Shown: positions 1 to 64,000 of the stretch, one piece after another
Layout of the letters: the number at the start of each line of letters is the position of its first letter
How positions within the stretch are numbered: position 1 is the first letter of the stretch
Made by a program: the position numbers and the translations under genes
DNA from: Acidovorax benzenivorans
GTDB lineage: Bacteria > Pseudomonadota > Gammaproteobacteria > Burkholderiales > Burkholderiaceae_C
Assembly: GCF_028680575.1 (NCBI RefSeq)
Contig: NZ_JAPCKI010000004.1
Coordinates: 62,001 to 126,000, forward strand
Length of the DNA stretch: 64,000 bases
Reading direction: 5' to 3'
The notes under the pieces: model-generated
Told to the model about the DNA's origin: nothing
What the model saw: only the letters and a program-made list of their open reading frames with translations
Database searches by the model: none

Positions 1-61
1 CGGTCCACACAAGCAGCGCCATAAAGAAGACTAGCGCAACGATCGTCAATATCGGATGCAT
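1..61 (-). CDS. N-terminus of a membrane protein (partial, runs off left edge)
   Basis: On the minus strand an ATG at 61-59 opens a frame that stays open to the window edge and encodes MHPILTIVALVFFMALLVWT. This is one strongly hydrophobic stretch, as in an N-terminal transmembrane anchor or uncleaved signal. No good ribosome site is visible; a GGAAG lies rather far upstream. With only 20 residues the family cannot be named, and the frame could be chance. Confidence 0.3.
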   Translation of the reverse strand, partial: MHPILTIVALVFFMALLVWT

Positions 62-171
62 CACTTAGCAGCTCACTTCCATCAATGTCAGCTCTTGGCC
101 GATCGTACGCGTTCGGCGCATGTAAACGAATGACTGCACCCGCTGCATTGCGGCCGTCAGTGCAGTCCCGG

Positions 172-209
172 TGTCTCAGACTTTAATGCACTGTCTAAGA
201 CATCAATGC
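172..209. repeat. Two tandem 18-bp direct repeats at 20-bp spacing, each with a GTCTNAGAC palindrome
   Basis: Positions 172-189 and 192-209 match at 15 of 18 bases. Each copy opens with the odd-length palindrome GTCT-N-AGAC and ends in AATGC. The 20-bp period is two helical turns, which would place two bound dimers on one face of the DNA. It could be an operator array for a neighbouring gene or the repeated terminal sites of a decayed insertion sequence. Nothing else supportable is visible between 62 and 289. Confidence 0.55.
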
Positions 210-289
210 CCAGGAACAGCGGCAGAGACTGGGCCAGACTTACCTCGGCCCTCCCCCCAACTTTGCGCTCACGCCGTGGTGAAAAACCC

Positions 290-343
290 TTGAAAAGATA
301 AATTTTGTACTCTTTTATAAAAAACAAGAGTATAAATATCATC
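290..343 (+). promoter_or_regulatory. AT-rich promoter/operator of hipBA
   Basis: The 55 bases before hipB are far more AT-rich than the surroundings. A TTGAAA at 290-295 could serve as a -35 box, with T/A-rich -10 candidates around 313-321. An inverted repeat TACTCTT-N11-AAGAGTA spans 308-332. HipB-type antitoxins bind inverted repeats over their own promoter, so this is the likely autoregulatory operator. The exact promoter boxes are uncertain. Confidence 0.5.
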
Positions 344-646
344 ATGTCTACCGACCTCATCCCCACCCTCGCAGCCGCCCGCAAGGCCCACCAAATGACC
401 CAGGCCCAACTTGCCGAAAACGCGGGCCTGTCTCGCATGACCGTGCAACGCACCGAAGGCGGCGACCTGGACCCGCGCTACTCCACCCTGGCCGAGATGG
501 CGCGCGTGCTGGGCATGGACATCATTGCCGTGCCCAGCAGCCTGCGCCCCAGCCTGGAGGCGTTCATCCAGTCTGGTGGCAAGTTTCTCGGTCAGCCGGA
601 AGGGGTGGACGCTCCGCCCTCGGTGGTGGACGGTCTGCGCCGCTGA
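344..646 (+). CDS. hipB: HipB-like XRE-family antitoxin / transcriptional repressor
   Basis: Small protein of 100 residues. A helix-turn-helix of the Cro/CI (XRE) type covers roughly residues 5-60, with the typical stretch MTQAQLAENAGLSRMTVQR and a following LAEMARVLGMD helix. The ATG at 344 is chosen because a longer TTG frame from 305 would run through the operator palindrome. It lies 38 bases upstream of a HipA-type kinase gene, the standard antitoxin-toxin order. By family it should neutralise HipA by complex formation and repress the operon through the inverted repeat at 308-332. The C-terminal tail (about 80-100) is Gly/Pro-rich, as in antitoxins whose tail is degraded or docks on the toxin. 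Confidence 0.85.
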   Translation: MSTDLIPTLAAARKAHQMTQAQLAENAGLSRMTVQRTEGGDLDPRYSTLAEMARVLGMDIIAVPSSLRPSLEAFIQSGGKFLGQPEGVDAPPSVVDGLRR

Positions 647-684
647 CCCCAGCGAAACCCAGCCCACCCGCCTGGCCCGCACAC

Positions 685-2034
685 ATGAGCACCTCCATCC
701 GCTACCTGCGCCTGTACTTGCACCGGCCTGTGCTGGCAGACGGTGCCCCCGGCGAGGCAAGTACGCCCGGCGGGCGGGAGGCCATTGGCTACCTCTCGCA
801 GTACGGCGACATCCTGCGCGTGTCGTTTGACGAGAGCTACATCCGCAACCCACAGCGCCCCACCCTGTCGCTGAGCTTTCAGGGGGCCGACGAGGCCGCC
901 ACGCAGCAGATCCTCGCGTCGGCGCGCGATGCGCGGCTGGTGCGCACCGATGGGCGATGGCCGGTGTACTTTCAGAACCTGCTGCCCGAGGGCCACAACC
1001 GCGAGCGCCTGGCGCGCGAGCGTGGCTGCAGCCCCGATGACGAGTTTGAGCTGCTGGCCGCCGCAGGCCACGACCTGATGGGCGCGCTGGAGGTGGAGCC
1101 CGTGCCCGCGCAAGACGGCATCCCGGACGTGGTGCGCCACTGGCACACCACCCAGGGGCTGGATGTGCTGGAACCTGGGTTTGTCGAGTTCCCTGTACAA
1201 GACGCAGCCTCGCTGCCCGGCGTGGTGACCAAGTTCAGCGCGGTGCAGGACGGCCGCCGCTACACCGTGCACCGCCAGGGCGCGGCGGGCAGCGTGATCT
1301 TGAAGCTGCCCACCACCGCCCACCCCGATCTGGTGGCCAACGAGTACACCGGCTACCAGTTGTGCAAGGCGCTGGGGCTGAACGTAGCCGATGCGCGCGT
1401 CATCACCCGCGCCGAGGCCGACCTGCCCGATGCCGTGCCCTTCAACGAGATACTGGCCGTGCAGCGTTTTGACCACCTGCCCGGCGGTGCGCGGGTGCAC
1501 ATGGAGGAGTTCAACCAGGTGCTGGGCTACACCCCGCGCCAAAAGTACGGCAAAACCCATGGCAAGGGCGCACTGCAGGACTGGGCCACCATGCTGCGCG
1601 TGCTCAATCGCCTGAGCCGCCAGCCGGTGTTGGACACGCGCGAGTTTCTGGCGCGCATGGTGGCGTTCATCCTGATGGGCAACACCGACGCCCACCTGAA
1701 AAACTGGGCCCTGGTCTACCCCGACGGTCGCGTTCCGCAACTGGCCCCGGTGTACGACCCGGTGTGTGTGGCCGCGTTTTTTGACGGCGTGCCCGACCAG
1801 CAATATGCGGTGAACCGCGCCATCGACAACACCCTGCGCGCGCTGACCTGGGACGACATGGAGGGCCTGATCAAATCCGCCGGGCTGCTGCGCGTGCCCC
1901 GGCACCTGGTCTTGTTGCGCGATACGGTGGCGCAGGCCCAAAAAGAATGGCCCAGCCTGCTGGAGAGCGCCCCGGATTCCATGCGCAACGTGGTGGCGCA
2001 GCGGCTGGCAGGCGGCGTTGCGCTGGCCCGGTGA
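685..2034 (+). CDS. hipA: HipA-family serine/threonine kinase toxin
   Basis: Length is 449 residues, matching HipA (about 440). The N-terminal subdomain carries the family motif NLLPEG at 98-103. The kinase core shows an ATP-contacting lysine in ILKLP (about 207), NEYTGYQL (219-226), the catalytic loop NTDAHLKN (333-340, Asp335) and a metal-binding Asp in YDPV (358). E. coli HipA phosphorylates glutamyl-tRNA synthetase and causes persistence; the target here is unknown. The usual flexible loop motif (AG-x-Q-x-K type, which holds the autophosphorylated serine) is degenerate, reading KFSAVQDGRR at 183-192, so regulation by autophosphorylation may differ. It is co-transcribed with hipB (38-base gap). 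No further gene of the system is apparent downstream. Confidence 0.88.
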   Translation: MSTSIRYLRLYLHRPVLADGAPGEASTPGGREAIGYLSQYGDILRVSFDESYIRNPQRPTLSLSFQGADEAATQQILASARDARLVRTDGRWPVYFQNLLPEGHNRERLARERGCSPDDEFELLAAAGHDLMGALEVEPVPAQDGIPDVVRHWHTTQGLDVLEPGFVEFPVQDAASLPGVVTKFSAVQDGRRYTVHRQGAAGSVILKLPTTAHPDLVANEYTGYQLCKALGLNVADARVITRAEADLPDAVPFNEILAVQRFDHLPGGARVHMEEFNQVLGYTPRQKYGKTHGKGALQDWATMLRVLNRLSRQPVLDTREFLARMVAFILMGNTDAHLKNWALVYPDGRVPQLAPVYDPVCVAAFFDGVPDQQYAVNRAIDNTLRALTWDDMEGLIKSAGLLRVPRHLVLLRDTVAQAQKEWPSLLESAPDSMRNVVAQRLAGGVALAR

Positions 2035-2128
2035 TGACGGGCCACGCTGCAAAATCGGCCTGCCTGCAGGCAGGGCTTGGCGCAGGCCGCACCTTTTGAC
2101 CCCCAACAGTTTTTGATTCGTTGCCCCC

Positions 2129-3190
2129 ATGCAAACCCACACCCCACCAGCCATTACGCCACCTGCTTCGGGTTCGTTGCCGCCCGATGCGGAGAGAGGC
2201 GCCTTGCAGGTGCCCCACCTCAAACGCTGCTGGTCACGCTGGATGGCCGCGCGCCAGGGCCAGGCGTTGAAGGGCGCCCAAGGGGAGGCCCACCGCACGC
2301 AGACCGTGCTGTCCGCGCTGGGTGTGGGGCTGGAGCAAACCATGCAGTACGTGCTGAATGAGGCCCCGGATTTCGCCACTTTTGAGGACTGGATCGTGCG
2401 CACGGCGGGCGCGCCCGACGCAACCACCGTGGCGCGGATTCAAGCCCTTGTGGACGGCGGGCCGCCCCCTGAAATGGCGCTGCAGTTGCAGGCCCAGATC
2501 CATGCCATGGAGCCCGTGCTGAATACGAACGACCTGGCGCACTGGGACGAGCATGGCTATGTGGTGGTGCGCCAAGCCGTGACGCCAGAACACAGCGCTG
2601 CCGCCGCGCAGGCGGTGTGGGAGGCCGTGCGCGCCAACCCGGCGGATGTGGAGTCCTGGTATGCCCACGCGCCGCGCAACATCATGGTGCAGCTGTTTCA
2701 GCACCCGGCGTTCGAGGCCAACCGGCGCTCCCTGCGCATCCACAAGGCGTTCGCCCAGTTGTGGGGCACGGCAGACCTGTGGCGCAGCACCGACCGCTGT
2801 GGCTTCAATCCACCAGAACGCCCCGGCCACTCCTACGGCGGCCAGGGCATGCACTGGGATGTGAGCCTGCAGCAGCCCATTCCCTTTGCCACCCAGGGCA
2901 TCCTGTACCTGACCGACACGCCGCCCGAACAAGGCGCCCTCACTCTGGTGCCAGGCTTTCACCGCCGGGTGGGCGACTGGCTGGCTGGCCTGCCTGCCGA
3001 TACCAACCCACGCCAGCAAGACCTGCAAGCGCTGGGCGCCAAGCCCATCGGTGCCCGCGCGGGCGACCTCGTAATCTGGCACCAGGCCCTGCCCCATGGC
3101 CCCAGCCCCAACCGGGGCACACAACCCCGGCTGGTGCAGTACATCAACCTGGCCCCCGCCCATGTGCCCTGCCACGAGGGCTGGCTTTGA
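2129..3190 (+). CDS. Phytanoyl-CoA dioxygenase (PhyH) family protein
   Basis: Protein of 353 residues with a C-terminal double-stranded beta-helix of the Fe(II)/2-oxoglutarate oxygenase type. The iron triad is visible as HWD (His242, Asp244) and a distal His323 in LPHGPSPN; Arg334 in QPRLVQY is positioned to bind 2-oxoglutarate. The first 130 residues form an extra helical region (WSRWMAARQG..., TMQYVLNEAPDF) absent from minimal PhyH enzymes. Known members hydroxylate varied small molecules or lipid acyl chains; the substrate is not predictable. It starts 94 bases after hipA and may be transcribed separately. The start at 2129 is the first ATG and no strong ribosome site is seen. Confidence 0.75.
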   Translation: MQTHTPPAITPPASGSLPPDAERGALQVPHLKRCWSRWMAARQGQALKGAQGEAHRTQTVLSALGVGLEQTMQYVLNEAPDFATFEDWIVRTAGAPDATTVARIQALVDGGPPPEMALQLQAQIHAMEPVLNTNDLAHWDEHGYVVVRQAVTPEHSAAAAQAVWEAVRANPADVESWYAHAPRNIMVQLFQHPAFEANRRSLRIHKAFAQLWGTADLWRSTDRCGFNPPERPGHSYGGQGMHWDVSLQQPIPFATQGILYLTDTPPEQGALTLVPGFHRRVGDWLAGLPADTNPRQQDLQALGAKPIGARAGDLVIWHQALPHGPSPNRGTQPRLVQYINLAPAHVPCHEGWL

Positions 3191-3302
3191 TCGTGCCATG
3201 GCATGCGGCGCGTCCACCGACCACCATCGCCCTGCTGGTGGAGGTGAAGCCCCCAGCGGCTGGCGCTGAACGCGTTCGCTTACGCGGTCGGATTCAAACG
3301 CT

Positions 3303-3364
3303 GCAAAATTGATAGCTACCAGCGCTTATTCAATAAGCGCTAGGCACGATTTTTATTCAAAATC
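3303..3364. repeat. Intergenic palindromic repeat, copy 1 (full length)
   Basis: It begins with AAAATTGATAGCTACC and is followed by a perfect hairpin, AGCGCTTATT-C-AATAAGCGCT (3321-3341), then an AT-rich tail. The same layout recurs at 4865, 9151, 18088, 42552 and 51684. Elements like this are scattered between genes in Comamonadaceae genomes. The strong stem after the short PhyH-downstream gap could also work as a transcript end. The rest of 3191-3457 shows no gene. Confidence 0.8.
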
Positions 3365-3457
3365 TTACATCTCTAAAGGGCAACCCGAAGCTGGCGCGCC
3401 TAAAGTCTGGGTACCCTGGGAAGCACACGCCCCGAACCACCGCCCGAAAGGATGCCC

Positions 3458-3745
3458 ATGGCCAAGATCCTGGAAGTGAAATACGAAAACCAGGCCGACG
3501 CCCACATTTGCGAAGTGGCGCATGAGAGCCAGGCTGACCTGTGCTGGCACGAGGTGCACTACGCCACGCAGGCCAGCGGTGACGCCATCTGGTTCTTTGT
3601 GGCCTATGCCAACCAGGCCAGCTTCAAGGTCTACCGCGTCAAGCACGCCAGCCAGGCAGACCTGAAGATCTTCAGGGTCAGCGCCCCGGAGCAGGCTGGC
3701 TGGCGGACCAAAGACCACCTGATGATCGGCAAGCTGGGCAAATAA
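3458..3745 (+). CDS. Small Q-A-D repeat protein, DUF6150-like (possible 7(1) septoil-knot fold)
   Basis: The 95-residue protein is almost entirely a degenerate repeat of about 11-21 residues with the core (N/S/T)QA(D/S): NQAD, SQAD, TQAS, NQAS, SQAD and EQAG, each preceded by an alternating V-x-Y/H-x pattern suggesting short beta strands. The start at 3458 is preferred over an ATG six bases earlier because AAAGG at 3447-3451 gives a normal 6-base spacing. There is no signal peptide or membrane segment, so it should be cytosolic. From memory the pattern and size fit DUF6150, a family recently linked to a deeply knotted 7(1) topology. The function is unknown. It stands alone between the PhyH gene and a convergent hydrolase gene. 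Confidence 0.6.
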   Translation: MAKILEVKYENQADAHICEVAHESQADLCWHEVHYATQASGDAIWFFVAYANQASFKVYRVKHASQADLKIFRVSAPEQAGWRTKDHLMIGKLGK

Positions 3746-3831
3746 GCGCGGCCCATCCAGAGCCTGTTCAGGCCCTCCTGGCGCCGTTACCGCGCGTTGT
3801 CACGCGTTGCCGCGCGTTGTCGGATGGCGCC

Positions 3832-4677
3832 TCATCCCCCCACGCACTTTTGCACCTGCTCACCCAGCCCCGTGGCGCCCAGGCGCACCACATCGCCGGG
3901 CTTGAGGAACCAGGGGGCAGGCTTTTGCCCCAGCCCGACGCCTGCGGGCGTGCCGGTCAGCACCACGTCGCCCGGCTCCAGCGTCATGAACTGGCTGATG
4001 TACGACACCACCGGGGGCACGCCAAAGATGAAATTGCGCGTGCTGCCGTTTTGCACGCGTTGGCCGTTCACCTCCAGCCACAGGTCGATGGCGTGCGGGT
4101 CGGACACCTCGTCGGCCGTCAGTAGCCAGGGGCCGATGGGCGCGAAGGTGTCATAGCTCTTGCCCTTGTCCCACTGGCCGCCGCGCTCTATCTGCCAGGC
4201 GCGTTCGGACACATCGTTGGCCAGCACATAACCGGCGACATGAGCCAGCGCGTCGGCCTCGGACACATGGCGGGCGCGGGTGCCGATGACGATGCCCAGC
4301 TCCACCTCCCAGTCGGTCTTGGTGGCGCCGGGCGGGATCCGCACATCGTCGTTGGGGCCGCTCAGTGCGGTCACGGCCTTCATGAACAACACCGGCTCGG
4401 CGGGCGGCTGCATGCCCGCCTCCTTGGCATGGTCGGCGTAGTTGAGGCCCACGCACACGATCTTGCCCACGCCACCCACCGGGCTGCCCAGGCGGGGCGC
4501 GCCATACACCGCAGGCAGGCGGCGCGCGTCGATGGCGGCCAGCGCCGACAAGGTGCGGGGGTTGAGCTGCGCGGGGCCGATATCGGGCAACAGCATGGAC
4601 AGGTCTCGCAGCGTGCCTTGGGCGTCCATCAGGCCGGGGCGTTCTGCGCCGGGCTGGCCGTAGCGAATGAGTTTCAT
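3832..4677 (-). CDS. Fumarylacetoacetate hydrolase (FAH) family protein
   Basis: The 281-residue enzyme has the FAH fold signatures in order: GLNYADHAKEAG, FMK, DWEVELGIVIG (metal-binding acidic residues), ANDVSERAWQ, KSYDTFAPIGPW and TGTPAGVG. Such enzymes cleave or hydrolyse C-C bonds of beta-diketo acids using a divalent metal; close types include ureidoglycolate lyase and sugar-acid diketo hydrolases, so the exact substrate is open. The ATG at 4677 is chosen because the minus strand carries AAGGA six bases upstream; a longer frame upstream has no support. It converges on the DUF6150-like gene with 86 bases between the stops. Confidence 0.85.
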   Translation of the reverse strand: MKLIRYGQPGAERPGLMDAQGTLRDLSMLLPDIGPAQLNPRTLSALAAIDARRLPAVYGAPRLGSPVGGVGKIVCVGLNYADHAKEAGMQPPAEPVLFMKAVTALSGPNDDVRIPPGATKTDWEVELGIVIGTRARHVSEADALAHVAGYVLANDVSERAWQIERGGQWDKGKSYDTFAPIGPWLLTADEVSDPHAIDLWLEVNGQRVQNGSTRNFIFGVPPVVSYISQFMTLEPGDVVLTGTPAGVGLGQKPAPWFLKPGDVVRLGATGLGEQVQKCVGG

Positions 4678-4864
4678 GGGGTGTCCTTGTCTCTTTGGAT
4701 GGATGCGGCCCTGGGGGGCGTGCCACCCGGCAGCATAGCGGCAGACCATCACGCGCGTGTGCACCATTGGTCGCCCCGGGCTTGCCCGTTCACGAAGCCC
4801 CGCAGCCAGCGCGATGCACGGTGCGCGCGTAACATGGGCGGCTGGCGCGCCGCCATACCATATC

Positions 4865-4898
4865 GCTATAATATTGATAGCTATTGGCGCATATAACA
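4865..4898. repeat. Intergenic repeat, copy 2 (truncated), overlapping a -10-like box
   Basis: ATTGATAGCTATTGGCGCATATAAC corresponds to the left half of the repeat family; the long hairpin half is missing. A perfect TATAAT lies at 4867-4872, about 64 bases before the first chrA gene, but no good -35 is seen. The rest of 4678-4935 shows no gene. Confidence 0.6.
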
Positions 4899-4935
4899 CC
4901 GGCGCAACGGCCACTTTTCATTGATTCTTGCACCC

Positions 4936-5532
4936 ATGGCAACTGCCACAGCTCCCACCCCCAACCCCGAAGCGCCCTCGCGCCCGCAGCCCCGCAACCC
5001 GACCGATCTGTTCTGGTCCTTCACCTGGCTGGCGCTGCAGGGTTTTGGGGGGGTGCTGGCCGTCGTGCAGCGCGAGCTGGTGGAGAAAAAACGCTGGATG
5101 ACGAACGAGGAGTTCGTCGAAGACTGGGCCGTGGCGCAGATCATGCCGGGCCCTAACGTGGTCAACCTCAGCATCATGATCGGCGACCGCTACTTTGGCC
5201 TGCGCGGTGCCTTTGCGGCGCTGGCGGGCATGCTGACCTTTCCGCTGATGCTGGTGCTGGCGCTGGCCGTGGTGTACGCACAGTTCTCGGCCCAACCGGC
5301 CGTGGCCGGCGCGCTGCGTGGCATGGGGGCGGTGGCGGCGGGCCTGATTGCCGGGGTGGGCATCAAGCTGTTTGTCTCCATCCACAACCACCCGCTGGGC
5401 CGTCCCCTGTGCCTGGCCATCACGGTGCTGACCATCGTGGCCATGGCCTGGCTGCGCTGGCCGCTGTTCTGGATCTTGCCGGTCATCGGCGGAGCCGCCT
5501 GTTTGCTGACCTGGAGAAAGCTCGCGCCATGA
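4936..5532 (+). CDS. Chromate transporter, short ChrA subunit 1
   Basis: A 198-residue integral membrane protein of the CHR family, half the length of fused ChrA. After a Pro-rich N-terminus it has the family stretch FTWLALQGFGGVLAVVQRELVEKKRWMT, then the signature AQIMPGPNVVNLSIMIG and hydrophobic helices to the end. Its stop overlaps the start of a second CHR gene (ATGA at 5529-5532). Short CHR pairs work together as an antiparallel two-subunit transporter, exporting chromate or acting on sulfate-like oxyanions. The start at 4936 (MATATAPT) is chosen over an upstream TTG. Confidence 0.85.
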   Translation: MATATAPTPNPEAPSRPQPRNPTDLFWSFTWLALQGFGGVLAVVQRELVEKKRWMTNEEFVEDWAVAQIMPGPNVVNLSIMIGDRYFGLRGAFAALAGMLTFPLMLVLALAVVYAQFSAQPAVAGALRGMGAVAAGLIAGVGIKLFVSIHNHPLGRPLCLAITVLTIVAMAWLRWPLFWILPVIGGAACLLTWRKLAP

Positions 5533-6152
5533 GCACCACAGCACCCCTCACCGCCCCCCTGATGGCCCTGACGGCCCTAAGCGTCGGCGACTGGCTCAAC
5601 CTCTTCCTGTACTACATGTCGCTGTCGCTGCTGGCCGTGGGCGGCGCCATTGCCACTGCGCCCGACATGCACCGGTTCCTGGTCGAGCGCCAGGCGTGGC
5701 TGACCGACCCGCAGTTCAACGCCTCCATCGCCATCGCCCAGGCGGCCCCGGGCCCGAACGTGCTGTTCATCGCCCTGCTGGGCTGGAACGTGGGCATCAA
5801 CGCGGGCGGCCCCGGCGTGACCGGCTGGCTGCTGGGTGCCTTGGGCATGGCGGTGTGCATGCTGGGCGTGATGCTGCCCAGCAGCCTGCTGACCTGGACG
5901 GCCACCCGCTGGGGCCACCGCAACCGCGAGCGGCGCGGCGTGCGTGCGTTCAAGCAAGGCATGGCCCCTGTGGTGATCGGCCTGCTGGTGGCCACGTCCT
6001 GGGTGCTGGCCCGCGCCCATGGCGAATGGGCCACCGACTGGCCCCTGTGGCTGCTGACCGCCGTGGCCACGGTGCTGGTGTGGCGCACCAAGCTGCACCT
6101 GCTGTGGATGCTGGGTGCGGGCGCGCTGCTGGGGGCGCTGGGGCTGGTCTGA
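5529..6152 (+). CDS. Chromate transporter, short ChrA subunit 2
   Basis: A 207-residue membrane protein, the partner half of the preceding CHR gene. It shows LAVGGAIATAPDMHRFLVERQAWLT and the repeated signature AQAAPGPNVLFIALLG, which aligns with the PGPN motif of the first half. Several transmembrane helices follow. Its ATG overlaps the upstream TGA (ATGA), so translation is probably coupled to keep subunits equal. The transcript should end at the strong palindrome at 6169-6202. Confidence 0.85.
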   Translation: MSTTAPLTAPLMALTALSVGDWLNLFLYYMSLSLLAVGGAIATAPDMHRFLVERQAWLTDPQFNASIAIAQAAPGPNVLFIALLGWNVGINAGGPGVTGWLLGALGMAVCMLGVMLPSSLLTWTATRWGHRNRERRGVRAFKQGMAPVVIGLLVATSWVLARAHGEWATDWPLWLLTAVATVLVWRTKLHLLWMLGAGALLGALGLV

Positions 6153-6168
6153 GCTTCGGGACCCGCCC

Positions 6169-6202
6169 AAAAAAAGGCCAGCGCATGCGCTGGCCTTTTT
6201 TT
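6169..6202. terminator. Bidirectional rho-independent terminator
   Basis: A perfect 34-base palindrome: seven A, GGCCAGCGCATGCGCTGGCC, seven T. It lies between the stop of the second chrA gene and the stop of the convergent binding-protein gene, so it can end both transcripts. Confidence 0.92.
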
Positions 6203-6223
6203 GATTTGCTTGAAACCACTGGG

Positions 6224-6247
6224 ACGTGGTCACGTGGTCACGTGGTC
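6224..6247. repeat. Three exact tandem copies of an 8-bp unit (ACGTGGTC)
   Basis: Positions 6224-6247 consist of three identical octamers, directly next to the stop codon of the convergent binding-protein gene. It is a short tandem repeat whose copy number could vary by slippage; it lies outside coding sequence. Confidence 0.85.
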
Positions 6248-6253
6248 AGCGCA

Positions 6254-7420
6254 TCAGCTGATCCGGCGGCCGTTTTCGGCGTAGATCGCCAGGTAGATGG
6301 CGTCCGAACCGATGTACGGGGCCTTGTTGCCAAAGCCCACGTTGAAGTCGCCAAACGACAGGGACCGGATGGCCATCAGCCCGGCGCGCAGGCGTTCGCG
6401 CGTGGGCTCCTTGCCTGCGTTCTTCAGGCCTTCGATCATGATCTGGGCGTTGAGCCAGCCTTCCAGCGCGCTGTTGCTGTTCAGGAACGCCGGGTCGCCA
6501 CCGGTGGCCTTCATCGTGCTCTGGAACTTGCGCACCGCCACCGACTTTTGCGAGTTGGCGTCCGGGAACACCTGCACCAGCGCCAGGCCGCGCGTGGACG
6601 CGGCCAGCTTGGGCAGCTCCGACGAGATCACCGTGACAGACAAGCCTGCGAGCGGCACGCCCTGCGCCTTGGCACGGAAGGCCTGCACAAACGCGGTGTT
6701 GGCCGTGCCTGTGGTGGCCAGCAGCACGGCGCCCGGGCGCTCTGCCACCACCTTGTCCGCCAGCTCGGCGCCATTTTTGCCGTCCACGGCCAGCGCAAAC
6801 TCGCCGCCGCGCTCGACCTTAATCTCGTCCAGCGCTGTGGACATGTCTTTGAGCACCTCTTTGCCAAAGGGGTTGTCCAGGTACACCACGGCAATGCGCT
6901 TGAGACCCATCTCCACGATCTGCTTGACCAGGCGCTGGGTTTCTTCGCGGTAACTTGGGCGCAGGAAGAACACATGCTTGTTGGCCGCTGCACGCAGCGA
7001 TGTGGCACCGGTCACCGGGCCCACGGTGGGGATGCCCTTGGACTCGATGAGCGGCAGGATGGACGCCGTGTTGGCCGTGCCCAGCGGCGAGATCAGCGCA
7101 AACACCGACTGCGCCTCCACCATCTCGGTCACGTTCTTGAGGGTGCGCGCAGCCACATAGCCGTCGTCCTTGACCTCCATGCGGATCTCGCGGCCCAACA
7201 CGCCGCCAGCAGCATTCACCTCGGCAAACGCGGCCTTCATGCCCGCCACCTGCTCAATACCGGCCTGGCCGAGCGGGCCTGTCAGTGCGATGGAGCAACC
7301 CAGGGTGATGGAACGCGCGGTCAACGCGTCCTCGGCCGCCATCGCGGTGTGGGCCCATGCGGGCAGGCCGGTGGCGGCAGCGGCCTGGGTGGCACGCAAA
7401 AGAAAGTGGCGACGGCTCAT
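6254..7420 (-). CDS. ABC transporter substrate-binding protein, LivJ/branched-chain amino acid type (orphan)
   Basis: A 388-residue periplasmic binding protein of type I fold. The N-terminus MSRRHFLLRATQAAAATG has a twin-arginine motif (SRRHFLL), hydrophobic core and AMA cleavage region, pointing to Tat export. The mature part starts with ITLGCSIALTGPLGQAG, typical of LivJ/LivK proteins, and has the VVYLDNPFGKEV hinge segment. No permease or ATPase gene adjoins it, so it must serve a transporter encoded elsewhere or act in sensing. The ligand is unknown. The ATG at 7420 is chosen because it places the Tat motif at the start. Region 7421-7606 upstream shows no clear promoter. Confidence 0.82.
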   Translation of the reverse strand: MSRRHFLLRATQAAAATGLPAWAHTAMAAEDALTARSITLGCSIALTGPLGQAGIEQVAGMKAAFAEVNAAGGVLGREIRMEVKDDGYVAARTLKNVTEMVEAQSVFALISPLGTANTASILPLIESKGIPTVGPVTGATSLRAAANKHVFFLRPSYREETQRLVKQIVEMGLKRIAVVYLDNPFGKEVLKDMSTALDEIKVERGGEFALAVDGKNGAELADKVVAERPGAVLLATTGTANTAFVQAFRAKAQGVPLAGLSVTVISSELPKLAASTRGLALVQVFPDANSQKSVAVRKFQSTMKATGGDPAFLNSNSALEGWLNAQIMIEGLKNAGKEPTRERLRAGLMAIRSLSFGDFNVGFGNKAPYIGSDAIYLAIYAENGRRIS

Positions 7421-7606
7421 GGTGTGCAGGGCGGATAAAACAAAGGTGGGGCAGGCTACCGGCCAGAGCACCCCCCGCCTGTCCGCTGGGCGACAAAGGG
7501 TTGCAGGAGCACGTCAAACCAGGGTTTCCACCTATATCTGACAGCCTGTAAACGCCTTCTGCGCAGCCGCGCAGCCCAACGCGGGGCGCCTACGCCCTGC
7601 GCACGC

Positions 7607-8332
7607 TCACTCGCCCAGCAACTGCGGCAGCACAGTCGCCGATGCGCCGCGCAACACCACCTGCGCTACATCGTCCAGCGCACTGGGCGCCGGGTTGAGC
7701 ACTACCACCCGCGCCCCAGCGGAGCGCGCCTGGTGGGCCAGGCCCGCTGCCGGGTACACCGCCCCGGCCGTGCCCACCACCAGCATCAGGTCGCAACGGG
7801 CCACCGCCTGTTCGGCTGCGCCCAATGTGGCCGGCGGCAGGGACTCGCCAAACCACACCACGCCCGGGCGCACCAGGTTGCCGCAGCGGTCGCAGTACGG
7901 CGGGTGGCCTGCCACCGCATGGTCGATGTGGCAGCAGTGGCGCGGTGTGTTGAGCCAGCGGTTTTCAAAAATATCGCCATGCAGGTACAACACACCCGTG
8001 CTGCCCGCACGCTGGTGCAGGCCATCCACGTTCTGGGTGATAAGGGTGATCCGGTCAGGGTGACGGCGCTGAAAATCAGCCAGCGCCCCATGCCCGGAAT
8101 TGGGCAACACCCCCGCCAGCAGGTCGCGCCGGTACTGGTACCAGTCCCACACCCACTGTGGGTGGGCGCGAAAGCCCGCCTCGGTCGCCATGTCCTCAGG
8201 GCGGAACTGCGCCCAGTAGCCCGTCTGCGCGTCGCGGAAGGTAGGCACGCCCGATTCGGCGCTGACTCCGGCACCCGTCAGCACGGCCATACGCTGGCTT
8301 TGCCGGACCCAGGCTTTCACGGTGTCCAGCAT
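7607..8332 (-). CDS. NAD-dependent protein deacylase, SIR2 family (sirtuin)
   Basis: The 241-residue protein carries the full sirtuin set: GAGVSAESGVPTFRD (19-33), TQNVDGLHQRAG (99-110), catalytic His118 in YLHGD, a cysteine zinc site (Cys133/134 with CDRC at 147-150) and FGESLP. It removes acyl groups from lysine using NAD. Tyr65-x-x-Arg68 in DWYQYRRD matches the Tyr/Arg pair that in CobB and SIRT5 binds acidic acyl groups, so desuccinylation is predicted besides deacetylation. The ATG at 8332 has AAGG just upstream. It lies 34 bases after rlmB on the same strand and may be co-transcribed. Confidence 0.9.
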   Translation of the reverse strand: MLDTVKAWVRQSQRMAVLTGAGVSAESGVPTFRDAQTGYWAQFRPEDMATEAGFRAHPQWVWDWYQYRRDLLAGVLPNSGHGALADFQRRHPDRITLITQNVDGLHQRAGSTGVLYLHGDIFENRWLNTPRHCCHIDHAVAGHPPYCDRCGNLVRPGVVWFGESLPPATLGAAEQAVARCDLMLVVGTAGAVYPAAGLAHQARSAGARVVVLNPAPSALDDVAQVVLRGASATVLPQLLGE

Positions 8333-8366
8333 GGTGCCTTCGTTGATGGGGATGGCTGACCCTGAG

Positions 8367-9113
8367 TCAGGTCCGCTGACGCAAAGCCTCGTATAGGCAC
8401 ACACCGCTGGCCACCGAGACGTTCAGGCTTTCCACGGCGCCCTTCATGGGGATGCTAACCAGCTCGTCGCAGGTCTTGCGCGTGAGCTGGCGCATGCCGT
8501 CGCCCTCGGCGCCCAGCACCAGGGCCACGGGGCCTTTCAGATCGACCTGGTAAACGGTCTTGGGCGCATCGTCGCTGGTGCCGATGCACCAGATGTTGCG
8601 CTCCTTAAGTTCGTTCAGGGTGCGCGAGAGGTTGGTGACCATGAAATACGGCATGGTCTCGGCCGCACCGCTGGCCACCTTGGCCACGGTGGCGTTGATG
8701 CCCACGGCATGGTCCTTGGGCGCGATGACGGCATGGGCACCCGCGCCATCGGCCACACGCAGACAGGCGCCCAGGTTGTGCGGGTCGGTCACGCCATCCA
8801 GCACCAGCAGCAAGGGCTGCTCGATGCCTGCGGCTTCGAGGTTTTCCAGCAGCTCATCGAGCGAGGTGACCTGGGCCACGGGCTCTACCCGCGCGGCCAC
8901 GCCCTGGTGGCCGTGGCTGCCCGCCAGCTTGGCAATGCGCACGCTGTCGGCTTCGATGAGGCGGGCACCGGCCTCGCGGGCACGGTCGAGAAACTGGCGC
9001 ATGCGCGCATCGCGGCGCGTGGCTTCGTAGTAAATCTCGATGATGGATTGCGGCGCGGTCTTCAGACGCACGCCCACGGCGTGAAAGCCGAAGAGAACTT
9101 TGGGGCTGGACAT
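8367..9113 (-). CDS. rlmB: 23S rRNA (guanosine-2251-2'-O)-methyltransferase
   Basis: The 248-residue SpoU-class enzyme has an N-terminal substrate-binding domain (about 1-80, VLFGFHAV) and a C-terminal trefoil-knot SPOUT domain with [16 protein letters not shown] (motif 1), [11 protein letters not shown] (motif 2) and [19 protein letters not shown] (motif 3), which form the S-adenosylmethionine pocket. The length fits RlmB. It methylates G2251 in the peptidyl-transferase P loop. The start at 9113 is the first ATG. It is followed at 34 bases by the sirtuin gene. Confidence 0.93.
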
Positions 9114-9150
9114 GGGGGGATTATCCGCTGGGCGCGGCCTACTCCCTCAG

Positions 9151-9217
9151 GATACTATCAATTTCATAGCTGCTTGCGCATGTTTCACTAGCGCCTGCAG
9201 CCAAAAACGCTCAAAAA
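9151..9217. repeat. Intergenic repeat, copy 3 (diverged hairpin)
   Basis: Starts GATACTATCAATTTCATAGCTGC and ends CAGCCAAAAACGCTCAAAA, the typical right end of the family. The central stem is degenerate (TTGCGCATG...TAGCGCC). It fills the gap between rlmB and the ABC ATPase gene and may influence the rlmB upstream region. Confidence 0.7.
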
Positions 9218-9229
9218 CCAGCCACCCAC

Positions 9230-9931
<702 letters not shown>

Positions 9932-9946
9932 GAAAGGCTCTTTACT

Positions 9947-10624
9947 TTGATTCGCAATCTGCAGCAACGGCGCCACTTTATCCTGAGCGCATCTATCGGC
10001 CTGGTGGTGGGGCTTTGTGTGCCCACGGCCTTCGCGCAGGCCACCGCCAAGGCCGGGGCTGTGCGCCCGCCGGTGATTCTGGTGCTGGGGGATTCGCTCA
10101 GTGCCGAATACGGTCTGGCGCGGGGCACCGGCTGGGTGGCCCTGCTGGAAAAACAATTGGCGCAGGACAAGCTCGCCGCCACCGTGGTCAATGCCAGCGT
10201 GAGCGGCGAAACCACCTCGGGCGGCCGCTCACGCCTGGCTGCGCTGCTGACGCAGTACAAGCCCAGCCATGTGGTGATCGAACTGGGGGGCAATGATGCC
10301 CTGCGCGGTCTACCGCTCAAGAACACCGAAGAGAACCTGACCTGGATGACCCAGACGGCACAAAAGGCCGGGGCCAAGGTCTTGCTGGTGGGCATGCAGG
10401 TGCCGCCCAACTATGGCACCGACTACGCCAACAAGTTTGCGGGCCTGTTCACGACGGTGGCGCAGGCCCACAAGGCGGCTGTGGTGCCATTTTTCTTGAA
10501 AGGGGTAGCTGACGGGCCAGACCCGACCCGCCAGTTCCAGCCTGATCGCATCCACCCGCGCGCAGAAGCGCATCCGCAAATGCTGGCCAACGTGTGGCCG
10601 GAGCTGAAAAAGCTGCTGCGTTAA
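9947..10624 (+). CDS. tesA: Periplasmic GDSL-type arylesterase / acyl-CoA thioesterase I
   Basis: The 225-residue SGNH hydrolase shows block I LVLGDSLSAEYG (Ser), block II glycine in NASVSGETTSGG, block III GGNDALRG and block V DRIHP (Asp/His). The TTG at 9947 is chosen: GAAAGG at 9932-9937 is nine bases upstream, and this start gives a clean signal peptide (MIRNLQQRRHFILSASIGL, ending AFAQA). No in-frame ATG exists before block I. It hydrolyses acyl thioesters and aryl esters in the periplasm. Its start is back to back with the ABC ATPase gene, the arrangement seen in E. coli. The stop is 15 bases from that of the next, convergent gene. Confidence 0.92.
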   Translation: MIRNLQQRRHFILSASIGLVVGLCVPTAFAQATAKAGAVRPPVILVLGDSLSAEYGLARGTGWVALLEKQLAQDKLAATVVNASVSGETTSGGRSRLAALLTQYKPSHVVIELGGNDALRGLPLKNTEENLTWMTQTAQKAGAKVLLVGMQVPPNYGTDYANKFAGLFTTVAQAHKAAVVPFFLKGVADGPDPTRQFQPDRIHPRAEAHPQMLANVWPELKKLLR

Positions 10625-10639
10625 AACGCAGCCGAGGCG

Positions 10640-10831
10640 TCAGGCGCCCGTAGCGCCCGCAGGCTGCTCGGGAGTCCCGGCTTCGCCTGCTGGCTGGTCA
10701 TCAGCGGGCTGGTCACCACCCTGCGGATCGTCCGGCCTGCGCTGTGTTTTGGACCTCAGCTTCTCTTCCTTTTTTTTCTTTTTGGCGAGTTCGCGCTGGC
10801 GTTTTTCGTATCCGTAGTTGGGTGTTGCCAA
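10640..10831 (-). CDS. Conserved small basic protein with lysine run (63 aa)
   Basis: A TTG at 10831 preceded by AGGAAG eight bases upstream starts a 63-residue protein, MATPNYGYEKRQRELAKKKK and onward. The first half is highly charged and predicted helical, with five consecutive lysines near residues 17-21; the second half is a disordered Asp/Gln/Pro/Gly-rich tail. I recall similar short TPNYGxEKRQ proteins in other Burkholderiales, with no known role; nucleic-acid or ribosome binding is only a guess from charge. It lies 47 bases after the DUF2189 gene on the same strand. Confidence 0.65.
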   Translation of the reverse strand: MATPNYGYEKRQRELAKKKKKEEKLRSKTQRRPDDPQGGDQPADDQPAGEAGTPEQPAGATGA

Positions 10832-10878
10832 GGTAATTGCTTCCTGAAGTTGAGACTCACTGTAACAGCATGGGGGTT

Positions 10879-11748
10879 TCAGGCCCCCGCCGGGTTGCGT
10901 TGCAGCGGGATGACAGAGGCACGGTACGCATGCCAGCTGGCAAAGCCCAACACCGGCCCCGCCAGCACCAGACCCACCCCCCAAAACCACAACGAGGCTG
11001 CCACGATGAGGGTAATCAACGCCCCCCACAGCAGCATGACTCCGGTGTTTTCGATCACCACACGCATGCTGGTGATGCCTGCGGTCAACGCGTCGGTGTC
11101 GCGGTCCAGGATCATGGGGATGGACACCACGGACGTGGAAAACACCAGCGCCGCAAACACGCCGCCCACCACCATATATACCGCCACAAAGCTCCAGTTT
11201 TGTGGGTTGAACACCGCCTGCAGCACACCGGTGGTTGATGGCATGCCAGTGTTGAAAAACACAGCAAACACCACCAACGACGCCCGACCCCACAGCAACT
11301 CCAGCACCACGAGCACCAACACCAGCATGCCCATGCTGCCCATATGGCTGTCCCAGCAGGTGAGCGACTCGCTCAGCGCGGGTTGCAGGCCCGCCTCGCG
11401 TCGGCGGCTGGTGTCGTACAGCCCCATGGCCAGAAACGGCCCCACCAGAAGGCAGCCGCTGGCGAGCGACATGGTGTATTCGGGCCGTGTGCGGAACACC
11501 CAGCCCAGCACCACCGCCATGACCCAAAAGCACACGCCGTAGAACAAGGCGATGCCCGGCGCAGCGCGCACATCCTTCAGGCCGCGCTGCAGCCACCGAA
11601 AAGGGTCGGCCAGGTGCAGCGACTGCAGCTGGACGGGCTGCGCGGTCTGGGCCTTCACGCGGTCGGCGATGGCCTCGGCGTGTTGGGATTCCGATGGGTC
11701 CGGCGCGCTCAATGCGTCCGGCGCGGGCTTGGAAGATGTCACGGTCAT
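10879..11748 (-). CDS. DUF2189 family integral membrane protein
   Basis: The 289-residue protein has a soluble N-terminus (1-65), then about six hydrophobic segments, beginning with FYGVCFWVMAVVLGWVF. The stretches HLADPFRWLQRGLKDVRAAPGIALFYG and VSIPMILDRDTDALTAGITSMRVVIEN are characteristic of DUF2189 proteins. No catalytic motif is visible. Members often occur near respiratory or redox genes, but the role is unknown. It is followed by a small basic protein gene and preceded, after 102 bases, by the lyase gene on the same strand. Confidence 0.8.
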   Translation of the reverse strand: MTVTSSKPAPDALSAPDPSESQHAEAIADRVKAQTAQPVQLQSLHLADPFRWLQRGLKDVRAAPGIALFYGVCFWVMAVVLGWVFRTRPEYTMSLASGCLLVGPFLAMGLYDTSRRREAGLQPALSESLTCWDSHMGSMGMLVLVLVVLELLWGRASLVVFAVFFNTGMPSTTGVLQAVFNPQNWSFVAVYMVVGGVFAALVFSTSVVSIPMILDRDTDALTAGITSMRVVIENTGVMLLWGALITLIVAASLWFWGVGLVLAGPVLGFASWHAYRASVIPLQRNPAGA

Positions 11749-11850
11749 TCCGCCACACTAAGCCCGCGGCCCCGGCAGCGCCACTGAGGAAAGCCCGTAT
11801 CCCGCGCAGATTCCAACGGCAGTGGGCAGTGCCAGACCCGCCCCGTGGGC

Positions 11851-13080
11851 TCAACCTGGGGTGAAGGCGTGCTCCATGGCCTGTTGCAAATCGCGCCGCA
11901 GATCCTCCACCGCCTCCAGGCCGATCGAAAACCGCACCAGCGTGCCCGGCTTCAAATGGGCAGGTGGGCGGCTGCGCATGCTGGCGATGTTGTAGGGCAC
12001 AACCAGGCTCATGGGGCCACCCCAGCTGTAGCCCAGCTTGAACAAACGCAGACCGTCACAGAACGCATCCACCTGTTGCTGCGTGTAGCGGGCGTCGATC
12101 ATTACGCTGAACAGGCCCGCTGCCAGCCCCTGCCCGCCCTGCGCGGCACCGCACAAAGCCTTCCAGTGCGCGTGGCCGGGGGCGCCTTCCAGCGCGGGGT
12201 GCAGCACCTGCGCAATGGCTGACTGCTGCTGCAACCAACGCGCCAGGTCGCGGGCGGCGTCATCGTGGGCACGGTAGCGCAGGCCGATGCTGGGCAGCGC
12301 GCGCAGCACGGCCTCGGCGTCGTTGGCGCCCACCCCCAGGCCCAGCCGCATGTGCGTGAGCTTGATCTTCATGTGCAGGCCCGGGTCGCGCGTGATGACG
12401 CTGCCCATGAGCACGTCGCCTCCGCCGCTCGGGTACTTGGTGAGCGCATGGGCCGAGATGTCCACGCCCAGGCTGCCGTCGCCCGTCAGGTCAAACGGCG
12501 CAAATGCCAGGCCCGCACCCCAGGTGTTGTCCAGCGCGGTCGTCACGCCCCGATCACGGCAGATGCGCACCTGCTCGCACAGGTCCGGAAACTCCATGCT
12601 GACAGAGCCCGGAGCCTCCAGCCAGACCAGCCGGGTAGCTGGCGTGATGCGGGCGGCAAGGTCAGCCGGGTCCAAGGGGTCGTAAAACACATGGGTGATG
12701 CCAAACCGGGCGAGTTCGCCATTGGCCAGGTCTTTGCCAGGCCCGTAGGCGTTGTCCGGGATCAGCACCTCGTCGCCGGGCTTGAGCAGTGCCAAACCCA
12801 CATTGGCAATGGCGGCCAGTCCACTGGGCACCAACACACACTGCAGGCCGCCCTCCAGCGCACACAGGCGCTCCTCCAGGATGAAGGTCGTGGGCGTGCC
12901 GTGCAACCCGTAGGTGTAGCCGCTTTTGTCCTTCCACTCGCGCGAGCGCATGGCCGCGACGTTGGGGAAGATGACCGTGGAGGCCTTGAACACCCCCTGC
13001 TGGGGGGCTACAAACCCGGCCGGAGGTAGGTAGTCGTGGTGGACGATGCGGGTGGCAAGATCAATGTCGTGGTCTTTCAT
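11851..13080 (-). CDS. metC: Cys/Met-metabolism PLP enzyme, cystathionine beta-lyase type
   Basis: About 409 residues, fold-type I PLP enzyme of the trans-sulfuration family. Landmarks are GYTYGLHGTPTTFILEERLCALEGG (phosphate contacts and family start), VPSGLAAIANV, LVWLEAPGSVSMEFPD, ALDNTWGAGLAF (Asp pairing with the pyridine nitrogen) and the PLP lysine in SAHALTKYPSGGGDVLMG. The SV-x-MEFPD variant and overall pattern fit cystathionine beta-lyase, which makes homocysteine, but gamma-lyases of this family are hard to separate by eye. Two in-frame ATGs (13089 and 13080) are possible; neither has a good ribosome site. Confidence 0.82.
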   Translation of the reverse strand: MKDHDIDLATRIVHHDYLPPAGFVAPQQGVFKASTVIFPNVAAMRSREWKDKSGYTYGLHGTPTTFILEERLCALEGGLQCVLVPSGLAAIANVGLALLKPGDEVLIPDNAYGPGKDLANGELARFGITHVFYDPLDPADLAARITPATRLVWLEAPGSVSMEFPDLCEQVRICRDRGVTTALDNTWGAGLAFAPFDLTGDGSLGVDISAHALTKYPSGGGDVLMGSVITRDPGLHMKIKLTHMRLGLGVGANDAEAVLRALPSIGLRYRAHDDAARDLARWLQQQSAIAQVLHPALEGAPGHAHWKALCGAAQGGQGLAAGLFSVMIDARYTQQQVDAFCDGLRLFKLGYSWGGPMSLVVPYNIASMRSRPPAHLKPGTLVRFSIGLEAVEDLRRDLQQAMEHAFTPG

Positions 13081-13180
13081 GCCAACCATGGTAGCGCGCC
13101 GCTCGGGGCGACCCCGGCGGCGCGTAGGTATCGGCCATCAGGGCTTGGGCGGCATGCACCGCGCGCCCTGTGGGTCTGCA

Positions 13181-13678
13181 TCAACCCGCCGTCACGACCA
13201 GTTGGTTGTTCACCGAGGTCACGCCATTCACGCCCTTGGCAATGGTTTCGGCACGGTCGCGGGCCACCGTGGAGGGTGCGGGCCCGTTCAGGGTGACTTT
13301 GCCATTGACGGTGTCCACATTGATCTTGACAGCGCTCAGGTCAGGGTCCTTGGCCAGGCCTGCGCTCACCTGGGCGGTGATGGAAGCGTCGTCCATCACG
13401 CCCTTGGCCGTGTTGGCGGCTTGCTTGGCGGAGGCTTCGGCACTGGCCGCGCCCTGGTCCACTTTGGTTTCTGCGCTCTGCATGGCGCCTTCGGCCTTCA
13501 CGCGGGCCTCGGCGGCGGCCTGCTCGGTCTTTTCGACGGCAGAGTCCAGGCGCTGGCCCACGGTGGGCTCCTCGGTCTTGTTGCAGGCGGCCAGCCCCAG
13601 AGCCAGGGCACTCACGGCCAGGATGCTGGCAATGCGATGTGCGGGACGATCGATCAGATTGAGATTGTGCAAATTCAT
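13181..13678 (-). CDS. BON-domain lipoprotein
   Basis: The 165-residue protein has a lipoprotein signal peptide ending in a lipobox LGLAAC (Cys about residue 32). An alanine-rich helical segment follows (EQAAAEARVKAEGAMQSAET, roughly 48-95), then a BON domain at the C-terminus with DASITAQVSAGLAKDPDLSAVKINVDTVNGKVTLNG and GVTSVNNQLVV. BON domains bind membranes or help maintain the outer envelope (compare OsmY and YraP). The start at 13678 has AAGGAG at good spacing. It is divergent from the SulP gene with 145 bases between. Confidence 0.85.
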   Translation of the reverse strand: MNLHNLNLIDRPAHRIASILAVSALALGLAACNKTEEPTVGQRLDSAVEKTEQAAAEARVKAEGAMQSAETKVDQGAASAEASAKQAANTAKGVMDDASITAQVSAGLAKDPDLSAVKINVDTVNGKVTLNGPAPSTVARDRAETIAKGVNGVTSVNNQLVVTAG

Positions 13679-13823
13679 GCGGTGACTCCTTGCGGTTAAG
13701 AGATGGGCAAACTGTAGGCAGCCGGCCACGGCTCGCGGGTCGGACACCACCGAAGTGTTTGTAGGACGGAGGCGCCAGCCAGGCACCGGCCGCAGCACCA
13801 GCAAGGCGGGCGACAATTGGGGC

Positions 13824-15512
13824 ATGACCGTGTCTTCGCTCGCCCGCTGGTTTCCCTTTCTGAAATGGCCCCGTCCTGACCGACAACTGCTCAAAGGCGA
13901 GTTCTGGGCAGGCATGACGGTAGGGCTGATGCTGGTGCCTCAGGGCGTGGCCTACGCGGCGCTGGCAGGCATGCCGTTGGTCACTGGCATCTACGCATCC
14001 CTGATTCCGGCGCTGGTCGCCGTGTTGTTCAGCTCCTCCACCCGGCTGGGGGTGGGGCCCACGGCGCTCACCAGTTTGCTGATCGGCGCATCACTCACCG
14101 GCCTGGCCGAGCCGGGCAGCGCGCAGTGGGTGGCCCTGGCGGCATGGATGGCCCTGCTGTCGGGTCTGCTGCAGATGGTGATGGGCATGGCGCGTTTTGG
14201 CTGGCTGCTCAACCTCGTGACCTCGCCTGTGCTCAATGGTTTTACGCAGGCGGCGGCGCTGCTGATCCTGGGGTCGCAGCTGGGTGCACTCACCGGGCTG
14301 CGGGCCGCAGACTGGGGCGCGCTGCTGTCCACGCCATCGCCCGGCCTGTTTGACCTGACGGCAGCGGGCTTCGGCCTGGGCAGTCTGGCACTGCTGATGC
14401 TGGCGCGCCGCGTTTTGCCCCAGTTTCCGGCAGCCATCGTAGTGGTGGGCGCTGCGGGCACTTTGAGCTGGGCCTTGGGCTATGCCGACGCTGGTGGTGC
14501 AGTGGTGGGTACCTTGCCATCGGGCTTGCCAGCGCCCTACTGGCCGGGCGCCCTGCCCTGGTCCAGCTTCAGCGCACTGGTCATGCCCGTGCTGGTGGTG
14601 ACGCTGGTGAGTTTTCTGGAGACCGCATCGAGCGCCAAGGTGGAGAGCCAACGCTCCAAAGAGCAATGGAACGAAAACCAGGACCTGATCGGCCAGGGCC
14701 TGGCCAAGATCAGCAGCGGCCTGTGCGGCAGTTTTGCCACGAGTGCGTCGTTTTCACGCTCGGCCATCAACCTCTATGCCGGTGCCAAGACGGGCTGGGC
14801 CACACTGTTTGCGATCAGCCTGGTGCTGGTCGTGCTGCTGTGGCTGACGCCCGCGCTGTACCACGTCCCGCAGTCGGTGCTGGCGGCGGTGGTGGTCACG
14901 GCCGTCACCAGCCTCATCAAGCCGGGCACCCTGCTGCGGCTGTGGCGGGTGTCGCGGGTAGAGGCCGTGATCAGCGGCGTCACCTTTGCCCTGACCCTGG
15001 CCACGGCCCCGCGCATGTACTGGGGCGTGCTGGTGGGCTTGTTGATGAACCTGAGCCACTTTTTGTACCAGCGACTGCACCCGCGCATCATTGAAGTGGG
15101 TCTGCACCCCGACGGAAGCCTGCGCGACCGGCACCTGTGGAACCTGCCGCCCCTGGCGCCCCGGCTGCTGGCGCTGCGCATGGACGCGGAGCTGGACTTT
15201 GCCTCTGCCAGTGCCCTGGAGCGGCGCGTGACCGAACATCTGGCCGCCCACCCCGAGGTCGTGCACCTGTGCCTGCTGGCGCAGCCCATCAACCGCATCG
15301 ATGTGACCGGCGTGGAGACCTTCGCCCAGTTGCTGGCGCAGATGGAACTGCGGGGCGGCACCCTGCATCTGAGCGGCCTGAAGCTGCCCGCTGAGCAGGT
15401 GCTGCGTCAGGCCGGACTGCTGAAACTGGGGCCTGGGCTGGCCATGTACCGTACCGACGCCGACACTTTGGTGGCATTGCAGCAGCTTCCCGAGCCCGTG
15501 GCCAGGGCATAG
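13824..15512 (+). CDS. SulP/SLC26-family anion permease with STAS domain
   Basis: The 562-residue protein begins with the SulP hallmark GEFWAGMTVGLMLVPQGVAYAALAGMPLVTGIYAS, followed by about 12-14 membrane segments to residue 430. The sequence ETASSAKVESQRSKEQWNENQDLIGQGLAKISSGL is the conserved SulP segment around TM8. Residues from about 440 form a cytoplasmic STAS domain (RIDVTGVETFAQLL). It probably carries sulfate, bicarbonate or a dicarboxylate with H+ or Na+; the substrate cannot be read. The ATG at 13824 fits the usual family start. The 78 bases after it show no gene. Confidence 0.88.
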   Translation: MTVSSLARWFPFLKWPRPDRQLLKGEFWAGMTVGLMLVPQGVAYAALAGMPLVTGIYASLIPALVAVLFSSSTRLGVGPTALTSLLIGASLTGLAEPGSAQWVALAAWMALLSGLLQMVMGMARFGWLLNLVTSPVLNGFTQAAALLILGSQLGALTGLRAADWGALLSTPSPGLFDLTAAGFGLGSLALLMLARRVLPQFPAAIVVVGAAGTLSWALGYADAGGAVVGTLPSGLPAPYWPGALPWSSFSALVMPVLVVTLVSFLETASSAKVESQRSKEQWNENQDLIGQGLAKISSGLCGSFATSASFSRSAINLYAGAKTGWATLFAISLVLVVLLWLTPALYHVPQSVLAAVVVTAVTSLIKPGTLLRLWRVSRVEAVISGVTFALTLATAPRMYWGVLVGLLMNLSHFLYQRLHPRIIEVGLHPDGSLRDRHLWNLPPLAPRLLALRMDAELDFASASALERRVTEHLAAHPEVVHLCLLAQPINRIDVTGVETFAQLLAQMELRGGTLHLSGLKLPAEQVLRQAGLLKLGPGLAMYRTDADTLVALQQLPEPVARA

Positions 15513-15591
15513 ACCGGGTTTCACCTACGCCGCGCACGCCTTACGTTGGCCCTGTTTTTGCTGACGCACTGGTACACTTGTCCAACTCTCC

Positions 15592-16377
15592 TTGTTCCAA
15601 TTTGTGTCTGACTCTGCGGCCTCTCATCTGGTAGATCTGCGCGACCTTCGCCTGGATACTGCCCACGCTCTGGTGGCTCAGGCCGGCGGTAGCGAGGCAG
15701 CACTGCACCGCGAGGTGCCTTCTCTGTATCTGCAGGGTCTGATAGACGGCCTGTGCGAGCTGTCGCTCAAAGACCCTCTCACTGGCTTGGCCAACCGCAG
15801 GCATTTCCGCGCGGTGCTGGAACGCGAGATCGATCGGGTGACACGCTCGGGCGAAGCGGCCCTGCTGCTGATGCTGGACATCGACCACTTCAAAAAGGTG
15901 AACGACACCCACGGCCACCTGGCCGGTGACGTGGTGCTGCAGTCGGTGGCCCGCACGCTCAGCGCTTGTGTGCGCCCCATGGACACCCTGGCGCGCTATG
16001 GCGGTGAAGAATTTGCCGTGGTGCTCCCCGCCTGCCAGGCCGCCTTTGGCCGGGTGGTGGCAGAACGCATCCGGCGTGCGGTGGCCAACACGCCCATCCG
16101 TATCTCCCCCACGGTGGAACTGAACGTCACAGTGAGCATCGGAGGTGCTTTTGCGATGCAATGGATCCGGTCCACCACATTGCTGTGGACCGACCGGGCT
16201 GACCACCAGCTCTACCAGGCCAAGACGTCGGGCCGCAACCGCGTCAGCATCGAGGAGCAACCCGACAGCACCGTCAGTGCCGAAGAGAAAAGCCTGTTGT
16301 TTGGCCCGCTCTACACCCCCTCGGGTTGGGGCGACCTGCCTCCACTGGACCCCAACCCAACAGGCAGCGCCTACTGA
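15592..16377 (+). CDS. GGDEF-domain diguanylate cyclase
   Basis: The 261-residue soluble protein has a short N-terminal region (about 1-60) and a GGDEF domain: DPLTGLANRRHF, LDIDHFKKVNDTHGHLAGD and the active-site loop RYGGEEF. An inhibitory RxxD site is present five residues upstream of the loop (RPMD-TLARY-GGEEF), so product inhibition by c-di-GMP is expected. No ATG exists before the domain. A TTG at 15592 is used here, and a GTG at 15604 is equally possible. It is followed after 7 bases by a MinD/FlhG-like ATPase, suggesting one operon linking c-di-GMP with polar or flagellar placement. Confidence 0.85.
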   Translation: MFQFVSDSAASHLVDLRDLRLDTAHALVAQAGGSEAALHREVPSLYLQGLIDGLCELSLKDPLTGLANRRHFRAVLEREIDRVTRSGEAALLLMLDIDHFKKVNDTHGHLAGDVVLQSVARTLSACVRPMDTLARYGGEEFAVVLPACQAAFGRVVAERIRRAVANTPIRISPTVELNVTVSIGGAFAMQWIRSTTLLWTDRADHQLYQAKTSGRNRVSIEEQPDSTVSAEEKSLLFGPLYTPSGWGDLPPLDPNPTGSAY

Positions 16378-16384
16378 AAGTTAG

Positions 16385-17242
16385 ATGATGAGCGACGCGC
16401 TGTCCCCCCAACCCACTACGCCTGCAGCCCCTGCAGGTCCTGCCACACCCCTGGCTTCCGCCACACACGGCGCACGCATCATTGCGGTGACCAGCGGCAA
16501 GGGCGGTGTGGGCAAAACTTTTGTATCGGCCAACCTGGCCGCCGCCCTCACCCGCCGGGGCCAGCGCGTGCTGGTGCTGGACGCCGACCTGGGCCTGGCC
16601 AACCTGGACGTGGTGCTGAACCTGCACCCCAAGATCACCCTGCACGATGTGTTCACCGGCAAGGCCGCGCTGGATGACGCCGTCATCACTGCCCCCGGTG
16701 GCTTTGACGTGCTGCTGGCGGGCTCGGGCATGGTGGAGTATTCGCGGCTGACGCCTGAGGTGCGCAATCAGTTCCTGAACGTGATCCAGGCCCTCACACC
16801 ACGCTACGACGTGGTGCTGCTCGACACCGGCGCCGGTATCTCCGACGTGGTGCTGTTCTCCGTGTCATTGGCCTCCGAGGTGCTGATCGTGGCCACGCCC
16901 GAGCCCACCTCGCTCACCGACGCCTATGCTGCCATCAAGGTGCTGGCCATGCAGCAAAAGCGTCAGCATGTGCGCATGGTCATCAACCAGGCCGCACGCC
17001 CGGGTGACGGCCGCGCCATCACCAGCCAGCTGCAGCAGGTGCTCGACCGCTTTGTCAGCACCGAGTCCGGCCGCCCCATGCGCCTGATCCACATGGGCGA
17101 CATCCCGGCCGACCCCTCGGTGCGTGACGCCGTGATGCGCCGCCAGTTGCTGCTGCTGCAGACTCCCGGCTGCCCCGCAGCACTGGCCATTGCCCAGTTG
17201 GCCAACAAGATCGAGTCCACGCTGCTGTCGCCCGCGGCCTGA
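16385..17242 (+). CDS. MinD/ParA-family ATPase, FlhG (FleN)-like
   Basis: The 285-residue P-loop ATPase has a deviant Walker A GKGGVGKT (about 38-45), DADLGLANLDVVLNLHP, LHDVFTG and Walker B-like VVLLDTGAGISDVVLF with ATPEPTSLTDAYAAIK. This pattern is closest to FlhG/FleN (YlxH), which control flagellar number and interact with regulators, rather than to MinD of division (no obvious C-terminal amphipathic helix). No flagellar gene is nearby. It follows a diguanylate cyclase by 7 bases. Two tandem ATGs (16385 and 16388) are available. The transcript probably ends at the hairpin at 17294. Confidence 0.8.
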   Translation: MMSDALSPQPTTPAAPAGPATPLASATHGARIIAVTSGKGGVGKTFVSANLAAALTRRGQRVLVLDADLGLANLDVVLNLHPKITLHDVFTGKAALDDAVITAPGGFDVLLAGSGMVEYSRLTPEVRNQFLNVIQALTPRYDVVLLDTGAGISDVVLFSVSLASEVLIVATPEPTSLTDAYAAIKVLAMQQKRQHVRMVINQAARPGDGRAITSQLQQVLDRFVSTESGRPMRLIHMGDIPADPSVRDAVMRRQLLLLQTPGCPAALAIAQLANKIESTLLSPAA

Positions 17243-17293
17243 CCCACACAAGCCAAGCTGCGCCCTGGGCGCAGCCCGGTCACTGTGACCCAC

Positions 17294-17324
17294 AGGCCCG
17301 CCAGCGGGCCTTTGTGCATTTTTA
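17294..17324 (+). terminator. Hairpin terminator after the MinD/FlhG-like gene
   Basis: AGGCCCGC-CA-GCGGGCCT (17294-17311) followed by TTGTGCATTTTT. The stem lies between the ATPase stop and the trhO start. It argues against an alternative trhO start at 17285, which would put the stem in coding sequence. Confidence 0.7.
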
Positions 17325-17329
17325 CTGCC

Positions 17330-18103
17330 GTGAACACTACCTACACCGTCCTCAACATCTCCTGCTACAAGTTTGTGCCGCTGCCCGATGCCGCCGCGCT
17401 GCGCGAGCTGCTGCATGAACGCGCGGTGGCCGCCCAGCTCAAGGGCACCATCCTGCTGGCGGAGGAAGGCATCAACTTCTTTCTGGCGGGCCCGGCAGAG
17501 GCTGTGCGGGGTTTTGTCGCGCAGCTGCGCACCGACGAACGCTTTGCCGACCTGGAGCCCAAGGAAAGCTGGTCGGCCACCGTGCCATTTCGCAAGATGC
17601 TGGTCAAGGTCAAGCGCGAGATCATCCGCATGGACCACCCCACCATCCGCCCCGCCACAGGCCGCGCACCAGCCGTGGACCCCGACACGCTGCGGCGCTG
17701 GCTGGACCAGGGCCATGACGATGAAGGGCGCAAGGTCGTCACACTGGACACCCGCAACGCATTCGAGGTGGACGCAGGCACGTTCGACAATGCCATCGAC
17801 TGGCGCATCGACAAGTTCACCGAGTTTCCGCCTGCACTGCGCGCGCACAAAAGCGAACTGCAGGACAAGACGGTGGTGAGCTTCTGCACAGGCGGCATCC
17901 GCTGCGAAAAGGCCGCCATCCTCATGCGCGAGGAAGGCCTTTCGCATGTCTACCAGCTGGAGGGCGGCATCCTGAAATACTTTGAGCTGACGGACGGCGC
18001 GCACTACCACGGAGGGTGTTTTGTGTTTGACGAGCGCCGAGTGCTGGACACCGGCCTCGCCACCGACACACCTGCAGCGACCAGCGAGATTGCTATTAAA
18101 TAG
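17330..18103 (+). CDS. trhO: tRNA uridine(34) hydroxylase, rhodanese-domain protein (YceA/UPF0176)
   Basis: About 257 residues. The N-terminal ferredoxin-like part has [14 protein letters not shown] and [13 protein letters not shown]; the middle has KVKREII; a rhodanese domain (about 120-235) carries the active-site loop [11 protein letters not shown] with Cys186 and a second Cys192; [12 protein letters not shown] follows. TrhO uses O2-dependent chemistry to make 5-hydroxyuridine at tRNA position 34. The GTG at 17330 is favoured because an upstream GTG would pass through the terminator stem. The stop codon and last residues (EIAIK) lie inside a copy of the intergenic repeat, so the natural C-terminus was probably altered by it. 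Confidence 0.88.
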
Positions 18104-18150
18104 TGAGCTACCAGCGCTTTATTTAGTAGCGCTACAGCCCATTTTCATTC
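18088..18150. repeat. Intergenic repeat, copy 4, overlapping the end of trhO
   Basis: Begins ATTGCTATTAAATAGTGAGC, with AGCGCT and AGCGCT arms (...ACCAGCGCTTTATTTAGTAGCGCTAC) and ends CCCATTTTCATTCC. Its left 16 bases are the last trhO codons, and the TAG stop at 18101-18103 lies within it. It separates trhO from the convergent pirin gene. Confidence 0.75.
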
Positions 18151-18156
18151 CAACCA

Positions 18157-19041
18157 TCACGCTTTGAATCGGTGTTCCGGCAGGGGGATCCACTCCACCT
18201 CGCCCGACACTTGGCCCATTGCCTGGGCCTCCCAGTCGCTGGCGGCCTGCACGATGCGGTCCTTGCGGCTGGAGACAAAGTTCCACCACATGTGGCGCGG
18301 AGCCTCCAGCGGCTCGCCGCCGATCACCATCAAGCGCACGGCGCTCTGGCCAGCCGTCAGACGTACGGGCTGACCGGGGTCTGCCACGGCCAGAATGTGC
18401 TCAGGCACATCCCCACCATTGAACGACACCGACGCATCGACGGTGTACACCGCGATCTCGGGCACCAGCGCCGGGATCTCCAGCGTGGCGCCTGCGGGCA
18501 ACTGCACGTCAAGGTACAACGTGCGCGAATACGTGGCCACCGGCGAGGCCTGACCAAACGCCTCGCCGATCAGCACCCGCACGGTGGCGCCATCCACCTG
18601 CACCTCAGGGATGGCCGCAGCAGGCGTGTGCACAAAGGAGGGGTGGGCTTCTTCATGGGCCACAGGCAACGCAGCCCATAGCTGAATGCCATGGTTCACA
18701 TAGGCCTGATTCGCCAGGTTTTCCGGGCGGCGCTCGGAATGCACGATGCCCCGCCCCGCCGTCATCCAGTTGATGGCGCCAGGCTCAATCTGCTGCACGT
18801 AGCCCAGGCTGTCGCGGTGCATGATCGCGCCCGAGAACAGGTAGGTCACCGTCGCCAGGCCGATGTGCGGATGGGGACGCACGTCGTGGCCTGCCTCGGG
18901 CTGCACGGTAACCGGGCCGAAATGGTCAAAGAACAGAAAAGGCCCCACCGCCTGCCGCTGCACGGCGGGCAGCAGGCGCCGCACCGTGAAGCCCCCTCCC
19001 AGGTCCTTGGCGTGGCCTGAAAGGCGCAGCGGCGCGCTCAT
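18157..19041 (-). CDS. Pirin family protein (copy 1)
   Basis: The 294-residue bicupin has the N-terminal pirin motif FLFFDHFGP and metal ligands in RPHPHIGLATVTY (two His), with a third ligand and Glu in GRGIVHSER. The second cupin domain (about 170-290) is more degenerate. Bacterial pirins act as redox-sensing metal proteins or quercetin dioxygenases. It is the last gene of a same-strand run, second pirin, DoxX, flavodoxin and this gene, that is divergent from a LysR regulator. The gap upstream (19042-19167) holds a short CGATGGCAA tandem repeat at 19131-19148 and no gene. Confidence 0.85.
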   Translation of the reverse strand: MSAPLRLSGHAKDLGGGFTVRRLLPAVQRQAVGPFLFFDHFGPVTVQPEAGHDVRPHPHIGLATVTYLFSGAIMHRDSLGYVQQIEPGAINWMTAGRGIVHSERRPENLANQAYVNHGIQLWAALPVAHEEAHPSFVHTPAAAIPEVQVDGATVRVLIGEAFGQASPVATYSRTLYLDVQLPAGATLEIPALVPEIAVYTVDASVSFNGGDVPEHILAVADPGQPVRLTAGQSAVRLMVIGGEPLEAPRHMWWNFVSSRKDRIVQAASDWEAQAMGQVSGEVEWIPLPEHRFKA

Positions 19042-19167
19042 GACAGCACCCCCACGGCGTCAGTGGCGGGTGCAGGGCAACAACGGTGGTTCATAAGGCA
19101 ACTCCTGGACGGCTGGACGACTCGACGCAACGATGGCAACGATGGCAACGCCGCCAGCCTACCAGTT

Positions 19168-19722
19168 TCAGCGGGCCAATTTAGCGGCGACCTGGGCCAC
19201 GCGCTGGCCGAACTGCTTACCCGTTTCCAGGTCGCCAGGAAACATCTCGGCGGCCGAGGCGTCGGATGGCGACTGCGCCATGGCACCGCTGAAGGACCCA
19301 ATCCAGTTCACATCATTGCGCGTGGCCGCCTTGGAGTTGGCAGGCATCATGCCGGTGCCCACCCAGATTCCGCCGTGCTGCATGGCCAGGTGGAACAGGT
19401 AGTCCAGTGTGATCTGCTTGTCGCCGTTGGTGCTAGCACTGTTGGTGAAGCCTGCGAACAGCTTGTCCTTCCAGGCCTGGCTGAACCAGGGCTTGGACGA
19501 AGCGTCGGCAAATTTCTTGAACTGCCAGCTAGGGCCAGCCATGTAGGTGGGCGAGCCAAAGATGATGGTGCTGGCAGCGGCCAGGGTTTCCCAACCGCCT
19601 TCGGGCAAGTTGCCCTCGGCATCGATGGCGACCAACTGGGCGCCTGCGCCCTCAGCCACGGCCTGCGCCAGGCGTTGCGTGTGACCATAACCCGAGTGGT
19701 AAACAACTGCGATGTGTGCCAT
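19168..19722 (-). CDS. Flavodoxin-fold NADPH-dependent FMN reductase / quinone reductase-like
   Basis: The 184-residue protein begins MAHIAVVYHSGYGHTQRLAQAVAEGA, the FMN-phosphate loop of the WrbA/flavodoxin class, and contains FGSPTYMAGPSWQFKKFADAS and GGIWVGTG. It should bind FMN and reduce quinones or similar electrophiles with two electrons, preventing redox cycling. The minus-strand AGGAG is seven bases before the ATG at 19722. It sits between a pirin and a DoxX gene, consistent with a stress operon. The leader contains a 12-bp tandem repeat. Confidence 0.85.
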   Translation of the reverse strand: MAHIAVVYHSGYGHTQRLAQAVAEGAGAQLVAIDAEGNLPEGGWETLAAASTIIFGSPTYMAGPSWQFKKFADASSKPWFSQAWKDKLFAGFTNSASTNGDKQITLDYLFHLAMQHGGIWVGTGMMPANSKAATRNDVNWIGSFSGAMAQSPSDASAAEMFPGDLETGKQFGQRVAQVAAKLAR

Positions 19723-19772
19723 GAAATAACTCCTGTTGAAACGATGAAGGAACGAGACCGGGGGAAAGAACT

Positions 19773-19806
19773 ACAAACAGAACGACAAACAGAACGACAA
19801 ACAACG
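19773..19806. repeat. 12-bp tandem repeat (ACAAACAGAACG), about 2.8 copies
   Basis: Two exact 12-mers (19773-19784, 19785-19796) and a third copy with two bases missing (19797-19806). It lies 50-85 bases upstream of the flavodoxin start, in its leader or promoter region, so copy-number change could alter expression or promoter spacing. Confidence 0.8.
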
Positions 19807-19869
19807 ACGAGATTGAATGCCAGAACCCGCACCCCTGTGGGTTGCAGGCCCTTTTTTACACAGACCGGA

Positions 19870-20283
19870 TCAACGGCCCGAACGGCGTGCGTCCAGGCTC
19901 CAGGCGCCGGCACCAAACGCTGCCAGGGCCAGCAAGCCGCCCGTCACGCCCACGTTCTTGAAGAACATCAGCTGCTGCATCATTTGCTTGTCGGCGGGCA
20001 GGTTCCAGTAGGCGTGAAAGAAGAAGCTGGCCACCAGCGTGAAGAAGGCCAACGCGAACGCCGCAAACCGGGTACCCACGCCAAAGATGAGCGCCAGGCT
20101 GCCCAGCACTTCCACAGCCGCCGCAATGGCCGCCGCCACCGTGGGCATGGGCAGGCCCACCGAAGTGATGTAGCCCACCGTGCCGGCAAAGCCGGTGAGC
20201 TTGCTGATGCCCGCAGGCAGGAACAGGGCGGCCAGCAGCAGGCGCGATGCCAGGGCCAGGGGGTTTTGCAGGGATGTGAACAT
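19870..20283 (-). CDS. DoxX family membrane protein
   Basis: The 137-residue protein has four hydrophobic helices. The first segment, RLLLAALFLPAGISKLTGFAGTVGYI, and the second, PTVAAAIAAAVEVLGSLALIFGVGTRFAA, are typical of DoxX/DoxD proteins, as is FKNVGVTGGLLAL near the end. Relatives couple with thiosulfate:quinone oxidoreductase or work in oxidative-stress complexes; no catalytic site is visible. The ATG at 20283 has AGGAG nine bases upstream. Its neighbours are flavodoxin downstream and a pirin 51 bases upstream. Confidence 0.85.
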   Translation of the reverse strand: MFTSLQNPLALASRLLLAALFLPAGISKLTGFAGTVGYITSVGLPMPTVAAAIAAAVEVLGSLALIFGVGTRFAAFALAFFTLVASFFFHAYWNLPADKQMMQQLMFFKNVGVTGGLLALAAFGAGAWSLDARRSGR

Positions 20284-20334
20284 GGTGAAGAACTCCTGAG
20301 TGAAAGTGGTTGAAAAATAAGCGATCAAAAACGA

Positions 20335-21036
20335 TCAGGCGGCCAGGTCAAACACCAGCACCTCGGCGTCGTGGCCATGGGTCAACGACAAGGTGGTTTC
20401 CTTTTCCATCAGCAGCGCGTCGCCGCCCGACAGAGCCCGGTCGTTGGCGCTGAGTGCGCCGCGCACCAGGTGCACATAGGTCTTGCGGGCCGGGTTCAGC
20501 GCCAGCGTGACGGTTTCATCACCATCCAGCAGCCCGGCATACAAGGCCGCATCGGCGTGGATCTTCACCGAGCCCTGGGCGCCATCGGGTGAGGCCACCA
20601 GGCGCAGGGCACCACGCTTTTCAGCTTCGGCGAAGGTCTTTTGCTCGTAGCTGGGAGGGATGCCGCGCACGTTCGGCTCAATCCAGATCTGCAAGAAATG
20701 CGTGGTCTGGCCCGCAGCGTGGTTGAACTCGCTGTGCTGCACACCAGTGCCTGCGCTCATGCGCTGCACGTCGCCCGGCGGGATGCCCTTGACGTTGCCC
20801 ATGCTGTCCTTGTGGGCCAGTTCGCCCGACAGCACGTAACTGATGATTTCCATGTCGCGGTGGCCATGCGTGCCAAACCCGGTGCCCGGAGCAATGCGGT
20901 CTTCGTTGATGACCCGCAGGTTGCCAAAACCCATGTGGGCAGGGTCGTAGTACCCGGCAAACGAGAAGCTGTGGAAGGAATTGAGCCAGCCATGGTCGGC
21001 GTGGCCCCGGTCTTGCGATTTACGAACAGTCAGCAT
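20335..21036 (-). CDS. Pirin family protein (copy 2, YhhW/YhaK-like)
   Basis: The 233-residue bicupin starts MLTVRKSQDRGHADHGWLNS, with the pirin motif HSFSFAGYYDP and metal ligands in GTGFGTHGHRDMEIISYVLSGEL (two His) and GTGVQHSEFN (His and Glu). Unlike copy 1 it is the short YhhW/YhaK form with quercetin dioxygenase activity in relatives. The ATG at 21036 has AAAGGAG seven bases upstream, a strong site. It is the first gene of the putative operon and divergent from a LysR regulator, with 104 bases between. Confidence 0.87.
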   Translation of the reverse strand: MLTVRKSQDRGHADHGWLNSFHSFSFAGYYDPAHMGFGNLRVINEDRIAPGTGFGTHGHRDMEIISYVLSGELAHKDSMGNVKGIPPGDVQRMSAGTGVQHSEFNHAAGQTTHFLQIWIEPNVRGIPPSYEQKTFAEAEKRGALRLVASPDGAQGSVKIHADAALYAGLLDGDETVTLALNPARKTYVHLVRGALSANDRALSGGDALLMEKETTLSLTHGHDAEVLVFDLAA

Positions 21037-21108
21037 GTGAGTGCTCCTTTCAAGACTCGACTGTAGGACTGCAGCCATCCCCACGGGCACAGGTGAATTG
21101 ATGGCACT

Positions 21109-21125
21109 ATTCAAATAATCTGAAT
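21109..21125. promoter_or_regulatory. Candidate LysR operator between pirin 2 and lysR
   Basis: ATTCA-N7-TGAAT, an interrupted palindrome that includes the LysR-type T-N11-A core, in an AT-rich patch 15 bases before the LysR start. Divergent LysR genes usually bind such a site to control both directions. Confidence 0.45.
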
Positions 21126-21140
21126 TAACATGGCGCCACC

Positions 21141-22079
21141 ATGCAAAACGCCCGCGATGTCCTCACCCCCGATGCGTTGACCATGCTGCAGGTGATTGCC
21201 GAGGCTGGCAGCTTTGCAGCCGCCGCGCGGCAACTGGGCCTGGTACCCAGCGCCCTCACCTACCGCGTGCGCCAGATTGAAGACGCACTGGATGTGCTGC
21301 TGTTTGACCGCAGCGCGCGCCAGGCCCGCCCCACCGAGGCCGGGGTCGAGCTGCTGCGCGAAGGCGCGCGCCTGCTGCAGGACATTGACGCCGTGGCCCA
21401 CCGAGTGCGCCGTGTGGCCACGGGCTGGGAGCCGCAGCTCACACTGTCCATCGACGGCATCATTTCGCCCCACACCCTGCTGGAGCTGGTGGACGCGTTC
21501 TACGCCATGAAGCCTCCCACGCGCCTGAAGCTGCGCGACGGCATCATGACCGGCACGCTGGAGGCACTGACCTCTGGCCGGGCAGACCTGGCCATTGGCG
21601 TGTCAGTGGCGGGCAACAACGTGGCGGGCGTGCAGCAAGGCACGCTGGGTGATGTGCTCTTCATCTACGTGGTGGCGCCCCACCACCCGCTGGCCACGGC
21701 GCCCGAACCCATCTCCGACGCCACGCTGCTCGAACACCGTGCCGTGGCCGTGGCCGATTCGGCCACCCGCGGCGGCGCCACCATGGGCCTGCTCGGCGGG
21801 CAGGACGTGCTGACAGTGGACACCATGCAGGCCAAGGTGCGCGTGCAGTTGCGCGGCCTGGGCGGCGGTTTTCTGCCCGAACCCATGGTGCGCCCCTACC
21901 TGGAGGCCGGGCGATTGGTGACGCGCCGCGTGGCCCGGCCCGAACGCAACGTGCGCGTGCACTACGCCTGGGGTGGCCCTGGCTTCACCGCACCGGGCCG
22001 CGCGCTGCAGTGGTGGCTGAACCAACTGCAAAGTCCCGCCACGCGCCGTGCTCTGCTGGAAAACCACCATCATTTGTGA
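21141..22079 (+). CDS. LysR-family transcriptional regulator
   Basis: The 312-residue protein has an N-terminal winged helix-turn-helix (about 8-66: LTMLQVIAEAGSFAAAARQLGLVPSALTYRVRQIEDALDVLLFDRS), a linker helix, and a periplasmic-binding-like effector domain from about 95. It is divergent from the pirin-DoxX-flavodoxin-pirin run and probably controls it in response to a redox-active small molecule. This layout (LysR facing pirin and DoxX genes) is common in proteobacteria. The start at 21141 is the first ATG. Confidence 0.9.
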   Translation: MQNARDVLTPDALTMLQVIAEAGSFAAAARQLGLVPSALTYRVRQIEDALDVLLFDRSARQARPTEAGVELLREGARLLQDIDAVAHRVRRVATGWEPQLTLSIDGIISPHTLLELVDAFYAMKPPTRLKLRDGIMTGTLEALTSGRADLAIGVSVAGNNVAGVQQGTLGDVLFIYVVAPHHPLATAPEPISDATLLEHRAVAVADSATRGGATMGLLGGQDVLTVDTMQAKVRVQLRGLGGGFLPEPMVRPYLEAGRLVTRRVARPERNVRVHYAWGGPGFTAPGRALQWWLNQLQSPATRRALLENHHHL

Positions 22080-22080
22080 C

Positions 22081-22090
22081 CTTGATCAAG
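22081..22090. promoter_or_regulatory. Perfect 10-bp palindrome CTTGATCAAG upstream of the FAD oxidoreductase
   Basis: CTTGATCAAG lies directly after the LysR stop and 88 bases before the next start. It resembles half of an FNR/CRP site but lacks the central four bases, so its role is uncertain. Confidence 0.25.
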
Positions 22091-22178
22091 TACGCACAGG
22101 CCAGCACCGCGTGTAGAGTGGTTCCTGTTGGTTTTGCATCGCATATCTCTTTTGCCGACCGTCACCGAAAGGCCTCCC

Positions 22179-23312
22179 ATGAGCAAACCTGATCCTCTCC
22201 CCGCCAAACGGCTCCGACGCTCCAGCGCCCCCGAACCTGCAGCCCCCGCAGTCCCCACCACCTCCTCCGGCAAACCCCAGCGCCACTTCGCCATCATTGG
22301 CGCAGGCATGGCCGGCATTGCCTGCGCCCGCACCCTGGTGCAGGCCGGCCACCGCGTGACAGTGTTCGAGAAATCGAACCAAGCCGGCGGCCGCACCGCC
22401 ACTCTCGACAGCCCCTTTGGCAACTTTGACGCTGGCGCTCAATACTTCACGGTTCGCGATCCGCGTTTTGCCCGCGCCATCGACACCGTGCCCGGTATCT
22501 GCAAGCGCTGGAGCGCCAATTCGGTCCAGGTGCTGGACGCCGCAGGCCGTGTCGCCGCTGTGGGCCTGCCCCACCGCGAGGCCCACTGGGTGGCCAGCCC
22601 AGGCATGCAATCGCTGGTGACCACCTGGGCCGAACCCCTCATCCAGGCGAGCCAGCTGATCACCCACACCCGTGTCACGCGCATCGAGTCCGACGCCGTC
22701 AACACCCCAGGCTGGCAGCTGCGCACCGAAGGCGCTGGCGGCGAGCAGCATGTGTATGCGGGCTTTGATGCGGTGCTGTTGGCCCAACCCTCGGTGCCTG
22801 CGCAGGCCTTGATTTCAGGGTCCGGGCTCGACACCCCGCTGGCCGACGCCATGTCCAAGGTGGCCATCGCCCCTTGCTGGACCCTGATGCTCGCCTTCCC
22901 CCAGGCCGTGCGCCCCGGGCTGACCACACTCGGCCCGCAATGGAACGCCGCGCGCAGCACCCACCACCGCATTGCCTGGCTGGCACGCGAGTCGTCCAAG
23001 CCGGGCCGCAACGTGGTGGAGCGCTGGACGGTGCAGGCCAGCCCCGCCTGGTCGGCAGAACACCTCGAAGACGACGAAGCCCGTGTGCAGGCCAAGCTAC
23101 TCAAGGCGTTTGCCGAGGTCACCGGCATCCGGGCCGAACCCGCGCATGTTGACACCCGCCGCTGGCGCTATGCGCAGACCACCCACCCGCTGGGCAAGAG
23201 CCACCTGTGGGACGCCAAAGCCGGGCTGGGCGCCTGCGGAGACTGGTGCCTGGGGCACCGGCTGGAAGACGCCTTTGTGTCGGGCCTGGAACTGGCACTT
23301 GCCGTGGCATGA
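22179..23312 (+). CDS. NAD(P)/FAD-dependent oxidoreductase, renalase-like
   Basis: The 377-residue flavoprotein has a Pro/Ala-rich N-terminal extension (1-34), then a Rossmann FAD motif [39 protein letters not shown] and the renalase-type [15 protein letters not shown]. The C-terminal [22 protein letters not shown] segment closes the FAD site. Renalase-type enzymes oxidise isomeric dihydro-NAD(P); substrate assignment here is tentative. The ATG at 22179 has GAAAGG six bases upstream. Its stop overlaps the start of gluQ (ATGA), so the two are translationally coupled. Confidence 0.82.
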
Positions 23313-24298
23313 CGGGGGGCGTGGGCGCCACGCCGCGCTATGAGGGGCGCTATGTGGGGCGGTTTGCCCCCTCTCCCACGGGCCCGCTGCACGCGGGCTC
23401 TCTGGTCGCCGCGCTGGCCAGCTGGCTGGACGCACGCGCGCACAACGGCCGGTGGCTGGTGCGCATTGAAGACGTGGACCAGCCCCGCTGCGTGCCGGGG
23501 GCTGACGCCTTCATCCTGCAACAACTGGCCGCCTGTGGCCTGCACCCGGATGCACAGCCCCAATGGCAGTCAGCGCGCAGCGGGCTGTACCAACATGCGC
23601 TGGACCAGTTGATGGCGCAAGGCGACGCCTACCCCTGCGCCTGCTCGCGCAAGGATATCGAAGACGCCCATGCCGCACAGGGCCATGCGCGCGAGCGCCA
23701 CGCGGCGCTGCCCTACCCCGGCACCTGCCGCCAGGGGCTGCAAGGCCGCACGGGCCGCTCCTGGCGCTTCAACGTGACCGATTTCAAGCCGAAACAGCCG
23801 TCTGCGCCGGTGAATCATGCCCTTAATGCTACATATTCAGTAGCAGACGGCGTACTGCATTGGCGCGACCGCCGCCTGGGCCACCAGCAGCAACAGGTCG
23901 CCACGGCAGTTGGCGACTTTGTGCTGCGCCGCGCCGACGGGCTCTGGGCTTACCAACTGGCCGTGGTGGTGGATGACGCCGACCAGGGCATTACCGATGT
24001 GGTTCGAGGCGAGGACCTGGCAGACAACACGCCACGCCAGATCCTGCTGCAGCAGGCCCTGGGGCTGCCCATGCCGCGCTACCTGCACACCCCCTTGGTA
24101 TGTGGCGACAACGGCGAAAAGCTCTCCAAACAAAACGGCGCGCAACCGCTGGACCTGCGCGACCCCTTGCAGGCGCTGTCACAAGCCGCGCTGGCACTGG
24201 GCTTGCCTGCTGTGGCGCATCTACACCACATTTGCATCGCAGACGCCCTGGCACAGTGGGTGGCCGCGTGGCGACGAAACTACAATGGCCCACCGTGA
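23309..24298 (+). CDS. gluQ: Glutamyl-Q tRNA(Asp) synthetase
   Basis: The 329-residue GluRS paralogue lacks the anticodon-binding domain. It has [16 protein letters not shown] (HIGH-like, about 18-32), [11 protein letters not shown], a zinc site C110-A-C112...Y136-x3-C140, [22 protein letters not shown] and KLSKQNG. It attaches glutamate to the queuosine base of tRNA-Asp. Compared with usual members (about 290-300), it has an extra segment at about 157-181 ([21 protein letters not shown]). Its DNA at 23824-23847 resembles the left half of the intergenic repeat, so a repeat copy seems to have become coding. The ATG overlaps the upstream stop; its own stop overlaps the trmB GTG. Confidence 0.9.
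23824..23847. repeat. Intergenic-repeat-like sequence inside gluQ (in frame)
   Basis: AATGCTACATATTCAGTAGC matches the left end of copy 6 (AATGCTACTATTTTGATAGC) at 15 of 20 bases. It encodes NATYSVA within an extra segment of gluQ, in an AT-rich patch inside otherwise GC-rich coding DNA. Confidence 0.5.
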
Positions 24299-25068
24299 CC
24301 GAATTGACCATAGCCTCCGCTCCCGCCAGTGCTGCGCCTGCCGCAGCTGCCGCCCCCGCAGCGCCCGCCATACGGGGCTCTGCCCCCGCCGGTGTGACCC
24401 ACCCCAAAACCATCAAGAGCTTTGTGCGCCGCGCCGGCCGCACCACCACCGGCCAGGCCAAGGCCTTTGAAGACTTTGGCCCGCGTTTTGTCCTGCCCTA
24501 CACCCCCGCCCCGCTGGACGCCCCCGCCGCCTTTGGCCGCAGCGCGCCACTGGTGCTGGAAATCGGCTTTGGCATGGGCGAGGCCACGGCCCACATCGCC
24601 CGCGTGCGGCCGCAGGACAACTTCCTGTGCTGCGAAGTGCACGAACCCGGCGTGGGAGCGCTGCTCAAGCGCATCGGCGAACAGGCGCTGACCAACATCC
24701 GCATCCTGCAACACGACGCCGTTGAGGTCATCGACCACATGCTGCCCGAGGGCAGCCTGGACGGCGTGCACATCTTCTTCCCGGACCCCTGGCACAAGAC
24801 GAAGCACAACAAGCGCCGTCTGATCCAGCCCCCGCTGGTGGCCAAGCTGGCCGCCCGTCTCAAGCCCGGGGGCTACCTGCATTGCGCTACTGACTGGCAG
24901 CCCTACGCCGAGCAAATGCTGCAGGTGCTCGGCGCCGAGCCTTTGCTGCAAAACACTACCACCGGCTTTGCACCCCAGCCCGACTACCGCCCCCTGACCA
25001 AGTTCGAAAACCGCGGCCTGCGGCTGGGTCATGGCGTGTGGGACGTGGTGTTCGTGCGCCGCAACTGA
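24295..25068 (+). CDS. trmB: tRNA (guanine-46-N7)-methyltransferase
   Basis: The 257-residue enzyme has the SAM-binding [15 protein letters not shown], then [39 protein letters not shown] (TrmB signature) and [14 protein letters not shown]. About 40 N-terminal residues are low-complexity Ala/Pro, presumably disordered. The GTG at 24295 overlaps the gluQ stop (GTGA), implying coupled translation; there is no ATG before the conserved region in this frame. It forms m7G46 in the variable loop of tRNAs. With gluQ it makes a tRNA-modification pair. Confidence 0.92.
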
Positions 25069-25106
25069 CCAACGACATGCCCCGACCGGCCCGACAGACA
25101 GCCCCC

Positions 25107-26162
25107 ATGAAACCCATCCTCCAAAACCTGGTGGAAATGACCGGCCACCGCGACCACCTGCGGCTAGAGGTATCGGTGCTGTCCACGCTGCAAAAGCTCA
25201 GCGGCATCATCGAGGTACGGGCCCTGGAGCTGTTTACGGACGGCGGCGTGCCCCATGTGCGTCCCCGCACCTGGGTGGACAACGGCCAGCTGGTATCCAC
25301 CGACTCAGAAGCCGCCGCAGACCCCCGCCGCGAGCCCCTGGACCAGTACCCTGCCCTGCGGGACTGCGTGGACAGCCATGGTGAAAGCGCCCTGGCCTCG
25401 CCCCGCCAGGGGCGTCATGTACTGTGGCTGCCGGTATGGATGCATGACAAGGTCAGCACCTGCCTTGAGATCACGCAGTCGCGTCCATTCTCGGCCCACA
25501 AGCTTGACGTGTTCATGGGCGTGTTCCAGGTGTATCAGAACTACCAGAGCTTGCTTGACTACAGCGAGCGGGATGCACTCACCGGCCTGTTCAACCGCAA
25601 GACGTTTGACGAGCAGTTCTCCCGCTACACCATGAGCGGGCTGGCCAGCCGATCGAGCGCGGTTACCGAATCCTTTGCTGCCGAAGAGACCGCCACCATC
25701 AACGACAACGAGCCCGTGCAGCAATGGCTGGCGGTGGTGGACATCGACCACTTCAAGCAGGTCAACGACCGTTTCGGCCACCTGTATGGCGACGAGGTGC
25801 TGATCCTGATCGCCAACATCCTGCGCAGCTCATTCCGCAGCCACGACCGCATCTTCCGCTTCGGCGGCGAAGAGTTTGTGGTGCTGCTGCGCTCCACCAC
25901 GCTGAGCACCGCCCACAAGGTGTTCAACCGCTTCCGGCTGGCCGTGCAGGAGTACGACTTCCCGCAAGTGGGTCAGGTCACGGTGAGCCTGGGTTTTGTG
26001 AGCACCACGCGGGGCTCGCCCGTAGAAATCCTTGGCCAGGCCGACCAGGCGCTGTACTACGCGAAGGAACATGGCCGCAACCAGGTCTGCTTCTATGACG
26101 ACCTGGTGGCCAGCGGCCAGCTGGCGACCAAGGTCGCCAACGACGACGTCGAGCTGTTCTGA
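25107..26162 (+). CDS. Soluble GGDEF diguanylate cyclase with N-terminal sensory region
   Basis: The 351-residue protein has an N-terminal region (about 1-150, GAF-like: LRLEVSVLSTLQKLSGIIEVRALELF...CLEITQSRPFSAHKLDVFMGVF) and a GGDEF domain: DALTGLFNRKTFDEQF, VVDIDHFKQVNDRFGHLYGDEVL and RFGGEEFVVLL. An RxxD inhibitory site stands five residues before the loop (RSHD-RIFRF-GGEEF). A Ser/Thr/Glu-rich insert (about 186-208, SRSSAVTESFAAEETATIND) interrupts the start of the domain. The ATG at 25107 is chosen; 25077 is possible. It is convergent with an HD-GYP phosphodiesterase gene, 54 bases away, so synthesis and breakdown of c-di-GMP are adjacent. Confidence 0.88.
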   Translation: MKPILQNLVEMTGHRDHLRLEVSVLSTLQKLSGIIEVRALELFTDGGVPHVRPRTWVDNGQLVSTDSEAAADPRREPLDQYPALRDCVDSHGESALASPRQGRHVLWLPVWMHDKVSTCLEITQSRPFSAHKLDVFMGVFQVYQNYQSLLDYSERDALTGLFNRKTFDEQFSRYTMSGLASRSSAVTESFAAEETATINDNEPVQQWLAVVDIDHFKQVNDRFGHLYGDEVLILIANILRSSFRSHDRIFRFGGEEFVVLLRSTTLSTAHKVFNRFRLAVQEYDFPQVGQVTVSLGFVSTTRGSPVEILGQADQALYYAKEHGRNQVCFYDDLVASGQLATKVANDDVELF

Positions 26163-26216
26163 ACTTATTGGGTCCGCTGGCCGCATCCTTATGGGTCGCC
26201 CCCAGGCTGCAGAGCC

Positions 26217-29198
26217 TCAGCCCAGCGACGCCAGGATCGCCTCCACATTGACGTCATCGCGCTGCGCGGGCGCCAAAAAACGCTCAGCGTAGTCGCGCCA
26301 AACACCACTGGTCAGGAAGAAGCGGAACACCTCGGCATCAATGTGCCGCTCACGCACCATGTGGGTCATGATCTTGAGCGACTCGGTCAAGGTCTTGGGT
26401 GGCTTGTAGGGCCGGTCGGCCGCGGTCAACGCCTCAAAGATATCGGCCAGTGTCATCACACGGTCGGCCAGCGTCAGCTCGCTGGCCTTCAGGCGGCGGG
26501 GGTAGCCGGTACCGTCCAGCTTTTCATGGTGTGACCCGGCAATGGCCGGCACGCGCGCCAGGTGTGGCGGAAACGGCAGGCCACTGAGCATGATGATGGT
26601 CTGCACGATGTGGTCGTTGATCTTGAAGCGGTCTTCGGCCGTGAGCGTGCCCCGCTGGATGGACAGGTTGTGCAGCTCGCCCAGGTGCGCCTCATAGGGT
26701 GGCAGCACCATGTCAAAGCCCCAGCGGTTGGCCGGACTGCCGGCCTCCACCGGCGGCTTGCGCGAGCCCCAGGGCACGATGTGCTCGGGCCGGTCGGCCA
26801 GCAACGGCTCGTTGGCGGGCAAGGGGCGTACCGGCACGGTCGCCAGCCGCAGCATTTCGGCGGACGATAGCCCCAAGCGGTCGTCAAAATGCCGCTGCCA
26901 CACCTGGCGGCCCACGGCCTTGAGGCGGGCGATGTCGGCCTCGGCCATGAACTCCCCTCCCACGTTGCAACGGGCTACAAAGGCAAAGTCCTCCTGCAGC
27001 TGCTCGCGCCGTTGCAGCAGCTCGCGCTGCAGCCGCACCGGGTCCACGCCCGACACGTGCTGCTTCCAGTAGTCCAGCTCCGCGTCACGCCACAGCACCT
27101 CAAAGCGCATGCGCACCTCATGAACGCGGTTGTAAAGCGTCTCCAGCTTGGTGGCTTTGTCGATGATGTGCTCGGGGCTGGTGACCTTGCCGCAGTCGTG
27201 CAGCCAGGCGCCCAGGCGGAACTCGTAGCGCTCGGCATCGGTCATGGTCACCTGGGCAAACGGGCCGTCCTTGGCCGCGCACATGCGGTCTATCAACGCC
27301 TCGGCCAATTCGGGCACGCGCTCGCAGTGGCCACCGGTGTAGGGGCTCTTGGCGTCGATCGCATCGGCCAGCAGGCGGATGACAGCGTCCAGCAGCTCCT
27401 TCTGGCCTTCGATCAGGCGCCGCGTCTCGATGGCCACCGACAACGTGCCCGACAACTTCTCGACAAACGCGCGGAAATGCGCATCGTCCTGCGACTGGTC
27501 GGCTATATACCGCAGCACCAGCAGGCCCAGAGGCTGCCCTTCACGGGTGCGCAGCTGCACCCGCAGCACGCGCGCGGGCTCGGTATCGTCGTCGTCTTCG
27601 TGCTGGTCGCCGGGTTGGGTCTCGGTGTGGTTGATGAAATGCACCATGGCCAGGTGCTCGGGGTAACGCGACTGCTGCCCGGGGTCTTCGCAATGGCGGG
27701 CCGCGCGCAGCAAACCCGTGCGTTGCGGGTCCACCAGGTACACAGCGCCGCCAGTGCAACTGGTTGCGCGCACCAGTTCGTACAGCACACTCGACAGCAT
27801 CAGGTCGGTGCGCGACTCGGCGCTGATGTGGTGAGTGATGTGCAAGAACTCCTGGATGGTGTCGGACATGCGGTCCATCACCAGCCCCAGGTCGCGCACC
27901 TCGCGCACGGGTGACACCCGGCGCTGCGGCCGCCGAAAGTCAAACCGGGCCAGCGCTCGCGCCTGCGCCGCCAGCCCGAACAGGCTGCGCCCCACGCGCC
28001 TGCCGGCCAGCCAACCCAAGGGCAGCATCAGGCCGATGAGCGACACCGACAGCCACACCTGCTGGCGCAGGTTGTTGTTCACCTCGGCCAGCAGCTCGTT
28101 GGTGGGGATCGCCATCAGGATCTGCAGGCCCTGCCAGCGCATCGATGCCAGCGGCAGCGACCGGCCCAGCCATTCCTCACCGTCAGCCTGCAGGCGGCGG
28201 GACTCCCCGTCTTTCAGGCCCTGCGCCTGCAGCGCCAGCAGGCTGGGCACGCCCAGATCGTCAAGGGTCCGCAGGCGCAAGCCAAGTGTATTGCCGTCGC
28301 GCAGTAGCACGCGCGACATGTCCGGGTAGGCCAGCACGCGCCGGTCCTTGTCCACCACGGCGATCTCGGTACGGGGCATCAAGCGCAGCCCGCTGATCTC
28401 GTGCCCCAGGTCGGTCAGGGCCACGTCCAGGCCAATCACTGCGCGCCCATCCTCACTCGGCTGGCTCAGAGTGATACCCACCTCCTGCGTGGTAAAGAAA
28501 ACATAGGGCGCGGTGAGTATCTGGGTGTTCCGTTCCAGCGCCTCGGCGTACCAGGGACGCGTGCGGGGGTCGTAGCGGTATTCCGAACGGACGGCTGAGC
28601 TGATCAGCCGCAGGTCGGCGCCGTAATAGCTCCAGCGCCCCACCATGCTCGCCACACCGTGCTCACGGGCCATGGACTGCACCAGGTACGCGGTTTTGGG
28701 AGGCGCATCCAGCTGCACCCGCAAGGCATCGTTGCGCACCGGTCGCACCAGCAAAAACTGCCCGTCCGGGTAACCAATGAACACCGCCGACAACAGCTGG
28801 TTCTGCTCCAGCAACCGCGCCAGCACAGGCAGCCGTCGCAGCCGCGCTGGCAGGGTAGGCGCCGAGGCCACCGGGTCGAACGCCAGCAGGCGGATGGTAG
28901 CGTCGGCCGGGTCCACGATGCGGTGCACGCGTTCGGCAATGAGCTGGCTGATGCGCTGTGCGCTCTCGTCCGATGCCGAGATGATGGCCTGGCGAGCACT
29001 GGTACTGACCTGGTACACCAGCAAGGCGGTCAGCAGCAGCATGGCGGTGACCACCACGGTCGCGATCAGGACTTCAAACGGGATCGTGATGCGTTGCCAC
29101 CAGGGCAGATAGGCGTCTTGCCCCACAGAGGCAGGACCACTGTCGCGAAGAACAGCGGACGCTGGCGGGTCTTGGGGGCTGTCGCGCAGGGTGTTCAT
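26217..29198 (-). CDS. Membrane-bound HD-GYP phosphodiesterase with cache, HAMP and GAF domains
   Basis: The 993-residue receptor, in order, has a cytoplasmic N-tail; TM1 (about 40-65, EVLIATVVVTAMLLLTALLVY); a periplasmic double cache region (about 70-375, including YRYDPRTRPWYAEAL); TM2 (about 380-400); a HAMP-like segment; a GAF domain (about 455-600) broken by an acidic DQHEDDDDTEP loop; and a C-terminal HD-GYP domain with YTGGHCERVPELA, GAWLHDCGKV and HHEKLDGTGYP. A long helical insert between HD and GYP parts (about 690-850) is unusual. It should hydrolyse c-di-GMP in response to a small extracellular ligand. It converges on a diguanylate cyclase. Confidence 0.9.
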   Translation of the reverse strand: MNTLRDSPQDPPASAVLRDSGPASVGQDAYLPWWQRITIPFEVLIATVVVTAMLLLTALLVYQVSTSARQAIISASDESAQRISQLIAERVHRIVDPADATIRLLAFDPVASAPTLPARLRRLPVLARLLEQNQLLSAVFIGYPDGQFLLVRPVRNDALRVQLDAPPKTAYLVQSMAREHGVASMVGRWSYYGADLRLISSAVRSEYRYDPRTRPWYAEALERNTQILTAPYVFFTTQEVGITLSQPSEDGRAVIGLDVALTDLGHEISGLRLMPRTEIAVVDKDRRVLAYPDMSRVLLRDGNTLGLRLRTLDDLGVPSLLALQAQGLKDGESRRLQADGEEWLGRSLPLASMRWQGLQILMAIPTNELLAEVNNNLRQQVWLSVSLIGLMLPLGWLAGRRVGRSLFGLAAQARALARFDFRRPQRRVSPVREVRDLGLVMDRMSDTIQEFLHITHHISAESRTDLMLSSVLYELVRATSCTGGAVYLVDPQRTGLLRAARHCEDPGQQSRYPEHLAMVHFINHTETQPGDQHEDDDDTEPARVLRVQLRTREGQPLGLLVLRYIADQSQDDAHFRAFVEKLSGTLSVAIETRRLIEGQKELLDAVIRLLADAIDAKSPYTGGHCERVPELAEALIDRMCAAKDGPFAQVTMTDAERYEFRLGAWLHDCGKVTSPEHIIDKATKLETLYNRVHEVRMRFEVLWRDAELDYWKQHVSGVDPVRLQRELLQRREQLQEDFAFVARCNVGGEFMAEADIARLKAVGRQVWQRHFDDRLGLSSAEMLRLATVPVRPLPANEPLLADRPEHIVPWGSRKPPVEAGSPANRWGFDMVLPPYEAHLGELHNLSIQRGTLTAEDRFKINDHIVQTIIMLSGLPFPPHLARVPAIAGSHHEKLDGTGYPRRLKASELTLADRVMTLADIFEALTAADRPYKPPKTLTESLKIMTHMVRERHIDAEVFRFFLTSGVWRDYAERFLAPAQRDDVNVEAILASLG

Positions 29199-29261
29199 GC
29201 GCTGGACTGTAGGGGGAAACCCGGTTTTGAGTCACCCTCTTTTTGGCAGCAATACCCGCCA

Positions 29262-29289
29262 CACCACAGCGGCCCGCACCGCTGTGGTG
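29262..29289. other. Strong hairpin downstream of alaS
   Basis: CACCACAGCGG-CCCGCA-CCGCTGTGGTG, perfect 11-bp arms, begins 11 bases past the alaS stop. No T run follows on the alaS strand, so it may stabilise the mRNA 3' end or aid Rho termination rather than act as a classical terminator. Confidence 0.6.
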
Positions 29290-29299
29290 GCTCAGGCCA

Positions 29300-32251
29300 T
29301 CAGCCCAGTTGCTGCGTGACCCAACCGGTCACCGAGGCCAGCGCCGCAGGCAACTTGGCAGCATCGGTGCCACCGGCCATGGCCATGTCGGGCTTGCCAC
29401 CGCCCTTGCCGCCCACTTGCTGGGCCACAAAGTTCACCAACTCACCGGCCTTGAGCTTGCCCACGCTGTCAGCGGTGACGCCTGCAGCAATCTGCACCTT
29501 GTCACCGTCCACAGCGGCCAGCACGATGGCAGCGGTCTTGAGCTTGTCCTTGAGCTTGTCCATGGTGTCGCGCAGGGTCTTGGCATCGGCGCCAGGCAGC
29601 GCGGCAGCCAGCACCTTGAGGCCCTTAACCTCCACGGCCTGGTTCACCAGCTCGTCGCCCTGGCTGGAAGCCAGCTTGCCCTTCAGAGCCGCCACTTCCT
29701 TTTCGAGCGCGCGGGCATTGTCCAGTGCCTGGCTGATGCGGCCGTTGAGCTCTACCACCGGCGCCTTGAGGGTGCTGGCGGCCTGGTTCACGGTGTCTTC
29801 CAGGTTCTGCAGATAGGCCAGCGCGTTGGCGCCCGTCACCGCCTCGATGCGGCGGACGCCTGCAGCCACGCCGCCTTCACCCACCACCTTGAACAGGCCA
29901 ATGTCGCCCGTGCGCTGCACGTGTGTGCCGCCACACAGTTCGCGGCTGGTGCCGATGTCGAGCACGCGCACGGTTTCGCCGTACTTTTCGCCAAACAACA
30001 TCATGGCGCCGGTCTTCTGGGCCGACTCGATGTCCATCACGCGGGCCTGCGTGGGCTGGTTGGTCAGGATTTCTTCGTTCACACGGCGCTCGATCTCGCG
30101 GATCTCGGCCGCTGTGACGGCGCCGTTGTGCGCAAAGTCAAAACGGGTGCGGTCGGCATTGACCAGGCTGCCCTTTTGCTGCACATGGCTGCCCAGCACT
30201 TCGCGCAGGGCCTTGTGCATGATGTGCGTGACCGAGTGGTTGCGCATGGTGGCGGCGCGCACCGCCGTGTTGACCTGGGCCTGCACCGTGTCACCCACGT
30301 TCAGCGTGCCCTCTTCGAGCGTGCCGTGGTGGCCAAACACATCGGCCTTGATCTTGAGCGTGTCGCCCACCGCAAAACGGGCCGAGCCACTGGTGATGGT
30401 GCCTTCGTCGCCCACCTGGCCGCCGCTTTCGGCGTAGAACGGGGTCGTGTCGAGCACCACCACGCCGTTTTGACCCGCCTTTAGGGCTACCGCGCTTGTC
30501 CCATCTACATAGATTGCTACGATTTTTGCAGTCTCTGCAAGATGCTCGTAGCCAGTGAACTGGTTGGCTGCACCGGTGTACTCCAACGCCTTGTCCATCT
30601 TGAACTTGCCGGCAGCTCGGGCCTGGGCCTTCTGCTTTTCCATGGCGGTGTTGAAGCCAGCCTCGTCCACTTCCACATCGCGCTCGCGGCACACGTCGTT
30701 GGTCAGGTCGAGCGGGAAGCCGTAGGTATCGTGCAGCTTGAAGGCCACATCGCCAGGCAGCACCGAGGCCACCTTCGGATAGGCGCGCCCCGTAACAGAA
30801 ACCGAGTAGCGACTTGCAATCCCGTCAATAACAGATTGGGCAATTGGCAGCTTCTCCCCCCAAAAGACTGCTATCGCATTGTTGAAACTCAATGTACGCG
30901 CAACATCCCGGGCAAAGCGCTCGACATCTGCTTCCCCAGCATCAGCATCGAAGAAGCGAACCAAGATATCGCCCTCAAGACTAATCCGACCGTCAAAGTG
31001 CAGTGTTTCATTGTCCGGAAGCAAATCAACAAGGAGATCAACTGAGACGGCACCTGTAGGCGAACTGGCCTCCAAATTGCTCAAAACTGGCCGACGTAGG
31101 TCCAACGCACGATCAAGAATCTCCATGCCGTTGGCCAGCGTTTCAAAGAAACGCTCTTCTTCCACCTTCAGCACTTCAGTGATGCGCTGCTCCTGCTCGC
31201 GCAGGGATGGGTAGGCGTCACCCATCAGGCGCACCAGATCGGCCACCAGCTTGTGAAAGAACGGCGTCTTCTTGCCCAGCTTGTACCCGTGGCGGATGGC
31301 ACGGCGCACGATACGGCGCTGCACGTAGCCACGGCCCTCGTTGCTGGGGATCACGCCGTCGCTCACCAAAAACGCGGTGGCGCGGATGTGGTCGGCGATC
31401 ACGCGCAGGCTCTTGTTGTTGAGGTCGGTCACGCCGGTCTCGCGGCCAGCGGCCTTGATGAGCGCATCGAACAGGTCGATCTCGTAGTTGCTGTGCACGT
31501 GCTGCAGGATGGCCGCCAGGCGCTCCAGACCCATGCCGGTGTCCACGCAGGGTGCGGGCAGCGGGGTCACGGCACCCGTCTCGTCCATGTTGAACTGCAT
31601 GAACACGTTGTTCCAGATCTCGATGAAACGGTCGCCGTCTTCATCGGGGCTGCCGGGAGGGCCGCCAGCAATGTGCGGTCCATGGTCGTAGAAGATTTCG
31701 CTGCAGGGGCCGCAGGGGCCGGTGTCGGCCATCATCCAGAAGTTGTCGGACTTGTAGCGGCCGCCCTTGTTGTCGCCGATGCGGATCACGCGCTCGGGCG
31801 GCAGGCCGATTTCCTTGGTCCAGATGTCGTAGGCCTCGTCATCTTCCTGATAGACCGTGGCCAGCAGGCGCTCTGGCGGCAGCTTGTAGACCTCGGTCAG
31901 CAGCTCCCAGGCCCACTTGAGCGATTCGCGCTTGAAGTAGTCGCCAAACGACCAGTTACCCAGCATTTCAAAGAAGGTGTGGTGGCGCGCGGTGTAGCCC
32001 ACGTTTTCCAGGTCGTTGTGTTTGCCGCCTGCACGCAGGCAGGCCTGCACGGACACCGCGCGGTTGTACGAGCGCTTGTCAGTGCCCAGGAACACGTCCT
32101 TGAACTGCACCATGCCCGAGTTGGTGAACATCAGCGTCGGATCGTTGCCGGGCACCAGAGGGCTTGATGGCACGACGGTGTGGCCCTTGGAGACGAAGAA
32201 GTCCAGGAAGGACTTGCGGATGTCAGCGACAGAAAAAGTGGGAGTGCTCAT
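29300..32251 (-). CDS. alaS: Alanyl-tRNA synthetase with an in-frame insert
   Basis: The 983-residue protein contains all AlaRS parts: catalytic core ([54 protein letters not shown]), tRNA-recognition helices, an editing domain with zinc ligands HSVTH and CGGTH, and C-Ala with a coiled coil. Usual length is about 870-880. About 111 residues (385-495, DNA 30767-31099) are extra, lying between GMEILDRAL and [20 protein letters not shown], which are normally joined by about ten residues. The insert DNA is visibly poorer in G+C. The reading frame is intact, so the enzyme is presumably functional. The ATG at 32251 is preferred over an upstream GTG. Confidence 0.95.
30480..30543. repeat. Possible decayed intergenic repeat inside alaS
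   Basis: On the plus strand CTACATAGATTGCTACGATTTT resembles the reverse of the repeat start (GCTATCAAAATAGTAGCATTTT), and CCGCGCTTGT lies where the hairpin half would be. It encodes [16 protein letters not shown] in an AT-rich patch, at a place that is normally variable in AlaRS. The match is weak. Confidence 0.3.
30767..31099 (-). other. In-frame insert in alaS (about 111 codons, lower G+C)
   Basis: The segment encodes an alpha/beta-looking stretch with hydrophobic strands ([25 protein letters not shown]) and helices ([27 protein letters not shown]). I do not recognise the family. It has no intein block A Cys/Ser start, no DOD or HNH motif and no terminal HN, so protein splicing is unlikely. 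No flanking repeats or target duplications are obvious. Base composition is about half G+C against roughly two thirds in flanking alaS, judged by eye. It sits at the surface of the tRNA-recognition region in known AlaRS structures. Confidence 0.7.
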
Positions 32252-32484
32252 GGTGTTGTGGAGTGGTTGCACGGAGCAGGCAGGCCGCAGGACCCGCGCC
32301 TATGCGCTGCCTGTCGCTGCCCCTATGGGGACCAACCTTTCATTATAGGTTTGCGGCCCTGACGCCCGTGGCAGCACCGCGACAGCGATGGCTGGCGCAA
32401 GGTTTGCCAGATTCCCTGCTGCTCCCGTCCTCCCGACCACCGGGCGGCTCATTGCCTTTGTCCAAAATTTCGCTTGTGCACTTC

Positions 32485-32510
32485 AAATATCTTGTTAATA
32501 TATTAATAAC
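32485..32510. promoter_or_regulatory. AT-rich operator-like element A of the hydroxyproline locus
   Basis: Contains AATAT-N9-ATATT (32486-32504) with TTGTTA in the spacer, then TAATAAC, 31 bases before the deaminase GTG. The same geometry occurs at 38519-38537 before the TRAP genes. It is a good candidate site for the GntR regulator encoded downstream. The remainder of 32252-32484 shows no gene. Confidence 0.55.
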
Positions 32511-32541
32511 TTCATCGCCCAACGCACCCAAGGAGCACCCT

Positions 32542-33459
32542 GTGAACCCACAACCCCGCTGGCAAGGCATCTTCCCCGCCATCACCACCAAGTTCCACGC
32601 CGACGAGTCCATTGACGCCGAAGGCACGGCCCGGCACATCGACTTCCAGATCCGCAACGGCATCCATGGCCTGGTGACCTGCGGCTCGCTGGGCGAAGCC
32701 AGCACGCTGTCGCTCGAAGAAAAGCTCCAGGTCACCAAGATCGCCCTCGAAGCCGCCGACGGCCGCGTGCCCGTGCTGGCCAATGTGTCCGAAACCAGCA
32801 CCCGCGAGGCCCTGCGCTACATCGACGGCGGCAACAAGCTCGGTGTGGCGGGCTACATGGTCATGCCCTCGGTGATCTACGTGGCCGACGCCCGCGAGGC
32901 CATGGCCAACGTGCGTGCCATGGCCGGTGCGGCCCAGCGCCCCCTGATGATCTACAACAACCCCGTGGCCTACCGCGTGGACCTGAAGCCAGAGCACATG
33001 GTCGAGTTGGCTGACTGCGAGTGGATCGCCGCGATCAAGGAAAGCACGGGCGACATCCGCCGCATTACCGACCTGCGCAACACCGTGGGCGATCGCTACC
33101 AGCTCTTTTTGGGGGTGGATGACCTGGCCTACGAAGGCCTGGCCCTGGGCTGCGACGGCCTGCTGGCAGGCGTGGGCTGCGCCTTCCCGCGCGAAACCGT
33201 GGCGCTGTACGACCTGATGAAGGCGGGCAAATTTGCCGAGGCGCTGCCGCTGTACCAGTGGATGACGCCCATGCTGCACCTGGATGTATCGAACAAGCTG
33301 GTGCAGAACCTCAAGCTCATCGACGCGCTGGTGGGCGTGGGCACCGAACATATGCGCCGCCCGCGCTTGCCGCTGGTGGGTGAAGAGCGCGCGTTTGTCG
33401 AGCGTGTGGTGAAGAAGGCGCTCGAAACCCGTCCGACCCAATACCAGTCTGTGGCCTGA
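32542..33459 (+). CDS. DapA-superfamily lyase/deaminase, probable 1-pyrroline-4-hydroxy-2-carboxylate deaminase
   Basis: The 305-residue TIM-barrel enzyme of the dihydrodipicolinate synthase/N-acetylneuraminate lyase superfamily has the substrate-carboxylate motif GSLGEAS, Tyr in MIYNNP and the Schiff-base lysine in AAIKESTG. GTG at 32542 follows AAGGAG at ideal spacing; no ATG fits. In hydroxyproline catabolism a homologue (LhpC) removes water and ammonia from pyrroline-4-hydroxy-2-carboxylate to give 2-oxoglutarate semialdehyde. That role fits the epimerase and dehydrogenase genes that follow. By sequence alone other DapA-type aldolases cannot be excluded. Confidence 0.8.
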   Translation: MNPQPRWQGIFPAITTKFHADESIDAEGTARHIDFQIRNGIHGLVTCGSLGEASTLSLEEKLQVTKIALEAADGRVPVLANVSETSTREALRYIDGGNKLGVAGYMVMPSVIYVADAREAMANVRAMAGAAQRPLMIYNNPVAYRVDLKPEHMVELADCEWIAAIKESTGDIRRITDLRNTVGDRYQLFLGVDDLAYEGLALGCDGLLAGVGCAFPRETVALYDLMKAGKFAEALPLYQWMTPMLHLDVSNKLVQNLKLIDALVGVGTEHMRRPRLPLVGEERAFVERVVKKALETRPTQYQSVA

Positions 33460-33541
33460 CACGCCCCAACTCCCCTGACCCCGTCACCGGGCCGGACGAG
33501 ACCCCGGCCTTTGTTCCCAACGCACACACAAGAGGTTTCCC

Positions 33542-34693
33542 ATGACACGTGCATTTTCCGGATTTCGGGCGCTCAGGCCTGCTGCTGTCGCTGCTTTGCT
33601 GCTGGCGGGCCACGCCCACCATGCCAGCGCGCAAGAGCAAGTCATCAAGATCGGCCACAGCGGCCCGCTCTCGGGGCCCAACGCCTTTGCAGGCAAGGAC
33701 AACGAGAACGGCGTGCGTCTGGCCATCGAGGAACTCAACACGAAAAAGATCATGGTCGAGGGCAAGACGCTGAAATTCGAACTGGTTTCGGAAGACGACC
33801 AGTGCGATGCTCGCACCGGCGTCAGCGTGGCACAAAAGCTGGTGGACAGCGGGGTGAAGTTCGTCATGGGCCCGTACTGCTCGGGCGTGGCGATCCCTGC
33901 ATCGCGGGTCTACAACGACGGCGGCGCCATGGTGTCTACCGTGGGCACCAACCCCAAGGTGACGGAGGGCGGCTACAAGAACCTGTTCCGCATCATCGCC
34001 AGCGACACCCAGATCGGCTCCAACATGGCCGTCTATGCCGCGCAGGTGCTCAAGGTTAAGCAGGTGGCAGTCATCGATGACCGCACCGCGTTCGGCCAGG
34101 GGGTGGCCGACCAATTCACTAAGGAGGCAAAGAAGCAGGGCCTCACGGTGGTGGGCCAGGAGTTCACCACCGACAAGTCCACCGACTTTCTGTCCATTCT
34201 CACAAGCCTCAAGGCCAAGCAGCCGCAGGCCATCTTTTTTGGCGGCTATGCGCCCCAGGCCGCGCCCATGGCAAGGCAGATGAAGCAACTGGGCTTGACC
34301 GCCAAGCTGCTGGGCGGCGACACCCTGTGCAGCCCCGAGGTCGGCAAGCTCGGCGGCGACGCAGTGAACGACACCGTGTTCTGCGCGCAAGGCGGCACCA
34401 TGCTCGACAAGGTGGCCAGCGGCCCGGCGTTCAAGGCCAAGTACAAGGCGCGGTTCCAGCGCGATGCCGATGCCTACGCCGCCTCCTACTACGATCAGGT
34501 GATGTTCATGGCCGAAGCGATGCAGAAATCCAACTCGACCCAGCCCGCCAAGGTGAGCGCACAGATGGTTGCGTCCAGCCACCAGGGCGTGGCGGGCACC
34601 TATGCCTACGACGACAAGGGCAACCTCAAGCAGGCACCCATCACGGTGCTGACCTTCCGCAATGCCGCACCCGTACCCTTGGCAAGCTATTGA
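33542..34693 (+). CDS. ABC substrate-binding protein, LivJ type, within the hydroxyproline operon
   Basis: The 383-residue periplasmic protein has a signal peptide (VAALLLAGHAHHASA, about 16-30), then VIKIGHSGPLSGPNAFAGKDNENGVRLAIEELN, typical of LivJ/LivK amino-acid binding proteins, and VAVIDDRTAFGQGVADQF. AGAGG lies about six bases before the ATG. No permease or ATPase accompanies it, although a complete TRAP system lies downstream. It may deliver hydroxyproline or proline to a Liv-type transporter encoded elsewhere. Its place between deaminase and epimerase genes suggests the pathway substrate as ligand. Confidence 0.83.
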   Translation: MTRAFSGFRALRPAAVAALLLAGHAHHASAQEQVIKIGHSGPLSGPNAFAGKDNENGVRLAIEELNTKKIMVEGKTLKFELVSEDDQCDARTGVSVAQKLVDSGVKFVMGPYCSGVAIPASRVYNDGGAMVSTVGTNPKVTEGGYKNLFRIIASDTQIGSNMAVYAAQVLKVKQVAVIDDRTAFGQGVADQFTKEAKKQGLTVVGQEFTTDKSTDFLSILTSLKAKQPQAIFFGGYAPQAAPMARQMKQLGLTAKLLGGDTLCSPEVGKLGGDAVNDTVFCAQGGTMLDKVASGPAFKAKYKARFQRDADAYAASYYDQVMFMAEAMQKSNSTQPAKVSAQMVASSHQGVAGTYAYDDKGNLKQAPITVLTFRNAAPVPLASY

Positions 34694-34727
34694 CCCCTTT
34701 CGCAGCCCCCACCGCTGAAGTAACTCC

Positions 34728-35663
34728 ATGAAACGCATCCAGATCCTTGACTCCCACACCGGCGGCGAGCCCACCCGGCTTGTCATCGACGGCTTCCCCG
34801 ACCTGGGTACCGGCACCATGGCCGAGCGGCGCATGCTGCTGGCCGAGCGCCACGACGCCTGGCGGGCCGCCACCGTGCTGGAGCCGCGTGGCAGTGACGT
34901 GGTGGTGGGGGCCCTGCTCTGCACGCCGCAAGACCCGGCCAACGCAGCGGGCGTAATCTTCTTCAACAACAGTGGTTACCTGGGCATGTGTGGCCACGGC
35001 ACTATTGGGCTGATTGCGTCGCTCGCCTACCTGGGCCGCATCACTCCTGGCGAGCACCGCATTGAAACCCCGGTGGGTACCGTCACCACCACCCTGCACA
35101 CCGATGGATCGGTCAGCGTGCGCAATGTGCCAGCCTACCGGCTGCACCACCAGCTGGCTGTGGACGTGCCAGGCTACGGCCGCGTTGTCGGCGATGTGGC
35201 CTGGGGCGGCAACTGGTTCTTCTTGATCTCTGACCACGGCCAGCGTGTAGCCAGTGACAACCTGGAGGCGTTGATGGCCTACAGCTGCGCCGTGCAGCAA
35301 GCCCTCAAAGACCAGGGCATTCGGGGCGACAACGGCGGCGAGATTGACCACATCGAGCTGTTTGCCGACGATGACCAGGCCGACAGCCGTAACTATGTGC
35401 TGTGTCCCGGCAAGGCGTATGACCGCTCGCCCTGCGGCACCGGCACCAGCGCCAAGGTGGCCTGCCTGGCGGCCGACGGCAAGCTGGCACCAGGCGCCAT
35501 CTGGCGCCAGGCCAGCATCATCGGCAGTCAGTTCGAGGCCAGCTACACGCTGCAGGACGATGGCAAGGTCATCCCCACCTTGCGTGGCCGCGCGCACATG
35601 AGCTCCGAGGCCACGCTGCTCATCGAAGGCAGCGACCCCTTTGGCTGGGGAATCCGGCTGTAA
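34728..35663 (+). CDS. 4-hydroxyproline 2-epimerase (proline racemase family)
   Basis: The 311-residue protein starts with [15 protein letters not shown] and carries both catalytic cysteines: Cys88 in GYLGMCGHG and Cys236 in [13 protein letters not shown]. Two cysteines mean a racemase/epimerase. Trans-3-hydroxyproline dehydratases of this family replace the first with Ser or Thr. The GYLGMCGHG context and gene neighbours point to trans-4-hydroxy-L-proline epimerised to cis-4-hydroxy-D-proline (LhpA/HypF). The next gene encodes a D-amino-acid-type flavoprotein that would oxidise the product. Confidence 0.88.
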
Positions 35664-35694
35664 TTCACCGCTCGCTCCCAAACACACACGCGCC

Positions 35695-36810
35695 ATGCAA
35701 CACACCGACGTTCTCGTCATTGGCGCTGGCATCGTGGGCGCAGCCTGCGCCCATGCCCTCGCGCAGGCCGGGCTGTCGGTGCGTGTGATCGATGCGCGCC
35801 TTGGCGGGGCGACGGCCGCGGGCATGGGGCATCTGGTGGTGATGGATGACAACCCAGCCGAACTGGCGCTGAGCCAGACATCGCTGGACCTCTGGCACAC
35901 CTGGGCACCCCACATGGATGCGGGCTGTGCGTTCACGCCCTGCGGCACGCTCTGGCTGGCCGCCAACGATGCAGAGCTGCAGGCGGCCCATGGCAAACGC
36001 AGCACCCTGCAAGCACACGGAATCGCCTGCGACATGCTCGACGCGGCCGCCCTGTCCCGCGCAGAACCCTCACTGCGCCCCGGTCTGGCGGGAGCGCTCA
36101 AGGTGCAGGAGGACAGCGTGGTCTACGCCCCGCGCGCAGCCCAGTGGCTGCTGGACCAGGCCGCAGCCCACGGACACCTTGTGTTTGAGCAGGCTGAAGC
36201 GATGCAGATCGACGGCCACACCGTCACCCTGCGCGACGGGAGCCAGCGCAGTGCAGGCGCCATCGTGCTGGCCAGCGGCATCCATGCCCCGCAGCTGTGC
36301 CCCGGCCTGCCGCTGCGCCCCAAAAAGGGCCACCTCGTCATCACCGACCGCTACCCAGGCACCGTGCACCACCAGCTGGTGGAGCTGGGCTACATCACCA
36401 GCGCGCACCACAGCGACGGTACCTCGGTGGCCTTCAACGTGCAGCCCCGGCCTACGGGGCAATTGCTGATTGGCTCGTCGCGCGAGTTCGACACCACCGA
36501 TACCGCCGTCAACAACACCGTCATGGCTCGCATGCTGCAACGGGCGCTCGACTACCTGCCCGGCCTGGCCGACCTCAACGCCATTCGCACCTGGACCGGC
36601 TTTCGCGCCGCCACGCCCGACAGCCTTCCGCTGATTGGCGCGCACCCCGAACACCCGCACCTGTGGCTGGCCGTGGGCCATGAAGGGCTGGGCGTAACCA
36701 CCGCCCCGGCCACTGCGCAGTTGCTGGCGGCCCAGATCGCAGGAGGCACGCCTGCAATCGACCCCACGCCCTATGCACCTGCTCGCTTTGCGGGTCTGAG
36801 CACACCATGA
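35695..36810 (+). CDS. FAD-dependent D-hydroxyproline dehydrogenase subunit (DadA-like)
   Basis: The 371-residue DAO-family flavoprotein has the Rossmann motif DVLVIGAGIVGAACAHALAQAGLSVRVID, AAGMGHLVVMDD, and a C-terminal TGFRAATPDSLPLIG...HLWLAVGHEGLGVTTAPATAQLLAAQI. Together with the next two genes it makes an HcnABC-like three-subunit enzyme: this is the substrate-oxidising beta subunit (compare LhpB). Electrons would pass to the [2Fe-2S] and second FAD subunits and on to the respiratory chain. The ATG at 35695 is chosen. Its stop overlaps the next start (ATGA). Confidence 0.85.
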   Translation: MQHTDVLVIGAGIVGAACAHALAQAGLSVRVIDARLGGATAAGMGHLVVMDDNPAELALSQTSLDLWHTWAPHMDAGCAFTPCGTLWLAANDAELQAAHGKRSTLQAHGIACDMLDAAALSRAEPSLRPGLAGALKVQEDSVVYAPRAAQWLLDQAAAHGHLVFEQAEAMQIDGHTVTLRDGSQRSAGAIVLASGIHAPQLCPGLPLRPKKGHLVITDRYPGTVHHQLVELGYITSAHHSDGTSVAFNVQPRPTGQLLIGSSREFDTTDTAVNNTVMARMLQRALDYLPGLADLNAIRTWTGFRAATPDSLPLIGAHPEHPHLWLAVGHEGLGVTTAPATAQLLAAQIAGGTPAIDPTPYAPARFAGLSTP

Positions 36811-37091
36811 CCACATCCGCCCGCGCCCTGGTGCATATCGTCGTGAATGGCACGCCCCTGCAGGTGCCCGCAGGGACCAGCGTCGCCGCCGCAATGGCGC
36901 AGCAAACGCAGGGCACCACACGCACTTCGGTCACTGGCGAGCCACGGGCACCGCTGTGTGGCATGGGCGTGTGCCACGAATGCAGGGTGCGCATCTATGG
37001 CCGCACCCGCCTGGCGTGCCAGACGATCTGTGCTGAGGGCATGTGGATCTACACCGATGTCGGCACCGCGCCTGGGAGCGCAGCGCAATGA
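36807..37091 (+). CDS. (2Fe-2S)-binding subunit of the D-hydroxyproline dehydrogenase
   Basis: The 94-residue ferredoxin-like protein has N-terminal beta strands (VHIVVNGTPLQVPAGTSVAAAMA) and a cluster motif LCGMGVCHECRVRIYGRTRLACQTICAEGM, which provides four cysteines in the C-x4-C-x2-C spacing plus a distant Cys, as in HcnA-type subunits. It is coupled by ATGA overlaps to the flavoprotein genes on both sides, so the three subunits are made together. It corresponds to the small gamma subunit (LhpF). Confidence 0.88.
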   Translation: MTTSARALVHIVVNGTPLQVPAGTSVAAAMAQQTQGTTRTSVTGEPRAPLCGMGVCHECRVRIYGRTRLACQTICAEGMWIYTDVGTAPGSAAQ

Positions 37092-38443
37092 CCCAGCCCA
37101 TGAACGAACAACACTCGGCGCACGAGCGCTGCGACATCCTCATCATCGGCGCAGGCCCTGCAGGTTTGGCCGCAGCCCTGGCCGCCGCGCCCAGCGGCGC
37201 GTCGATCACCATCGTGGACGACAACCCACAGCCCGGCGGGCAAATCTGGCGCGATGGGCCTCAGGTGGCCTTGCCCGCCCTGGCGCAACAGCACCGCGCG
37301 GCGCTGGCCCGGCACACCAACATCCGCCTGCTGCCCGGCACTCGCGTGGTGGGCCTGGGTGACGCCCAAGCTGGCGACAAGACCCCCGCCCTGCTACTGG
37401 AGGACGCCGACCGGGGCTGGACGCAGCACAGCCACCGCATCGTGCTGTGCACCGGGGCGCGCGAGCTGCTGCTGCCCTTTCCGGGCTGGACGCTGCCTGG
37501 TGTGACGGGCGCAGGTGCGCTGCAGGCCCTCATCAAGGCGGGGCTCGACGTGCACGGCCAACGCATCGTCATTGCAGGCACGGGCCCGCTGCTGCTGGCG
37601 GCTGCTGCCACCGCCACAAAAGCGGGCGCCACCGTGGTGCGCGTGGCGGAGCAGGCGCCGTGGAGCGCGCTCGCTGGCTTTGCAGCGCAACTGCCGCTCT
37701 GGCCTGCCAAGGCGTTGCAAGCCCTCACGCTGCTTCACCCGAGGTTTCGCGCCAGCAGCCATGTGCTGGAAGTCCAAGGCACCACGCAGGTGCAAACAGT
37801 GAGGCTGCGCAAAGGCCAACACGCCGAAGAAACCATGGCTTGCGACCGCGTGGCCTGCGGGTTCGGGCTGGTGCCCAACACCCACCTGGGGCAGATGCTG
37901 GGCTGCGCATTGGGCGGACCGTTCAGCGGTGGCCAGGGCCTGGCTGTCGATGCACAGATGCGCACCAGCGTGCCCGGTGTGTTCGCCGCGGGTGAAGCCA
38001 CCGGCTTTGGCGGCAGCGAACGTGCACTGGTTCAGGGCGCGATGGCAGGCCATGCTGCGGCGGGACAGGTGCAACAGGCCCAGGCGCTGCGCCCCCAGCT
38101 GGCGCGCTGGGAGGGCTTTGCGCAGGTGCTGCAGGCTTCTTTCCCGCTGAACGAAACACTCAAGACATTGGCGCAACCCGGCACCCTGGTGTGCCGCTGC
38201 GAAGACGTTCCCTACGCCGCGCTCGCGGAGCGCGAGGGCTGGATCGACGCCAAGCTCCACACCCGCTGTGGCATGGGCGCCTGCCAGGGCCGCATCTGCG
38301 GCGCGGCCGCACAGCACCTGTTTGGCTGGACGCCTGCGCCCCCACGGCATCTGCTAGCGCCCGCACGCATTGGCACGCTGGCCGCCTGCACGCCCGCGCC
38401 CACCACTAGCGCTCAGCGCGAGCCCGCAGCTCCCTCGGGCTGA
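37088..38443 (+). CDS. NAD(P)/FAD-dependent oxidoreductase subunit with BFD-like [2Fe-2S] domain
   Basis: The 451-residue HcnB-like alpha subunit has a first Rossmann motif, CDILIIGAGPAGLAAALAAAPSGASITIVDDNPQPGGQIW, a second nucleotide-fold RIVIAGTGPLLLAAAATATKAGATVVRV, the FAD-closing GVFAAGEATGFGGSERALVQG, and a C-terminal bacterioferredoxin-ferredoxin-type cluster domain with CRCEDVPYAAL and RCGMGACQGRIC. It overlaps the ferredoxin-like gene by ATGA. With the two upstream genes it forms the membrane-linked D-hydroxyproline dehydrogenase (compare LhpE). Confidence 0.87.
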   Translation: MTQPMNEQHSAHERCDILIIGAGPAGLAAALAAAPSGASITIVDDNPQPGGQIWRDGPQVALPALAQQHRAALARHTNIRLLPGTRVVGLGDAQAGDKTPALLLEDADRGWTQHSHRIVLCTGARELLLPFPGWTLPGVTGAGALQALIKAGLDVHGQRIVIAGTGPLLLAAAATATKAGATVVRVAEQAPWSALAGFAAQLPLWPAKALQALTLLHPRFRASSHVLEVQGTTQVQTVRLRKGQHAEETMACDRVACGFGLVPNTHLGQMLGCALGGPFSGGQGLAVDAQMRTSVPGVFAAGEATGFGGSERALVQGAMAGHAAAGQVQQAQALRPQLARWEGFAQVLQASFPLNETLKTLAQPGTLVCRCEDVPYAALAEREGWIDAKLHTRCGMGACQGRICGAAAQHLFGWTPAPPRHLLAPARIGTLAACTPAPTTSAQREPAAPSG

Positions 38444-38517
38444 CGCGCGCGCAGCCGTTTTCCCCCGTCCTTCCTTTCAGGGCTTACCCGCACCCAGCAG
38501 GCATCCATCTTGCTTTT

Positions 38518-38543
38518 AAATATATTTGTTAGATATTAAAAGA
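38518..38543. promoter_or_regulatory. AT-rich operator-like element B, upstream of the TRAP genes
   Basis: AATAT-N9-ATATT at 38519-38537, with TTGTTA in the spacer, matches element A (32486-32504) in arm sequence and spacing. It is 54 bases before the dctQ-type ATG in a 148-base gap, implying a second promoter under the same regulator. Confidence 0.55.
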
Positions 38544-38591
38544 CAGAAGGCTTTTTCTTTCATCGCCGCGCCCCTCCCCAGGAACCCCATC

Positions 38592-39227
38592 ATGCCCATA
38601 CCCAACAGTCCAACCGCCCCGCAATCTCCGGCGCCGCGCGCTCCCGTCCGTTGGGTGCTGGCGCTGTCCACGCAGGTTCTGCGCATGGAGCGGCACCTGC
38701 TCACCGCCCTCATGACCTTGCTGGTGCTGCTGATCCTGCTCAACGTGGTCACGCGTTACACCGGCATGCCCATCTACTGGGTGGACGAGGCGGCGGTCTA
38801 CACGGTGGTCTGGCTGACCTTTGTGGGCGCCTCGGTCATGACGCGGCTGCGCATGGACTTTGCCGTGACCATGCTGACCGACCACCTCGGCGCGCGGGGC
38901 GCCAAGGCATTCAAGGTGGTGGCCACATCCGGCGTGCTGCTGTTTGGCCTGGCCATGCTGGTGATGTGCTGGATGTGGATGGACCCCATCGGCATTGCGC
39001 GCTACGGCTTTGACGCCAAGGAGTTTGCGGCCGAGAGCTTCAACTTCATCTACACCGAGCGCACCCAGACGCTGAACTGGCCCACCTGGGTGCTGCAACT
39101 CATCCTGCCGATCTTCTCGGCCACCTTCAGCGTGCATGCGCTGGCCAACCTGCTCGAAGACATGGGTGCCGCAGAGCGTGTGCAGCACGCGGGCTTTGAC
39201 GTGGTCAACGCCGACGCCGTGAACTGA
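38592..39227 (+). CDS. TRAP transporter small membrane subunit (DctQ type)
   Basis: The 211-residue protein has four predicted membrane helices, the first LLTALMTLLVLLILLNVVTRY followed by TGMPIYWVDEAAVYTVVWLTFVGASVMTRL, the DctQ signature region (RY-x-N/TGM...W-x-DE). AGGAA lies eight bases before the ATG at 38592. It pairs with the large permease encoded next. The substrate is probably hydroxyproline or a derivative, judged from the locus; TRAP uptake for this pathway is known in other bacteria. Confidence 0.87.
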   Translation: MPIPNSPTAPQSPAPRAPVRWVLALSTQVLRMERHLLTALMTLLVLLILLNVVTRYTGMPIYWVDEAAVYTVVWLTFVGASVMTRLRMDFAVTMLTDHLGARGAKAFKVVATSGVLLFGLAMLVMCWMWMDPIGIARYGFDAKEFAAESFNFIYTERTQTLNWPTWVLQLILPIFSATFSVHALANLLEDMGAAERVQHAGFDVVNADAVN

Positions 39228-39265
39228 ACGCCCCTACGCCAGCAAAACCCACCCGAGCCCCCACC

Positions 39266-40531
39266 ATGATCACCACCCTGTTCTTCCTCGCCGCCTTGCT
39301 GGTGGGTGTGCCCATCGGCGTATGCCTGTGCCTGTCGGGCGCGGTGTACATCCTCAGCATCGGCAGCCCGGTGCTGTTTCAGTCGTTCCCCATGCAGATG
39401 TTCGGCGGAGTGGACAGCTATGGCCTCATCGCCATCCCGCTGTTCATCTTGATCGGCGAGATCATGAACAGCGGCGGCATTACGCGGCGGCTGGTGGACC
39501 TGTCCATGGCCTTCATCGGCTCAGTCAAAGGGGGCCTGGCCTACGTGAACATCTTGGCCAACATGCTGGTGTCATCCATCATCGGCTCGGCCACCGCGCA
39601 GGTGGCCATCATGTCGCAGGTCATGGTGCCTGAGATGGAAAAGCAGGGCTACGACAAGACCTTCGCGGCGGGCCTCACGGTGTATGGCGGCATGCTGGGG
39701 CCCATCATCCCGCCCTCGGTGATGTTTGTGGTCTACAGCGTGCTGGCCCAGGTGGCCGTGGGCGACATGCTGATTGCAGGCATCCTGCCCGGCGTGCTGC
39801 TCACCGTGCTGTTCTTTGTCGTGATCGCACTCATGGGCTTTGTCTACAACTATCCACGCAGCGAAAAGCGCACGCTGGCCCAGCGCGCGCGCACCGTGGT
39901 GCAGGCCAGCCCCACGCTGCTAATCCCCATCATCATCGTGGGCTCCATCCTGAGTGGTCTGGCCAACCCCACCGAATCCGCCGCCGTGGGCGCGTTGGTC
40001 TCGGCGCTGGTGGGCCGCTATGTGACAAAGGAATTCCGCTTCAGCGCGATGCCCGCGATCCTGCTGCGCTCGGCCATTTACTCCGCCATCGTGCTGTTTC
40101 TGGTGGCGGCAGCGGCCGTGTTCTCGTGGTTGCTGATTTACGGCAAGGTGCCGCAGATGGTGGCCGCCTGGGTGCAGACGGTGGCGCACGACCCGGTCAC
40201 GTTTTTGCTGCTCACCAACGCCATCCTGCTGGTCATCGGCACGGTGATCGACGGCATCCCTGGTCTCATCATGACCGCGCCCATCCTGCTGCCGATTGCC
40301 ACCGAGGTCTATCACATCGACCCGCGCCATTTTGGTGTGGTGATCGTCGTCAACCTGGTGCTGGGGCTGATGACTCCGCCTGTGGGTCTGAGCTTCTTTG
40401 TCGCGTCGGCCGTCACCGGGGCCAAGCCCGGAAAGATGTTCATCGTCACCCTGCCGTTTTTCATCATCAGCTGCGTGGCGCTGGTGATGTTGTCGCTATT
40501 TCCCAGCCTGTCGCTCGGTTTGCTCAAGTAG
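39266..40531 (+). CDS. TRAP transporter large permease subunit (DctM type)
   Basis: The 421-residue membrane protein has about 12 helices. Family landmarks are PIGVCLCLSGAVYIL, FILIGEIMNSGGITRRLVDLSMAFIG, GGLAYVNILANMLVSSIIGSATAQVAIMSQVMVPEM, YGGMLGPIIPPSVMFVVYSV and LVLGLMTPPVGLSFFVAS. It couples solute uptake to the sodium gradient. It lies 38 bases after the small subunit and 66 bases before the binding protein. Confidence 0.92.
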   Translation: MITTLFFLAALLVGVPIGVCLCLSGAVYILSIGSPVLFQSFPMQMFGGVDSYGLIAIPLFILIGEIMNSGGITRRLVDLSMAFIGSVKGGLAYVNILANMLVSSIIGSATAQVAIMSQVMVPEMEKQGYDKTFAAGLTVYGGMLGPIIPPSVMFVVYSVLAQVAVGDMLIAGILPGVLLTVLFFVVIALMGFVYNYPRSEKRTLAQRARTVVQASPTLLIPIIIVGSILSGLANPTESAAVGALVSALVGRYVTKEFRFSAMPAILLRSAIYSAIVLFLVAAAAVFSWLLIYGKVPQMVAAWVQTVAHDPVTFLLLTNAILLVIGTVIDGIPGLIMTAPILLPIATEVYHIDPRHFGVVIVVNLVLGLMTPPVGLSFFVASAVTGAKPGKMFIVTLPFFIISCVALVMLSLFPSLSLGLLK

Positions 40532-40597
40532 CAGACCGTCGCGCCGCCTATCGCGTTCCCCTCCCCCGTCCCACAGCCCTTCTACCCGGAGATCACC

Positions 40598-41617
40598 ATG
40601 ACGCCATTGCCAGTTACCCGCCGCCATTTCATCCAGCGCCACGCCGCTGCCGCTGCCGCCGCCGTGGCGGTTCCGCTGGGCTTTCCGTCGCTGGTGCGCG
40701 CAGCAGACGCCAAAGAGTTTCGCCTCGGTTTGATCACGCCAGCCGGGCACTCCTGGAACCGCGCCGCGCTGCAGTTTGGTGAAGCACTGAAAAAAGAAAC
40801 CGACGGCCGCTTGAGCGTCACGGTCTTCCACTCGGGCCAGCTGGGCAACGAGGCCGCGATGATGCAGCAGCTGCAATCCGGCGCGCTCGACATGGGCTGG
40901 ATCCAGGCGGCCGAGCTGGGCTCGCGCGTGGCCAGCATCGCAGCCATCAATGCGCCGTATCTCGTGCGCTCCACCCCTGCCGTTGCAAAGCTGGTTAAGC
41001 ACCCAGCCGCCACCAAGCTGCTGGAGGCGCTGCCGCGCGAGACCGGCACCATCGGCCTGGGCTGGGGCATCACCGGCATGCGCGCGGTGTTTTCCACCAA
41101 GGACATCACCGTGCCCACCGACATCAAGGGCATGAAGCTGCGCATCAACCCCACGCCGGTGTACCGCGACTTCTACCAAATGCTGGGCGCCGCCCCCACG
41201 CCCATCCCCACGCCCCAGGTGTTTGACGCCATGAGCAACGGTCAGGTCGACGGGCTGGAGGCAGACATCGAGTTCTCGTGGAACCAGCGTTTTGACAAGG
41301 TGGCCAAGACCCTGCTGCAGATGAACGCCCTGTTCATGCCGTTTGCGCCGCTGGTATCCGGCCGCATCTGGCAAGGGCTGGATGCCAAGGACAAGGACAT
41401 CATCCGCAAGCTGGTGGCACAGTCACTCGACGCGCAGATCAACGACATCGTGACCACCGAGGCGGGCCTGATCGAGAAGTTCAAGGGCACGTCCATCGCC
41501 TTCAAGACGGCATCGTCGTTCAACCCCGACGGCATCGTCCAGGAGTTTGACAAGCTGTGGCTGCCCAAGGCGCCGCAGATTGCCGAGCTGCGCAAGGCGG
41601 GCGCCGGATTGGCGTGA
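40598..41617 (+). CDS. TRAP transporter solute-binding protein (DctP type)
   Basis: The 339-residue protein has a twin-arginine style signal peptide (TRRHFIQRHAAAAAAAVAVP, cleavage near VRAADA). The mature part has RLGLITPAGHSWNRAALQFGEAL, VFHSGQLGNEAAMMQQLQSGALDMG and MKLRINPTPVYRDFYQMLGAAPTPIPTPQVFDAMSNGQVDGLEAD, standard for DctP proteins; the conserved arginine in LRINP binds the ligand carboxylate. GGAG precedes the ATG. It completes the TRAP system; the orphan LivJ-type protein upstream suggests more than one uptake route. Confidence 0.9.
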   Translation: MTPLPVTRRHFIQRHAAAAAAAVAVPLGFPSLVRAADAKEFRLGLITPAGHSWNRAALQFGEALKKETDGRLSVTVFHSGQLGNEAAMMQQLQSGALDMGWIQAAELGSRVASIAAINAPYLVRSTPAVAKLVKHPAATKLLEALPRETGTIGLGWGITGMRAVFSTKDITVPTDIKGMKLRINPTPVYRDFYQMLGAAPTPIPTPQVFDAMSNGQVDGLEADIEFSWNQRFDKVAKTLLQMNALFMPFAPLVSGRIWQGLDAKDKDIIRKLVAQSLDAQINDIVTTEAGLIEKFKGTSIAFKTASSFNPDGIVQEFDKLWLPKAPQIAELRKAGAGLA

Positions 41618-41740
41618 CACCCCCTGAGTCGCCTTCGGCGTCTTCACCCCTCTCTCGCTGCGCGGGAGGGGGACGCACCCGGTGGCCCGGCAAAGCCGGT
41701 TCCACGGGCGCACTGGCCGATGCCGCGCCAGTTTTGCAGG
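41618..41740. repeat. GC-rich intergenic hairpin element
   Basis: Directly after the dctP stop comes CCCCCTGAGTCGCCTTCGGC, then CCCCTCTCTCGCTGCGCGGGAGGGG and CCGGC-AAA-GCCGG (41688-41700). Three nested or adjacent hairpins are formed. I recall this text style between many genes of Comamonadaceae, so it is probably a dispersed repeat that also ends the TRAP transcript. Confidence 0.5.
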
Positions 41741-41817
41741 GTGTGGGGCATAGAAGAACGAGGGGCCATTAAGATGCCTTTCGCAAGCCCCCGCCCTGAT
41801 CATCAAACAACCCTGCC

Positions 41818-42492
41818 ATGACACTCCGCCACCCCTCCCCCCAGCAAGACCCCGCGCCCAAGCGGCGCGCGGCGGACGTGGCTTACGACGCCATCGAGAC
41901 CATGATCTCCACGCTGCAGCTGCAGCCCGGCAGCCCCGTGGTGGAGGCCGAGATCGCCGAGAGCACGGGCCTGGGCCGCACGCCGGTGCGCGAGGCGCTG
42001 CTGCGCATGGTGTCCATCGGGCTCATCGTGCAGCAGCCCCGGCGCGGCTTGCTGGTGTCGCACATCGACCTGGCAGACCACCTGGACGTGATCCAGACCC
42101 GCCGTGTGCTGGAGCGGCTGCTGGCCTCCAACGCCGCACGCCGCGCCACCGCGCCGCAGCGCCAAGCCATCGTGCATTGCGCCCAGAACATGGTGGAAGC
42201 CGCCGCGCGCGGCCACCTGGACGACTACATGCTGGCCGACCATGCGCTGGACCTCATCACCCACCAGGCCAGCCAGAACCACTCGGCCGTCAAATGCGTG
42301 CAACCGCTCATCGTGCAGTGCCGCCGCTTCTGGTACGCCTACCAGCACGAAGGCGAAGTGTCTGAGGGCGCTCGCGCGCACATGCAACTGGCGCAGGGCA
42401 TTGCCAGTGGCGACGAGGCCCAGGCCGTGGCGGGTGCGGAGCAGCTGATGGAATACCTGGAGCGGTTTGCGCGGCGCATCATTGACCGATAG
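41818..42492 (+). CDS. GntR-family regulator with FCD effector domain
   Basis: The 224-residue protein has an N-terminal winged helix (about 18-85: VAYDAIETMISTLQLQPGSPVVEAEIAESTGLGRTPVREALLRMVSIGLI) and a helical FCD domain (about 95-215) with RRVLERLLASNAARR and HALDLITHQASQNHSAV. It probably senses hydroxyproline, its imine or another pathway acid, and controls the two operons through the AATAT-N9-ATATT elements. It closes the hydroxyproline locus and lies 200 bases after dctP. Confidence 0.88.
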   Translation: MTLRHPSPQQDPAPKRRAADVAYDAIETMISTLQLQPGSPVVEAEIAESTGLGRTPVREALLRMVSIGLIVQQPRRGLLVSHIDLADHLDVIQTRRVLERLLASNAARRATAPQRQAIVHCAQNMVEAAARGHLDDYMLADHALDLITHQASQNHSAVKCVQPLIVQCRRFWYAYQHEGEVSEGARAHMQLAQGIASGDEAQAVAGAEQLMEYLERFARRIIDR

Positions 42493-42551
42493 CCGCGCCA
42501 CCACGTGCGCAGCGCCTGCTACCACATGGGCAGCTGCAGCCCCATGGGAAT

Positions 42552-42615
42552 CACTATCATTTTTATAGCTTCTAGCGCTTTATGAATAAGCGCTAGCGGC
42601 CAAAAAGGCTTAAAA
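42552..42615. repeat. Intergenic palindromic repeat, copy 5 (full length)
   Basis: CACTATCATTTTTATAGCTTCTAGCGCTTTATGAATAAGCGCTAG with CTAGCGCTT/AATAAGCGCTAG arms (42572-42596), then CGGCCAAAAAGGCTTAAAAC. It separates the GntR gene from the convergent MocR-type gene and may serve as terminator for one or both. Confidence 0.8.
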
Positions 42616-42641
42616 CTCTGGCAGCGATGGCGATGGCAAGC

Positions 42642-44060
42642 CTATTCCGCCACCTGCTGGCCCATCTCGATGCGCTGCTCCAGAAAGCGCCACATCCGTT
42701 CGTCCTGGCTGAAAGCCACGTTAAACCGCAGCCAGCCCGTAGGCCGCGGCTCCACCAGAAATAGCTGACCCGGCCCAAGCATGATGCCCGCACCGGTGGC
42801 CTCTTTCGACAGCTCGGCACTGTCGGGCAGGTCGGGGTGCCGGGCCCACAGGTACATGCCCGCCTCGGGCTCGTGGAACAGCTCGAACCCCAGGTTCAGC
42901 AAGCGCCGCCCCACCGTGCGGTGCGCCTCGGCCAGGCGCTCGCGCAGGGACTTGAGGTGCTTGCGCCAGCGCCCATCGGTCACCACGCCAAAGGTGATGC
43001 GCTCGGTGATCTCTGATGACGTCAGGCCCGAGATCATCTTGAGCTGCACCAACTCATCAAGCAGATCGCGCCGCGCCGCCAGAAAGCCGGTGCGCAGGTT
43101 GGGCGAAATCGTCTTGGAGAAGCTGCCCAGGTAGATCACGCGGTTGAGCTGGTCCAGGCTGGCCAGCGAGGGGCGCACACCGGGGTCCATGTCGGCGTAA
43201 ATGTCGTTCTCCACCAGCATGAAGTTGTGCTGCTCGGCCAGTTGCAGCAGCCGGTGCAGGTGCGCCACCGATGCCACCGAGCAGGTGGGGCTTTGCAGGC
43301 GCGGCTGCGTGAAGAACACCGTGGGCTGGTGCTCGGCCAGCAGGGCCTCCAGTGCGGGCAGGTCATAACCCGTGGCGGTGCGCGGCACACCCACCACCTG
43401 CGCCCCTGCAAAGCGCAACATGAACAGCAGGTTGGGGTAGCCGGGGTCGTCCACCAGCACTACATCGCCAGGCTTGACGAGGCGGCGCGCCACCAGGTCC
43501 AGCGCCTGGCTGGAGCCCTGGGTCAGCAGCACCTGGTCGGCGTCTACCGCTAGATGGTGTTCGGCCAGCGACTCTGCCACCACCATGCGCAGCGCCATGT
43601 GGCCGTGCGGCAGGCCATAGCCGTCCAGCTCGGGCCCGTCGGACGACAGCTGGCGCATGCTGCGTTTGACGGCATCGCCAAACAGCCAGTCGTGCGGCAG
43701 CCAGCCGCAGCCCGGTTTCATGGGCAGGTTGCGGTTTTCAAAAATTTGTTTGAGGTACCAGCGCGCATCAAAACGGGGCACGGCCCGCTCGGGCGCACCA
43801 GTGCCGGGCGCAGCGCCCTCGTCGCCCCGCCGCTTCACAAAAAAGCCCGCATTGGCCCGCGACACCAGCCAGCCCTGCGCCACCAGGCGGTCGTAGGCCT
43901 CGACCACGGTGAACACGCTCACGCCGTGCGCAGCGGCAAAAGCGCGGATGGACGGGAGTTTGCTGCCGGGTTTGAGCACCTGCCCGGCGATGAGCCCCCG
44001 CAGACCATCGACGATCTGGCTGACCAGAGGTGTCTGGAGTTCGGGGCTGAGAGTGAGCAT
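42642..44060 (-). CDS. MocR/GabR-type PLP-dependent transcriptional regulator
   Basis: About 472 residues. An N-terminal GntR winged helix (about 5-70: LVSQIVDGLRGLIAGQVLKPGSKLPSIRAFAAAHGVSVFTVVEAYDRLVAQGWL) is joined to an aminotransferase-like fold type I domain with ALDLVARRLVKPGDVVLVDDPGYPNLL and the PLP lysine in VIYLGSFSKTISPNLRTGF. GabR senses GABA plus PLP and activates gabT. Here the gene is divergent from gabT, with direct repeats between, so the same logic is likely. The ATG at 44060 is used; a GTG at 44105 would add 15 residues. Confidence 0.88.
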   Translation of the reverse strand: MLTLSPELQTPLVSQIVDGLRGLIAGQVLKPGSKLPSIRAFAAAHGVSVFTVVEAYDRLVAQGWLVSRANAGFFVKRRGDEGAAPGTGAPERAVPRFDARWYLKQIFENRNLPMKPGCGWLPHDWLFGDAVKRSMRQLSSDGPELDGYGLPHGHMALRMVVAESLAEHHLAVDADQVLLTQGSSQALDLVARRLVKPGDVVLVDDPGYPNLLFMLRFAGAQVVGVPRTATGYDLPALEALLAEHQPTVFFTQPRLQSPTCSVASVAHLHRLLQLAEQHNFMLVENDIYADMDPGVRPSLASLDQLNRVIYLGSFSKTISPNLRTGFLAARRDLLDELVQLKMISGLTSSEITERITFGVVTDGRWRKHLKSLRERLAEAHRTVGRRLLNLGFELFHEPEAGMYLWARHPDLPDSAELSKEATGAGIMLGPGQLFLVEPRPTGWLRFNVAFSQDERMWRFLEQRIEMGQQVAE

Positions 44061-44121
44061 CAGGGGAGCAAAAAAGGGGGCGAATTGTGCACTGAGTTGG
44101 CGCACACCAAATCAGGGATTG

Positions 44122-44148
44122 CCTGTACAGGATTCTAGACCTGCACAG
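44122..44148. promoter_or_regulatory. Direct repeats CCTGTACAG / CCTGCACAG between the MocR gene and gabT
   Basis: Two 9-mers (44122-44130, 44140-44148) differ at one base and are 18 bp apart, in the 201-base divergent gap. A third weaker match, GCTGTACAT, lies at 44169-44177. MocR-type regulators such as GabR bind direct repeats, so this is the likely operator. The first copy is also part of the palindrome CCTGTACAGG. Confidence 0.55.
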
Positions 44149-44261
44149 TGCGCGCCAAACAGCGCTGCGCTGTACATGGACGGGCCGTGGCGTGGATTCC
44201 AGAATTCGCCCCATTCCTGGTTTTCATCCCCTTTTGTCCTTCACCGCCACCGCCCCACACC

Positions 44262-45554
44262 ATGCAGCAAGACCGCCATTTCACCAACGCCGCCCTCCTC
44301 ACCCGCCGCCACGCCGCCGTGGCCCGGGGCGTAGGCCAGGCCCATGAACTCTTCATCCACAAGGCCCGCAATGCGGAGCTGTGGGATGTGGAGGGCCGCC
44401 GCTTCATCGACTTTGCCGGTGGCATCGCGGTGCTCAACACCGGCCACCTGCACGCCGGCGTGATTGCCGCAGTGAAAGCCCAACTGGACCTGTACACCCA
44501 CACCTGCTTTCAGGTGGTGGCGTACGAACCCTACGTGGAAGTGTGCGAGCGCCTGAACACGCTGGCCCCTGGCGCCTTTGCCAAAAAGAGCCTGCTGCTC
44601 ACCACAGGCGCCGAGGCTGTGGAAAACGCCATCAAGATCGCCCGCGCCTACACCAAGCGCCCCGGCGTGATCGCCTTCACGGGCGGCTACCACGGCCGTA
44701 CCAATCTCACACTGGGCCTCACCGGCAAGGTCGCGCCTTACAAGATCGGGTTCGGCCCCTTCCCTGGCGAGATGTACCACGCCCTCTTCCCCAACGCACT
44801 GCATGGCGTGAGCGTGGAGCAGGCGCTGCATTCAGTGGAGCTGATCTTCAAGAACGACATCGAGCCCGAGCGCGTGGCCGCCTTCATCGTCGAGCCCGTG
44901 CAGGGCGAAGGCGGCTTCTATGTGGCCCCGCCCGAATTCATCAGCGGCCTCAAGGCGCTGGCAGACCGCTACGGCATCTTGCTGATTGCCGACGAAGTAC
45001 AGACCGGCGCGGGCCGCACGGGCACGTGGTTCGCCTGCGAACAATGGCCGGTGGCCCCCGACCTCATCACCACCGCCAAGTCGCTGGCGGGCGGCTTCCC
45101 CCTGTCGGGCGTGGTGGGCCGTGCTGACGTCATCGACGCGCCTGCAGCTGGCGGCCTGGGCGGCACCTATGCCGGCAGCCCCGTGGCTTGCGCGGCTGCC
45201 CTTGCCGTGATCGATGCGTTTGAGCAAGAAAACCTGCTGGCCCGCAGCCAGGACATGGGCGCGCTGCTGGTCAGTGCCCTGAAAGCAACGGCCGCCAAAG
45301 TACCCGCCATCGGCGACGTGCGCGGCCTGGGTGCCATGGTGGCGATCGAGCTGTTTGAAAACGGCGATGTACACCGCCCCGATGCCGCACTGACCAAAAA
45401 GGTCGTGGCCGAAGCCGCGCGGCGCGGGCTCATCCTGCTGTCCTGCGGCACTTACGGCAACGTGATCCGCATCCTGGTGCCCCTGACCGCATCGGACGAA
45501 CTGCTGCACGAAGGCCTGGCCATCCTGGCCGACAGCTTCGCGGCTGTGGGCTGA
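44262..45554 (+). CDS. gabT: 4-aminobutyrate (or related omega-amino acid) aminotransferase
   Basis: The 430-residue class III PLP aminotransferase has VARGVGQAHELFIHKARNAELWDVEGRRFIDFAGGIAVLNTGH, TTGAEAVENAIKIARAYTKRPGVIAFTGGYHGRT, EPVQGEGGF, LIADEVQTGAGRTG and the PLP lysine in TTAKSLAGGFP. The length and motifs match GabT, converting GABA and 2-oxoglutarate to succinate semialdehyde and glutamate; 5-aminovalerate is a possible alternative substrate. gabD lies 4.6 kb downstream after an ABC importer, which fits one catabolic operon. Confidence 0.9.
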   Translation: MQQDRHFTNAALLTRRHAAVARGVGQAHELFIHKARNAELWDVEGRRFIDFAGGIAVLNTGHLHAGVIAAVKAQLDLYTHTCFQVVAYEPYVEVCERLNTLAPGAFAKKSLLLTTGAEAVENAIKIARAYTKRPGVIAFTGGYHGRTNLTLGLTGKVAPYKIGFGPFPGEMYHALFPNALHGVSVEQALHSVELIFKNDIEPERVAAFIVEPVQGEGGFYVAPPEFISGLKALADRYGILLIADEVQTGAGRTGTWFACEQWPVAPDLITTAKSLAGGFPLSGVVGRADVIDAPAAGGLGGTYAGSPVACAAALAVIDAFEQENLLARSQDMGALLVSALKATAAKVPAIGDVRGLGAMVAIELFENGDVHRPDAALTKKVVAEAARRGLILLSCGTYGNVIRILVPLTASDELLHEGLAILADSFAAVG

Positions 45555-45582
45555 ATTCTTCTTCCTTGATTGCCCCACCACC

Positions 45583-46692
45583 ATGAACCACGCAGAACCC
45601 TTGGTCCGCTTCAGCGGCGTGCAAAAAACCTACGACGGCGAACAGCTTGTGGTGCGCGCGCTGGACCTGGACATCCAGCGCGGCGAGTTTCTGAGCCTGC
45701 TGGGGCCCTCGGGCTCGGGCAAGACCACCACGCTGATGATGCTGGCGGGGTTTGAGTCCCCCACCGCAGGCGACATCCTGCTCGACGGCAAGCAGATCAC
45801 GCGCACGCCACCGCACAAGCGCAACTTTGGCATGGTGTTCCAGAACTACGCGCTGTTCCCGCACCTCACCGTGGGGCAGAACGTGGCCTACCCGCTCACC
45901 GTGCGCAAGGTGCCCAAGGCAGAGCAGGCCGACCGCGTGAAGAAGGCGCTGGACATGGTGCGCCTGACCGGAATGGCCGACCGCCTGCCCGCCCGCCTGT
46001 CTGGCGGCCAGCAGCAGCGCGTGGCGCTGGCGCGCGCCCTGGTGTTCAACCCGCAACTGGTGCTGATGGACGAGCCCCTGGGCGCGCTGGACAAGCAACT
46101 GCGCGAGCACATGCAGATCGAGCTGAAAGAGCTGCACCGCCAGCTGGGCGTGACCTTTGTGTACGTGACCCATGACCAGGGCGAGGCCCTGACCATGAGC
46201 GACCGCGTGGCCGTTTTCAACGAAGGTGTCATTCAGCAACTGGCCGATGTGGAGGCGCTGTACGAGACCCCGTCCAACCGCTTTGTGGCGGGTTTTGTGG
46301 GCGACAGCACGGTGATCACCGGCACCCTGCAAGGCAGCGGTACGGCGTGCGCGCTGCAGCTGCCTGACGGTCAGCGCCTGCCCGGACTCAATGTGAACCA
46401 CCTGGCACCCGGCGCCCCCGCCGAGGCCTGCATCCGCCCCGAGCGCATTGCGTTGCATGCCGCCAGCGCCGCACCTCAGGGCCCCGCCCTGCGCGCCACG
46501 GTGGCCCGCGCCATCTACTACGGCGACCACCTGCGCCTGATGTGCGACATCGGCACCGGGCAAGCGCAAGCCACCGTCAAGCTGCCGCTGACCCGCGCCG
46601 ATGCCAACCCGCACCCCGAGCCCGGCGATGCGGTGTGGCTGGAGTTCCCTACCGAGTCCGTGCGCATCTACGCGCTGCCCACCGTTCACTGA
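45583..46692 (+). CDS. ABC transporter ATP-binding protein, PotA-like (polyamine/GABA uptake)
   Basis: The 369-residue ATPase has Walker A GPSGSGKTT, Q-loop VFQNYALFPHLTVGQNV, signature LSGGQQQRVALARAL, Walker B LVLMDEPLGALD and THDQGEAL, followed by a C-terminal TOBE domain (about 285-365) as in PotA. It energises the importer formed with the next three genes. The gap to gabT is 28 bases, so it is part of the same transcript. Confidence 0.9.
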   Translation: MNHAEPLVRFSGVQKTYDGEQLVVRALDLDIQRGEFLSLLGPSGSGKTTTLMMLAGFESPTAGDILLDGKQITRTPPHKRNFGMVFQNYALFPHLTVGQNVAYPLTVRKVPKAEQADRVKKALDMVRLTGMADRLPARLSGGQQQRVALARALVFNPQLVLMDEPLGALDKQLREHMQIELKELHRQLGVTFVYVTHDQGEALTMSDRVAVFNEGVIQQLADVEALYETPSNRFVAGFVGDSTVITGTLQGSGTACALQLPDGQRLPGLNVNHLAPGAPAEACIRPERIALHAASAAPQGPALRATVARAIYYGDHLRLMCDIGTGQAQATVKLPLTRADANPHPEPGDAVWLEFPTESVRIYALPTVH

Positions 46693-46743
46693 ACCGCTTT
46701 TTTGTTCCCCGTCCCCTTCCCTCAACCCCTAGGAAACCGCACC

Positions 46744-47778
46744 ATGAAAAACAAGAGCCTGATCGCCTGCGCTGCCCTGTCTGCCTGCTTGGCACTGCCC
46801 AGCCTGGCACAGCAGCAACTCACTGTCGTGAACTTTGGCGGTGCCAACGCCAATGCGCAAAAGAAGGCCTTCTACGAGCCCTACGAAAAGGCGGGCAACA
46901 AGATCATGGCCGTGGAATACAACGGCGAGCAGGCCAAGGTCAAAGCCATGGTCGAGGCCAAGAAGGTGACCTGGGATGTGGTCGAGGTCGAGTCGCCCGA
47001 CGCCGCACGCGGCTGCGATGAAGGCCTGTACGAAAAGCTGGACTACAGCAAGATCGTTCCCAAGGCCGACCTGCTACCCGCTGCGGTGAACGAATGCGCC
47101 GTGGGCATCTTCGTGTGGTCCACCGTCATGGCCTACAACGGCGACAAGCTCAAGACCCCGCCGACCAGCTGGGCTGACTTCTGGGACACCAAGAAGATCC
47201 CCGGCAAGCGCGGCATGCGCAAGGGCGCGCGCTACAACCTCGAATTTGCGCTGCTGGCCGATGGCGTGAAGCCCGCCGACGTGTACAAGGTGCTGGCCAC
47301 CAAGGACGGCGCCGACCGCGCGTTCAAGAAACTGACCGAACTCAAGCCCAACATCCAGTGGTGGGAGGCCGGTGCCCAGGCGCCCCAGTTCCTGGTCGCA
47401 GGCGATGTGGCGCTGACCACGGTGTTCAACGGCCGCATCGACGCCGCCAACCGCGAAGGCCGCAACCTCAAGATCTACTGGCCCGGCGGCATCTACGACC
47501 TGGACTACTGGGCCATCCCCAAGGGCACGCCCAACAAGGATGCAGCTGTGAAGTTCATCGCCTTCACGATGCAGACCCCACAGCAAGCCGCCTATGCACA
47601 GAACATTGCCTACGGCCCTGCCAACACCAAGGCCCTGGCGTCGCTGGACAAAAAGGTGCTGGACGACCTGCCCACCTCGGCCACCAACGCCAAGGAGGCC
47701 CTGCAGTTCAGCGTGGGCTTCTGGGCCGACCAGGGCGAGGCGCTGGAAAAGCGCTTTGCCGCCTGGGCCACGCAGTAA
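46744..47778 (+). CDS. ABC transporter substrate-binding protein, PotD/PotF-like
   Basis: The 344-residue periplasmic protein has a signal peptide (MKNKSLIACAALSACLALPSLA, cleaved before QQQL). The mature part, LTVVNFGGANANAQKKAFYEPYEKAGNKI, and VFVWSTVMAYN-like (GIFVWSTVMAYNGDKL) and LDYWAIPKGTPNKDAAVKFIAF segments are typical of the spermidine/putrescine-binding group. AGGAAA lies upstream of the ATG. With gabT and gabD alongside, GABA, putrescine or a related amine is the probable ligand. Confidence 0.87.
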   Translation: MKNKSLIACAALSACLALPSLAQQQLTVVNFGGANANAQKKAFYEPYEKAGNKIMAVEYNGEQAKVKAMVEAKKVTWDVVEVESPDAARGCDEGLYEKLDYSKIVPKADLLPAAVNECAVGIFVWSTVMAYNGDKLKTPPTSWADFWDTKKIPGKRGMRKGARYNLEFALLADGVKPADVYKVLATKDGADRAFKKLTELKPNIQWWEAGAQAPQFLVAGDVALTTVFNGRIDAANREGRNLKIYWPGGIYDLDYWAIPKGTPNKDAAVKFIAFTMQTPQQAAYAQNIAYGPANTKALASLDKKVLDDLPTSATNAKEALQFSVGFWADQGEALEKRFAAWATQ

Positions 47779-47801
47779 GCCTGCGCCCGCCCGCCTGAGC
47801 C

Positions 47802-49127
47802 ATGAGCACACACCAGCAGCAGACGACAGAGCCCACCACCATGCAAGCCCACTCCGGCGTGATCGCCATGAACGCCCCTGAAATGGCCCCGCCCCGCGCG
47901 CAGGACAGCCACGCCCCCAGCGCGCTGCGCAAAGCCCTGGCCCGCGCCGAAGTGCGGCGCAAATGGCGGGCGTTCAGCCTCACGCTGCCCTTGCTGGTGT
48001 TCTTGCTGCTCACGCTGCTGGTGCCCATTGCCGCGCTGCTGCAGCGCGCGGTGGAGAACCCCGAAGTGGCCAACGCACTGCCCGGCACCATGCGTGCCCT
48101 GGACGGCTGGGACCGGCGCGACGCACCACCGGCGGCGGCCTACGCCGCGCTGGTGGGCGATCTCGCCCGCCTGCCCGACCGTTCGGACGCTGGCGCCCTG
48201 GCGCGCCGGCTCAACTCCGAGGTACCGGGCGCACGCTCCATGGTGATGGGGGCCTATCGCGACCTGCCTTTTGACGGCACCCCCGATGCCATCAAGGAGC
48301 GCCTGCTGGGCGCCGACCCGCGCTGGGGTGAGGCGCCGTTCTGGCGTGCCATTGCCAAGAACGGCGCCCGCTGGACGCCCGACTACCTGCTCGCATCGGT
48401 GGACCTGCAGCGCGACGCACTGGGCCAGGTCGAGCGCATGCCCGAGGAGCAACGGGCCTTCGGCGGCATCCTGCTGCGCACGTTCCACATCAGCCTGGTG
48501 GTCACACTGGTGTGCCTGCTGGTGGGCTACCCGCTGGCCTGGTGGCTGGCCTCATTGCCTGCGCGTTCGGCCAACGTGCTGATGATCCTGGTGCTGGTGC
48601 CTTTCTGGACCTCGATCCTGGTGCGCGTGGCCGCTTGGATCGTGCTGCTGCAGTCCGAAGGCCTGGTCAACCGGGGCCTGATGGGCCTGGGCCTGATCGA
48701 ACAGCCGCTGGCGCTGCTGTTCAACCGCACGGGCGTGGTGATCGCCATGGTGCACATCCTGCTGCCCTTCATGATCCTGCCGCTGTACAGCGTGATGAAA
48801 AGCGTGCCGCCCACTTACCTGCGCGCGGCGGTGTCACTGGGCAGCTCGCCCATCGCCGCTTTCTTTCGGGTGTATGTGCCACAAACCTACCCTGGCATTG
48901 GCGCAGGCGCGCTGCTGGTGTTCATCCTGGCCATTGGCTACTACGTGACGCCCGCGCTGCTGGGCGGGGCCGACGACCAGATGCTGAGCTACTACATCGC
49001 CCGCTACACCAATGTGGAAGTGAACTGGGGCATGGCCTGCGCGCTGGGCGCCCTGCTGTTGGCAGCCACGCTCTTGCTGTACGGCGTATACCGCCGCATG
49101 GGCAAGGCCGAATTGAGTCTGGGCTGA
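47802..49127 (+). CDS. ABC transporter permease 1 (PotB-like) with enlarged periplasmic loop
   Basis: The 441-residue permease has TM1 near 48-70 (FSLTLPLLVFLLLTLLVPIAALL), a soluble segment of about 150 residues (72-220), then five helices with the EAA-type loop around LRAAVSLGSSPIAAFFRVYVPQTYPGI. PotB is only about 275-285 residues; the extra length lies in the periplasmic loop after TM1, as in a subgroup of this family. The loop may contact the binding protein. It follows the binding-protein gene by 23 bases. Confidence 0.88.
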   Translation: MSTHQQQTTEPTTMQAHSGVIAMNAPEMAPPRAQDSHAPSALRKALARAEVRRKWRAFSLTLPLLVFLLLTLLVPIAALLQRAVENPEVANALPGTMRALDGWDRRDAPPAAAYAALVGDLARLPDRSDAGALARRLNSEVPGARSMVMGAYRDLPFDGTPDAIKERLLGADPRWGEAPFWRAIAKNGARWTPDYLLASVDLQRDALGQVERMPEEQRAFGGILLRTFHISLVVTLVCLLVGYPLAWWLASLPARSANVLMILVLVPFWTSILVRVAAWIVLLQSEGLVNRGLMGLGLIEQPLALLFNRTGVVIAMVHILLPFMILPLYSVMKSVPPTYLRAAVSLGSSPIAAFFRVYVPQTYPGIGAGALLVFILAIGYYVTPALLGGADDQMLSYYIARYTNVEVNWGMACALGALLLAATLLLYGVYRRMGKAELSLG

Positions 49128-49158
49128 TCACTCCATCCAAAGCTGAAAGTCACTGACC

Positions 49159-49977
49159 ATGTTTCGCCTGCCCCAATTCCCCCTGTACGCCACGTTGGCC
49201 GACAAGCTCGGCTGGTGGGCCGTGCGCGCGCTGTGCGTGGCCGTGCTGGTGTTCCTGCTGGCCCCCATTCTGGTGATGGTGCCGCTATCGTTCTCCGAGA
49301 GTTCCTTCCTCGCCTACCCCATCCACGGCTGGTCGCTCAAGTGGTACCGCAACCTGTTCGAGTCGGCCGAATGGGCACGCGCCACGCGCAATAGTTTCAT
49401 CGTGGCGCCTGCAGCCACGCTGATTGCCACCGTGCTGGGCACCCTGGCCGCCGTGGGCCTGTCGCGGGCCGACTTCCGGTTCAAGGGGCTGCTCATGGCC
49501 ATCCTGATTGCGCCCATGGTAGTGCCCATCATCGTGGTCGGTGTGGCCACCTACCTGTACTTTGCGCCGCTGGGCCTGGCGGACAGCTACGTGGGCCTCA
49601 TCATCGTGCACGCGGCACTGGGCGCGCCCTTTGTGCTGACCACCGTGCTGGCCACGCTGGCAGGCTTCAACCACAACCTGGTGCGCGCCTCGCTAAGCCT
49701 GGGCGAGACACCGTTCAACACCTTCTTTCGCGTGACGCTGCCGGTGATCGCACCGGGCGTGATCTCGGGGGCGTTGTTCGCGTTTGCCACCTCGTTCGAC
49801 GAAGTCGTGGTCACGCTGTTTCTGGCGGGTGCGGAGCAGGCCACACTGCCGCGCCAGATGTTCACCGGCATCCGCGAAAACATCTCGCCCACCATTGCAG
49901 CGGTGGCCACGCTGCTCATCCTGTTCACCACCAGCCTGCTGCTGGTGCTGGAGTGGCTGCGGGGCCGGCGCGCATGA
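49159..49977 (+). CDS. ABC transporter permease 2 (PotC-like)
   Basis: The 272-residue permease has six helices, starting ALCVAVLVFLLAPILVMVPLSFSES, and WYRNLFESAEWARATRNSFIVAPAATLIATVLGTLAAVGLSR, with the coupling loop LVRASLSLGETPFNTFFRVTLPVIAPGVISGALFAF. It matches PotC in size. With permease 1 it forms the membrane channel of the importer. The 200 bases after it, before gabD, hold only short inverted repeats. Confidence 0.9.
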   Translation: MFRLPQFPLYATLADKLGWWAVRALCVAVLVFLLAPILVMVPLSFSESSFLAYPIHGWSLKWYRNLFESAEWARATRNSFIVAPAATLIATVLGTLAAVGLSRADFRFKGLLMAILIAPMVVPIIVVGVATYLYFAPLGLADSYVGLIIVHAALGAPFVLTTVLATLAGFNHNLVRASLSLGETPFNTFFRVTLPVIAPGVISGALFAFATSFDEVVVTLFLAGAEQATLPRQMFTGIRENISPTIAAVATLLILFTTSLLLVLEWLRGRRA

Positions 49978-50023
49978 CAACGCAGGGCGTGTTCATCCGT
50001 GCATGCGCCCGCGCGTTGACCCT

Positions 50024-50083
50024 GTCGCCAGTGCCACCTTGGCGACCCATGGCGCAGACCCGCCCATGCTAGCCTTTGGCTAG
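50024..50083. other. Two short inverted repeats between permease 2 and gabD
   Basis: GTCGCCA-N9-TGGCGAC (50024-50046) and CTAGCC-TTT-GGCTAG (50069-50083) lie in the 200-base gap. They may attenuate or process the message, or mark a separate gabD promoter; no T run follows. No gene is seen in the gap. Confidence 0.3.
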
Positions 50084-50177
50084 ACGCACGCCAGCTCTCT
50101 GCCGTTCGCCTCGCTCACCTTCTTATTTCTATTCGCCCCCTGCCCTCTGTTTCGCCACCTCTCCCGGAAGCACTCCC

Positions 50178-51674
50178 ATGGACATGAAGACATCCCCCCT
50201 TGCACTGCTGAACGACCCCACGCTGCTCAAGACCGACGGCCTCATCAACGGCCAGTGGGTGGCGGGCAGCAGCCGCTTTGACGTGAACGACCCGGCCACC
50301 GGCCTCAAGCTGGTCGACGTGGCCAACCTGGGCCCGGCCGATGCCGAGGCCGCCATTGCCGCCGCCAACGCCGCCTGGGGCCCCTGGAAGACCAAGACCG
50401 CCAAGGAGCGCAGCATCATCCTGCGCAAGTGGTTTGACCTGCTGATGGCCAACCAGGATGACCTGGGCCGCATCATGACGGCCGAGCAGGGCAAGCCCCT
50501 GGCCGAAGCCAAGGGCGAGGTCGCCTACGGCGCGAGTTTTGTGGAATGGTTTGCCGAAGAGGCCAAGCGCATCAACGGCGAGACCCTGCCCCAGTTCGAC
50601 AACAACCGCCGCCTGCTGGTGCTCAAGCAGCCCATTGGCGTGTGCGCGGCCATCACGCCGTGGAACTTCCCGCTGGCCATGATCACACGCAAGGTCGCGC
50701 CTGCCCTGGCCGCAGGCTGCCCCGTGGTCATCAAGCCCGCCGAGCTGACGCCGCTCACAGCCCTGGCTGCCGCCGAGCTGGCCCTGCGTGCGGGCATCCC
50801 GGCTGGCGTGTTCAACATCCTGCCCGCCGACAGCGACAACTCGATTGCCATCGGCAAGGTGCTGTGCGCGAGCGACGTGGTGCGCCACATCAGCTTCACG
50901 GGCAGCACCGAAGTGGGCCGCATCCTGATGGCACAGTCGGCCCCCACGGTCAAGAAGATGTCGCTGGAGCTGGGCGGCAACGCCCCCTTCATCGTGTTCG
51001 ACGACGCCGATGTGGACAGCGCCGTGGAAGGCGCCTTTGCCAGCAAGTACCGCAACGCGGGCCAGACCTGCGTGTGCACCAACCGCTTTTACGTGCAGGA
51101 AGGTGTGTACGACGAGTTTGTGGCCAAGTTCGCCGCCAAGGTCAAGACGGCCAAGGTGGGCAACGGTTTTGAAGCCGGGGTGAACCAGGGCCCGCTGATC
51201 GAGGAAGCGGCACTGACCAAGGTGCAGCGCCATGTGGATGACGCACTGGCCAAGGGCGGCCAGGTGGTGGCCGGTGGCCAGCGCCTGACCAGCCTGGGCT
51301 CAGGCCAGTTCTTTGAGCCCACGGTGGTGGCCAATGCCTCGGCCGACATGCTGTGTGCGCGCGAGGAAACCTTTGGCCCCTTCGCCCCGGTCTTCAAGTT
51401 CAAGACCGAACAAGAAGCCATCGACGCTGCCAACAACACCGAGTTTGGCCTGGCCAGCTATTTCTACAGCCGCGACGTGGGCCGCATCTTCCGCGTGACC
51501 GAGGCGCTGGAATACGGCATGGTCGGCGCCAACGTGGGCATCCTGGCCACCGAGCACGTGCCCTTTGGCGGCGTCAAGCAGTCGGGCCTGGGCCGCGAAG
51601 GCTCGCACTACGGCATGGACGACTATGTGGAGATCAAGTACCTGTGCGTGGGAGACGTTCTGAGCAGCAAGTAA
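50178..51674 (+). CDS. gabD: NAD(P)-dependent succinate-semialdehyde dehydrogenase
   Basis: The 498-residue aldehyde dehydrogenase has AAITPWNFPLAMITRK, FTGSTEVGR, the general base in LELGGNAPFIVF, the catalytic Cys in NAGQTCVCTNR and EETFGPFAPV. The whole sequence pattern, including LINGQWVAGSSRFDVNDPATG and GREGSHYGMDDYVEIKYLC, matches the GabD class. It would complete GABA breakdown to succinate with gabT. GGAAG lies eight bases before the ATG at 50178. Related enzymes also oxidise 2-oxoglutarate semialdehyde, the end product of the hydroxyproline genes, for which no other dehydrogenase is visible in the window. Confidence 0.9.
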   Translation: MDMKTSPLALLNDPTLLKTDGLINGQWVAGSSRFDVNDPATGLKLVDVANLGPADAEAAIAAANAAWGPWKTKTAKERSIILRKWFDLLMANQDDLGRIMTAEQGKPLAEAKGEVAYGASFVEWFAEEAKRINGETLPQFDNNRRLLVLKQPIGVCAAITPWNFPLAMITRKVAPALAAGCPVVIKPAELTPLTALAAAELALRAGIPAGVFNILPADSDNSIAIGKVLCASDVVRHISFTGSTEVGRILMAQSAPTVKKMSLELGGNAPFIVFDDADVDSAVEGAFASKYRNAGQTCVCTNRFYVQEGVYDEFVAKFAAKVKTAKVGNGFEAGVNQGPLIEEAALTKVQRHVDDALAKGGQVVAGGQRLTSLGSGQFFEPTVVANASADMLCAREETFGPFAPVFKFKTEQEAIDAANNTEFGLASYFYSRDVGRIFRVTEALEYGMVGANVGILATEHVPFGGVKQSGLGREGSHYGMDDYVEIKYLCVGDVLSSK

Positions 51675-51683
51675 GCCTCACAG

Positions 51684-51751
51684 CAAAATGCTACTATTTT
51701 GATAGCTGCCAGCGCATATAAATCAAGCGCCAGGACTGCATTGGAATAGAA
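51684..51751. repeat. Intergenic repeat, copy 6 (best-preserved left half)
   Basis: AAAATGCTACTATTTTGATAGCTGCCAGCGC followed by ATATAAATCAAGCGCCAGGACTGCATTGG. The left half is the clearest in the window, including the inner dyad GCTACTATTTTGATAGC. It follows gabD directly. Confidence 0.8.
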
Positions 51752-51804
51752 ATTTCCTCGTGGTACGGCATGCCACCACAGGCGACGCCCAGTTGCCTGG
51801 AACG

Positions 51805-51834
51805 TGTTGACGATCTCGCGAGGGATCGTCAACA
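51805..51834. terminator. Hairpin between gabD and the convergent lipoprotein gene
   Basis: TGTTGACGATC-N8-GATCGTCAACA, perfect 11-bp arms, six bases past the lipoprotein stop. There is no T run in either direction, so it is a possible Rho-aided or mRNA-stabilising end. Confidence 0.5.
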
Positions 51835-51840
51835 GGCGTC

Positions 51841-52086
51841 TTAGACGCAATGGTAGATGACCTCGAAGCGACTGACCTGGGTGGCGAACTCCGCCTTAAG
51901 GCCATACCTCGCGCAGTGTTTCTCTGCCGCGTTGAGGGCTCCATCCGAACCCAGGGTAGAGTTTTCCCATTGGATCGACACAGTTTTCCCATTTCCGATG
52001 ACGATGAAAGGCGCTGGCGGCGCGTAGGCACAGCCACCCAATCCGACGGCAAGGGCTACCAAGCACAATCCAATAAATTTGGCCAT
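51841..52086 (-). CDS. Small lipoprotein of unknown function (81 aa)
   Basis: MAKFIGLCLVALAVGLGGC is a clear lipoprotein signal with lipobox (Cys19). The short mature part has a beta-rich segment (FIVIGNGKTVSIQWENS) and AEKHCARYGLKAEF, a pattern seen in small envelope proteins where a His-Cys-Ala-x-Tyr-Gly helix follows. The ATG at 52086 is preferred over one at 52107 because it begins the signal peptide. It lies upstream of a tRNA gene on the other strand. The function is unknown. Confidence 0.7.
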   Translation of the reverse strand: MAKFIGLCLVALAVGLGGCAYAPPAPFIVIGNGKTVSIQWENSTLGSDGALNAAEKHCARYGLKAEFATQVSRFEVIYHCV

Positions 52087-52213
52087 CGTTTTTTCGAAGT
52101 CTTCCATGCGGCCGCAGTGTATCGGACGGCCTCTTTTGCGGGACCGCAGCCCTGCGTTGCTTAGCCTGCAACAGCCTCAAGGCCGCGCGTTTTGCGCATT
52201 TTCAAAAGAGCGC

Positions 52214-52245
52214 CCGCCAGAAGACTGGCGGATGCTGCCTATAAT
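52214..52245 (+). promoter_or_regulatory. tRNA-Gly promoter with hairpin over the -35 region
   Basis: A consensus TATAAT (52240-52245) lies 11 bases before the mature tRNA. The place of the -35 box is occupied by a perfect inverted repeat CCGCCAG-AAGA-CTGGCGG (52214-52231), and no TTGACA-like box is visible. Confidence 0.6.
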
Positions 52246-52255
52246 CCACACCGTC

Positions 52256-52329
52256 GCGGGTGTAGTTCAATGGTAGAACGGCAGCTTCCCAAGCTTCATA
52301 CGAGGGTTCGATTCCCTTCACCCGCTCCA
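52256..52329 (+). tRNA. tRNA-Gly (anticodon CCC)
   Basis: 74 bases folding as a cloverleaf: acceptor GCGGGTG/CACCCGC with T discriminator and encoded CCA, D arm GTTC...GAAC, anticodon loop TTCCCAA (CCC) and T arm AGGGTTCGATTCCCT. The anticodon stem GCAGC/GCTTC has one C-T mismatch (52282 against 52296), where E. coli has a pair. It decodes GGG. A promoter and terminator flank it. Confidence 0.95.
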
Positions 52330-52335
52330 AATTCA

Positions 52336-52371
52336 AAACCTGCCAGGCAGTAACACCTGGCAGGTTTTTTT
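52336..52371 (+). terminator. Rho-independent terminator of tRNA-Gly
   Basis: AAACCTGCCAG-N10-CTGGCAGG followed by seven T, six bases after the tRNA. From here to 52548 nothing else supportable is visible. Confidence 0.92.
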
Positions 52372-52548
52372 CATGGGTGGATACCCTCATACAACCCGCG
52401 CCAACCTGAGAGCCTTGTACGAATCGAGCAGCAAGTGCGGGCTGCGGATCTGAGAACCGTATATGGACACCCCCAACAAGCCAAGCCTTCATGGCACGAA
52501 GGTAAAGCGGTAAAGATTGCACCCGTAACGCCGGAATCACCCGCGTGC

Positions 52549-53457
52549 TCAGGGCAGGTGCAACGCCTGCCTGCTTTCAAACACCCGCTGCGCCCCGGTG
52601 ACTGGGTCCACAAACTCCAGGGACTGCGCCAATAATTGCAGAGGCCGCGAGTAGTCGCCTTCGGGCGGGTCGTTGACGACGGGATAGAAAGGGTCGTTGC
52701 GCAGTGGAAGACTCAGGGCAGCCATGTGCACCCGCAATTGGTGGCGCTTACCGGTGACCGGCGACAGCAGGTACCGTGCCCAGTCGCCATCGACCTCCAG
52801 CACCTGCATATGGGTGTAGCTGTTGGGCTCACCCGACACCTCCTGCATGCGAAAGAACTGCGGGCTCTCCTCCAAACGGCTGCGATGGACGCGCGGGAAG
52901 GCCAGGTCGGTGCGCCAAGGTGCAACGGCCTCGTAACGCTTGATGATCTGCCGGTCACGGAACAGCGCCTGATATGCCCCGCGCGTGGACTGGTGCACCG
53001 ACAGCATCACCAAACCAGCCGTGTCGCGATCAATACGGTGCAGGGGCGAAAGCTCAGGCAACCCCAGCCGACGTTTGAGGCGCACCAGAAGCGTGTTGTG
53101 CAAGTACCGGCCTGAGGGCGTTACCGGCATGAAATGCGGCTTGTCTGCCACCACCAGGTGCTCGTCCTGGTACACCACGGTTTCGCTGAACGGAAACTCG
53201 GGCTCGGCTGGCAGGCTGCGGTAGTAGTAAAGGCGCAGCCCCCCCTCGAACGGTCGGCCGGGCAACACGGCCTGCCCGCGCTCATCCACCACGTCACCCG
53301 CCTCCATGCGTTCACACCACCCGCCACGAGACACTGCGGGCAATCGCTCCGCCAAAAAATCCAGCATGCTGCCCTGCCCACGCGCAGGCAGCGCCACACA
53401 ACTGGGGCTCACCCCATCGCGCACAGGCAGTGCATGGGGATGACGAGGGTTGTGCAT
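52549..53457 (-). CDS. RluA-family pseudouridine synthase
   Basis: The 302-residue protein has the catalytic motif LHRIDRDTAGLVM (Asp) and supporting VVADKPHFMPVTPSGRYLHNTLLVRLK, RYEA and PVTGKRHQLRVHMA. A short N-terminal region with SVSRGGWCERMEAGDV resembles a degenerate S4-type segment. RluA-type enzymes convert uridine to pseudouridine in 23S rRNA or tRNA; this subgroup (with FPFSETVVYQDEHLVV) is the large RluA/TruC-like set, and the target base is not predictable. The ATG at 53457 is used; the upstream TTG is unsupported. Confidence 0.87.
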   Translation of the reverse strand: MHNPRHPHALPVRDGVSPSCVALPARGQGSMLDFLAERLPAVSRGGWCERMEAGDVVDERGQAVLPGRPFEGGLRLYYYRSLPAEPEFPFSETVVYQDEHLVVADKPHFMPVTPSGRYLHNTLLVRLKRRLGLPELSPLHRIDRDTAGLVMLSVHQSTRGAYQALFRDRQIIKRYEAVAPWRTDLAFPRVHRSRLEESPQFFRMQEVSGEPNSYTHMQVLEVDGDWARYLLSPVTGKRHQLRVHMAALSLPLRNDPFYPVVNDPPEGDYSRPLQLLAQSLEFVDPVTGAQRVFESRQALHLP

Positions 53458-53555
53458 GGCGTGCAAATTCTAGGGGGATTGCGCTCCAACACGCGCCCTG
53501 CCAGATCGCAAACACGTTCTTAGCGATTCGCAGAACCCCGACAACGTTGCAAACA

Positions 53556-53587
53556 AAAAAGCCCACGGACTGAACCGTGGGCTTTTT
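53556..53587. terminator. Rho-independent terminator after clpA
   Basis: AAAAA-GCCCACGG-ACTGAA-CCGTGGGC-TTTTT. It lies 23 bases past the clpA stop and before the pseudouridine synthase gene on the same strand; A and T runs on both sides make it usable in both directions. Confidence 0.92.
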
Positions 53588-53610
53588 GTTGGTTTGCGAA
53601 CAATCCAAGA

Positions 53611-55959
53611 TCAGTCGGCGGTAGCCTCTTCTGGCTCTGCAGGCTCGGACTTCGCTGAACGCTCCTTCTTGGGCAAGGGCTGGATGTCCAACTGCACCTC
53701 AGGCGTTTCCACGCCCTTGTCGTCCTTCTTCATCTCGATGTCCACCGTCAGGCGGCCCCCTTCAGTCAGGCGACCAAACAGCAGTTCGTCGGCCAGCGCA
53801 CGGCGGATGGTGTCCTGAATCAAGCGCTGCATCGGGCGCGCGCCCATCAGCGGATCGAACCCCTTCTTGGCCAGGTGCTTGCGCAGCGTGTCGGTGAAGG
53901 TGACTTCCACCTTCTTCTCCGCCAATTGCGTCTCCAACTGGAGCAAGAACTTGTCCACCACGCGCAAGATGATCTGCTCGTCGAGTGCCTTGAAGTTGAC
54001 GATGGCGTCCAGCCGGTTGCGGAACTCGGGCGTGAACAGACGCTTGATGTCGCCCATCTCGTCGCCCGCCTGGCGCGGATTGGTGAAGCCAATGGTCGCC
54101 TTGTTCATCGTCTCGGCACCCGCGTTCGTGGTCATGATGATGAGCACGTTGCGGAAGTCAGCCTTGCGACCGTTGTTGTCCGTCAGCGTGCCATGGTCCA
54201 TGACCTGCAGCAGCACGTTGAAGATGTCCGGGTGTGCCTTCTCGATTTCGTCGAGCAGCAGCACCGCGTGCGGCTTCTTCGTGATGGCTTCGGTCAAGAG
54301 GCCGCCCTGGTCGAAACCGACGTAGCCCGGGGGGGCGCCGATCAGGCGACTCACGGCATGGCGCTCCATGTACTCGGACATGTCGAACCGGATCAGCTCG
54401 ATGCCCATGATGTAGGCCAACTGCTTGGCCGCCTCGGTCTTGCCGACGCCTGTGGGGCCGCTGAACAGGAACGAGCCGATTGGCTTGTCTCCCTTGCCCA
54501 AACCGGAGCGCGCCATCTTGACGGCGCTAGCGAGCACTTCCAGCGCCTTGTCCTGGCCAAACACCACGCTCTTGAGGTCGCGCTCCAACGTCTGCAGCTT
54601 GCCACGGTCGTCGTTGGACACGTTGGCCGGCGGAATACGCGCGATCTTGGCCACGATCTCCTCGATCTCGGCCTTGCCAATGGTCTTCTTGCGCTTGCTC
54701 GGCACCATGATGCGCTGCGCAGCACCCGCTTCATCAATGACGTCGATCGCCTTGTCAGGCAGATGGCGGTCGTTGATGTACTTGGCGCTCAGCTCGGCCG
54801 CGGCCTGCAGGGCGGCGGCGGCGTACTTCACGCTGTGGTGCTCTTCGAAGCGCGACTTCAGGCCCTTGAGGATGTCGATGGTTTCGGCCACGCTGGGCTC
54901 AACCACGTCCACCTTCTGGAAGCGGCGCGACAGCGCCGCGTCTTTTTCGAAGATGCCACGGTATTCCGTGAAGGTCGTCGCGCCAATGCACTTGAGCTGG
55001 CCGCTGGAAAGCGCTGGCTTGAGCAAGTTCGAGGCATCGAGCGTGCCGCCGGACGCGGCGCCCGCACCGATCAGGGTGTGGATCTCGTCGATGAACAAAA
55101 TCGCGTTGGGCTTGTCCTTGAGCGACTTGAGCACGCCCTTGAGGCGCTGCTCGAAGTCCCCCCGGTACTTGGTGCCCGCCAACAGCGCGCCCATGTCGAG
55201 TGAATACACCACCGCCTCGGCCAGAATCTCGGGCACGTCGTTCTGCGTGATGCGCCAGGCCAGGCCCTCGGCAATCGCGGTCTTGCCCACGCCGGCTTCA
55301 CCCACCAGCAGCGGGTTGTTCTTGCGGCGGCGGCACAGGATCTGGATCGTGCGCTCGACCTCGTAATGGCGCCCGATCAGCGGATCAATCTTGCCTTCCT
55401 TGGCCGCCTGGTTCAGGTTCTGGGTGAACTGCTCCAGCGGCGAGGCCTTCTCGTTGCGCTCTGCTGATGCACCCTCTTCGCCCTCGGCCTGGTTCTCGGC
55501 CTTGGCCGGTTCTGGGGGCTCGCCCTTCTTGATGCCGTGGGCAATGAAATTGACCACGTCCAGACGCGTCACACCCTGCTGGTGCAGGTAGTACACGGCG
55601 TGCGAGTCCTTTTCGCCAAAGATAGCCACGAGCACATTGGCACCCGTCACCTCTTTTTTGCCATTGCCCGTGGACTGCACGTGCATGATGGCGCGCTGGA
55701 TCACGCGCTGGAATCCCAGCGTGGGTTGCGTATCCACCTCGTCGGTACCCGCGACCTGAGGGGTGTTGTCCTTGATGAAGTTCGCCAGCGATGAACGCAG
55801 ATCATCGATATTGGCCGAACATGCGCGCAGCACTTCCGCTGCGCTGGGGTTATCGAGCAATGCAAGCAACAGATGCTCCACGGTGATGAACTCGTGGCGC
55901 TGCTGGCGGGCCTCAACAAAGGCCATGTGCAAGCTGACTTCCAGTTCCTGGGCAATCAT
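53611..55959 (-). CDS. clpA: ATP-dependent Clp protease ATP-binding subunit ClpA
   Basis: The 782-residue AAA+ unfoldase has N-domain repeats (about 1-145), a Pro/Glu linker ([17 protein letters not shown]), and two ATPase modules with Walker [14 protein letters not shown] and [12 protein letters not shown], Walker [15 protein letters not shown] and [11 protein letters not shown]. There is no ClpB-type middle coiled coil. It feeds substrates into ClpP, including N-end-rule proteins delivered by ClpS. AAGGAG precedes the ATG. clpS is 57 bases upstream, forming the standard clpS-clpA operon. Confidence 0.96.
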
Positions 55960-56016
55960 GTGAACTCCTTTGTGCTTGCGTGGAAGGGATAACTTTAGAT
56001 CGGGACAAAAGACCTG

Positions 56017-56376
56017 TTATTCAACAGGCTCACTGACACATTGCAGTGGATGGCCCGCCTTGAGGGCGGCGCCAAGCACTTGTTCTACCTTGGTGGCTGC
56101 AACGTCGCGCGAATAAACGCCGCAAACGCCTTTGCCGTCCAGGTGGATCTTCAACATGATCTGGGTCGCTTGTTCGCGGTCCTTGCTGAAAAACTCCTGC
56201 AGCACCACGATGACGAACTCCATGGGGGTGTAGTCATCATTGAGCATGACCACCTGGTACATCTGGGGCGGCTGGGTCTTTTGGGTGCGTCTTTCGAGCA
56301 CGACCGAACCGCCATCATCCCGCGCTGGCCGTGTCACGGGCGGCGCGGTGGGGGGTGAAGGTGGTTTTGTTGCCAT
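56017..56376 (-). CDS. clpS: ClpS adaptor protein
   Basis: The 119-residue protein has a disordered Pro/Thr-rich N-terminus (1-35) and the ClpS core [25 protein letters not shown]...[23 protein letters not shown], with the [11 protein letters not shown]-degron pocket. It delivers N-end-rule substrates to ClpA. The ATG at 56376 is preferred; another at 56385 would add MIF. The 106-base gap to dnaE shows no other gene. Confidence 0.95.
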
Positions 56377-56482
56377 GAAAATCATTCTAGCGACCCGAAC
56401 GGGGGGCTGCTGCAGGAGAAACTGGTTGTTGACCAGGTATTTTTCAACCCGTGGCCTGCAGAAACTTCCGCAGGACAATCCA

Positions 56483-59400
56483 TCACTCGTAAACCACATT
56501 GGCGGCACCGGCGCCCACTTGAGCTGTCCATGCCGCCAGGGCCGCGTCGCTGGGGTAGAAACGTGCGCTCTCGCCCAGCTGCAACTCTGCCACTGCGGCA
56601 GCGTCGTCCGCCTGGCAGCGCACACCCATGCGCACACGCAGTCCGTGCACCAATTCCCCCTCAGCGACCTCTTCGCGCACCGGCGGAAACTCACGCACCA
56701 GGCGCGGCACATCTGGCGCCTTGTCACCCACAGCCACATGCAGGTATTTTCCAAACCGGCAGCGCGCACCCGCCAGGTCCCACACCTGCTGCACCTTAAC
56801 GCGCAGGCCACCACTGAAGTGGTCCAGCTGCAACCGCCCCATCATCACAACAAACTCATCTTCCTTGAGCTGGTTGCGGTAGGTGTTGAGCAACGCCTCG
56901 TCGGCAGAAGCCTCGATCACGGCAGACTTGTCGTCCAGCTTGAAGAGACCCAGCCGGCCGCGTTGCCCGTTGATCACCCGAAAGTCGCTGATGATGCCGG
57001 CCAGGACCTGGGGCTCGCGGCTGTCGAGCAGCTCGTCGATCTGGGTGCGCACAAAGCGGCGCACCTCAGTAGCCACTTCGTCAAACAGATGGCCGGACAG
57101 GTAGAACCCGACGGCGGTTTTTTCCAGCGTGAGCCTCTCCTTGATGCCCCAGGGCGTTGCATCCACCAGATCGGGCTCCTGGGTGCTGGAGCCATGGGCA
57201 TCTTCGCCCATCATGTCGAACAACCCCCCCTGGTTCACGTTGGCCAGTGTTGCTGCGGCAAAGTCAAAGGCCCGGTCAATGGATGCCACCAGGGCCGCCC
57301 GGTTGAGATGGATTGCATCAAAGGCCCCTGCCTTGATCAGGGCCTCAACCGTGCGCTTGTTAGCGCGGGCCTTGTCCACACGCACACAGAAATCAAACAG
57401 GCTCTTAAAGGGCCCCTTGGTCGAGCCCTGGGGTCCTTCGCCACGCCCTTCACGGGCGGCAACGATGGCCTCAATCGCCTGCTGACCAGTGCCTTTTACG
57501 GCCCCCAGGCCATATCGGATGATCTTGTCGGTGACCGGCTCAAACCGATAGAAACCCCGGTTCACATCCGGTGGCTCGAACGACAGCCCCATCTTGTGCG
57601 CGTCTTCGAACAACACCTTGAGCTTGTCGGTGTCATCCATTTCCACCGTCATGTTGGCGCAAAAGAACTCAGCCGTGTAGTGCACCTTGAGCCAGCCCGT
57701 GTGATAGGCCAGCAAAGAGTAAGCGGCAGCATGTGACTTGTTGAAGCCATAGCCCGCAAACTTCTCCATCAGGTCGAACACCTCGTCGGCCTTCTCCTGG
57801 TTGATGCCTTTTTCGGCAGCCCCCTTGCGGAAGATGGCGCGGTGTTCGGCCATCTCCTCGGCCTTCTTCTTGCCCATGGCCCGGCGCAGCATGTCGGCGC
57901 CGCCAAGGCTGTAGCCGCCCAGCACCTGGGCGGTCTGCATCACCTGCTCCTGGTACACCATGATGCCGTAGGTCTCGGCCAGCACGGGCTCTACCAATGG
58001 GTGCGGATAGATCACCTCTTCCTTGCCATGCTTGCGGTTCACAAAGCTGGGGATCAGGTCCATGGGCCCCGGCCGGTACAGCGCATTCAGGGCAATCAAG
58101 TCCTCCAGCCGACTCGGACGCGCCTCTTTCAACATGCCCTGCATGCCGCGGCTTTCAAACTGGAACACCGCTTCGGTCTTGCCATCGGAAAACAGCCGGT
58201 AGGTGGGCCCATCGTCGAGCGGAATGTTCTCGAACGCAAAGTTCTCCTGACCCTTGTGGCGCTTCATGATGAACTCGCGCGCAATCTCCAGGATGGTGAG
58301 CGTGGCCAGGCCCAAGAAGTCGAACTTCACCAAGCCGATGGCTTCCACGTCGTCCTTGTCATACTGGCTCACGGCCGATTCGCTGCCGGGCTGCTGGTAG
58401 AGCGGACAAAAATCGGTGAGCTTGCCTGGCGCAATCAGCACGCCCCCGGCATGCATGCCAATGTTGCGCGTCATGCCTTCGAGCTTCTGCGCCATCTCAA
58501 TGACGGTCTTGACGTCCTCTTCCTTGCGCACGCGCTCGTAGAGCATAGGCTCCAGCTCCAGCGCGTAGTTGTTCTTGTCGCCTTCCTTCTTCGCCTCGGG
58601 CGGATAGGCCAGGGTGTAGGACATGCCGGGTTTGCCGGGCACGAGCTTGGAGATGCCGTCACAGAAGGTGTAGCTCATGTCCATCACCCGGCCGACGTCG
58701 CGGATCGCCGCCTTGGCCGCCATCGTGCCAAAGGTGGCAATCTGGCTCACGGCGTTCTTGCCGTACTTGTCCTTGACGTAGTCAATCACCCGGTCGCGGT
58801 TGGACTGACAAAAATCGATGTCGAAGTCGGGCATCGACACACGCTCGGGATTCAGGAAGCGCTCGAACAGCAGGTTGTATTGCAGCGGGTCCAGGTCGGT
58901 GATCTTCAGCGCATACGCAACCAACGAACCGGCGCCAGAGCCACGCCCCGGCCCCACAGGGCAGCCGTTCAGCTTCGCCCACTGGATGAAGTCACCCACG
59001 ATCAGAAAGTAGCCAGGGAACCCCATCTTGAGAATGGTGCCCAGTTCGAACTCCAGACGCTCCACATAACGTGGACGCTGCTTTTCGCGCTCTACCTCGC
59101 TGGAGAAAAGGTGCCTCAGGCGGACCTCCAGCCCTTCGAACGACGCAAAGCGGAAATACTCGTCGATGGGCATGCCGTTGGGCGTCGGAAAATTCGGCAG
59201 CTGCGGCTTGCCAAGTACCAAGGTCAGGTTGCAGCGCTGCGCGATCTCGACCGTATTGGCGATGGCCGATGGCAGATCGGCAAACAAGGCTTCCATTTCA
59301 GCCGATGACTTGAAATACTGGTCGCGGGTGAATTTGCGCACGCGGCGCGGATTGGCCAGAATTTCACCCTCGGCGATACAGATGCGCGCCTCGTGCGCCT

Positions 59401-60016
59401 CGTAGTCATCAAACTCGGCAAACTGAACGGGGTGGGTCGCCACCACCGGCAAGTTCAACCTCGCGGCGAGCTGCGCAGCCGCCACCACATGGGCTTCGTC
59501 ATCGTTTCGACCAGCCCGCTGTAGCTCGACATAAAACCGGTGTGGAAAAATGCCCGCCAGGCGCAGCGCAATGTCGGCAGCGCCCGAATCATCCCCCTTC
59601 ATCAGCGCTTGCCCCACCGGGCCCGCCTGGGCGCCAGACAGGGCAATCAACCCATCCGACAGCTCTTCCAGCCACGCCCAGGTGCTCAGCGCGAGGTTTT
59701 TAACGATATTGCGCGTCCAGGCCCGGGCCAGCAGCTCTGACAGATTCAGGTAACCCTGGCGGCTTTGCACCAGGACGATGAGTCGCGATGGGACGCCGCC
59801 CGCTTCGCCTTCGAGAAAAATCTCTGCCCCCAAGATGGGCTTGACCCCCTTACCCCGCGCTTCCTTATAGAACTTGATCGCCCCGAAGAGATTGTTGAGG
59901 TCGGTGATGGCCAGAGCGGGCTGGCCGTCTTTGGCAGCCGCTTTGGCCACCTCGTCGATACGATTGGTACCGTCAACGACGGAGAACTCGGTGTGCAGGC
60001 GCAAATGAACAAACAT
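56483..60016 (-). CDS. dnaE: DNA polymerase III alpha subunit
   Basis: The 1177-residue replicative polymerase (family length about 1160-1180) starts [15 protein letters not shown], a PHP domain (about 1-260). The polymerase core has [17 protein letters not shown] and the catalytic [16 protein letters not shown] (Asp397 and Asp399), then [12 protein letters not shown] and the finger region with [18 protein letters not shown] helix-hairpin-helix region (about 840-930) is followed by an OB fold ([25 protein letters not shown]) and a C-terminal tau-binding end. This is the long DnaE1 type. It is divergent from bamD. Confidence 0.97.
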
Positions 60017-60071
60017 ACAGGCATTGTAGAAACCCCGGCGGCGCACCTGCAGCACTCCCGTTCACAACGCC

Positions 60072-60099
60072 TTGGCGCTGCGGGCGCCACCAGTACAAT
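60072..60099 (+). promoter_or_regulatory. Candidate sigma-70 promoter for bamD
   Basis: TTGGCG (60072-60077), 16-base spacer, TACAAT (60094-60099), 126 bases before the bamD start, in the 209-base dnaE-bamD divergent gap. Confidence 0.4.
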
Positions 60100-60225
60100 G
60101 CTTTTTCGTGCCCGGAATGACCGCGAAGGCGGCTGTGGCGAACGTGCAGAGCGCACGCCCCCACTCCAGAACCCTTGACGCGTTTCTTGCGCACCTTCTT
60201 CCTTCTTTGCTGAAAGCTGCTTGCG

Positions 60226-61023
60226 ATGCTGCGTGCCCCACTGCCCCTTGTTTCCGCCTTGCTGCTGGCTGGTCTGCTGGCTGGCTGCTCCAGCGCCACG
60301 GTCGATAAAACGGCGGGGTGGAGCCCCAACCGCATCCACTCGGAAGCCCAGGACGAAATGAACAGTGGGGCGTATGACAAGGCCGTTCCGCTGCTAGAAA
60401 AGCTGGAAGGCCGCGCGGCAGGCACCCCACTGGCCCAGCAGGCCCAGATCGACAAGGCGTACGCCCATTACAAGGCTGGCGAAAAGGCGCAAGCCGTCGC
60501 CACGCTGGACCGCTTCATGAAGCTGCACCCAGCCAGCCCCGCACTGGACTATGCGCTGTACCTGAAGGGCCTGGTCAACTTCAACGACAACTTAGGCCTT
60601 TTCTCGTTCATCTCACGCCAGGACCTGTCCGAACGCGACCAAAAAGCCGCCAAAGACTCGTTTGAAGCGTTCAGCGAACTGGCCACGCGCTTTCCTGAAT
60701 CCCGCTATGCGCAGGACTCGCGCCAGCGCATGACCTATATCGTCAACTCGCTGGCCCAGTACGAAGTGCATGTGGCACGGTACTACTTTCAGCGCGGCGC
60801 CTATGTAGCGGCCATTGGCCGCGCGCAGGTGGCACTGGCCGACTACCAGGGCGTGCCCGCCCTCGAAGAAGCGCTGTACATCCTGATTCAGTCGTACGAC
60901 GCACTGGGAATGACCCAGCTGCGGGACGATGCACGCCGTGTGATGGACAAATCCTATCCGCAGAGCGCCTACCTCAGCGGTGGCGTCAAGGGCAAGTCGG
61001 ATCCGTGGTGGAAGGTCTGGTAA
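60226..61023 (+). CDS. bamD: Outer membrane assembly lipoprotein BamD (ComL/YfiO)
   Basis: The 265-residue protein has a lipoprotein signal (LVSALLLAGLLAGC, Cys21) followed by TPR repeats: SEAQDEMNSGAYDKAVPLLEKLEGRAAGTPLAQQAQIDKAYAHYKAGEKAQAVATLDRFMKLHP and FEAFSELATRFPESRYAQDSRQRM...YYFQRGAYVAAIGRAQVALADYQGVPALEEALYIL. BamD works with BamA in inserting beta-barrel proteins. The last 38 bases overlap tail-to-tail with the DinG-type helicase gene. Confidence 0.94.
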   Translation: MLRAPLPLVSALLLAGLLAGCSSATVDKTAGWSPNRIHSEAQDEMNSGAYDKAVPLLEKLEGRAAGTPLAQQAQIDKAYAHYKAGEKAQAVATLDRFMKLHPASPALDYALYLKGLVNFNDNLGLFSFISRQDLSERDQKAAKDSFEAFSELATRFPESRYAQDSRQRMTYIVNSLAQYEVHVARYYFQRGAYVAAIGRAQVALADYQGVPALEEALYILIQSYDALGMTQLRDDARRVMDKSYPQSAYLSGGVKGKSDPWWKVW

Positions 61024-63058
61024 GCGCCAGCAGCGCAGCCTCAAATTCCTCAGGCGACTCCAGCCTCCGCATCGGAGGCAAAGCGGCCAGCAGACGCTTG
61101 CCATAACCCATGGTGACGAGGCGTGTGTCGCCCACCACCAGAATGCCTCGGTCTGTTTCATGCCGGATCAGACGCCCGGCGCCTTGCTTGAGGGCCACAG
61201 CCGCCTCAGGCAAGGCGTAGGATTTGAACGCTTTGCCGCCAGCCCTTTCGATGCGTTGTGTGCGGGCCTCCACCAGCGGATCGCCCGGTGGCGGAAACGG
61301 CAGCTTGTCGATCACCACCAGTTGAAGAGCATCCCCTGGCACGTCAAAACCCTCCCAGAACGAGGCCGACGCCACCAACACACAACCCGGACGGCCGTGC
61401 GATGCCCCTTCGCGAAAGCGCTCCATCAGGCGCCGCTTAGGCCACTCGCCCTGCACCAGCACCTCCAACGTGCCCGAGCCCTGCCACCGGGCTTTGAGCG
61501 CATCGCCGATGGAGCGCAAGGCCTTGAGCGTGGTCGTGAGCACCAGCGTGCGCCCCTCCAACGGCTCGGCGGTAGATGCGACCCAATCGGCAACAGCGCG
61601 GCTGTGCGACGGATCGACAGGTGACGGGAGCTGACGCGGAACATATAGGGCGGCCTGCCGTGCATAGTCAAACGGACTCGCCACCCGCAGGGTGCGTGCA
61701 TCCTGCAACCCAGTGCGTTCGGTGAACCAGGTCAGAGCCTCGTCGTCACCCAGGGTTGCCGAGGTAAAAATCCACGCCCGGCCAGCGCTTGCGGAAGTGT
61801 CCTCAGGCCAGGCATCCCCCTGCGAGGTCTCTGCGGGCGACGCCAGAATCCGGGTGCGCATAGCGTCGGCAATATCCAGCGGGGACTCGATCAGGCGCAG
61901 CTGGGTGCCCACATCCAGCCAGCGTACCCCATCGGCTTGGCAGGGACCCGAGAACCTTGCCAACCTGGCTAACAATGCACTGCCACGTTCGTACAGGCGC
62001 TCCAGATCAGGCGCTATTTCGCTCACGGCGTCCAGTGCCTCCAGGGTCTGTGTACACGCAGATGCCAGGGAGCGCAGCGCGGCCTGCCATGCAGCGCCCG
62101 AGACCCCTTCGGGCGTCTCGTCCGTCCAGCGCAGTCTGCTGCCCCCTGAAACGCCGCTTCCGCCCATCAGTGCTGTAGCGCCCACTGCCAAACGCAGATC
62201 CCGCGCAGATAACTCCACGAGCTGAGCGAGACCTGTCCAGTCAGCCAGGCCTCGGGCATGTTGCAACCCCGCGATCAGCAGGTCACGGGCAAAGTCCATC
62301 CATTGCCCCGTAGACACCTGCGTGCCCAAAAACTGCACGCCCGTCTCATTGATCTGGTGGGCCTCATCGAAGACCACCACACGCACCGTGGGCAGCAACT
62401 CGGCCATGCCCGATTCACGCACCGCCACATCCGCAAAGAACAGATGGTGGTTAATGACCACGATATCGGCCGCCAGCGCCTCGCGCCGCGCACGATGGAC
62501 ATGGCATTCGCGAAACCGGGGGCACGGCGAGCCCAGGCAGTTTTCACGCGTCGAGGTGACCAGCGGGATCACTGGCGAACGTTCATCCAGTCCTGTCAGC
62601 TCCGCCAAATCGCCGGACACGGTGTGGTGCGACCAGTCTTCCACCTTGGCCAGCACACGCGCAACCCCGAGGTCCAGGGCCTGGGCATCTTGCCGCGCCT
62701 GCTCCACGCGGTACAGACACAGATAGCTGGCGCGCCCCTTGAGCAGGGCCATGCGAACGGGCAGCCCCAGGATTTGCGCCAAGCGCGGCAGGTCTCGGGC
62801 AAACAGTTGGTCTTGCAAGGCCTTGGTCGCCGTGGACAACAGCACCCGCTCGCCACTGAGCAGGGCTGGAACCAGGTACGCATAGGTCTTGCCCACTCCC
62901 GTGCCCGCCTCCACCACTAGCGCACCACCCTCTGCAATGGTTTGTGCCACCGCAACGGCCATCTGGGTCTGACCGTCGCGCGGTTGAAAATGCCCATCCG
63001 CCCGCGCCAGCACGCCATCGGGGGCAAAGACCTCCGGCGCCATGGCCATCAGCGACAT
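60986..63058 (-). CDS. DinG/YoaA-family (XPD-like) ATP-dependent DNA helicase
   Basis: The 690-residue superfamily 2 helicase has motif I EAGTGVGKTYAYLVPALL, LLSTATKALQDQL, four iron-sulfur cysteines (YLCLYR; ENCLGSPCPRFRECHVH), motif II VVFDEAHQINE, IFTSATLGDDE and the motif VI region LKQGAGRLIRHETDRG. The 4Fe-4S domain places it with DinG, YoaA and XPD, 5'-3' helicases acting on R-loops or blocked forks. The ATG at 63058 overlaps the stop of the small upstream gene (TGATG). Its 3' end overlaps bamD by 38 bases. Confidence 0.92.
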   Translation of the reverse strand: MSLMAMAPEVFAPDGVLARADGHFQPRDGQTQMAVAVAQTIAEGGALVVEAGTGVGKTYAYLVPALLSGERVLLSTATKALQDQLFARDLPRLAQILGLPVRMALLKGRASYLCLYRVEQARQDAQALDLGVARVLAKVEDWSHHTVSGDLAELTGLDERSPVIPLVTSTRENCLGSPCPRFRECHVHRARREALAADIVVINHHLFFADVAVRESGMAELLPTVRVVVFDEAHQINETGVQFLGTQVSTGQWMDFARDLLIAGLQHARGLADWTGLAQLVELSARDLRLAVGATALMGGSGVSGGSRLRWTDETPEGVSGAAWQAALRSLASACTQTLEALDAVSEIAPDLERLYERGSALLARLARFSGPCQADGVRWLDVGTQLRLIESPLDIADAMRTRILASPAETSQGDAWPEDTSASAGRAWIFTSATLGDDEALTWFTERTGLQDARTLRVASPFDYARQAALYVPRQLPSPVDPSHSRAVADWVASTAEPLEGRTLVLTTTLKALRSIGDALKARWQGSGTLEVLVQGEWPKRRLMERFREGASHGRPGCVLVASASFWEGFDVPGDALQLVVIDKLPFPPPGDPLVEARTQRIERAGGKAFKSYALPEAAVALKQGAGRLIRHETDRGILVVGDTRLVTMGYGKRLLAALPPMRRLESPEEFEAALLALTRPSTTDPTCP

Positions 63059-63261
63059 CAGGCAGGCTCTTGGGGTTGCAGTTGCCGTTCCAGCCGCTCC
63101 ATGGCATCACGCAGCACGAGTCGGCGCTTTTTAAGACGGCGCAGGGTGATTTCGTCGGGCGCCGCGTCGGGTGTACACCGGTCGATCAGCGCGTCGAGAT
63201 CGGCATGCTCCATGCGTAGCTCGATCAATTGACGGTGGGGGGAGTGGAGGCTGGGGTTCAA
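63058..63261 (-). CDS. DUF465 (YdcH-like) small coiled-coil protein
   Basis: The 67-residue protein has HRQLIELRMEHADLDALIDR, then a second helix LRRLKKRRLVLRDAMERLERQL: the helical hairpin typical of DUF465/YdcH. The function of the family is unknown. The start is the TTG at 63261, which restores the usual NPSL...HRQ beginning; the first ATG (63213) would cut into the first helix. The stop overlaps the helicase start by one base, suggesting coupling. Confidence 0.72.
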   Translation of the reverse strand: MNPSLHSPHRQLIELRMEHADLDALIDRCTPDAAPDEITLRRLKKRRLVLRDAMERLERQLQPQEPA

Positions 63262-63368
63262 GGCAGGAGGCCATCGGCATGGCAAAAATGCCACAGGCGA
63301 GCGGATAATACGCGCTTGGCCCGCTTTCCACGACAGGCGTCCGCGTGGGCGCCCCCACAATCTGCAGC

Positions 63369-64000
63369 ATGACCAAAGCGTTTCGCCTCATCGCCTCCAC
63401 CGGCATCCACAAGGGTGACCGCGAATACCAACAAGACCAGGTGGCCCTGATCTCCCACGCGCGGCACAACGGTTGCGTGTTGGGCGTTGTGGCAGACGGA
63501 ATGGGCGGCAGAAGCGGTGGGCGCAAGGCTTCTGACCAAGTCATGATGACAGCCCGTCAATTGTTCGAGCGCTATTCGCCCGACACCGACGACCCGGTGG
63601 CAATGCTCAAGAACATGGTCGAAGAAGCCCACATCGTCATCCGGCTGACGGCGATCTCGGCAGAGCAGGAACCCCACAGCACCATCGCTGCGTTTCTCAT
63701 CAACCCCCGGGGCGACTGCCATTGGGTCCATGCGGGCGACTCACGCATCTACCACTTTCAGGGCTCCCGGCTGGCGTTTCGCAGCAGCGACCACTCCTAC
63801 GTGCAAGCGCTGGTGGATCGGGGTGAGTTGACGGAGGCTGAGGCCAACAACCATCCTCATTCCAACATTCTGGTGGGCTGCCTGGGCACCGAGAGCGACC
63901 CGCCCATCACCACCCATGTCATTCCGCAGCTTCAGCCAGGCGATGTCTTGCTGGCCTGTAGCGACGGGGTGTGGCATTACTTTTCCCCCACCGAACTGGC
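63369..64000 (+). CDS. PP2C-family protein phosphatase (partial, runs off right edge)
   Basis: The frame from ATG 63369 stays open to the window edge (about 210 residues). It shows the PP2C metal-binding motifs GDREYQQDQVAL, VVADGMGGRSGG, WVHAGDSRIYHF and LLACSDGVWHYF. Soluble bacterial enzymes of this sort (PrpC/Stp1 type) dephosphorylate Ser/Thr and often pair with a Hanks-type kinase, which may lie beyond the edge. It is divergent from the DUF465-helicase pair, with 107 bases between. A GATAAT box at 63304-63309 could be its -10, and TGGCA-AAAA-TGCCA (63280-63293) is a possible operator. Confidence 0.85.
   Translation, partial: MTKAFRLIASTGIHKGDREYQQDQVALISHARHNGCVLGVVADGMGGRSGGRKASDQVMMTARQLFERYSPDTDDPVAMLKNMVEEAHIVIRLTAISAEQEPHSTIAAFLINPRGDCHWVHAGDSRIYHFQGSRLAFRSSDHSYVQALVDRGELTEAEANNHPHSNILVGCLGTESDPPITTHVIPQLQPGDVLLACSDGVWHYFSPTEL

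Follow-up and report, generated by a model that had tools for sequence, protein, structure and literature searches.

The window, by which we mean the whole stretch of 64,000 nucleotides, contains a single alaS gene, on the minus strand, with the following features:

29300–32251, minus strand: alaS (stop codon counted), encoding alanine–tRNA ligase with an inserted domain, 983 amino acids; identified by translation and by TIGR00344 (989 bits)
31100–32251, minus strand: N-terminal part of alanyl-tRNA synthetase (AlaRS), residues 1–384 (catalytic region and start of tRNA recognition); 99% identical to sister species G060 (381/384)
30761–31099, minus strand: inserted cassette, residues 385–497, 113 codons; identified by comparison with congeners, low G+C and a homologue in genome G436
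30770–30961, minus strand: confidently modelled core of the insert, about residues 431–494; strand-helix-strand-helix-strand in the AlphaFold2 model, coordinates by arithmetic
30728–30730, minus strand: Asp508 of HDTYGFP, 11 residues past the cassette; identified by alignment to E. coli AlaRS (3hxu)
29300–30760, minus strand: C-terminal part of AlaRS, residues 498–983 (remaining tRNA recognition, editing and C-terminal domains); 98% identical to G060 (476/486)

The alaS frame is open throughout, from an ATG to a single stop codon. Its product is an alanyl-tRNA synthetase, as judged by the full-length match to the NCBIfam profile TIGR00344, for which the curated cut-off is 457 bits, and the Pfam families PF01411, PF07973 and PF02272 match the AlaRS sequence that flanks the block on either side. 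The sister species G060 and G018 have an AlaRS of 875 residues, which bears out the original prediction of an in-frame extra block in an enzyme of 983 rather than about 875 residues. AlaRS, an essential enzyme, serves as a conserved marker. A second alaS was looked for in the window genome and none was found; the other two whole-protein matches were only partial, with low scores of 31 and 19 bits. Since the gene is single in the genome, it must be in use, and since this only copy is essential, the enzyme presumably works with the insert present.

The cassette stands where the sister species have the five-residue loop GGAKV, and runs LRRPVL...VASV before the sequence continues with LPGD. The insert had been correctly recognized from the sequence; its borders had been put at 30767–31099 (111 codons), and were measured here as 30761–31099 (113 codons). 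As had also been noted, the block is poorer in G+C than the other alaS sequence (0.528 vs. 0.633), and its GC3 is 0.504 compared to 0.832; the lowest windows of equal length elsewhere in alaS had a G+C of at least 0.56 and a GC3 of at least 0.699. This foreign composition supports the suggestion that the domain was recently captured. In the alignment to the solved structure of E. coli AlaRS (3hxu), the AlaRS match ends at residue 381 and restarts at 387, which places the block in a loop of the tRNA-recognition region. We take Asp508 to be the equivalent of E. coli Asp400, a contact of the G3–U70 identity pair; a search of open-licence PMC papers for the function of Asp400 gave no match. A six-frame search of the window's own genome with the insert returned the insert itself and one chance-level match (E 0.56), showing that the block is single copy and is not a dispersed genomic repeat.

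Searches of 47 genomes of the genus, including that of the window, gave a readable junction in 44 of the 46 others, the remaining two (G006 and G067) being cut. The 44 junctions comprised 29 loci that were opened and 15 that were judged by match coordinates. All but one of the opened loci (28/29) had the short loop ALDGGAKVLPGD or a near variant, and the 29th, in G026, had a different insert. A long insert was thus present in one of the 44 congeners, where it was unlike that of the window, and absent from 43. The window flanks were 0.82–1.0 identical to those of the sister species, and the flank comparison with the sisters revealed no clear imported tract around the insert.

A homologous block was found at the same site in G436, which belongs to the same family and another genus, and whose AlaRS has 990 residues. 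The two blocks are 61% identical over 113 residues. Over 112 codons, they differ at 40, 28 and 71 first, second and third positions, respectively, with 46 synonymous codon changes, a dN of 0.35 and saturated synonymous sites, a pattern which indicates that the block is both translated and under protein-level constraint. The homology extends over the whole cassette, with both ends in common at the same alaS site, and we refer to the pair as insert family I. A wide occurrence among relatives, which would have refuted the original prediction, was not seen: a profile made from the two blocks found G436 as the only other species in a sample of 399 family genomes, together with one chance-level match (the window's own genome was not among the matches listed). 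This latter match, from G405 (E 0.0067), lies in what we take to be a BON-domain lipoprotein, and was dropped because about 2.7 such chance matches are expected over 399 genomes.

In the genus of G436, 90 genomes were searched and 82 had a match, 79 of them uninterrupted; a long insert was present only in G436, while G766 and G784 had 24 and 22 additional residues at the site. In a tree built from 29 AlaRS bodies after removal of the inserts, G000 (the window genome) and G436 each grouped with their own insert-free congeners, and insert presence required 11 changes, all 11 of which were forced by starred branches. Because the congeners of both lack the block and the AlaRS bodies group by genus, the block is, on the basis of these comparisons, a horizontally acquired domain and not an artefact. 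The window assembly is a draft of 43 contigs, rated 100% complete, in which a chimeric join or a frameshift might be suspected. However, the gene is open in frame, no fault of the kind against which the original prediction had cautioned was seen, and the same-site homologue comes from an independent assembly, making an assembly error so improbable that it can practically be disregarded.

Inteins also occupy positions in conserved essential genes, and the block might likewise be removed, by intein-like splicing, as an RNA intron or through translational bypass, to leave a mature enzyme of normal form. We consider this very improbable. The block contains no Cys and does not end in His-Asn, and the intein set of N-terminal Cys/Ser, C-terminal His-Asn and +1 Cys/Ser/Thr was not found. 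No intein or Hint profile was among the Pfam and NCBIfam families matched by the whole protein at E ≤ 10, and 113 amino acids is below mini-intein size. Furthermore, the codon-position constraint described above demonstrates translation of the block into protein.

The insert matched no family in Pfam, NCBIfam, PHROGs or PADLOC, consistent with its description as a domain that could not be placed. The best match among PDB sequences was to a ribosomal protein (E 0.087), and a two-row profile reached a best E of 0.63. There was no match in plasmids or phages, or in pattern scans of GTDB genome contigs and viral contigs, which detect close relatives only and may omit the window's own records. An AlphaFold2 model of a 123-residue fragment starting at residue 380, calculated from the two-sequence alignment, had a mean pLDDT of 68 and a pTM of 0.63, and looks like the folded alpha/beta domain that had been predicted. 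Its core (model residues 49–112) is better defined, with pLDDT block means of 82–94 over model residues 51–110, except for one block at 77.

Foldseek gave no match to this model at E ≤ 0.001; the best E was 0.016, and the top row was a clamp-loader subunit. The top row from VIA-align was EcoT38I (Z 8.5, rmsd 3.8, 116 aligned), with a Z within the typical range of the tool. Of its best 50 rows, we take 43 to be either PD-(D/E)XK nucleases (21) or RPB5 (22), leaving seven others. The N-terminal domain of RPB5 is a non-catalytic member of the PD-(D/E)XK, or restriction-endonuclease-like, fold. In the insert model, strands and helices appear to follow one another and to pair as they do in this fold, including RPB5. 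However, no member of the fold was found by sequence search, the best Z was 8.5, and both the window and G436 copies lack a (D/E)xK in the strand following the Asp of HFDGRI. With moderate confidence, the model suggests a domain resembling the PD-(D/E)XK fold without its catalytic motif.

A query of 90 residues covering both flanks of the site matched 143 of 150 genomes of the family and, in a second and larger search, 392 of 398; 40 flagged genomes were opened, uninterrupted matches being left unopened. Long, non-repeat inserts of 70–132 residues were present in 12 of the 392 matched genomes (G000, G436, G164, G382, G251, G155, G323, G112, G268, G275, G395 and G462; the alaS of G268 is cut by a contig end). 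Together with that of G026, these make 13 long inserts, all of which are below their flanks in both G+C and GC3, the one in G462 only marginally so in G+C (0.632 vs. 0.638). The AlaRS of G462 (L117) has a long branch of 0.34 changes per column, and its 95-residue insert, with nearly native G+C, is perhaps old.

Of 276 genomes sampled across the class, 266 had a match, and no insert-like split match was seen among the matches listed. Twenty weak matches were re-searched and four loci were inspected, one of which, in G506 from another family, contained a 131-residue insert with a G+C of 0.41 at the same site. In the order to which G506 belongs (11 genomes, 10 with a match), G857 contained a 130-residue insert with a G+C of 0.37. 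The total is thus 15 long inserts in 11 genera, each lower in G+C than its flanks. Among 137 distinct AlaRS frames, some of them from one genome and many picked because of this site, all insertions of at least 16 residues were at the loop site, with the exception of one protein from G119 (L061), which has about 38 extra residues near AlaRS position 221–228, in the catalytic region. The alaS loop is therefore an insertion hot spot. The original prediction was partly borne out: it was right in proposing a foreign domain captured in frame, and missed the hot spot with its inserts in other bacteria, and regulation, inhibitor resistance or a protein contact, the roles that it suggested, are possible functions.

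Occupation of one fixed site across many genera, sporadic occurrence, low G+C, the size range of the inserts and the PD-(D/E)XK-like predicted fold would all fit a selfish origin, in which a PD-(D/E)XK nuclease cleaved alaS genes without an insert and was propagated by gene conversion, leaving the now degenerate inserts as relics of homing. We nevertheless regard such an origin as improbable. The window and G436 inserts keep the Asp without the (D/E)xK of the next strand, none of the other long inserts showed an intact motif on inspection by eye, and an element with no splicing part would burden the host protein.

The contents of the site appear to change rapidly. G155, G323 and G382 form one clade on the 29-row tree, and their AlaRS DNA is mostly 0.85–1.0 identical per 60 bases, while their three inserts, with G+C of 0.40, 0.47 and 0.34, are all different and lack overall similarity. 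Conversely, five members of different genera (G026, G164, G382, G251 and G112) share a C-terminal end of the type RDWxGLxL, and three of them also an AER start, around middles that are unlike one another (insert family II). This end motif had been noticed before its shuffle test, in which six pairs had at least four of the last nine residues in common, compared to a shuffled mean of 0.09, and none of 2000 shuffles reached this number. The N-terminal ends alone were weaker, with three pairs and 24 of 2000 shuffles. The window insert lacks the family II end and was in none of the pairs.

Neither pairwise BLAST nor hhalign indicated a common ancestry of the long inserts. With leave-one-out profiles, the number of shuffles out of 500 that beat the match was 0 (G155), 27, 36, 67, 132, 148 and 212 (the window), so that one of seven long inserts beat all shuffles. 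The order of strands and helices appears by eye to be alike in most of the long inserts, for which we do not claim homology. A single-sequence model of the G395 insert agrees with this order, at a mean pLDDT of 57; its fold search was mixed, with a designed binder as the top row (Z 7.5) and seven of the best 50 rows that we take to be nuclease-like or RPB5. The other inserts had only weak, unconvincing family matches in Pfam and PHROGs, and those tried had no match in plasmids or viral contigs.

The same site also holds repeat-like elements in frame in alaS, of the type PHPNPLPxGEG in G075 (L052), G274 (L083) and G311 (L091), and VRPEPVEG in G153 (L054). The G075 insert is a dispersed repeat with 76 matches in its own genome; there are 46 matches to it in G274, 64 in G311 and none in G153. 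Dispersed repeats at this site, which are surely no selected domains, show that the loop also tolerates ballast, and speak in favour of the main rival to a shielding or contact role: that this loop just happens to be the only point at which AlaRS accommodates additional residues, and that foreign or repeat DNA enters by illegitimate recombination, in-frame events surviving without any gain. The many short inserts of varied length at the loop are in keeping with such neutral tolerance, as is the scattered presence of inserts, whose clustering does not exceed that of shuffled labels (464 of 500 label shuffles were as low). Set against this are the protein-level constraint on the G000/G436 pair, with both ends in common, the family II ends kept over five genera and the compact core that is predicted for the window insert, a combination rarely expected of random DNA. 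Neutral tolerance therefore seems to us a possible but not a probable account of the locus.

Short inserts provide a view of how the cassettes might spread. An insert of the type ERSGSRxDPMGDV, with about 18 extra residues, is present in G090 (L055) and G295 (L085), which belong to one genus, and in G264 (L079), from another. In G264, the 180 bases immediately downstream of the insert site are ≈0.82 identical to G090 and G295, compared to ≈0.70 to its own congeners. This likeness to the other genus suggests that inserts can travel together with flanking alaS. Divergence near the junction, looked for after the fact, was seen in G436, G395 and G264.

The overall explanation that we favour, and hold to be somewhat probable, is a foreign folded cassette that AlaRS tolerates in a permissive loop and that has been passed between alaS alleles. 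The foreign domain would sit in a surface loop of the tRNA-recognition region and would persist as an additional domain of the mature enzyme. Its transfer from one species to another would have been that of an alaS allele, with recombination taking place in the conserved alaS sequence that flanks it on either side. Up to and including this transfer, the explanation, taken as one statement, is likely. Counting against it are the finding of only one homologue, that in G436, the repeats that other genera have at the site, the lack of a clear imported tract in the flanks of the window insert, the weak fold matches (none at E ≤ 0.001 with Foldseek, and a typical Z with VIA-align) and the failure of the long inserts to show sequence homology to one another. 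The least certain steps concern function: the PD-(D/E)XK-like fold without a catalytic motif might provide a contact or shield surface, and the fast replacement of inserts might mirror a rapidly changing antagonist or partner of AlaRS. Shielding by the cassette, which draws on the predicted fold, is a tentative proposal that we consider rather unlikely. A broader version is somewhat more doubtful, namely that the loop is a diversity locus, at which species exchange folded cassettes under diversifying selection because these shield AlaRS against a fast-changing antagonist, or link it to a fast-changing partner, such as a phage, toxin, inhibitor or kin factor. If true, the result would be an aminoacyl-tRNA synthetase whose specificity module can be exchanged.

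No account of such AlaRS inserts was found in the titles and abstract beginnings of open-licence PMC papers. The closest known counterparts are lineage-specific insertion domains such as BEAN and HABAS of bacterial RNA polymerase, an enzyme whose insertions are reported to be distributed in line with the Tree of Life (PMC11515920). The cassette is like BEAN and HABAS in being a folded domain in frame in a conserved essential enzyme that is not destroyed by it, whereas the AlaRS inserts are scattered among close species, are mostly unrelated at one site and have homologues across genera. The AlaRS inserts resemble inteins in interrupting a conserved gene in frame at one fixed position, in their sporadic occurrence and in their horizontal spread; in contrast, the AlaRS block has no splicing residues or intein domain and seems to be retained in the protein. 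Rickettsia palindromic elements are repeats inserted in coding frames. They too are foreign in-frame inserts in housekeeping genes, and some relatives have repeats at the AlaRS site, but the window insert is single copy and protein-constrained.

That one AlaRS site holds different foreign domains in close species and the same one across genera would make it an exchangeable slot even in the core of translation. Alleles with, without and with a swapped insert form natural pairs for testing synthetases as targets in bacterial conflict, and the permissive site could be used for AlaRS engineering.

Two minor observations were also made. In G698, there were two alaS-like matches on two contigs, which might reflect either an additional alaS copy or contamination. 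In the window, an antisense open frame of 167 codons on the plus strand (30542–31045) overlaps the insert, probably by chance.
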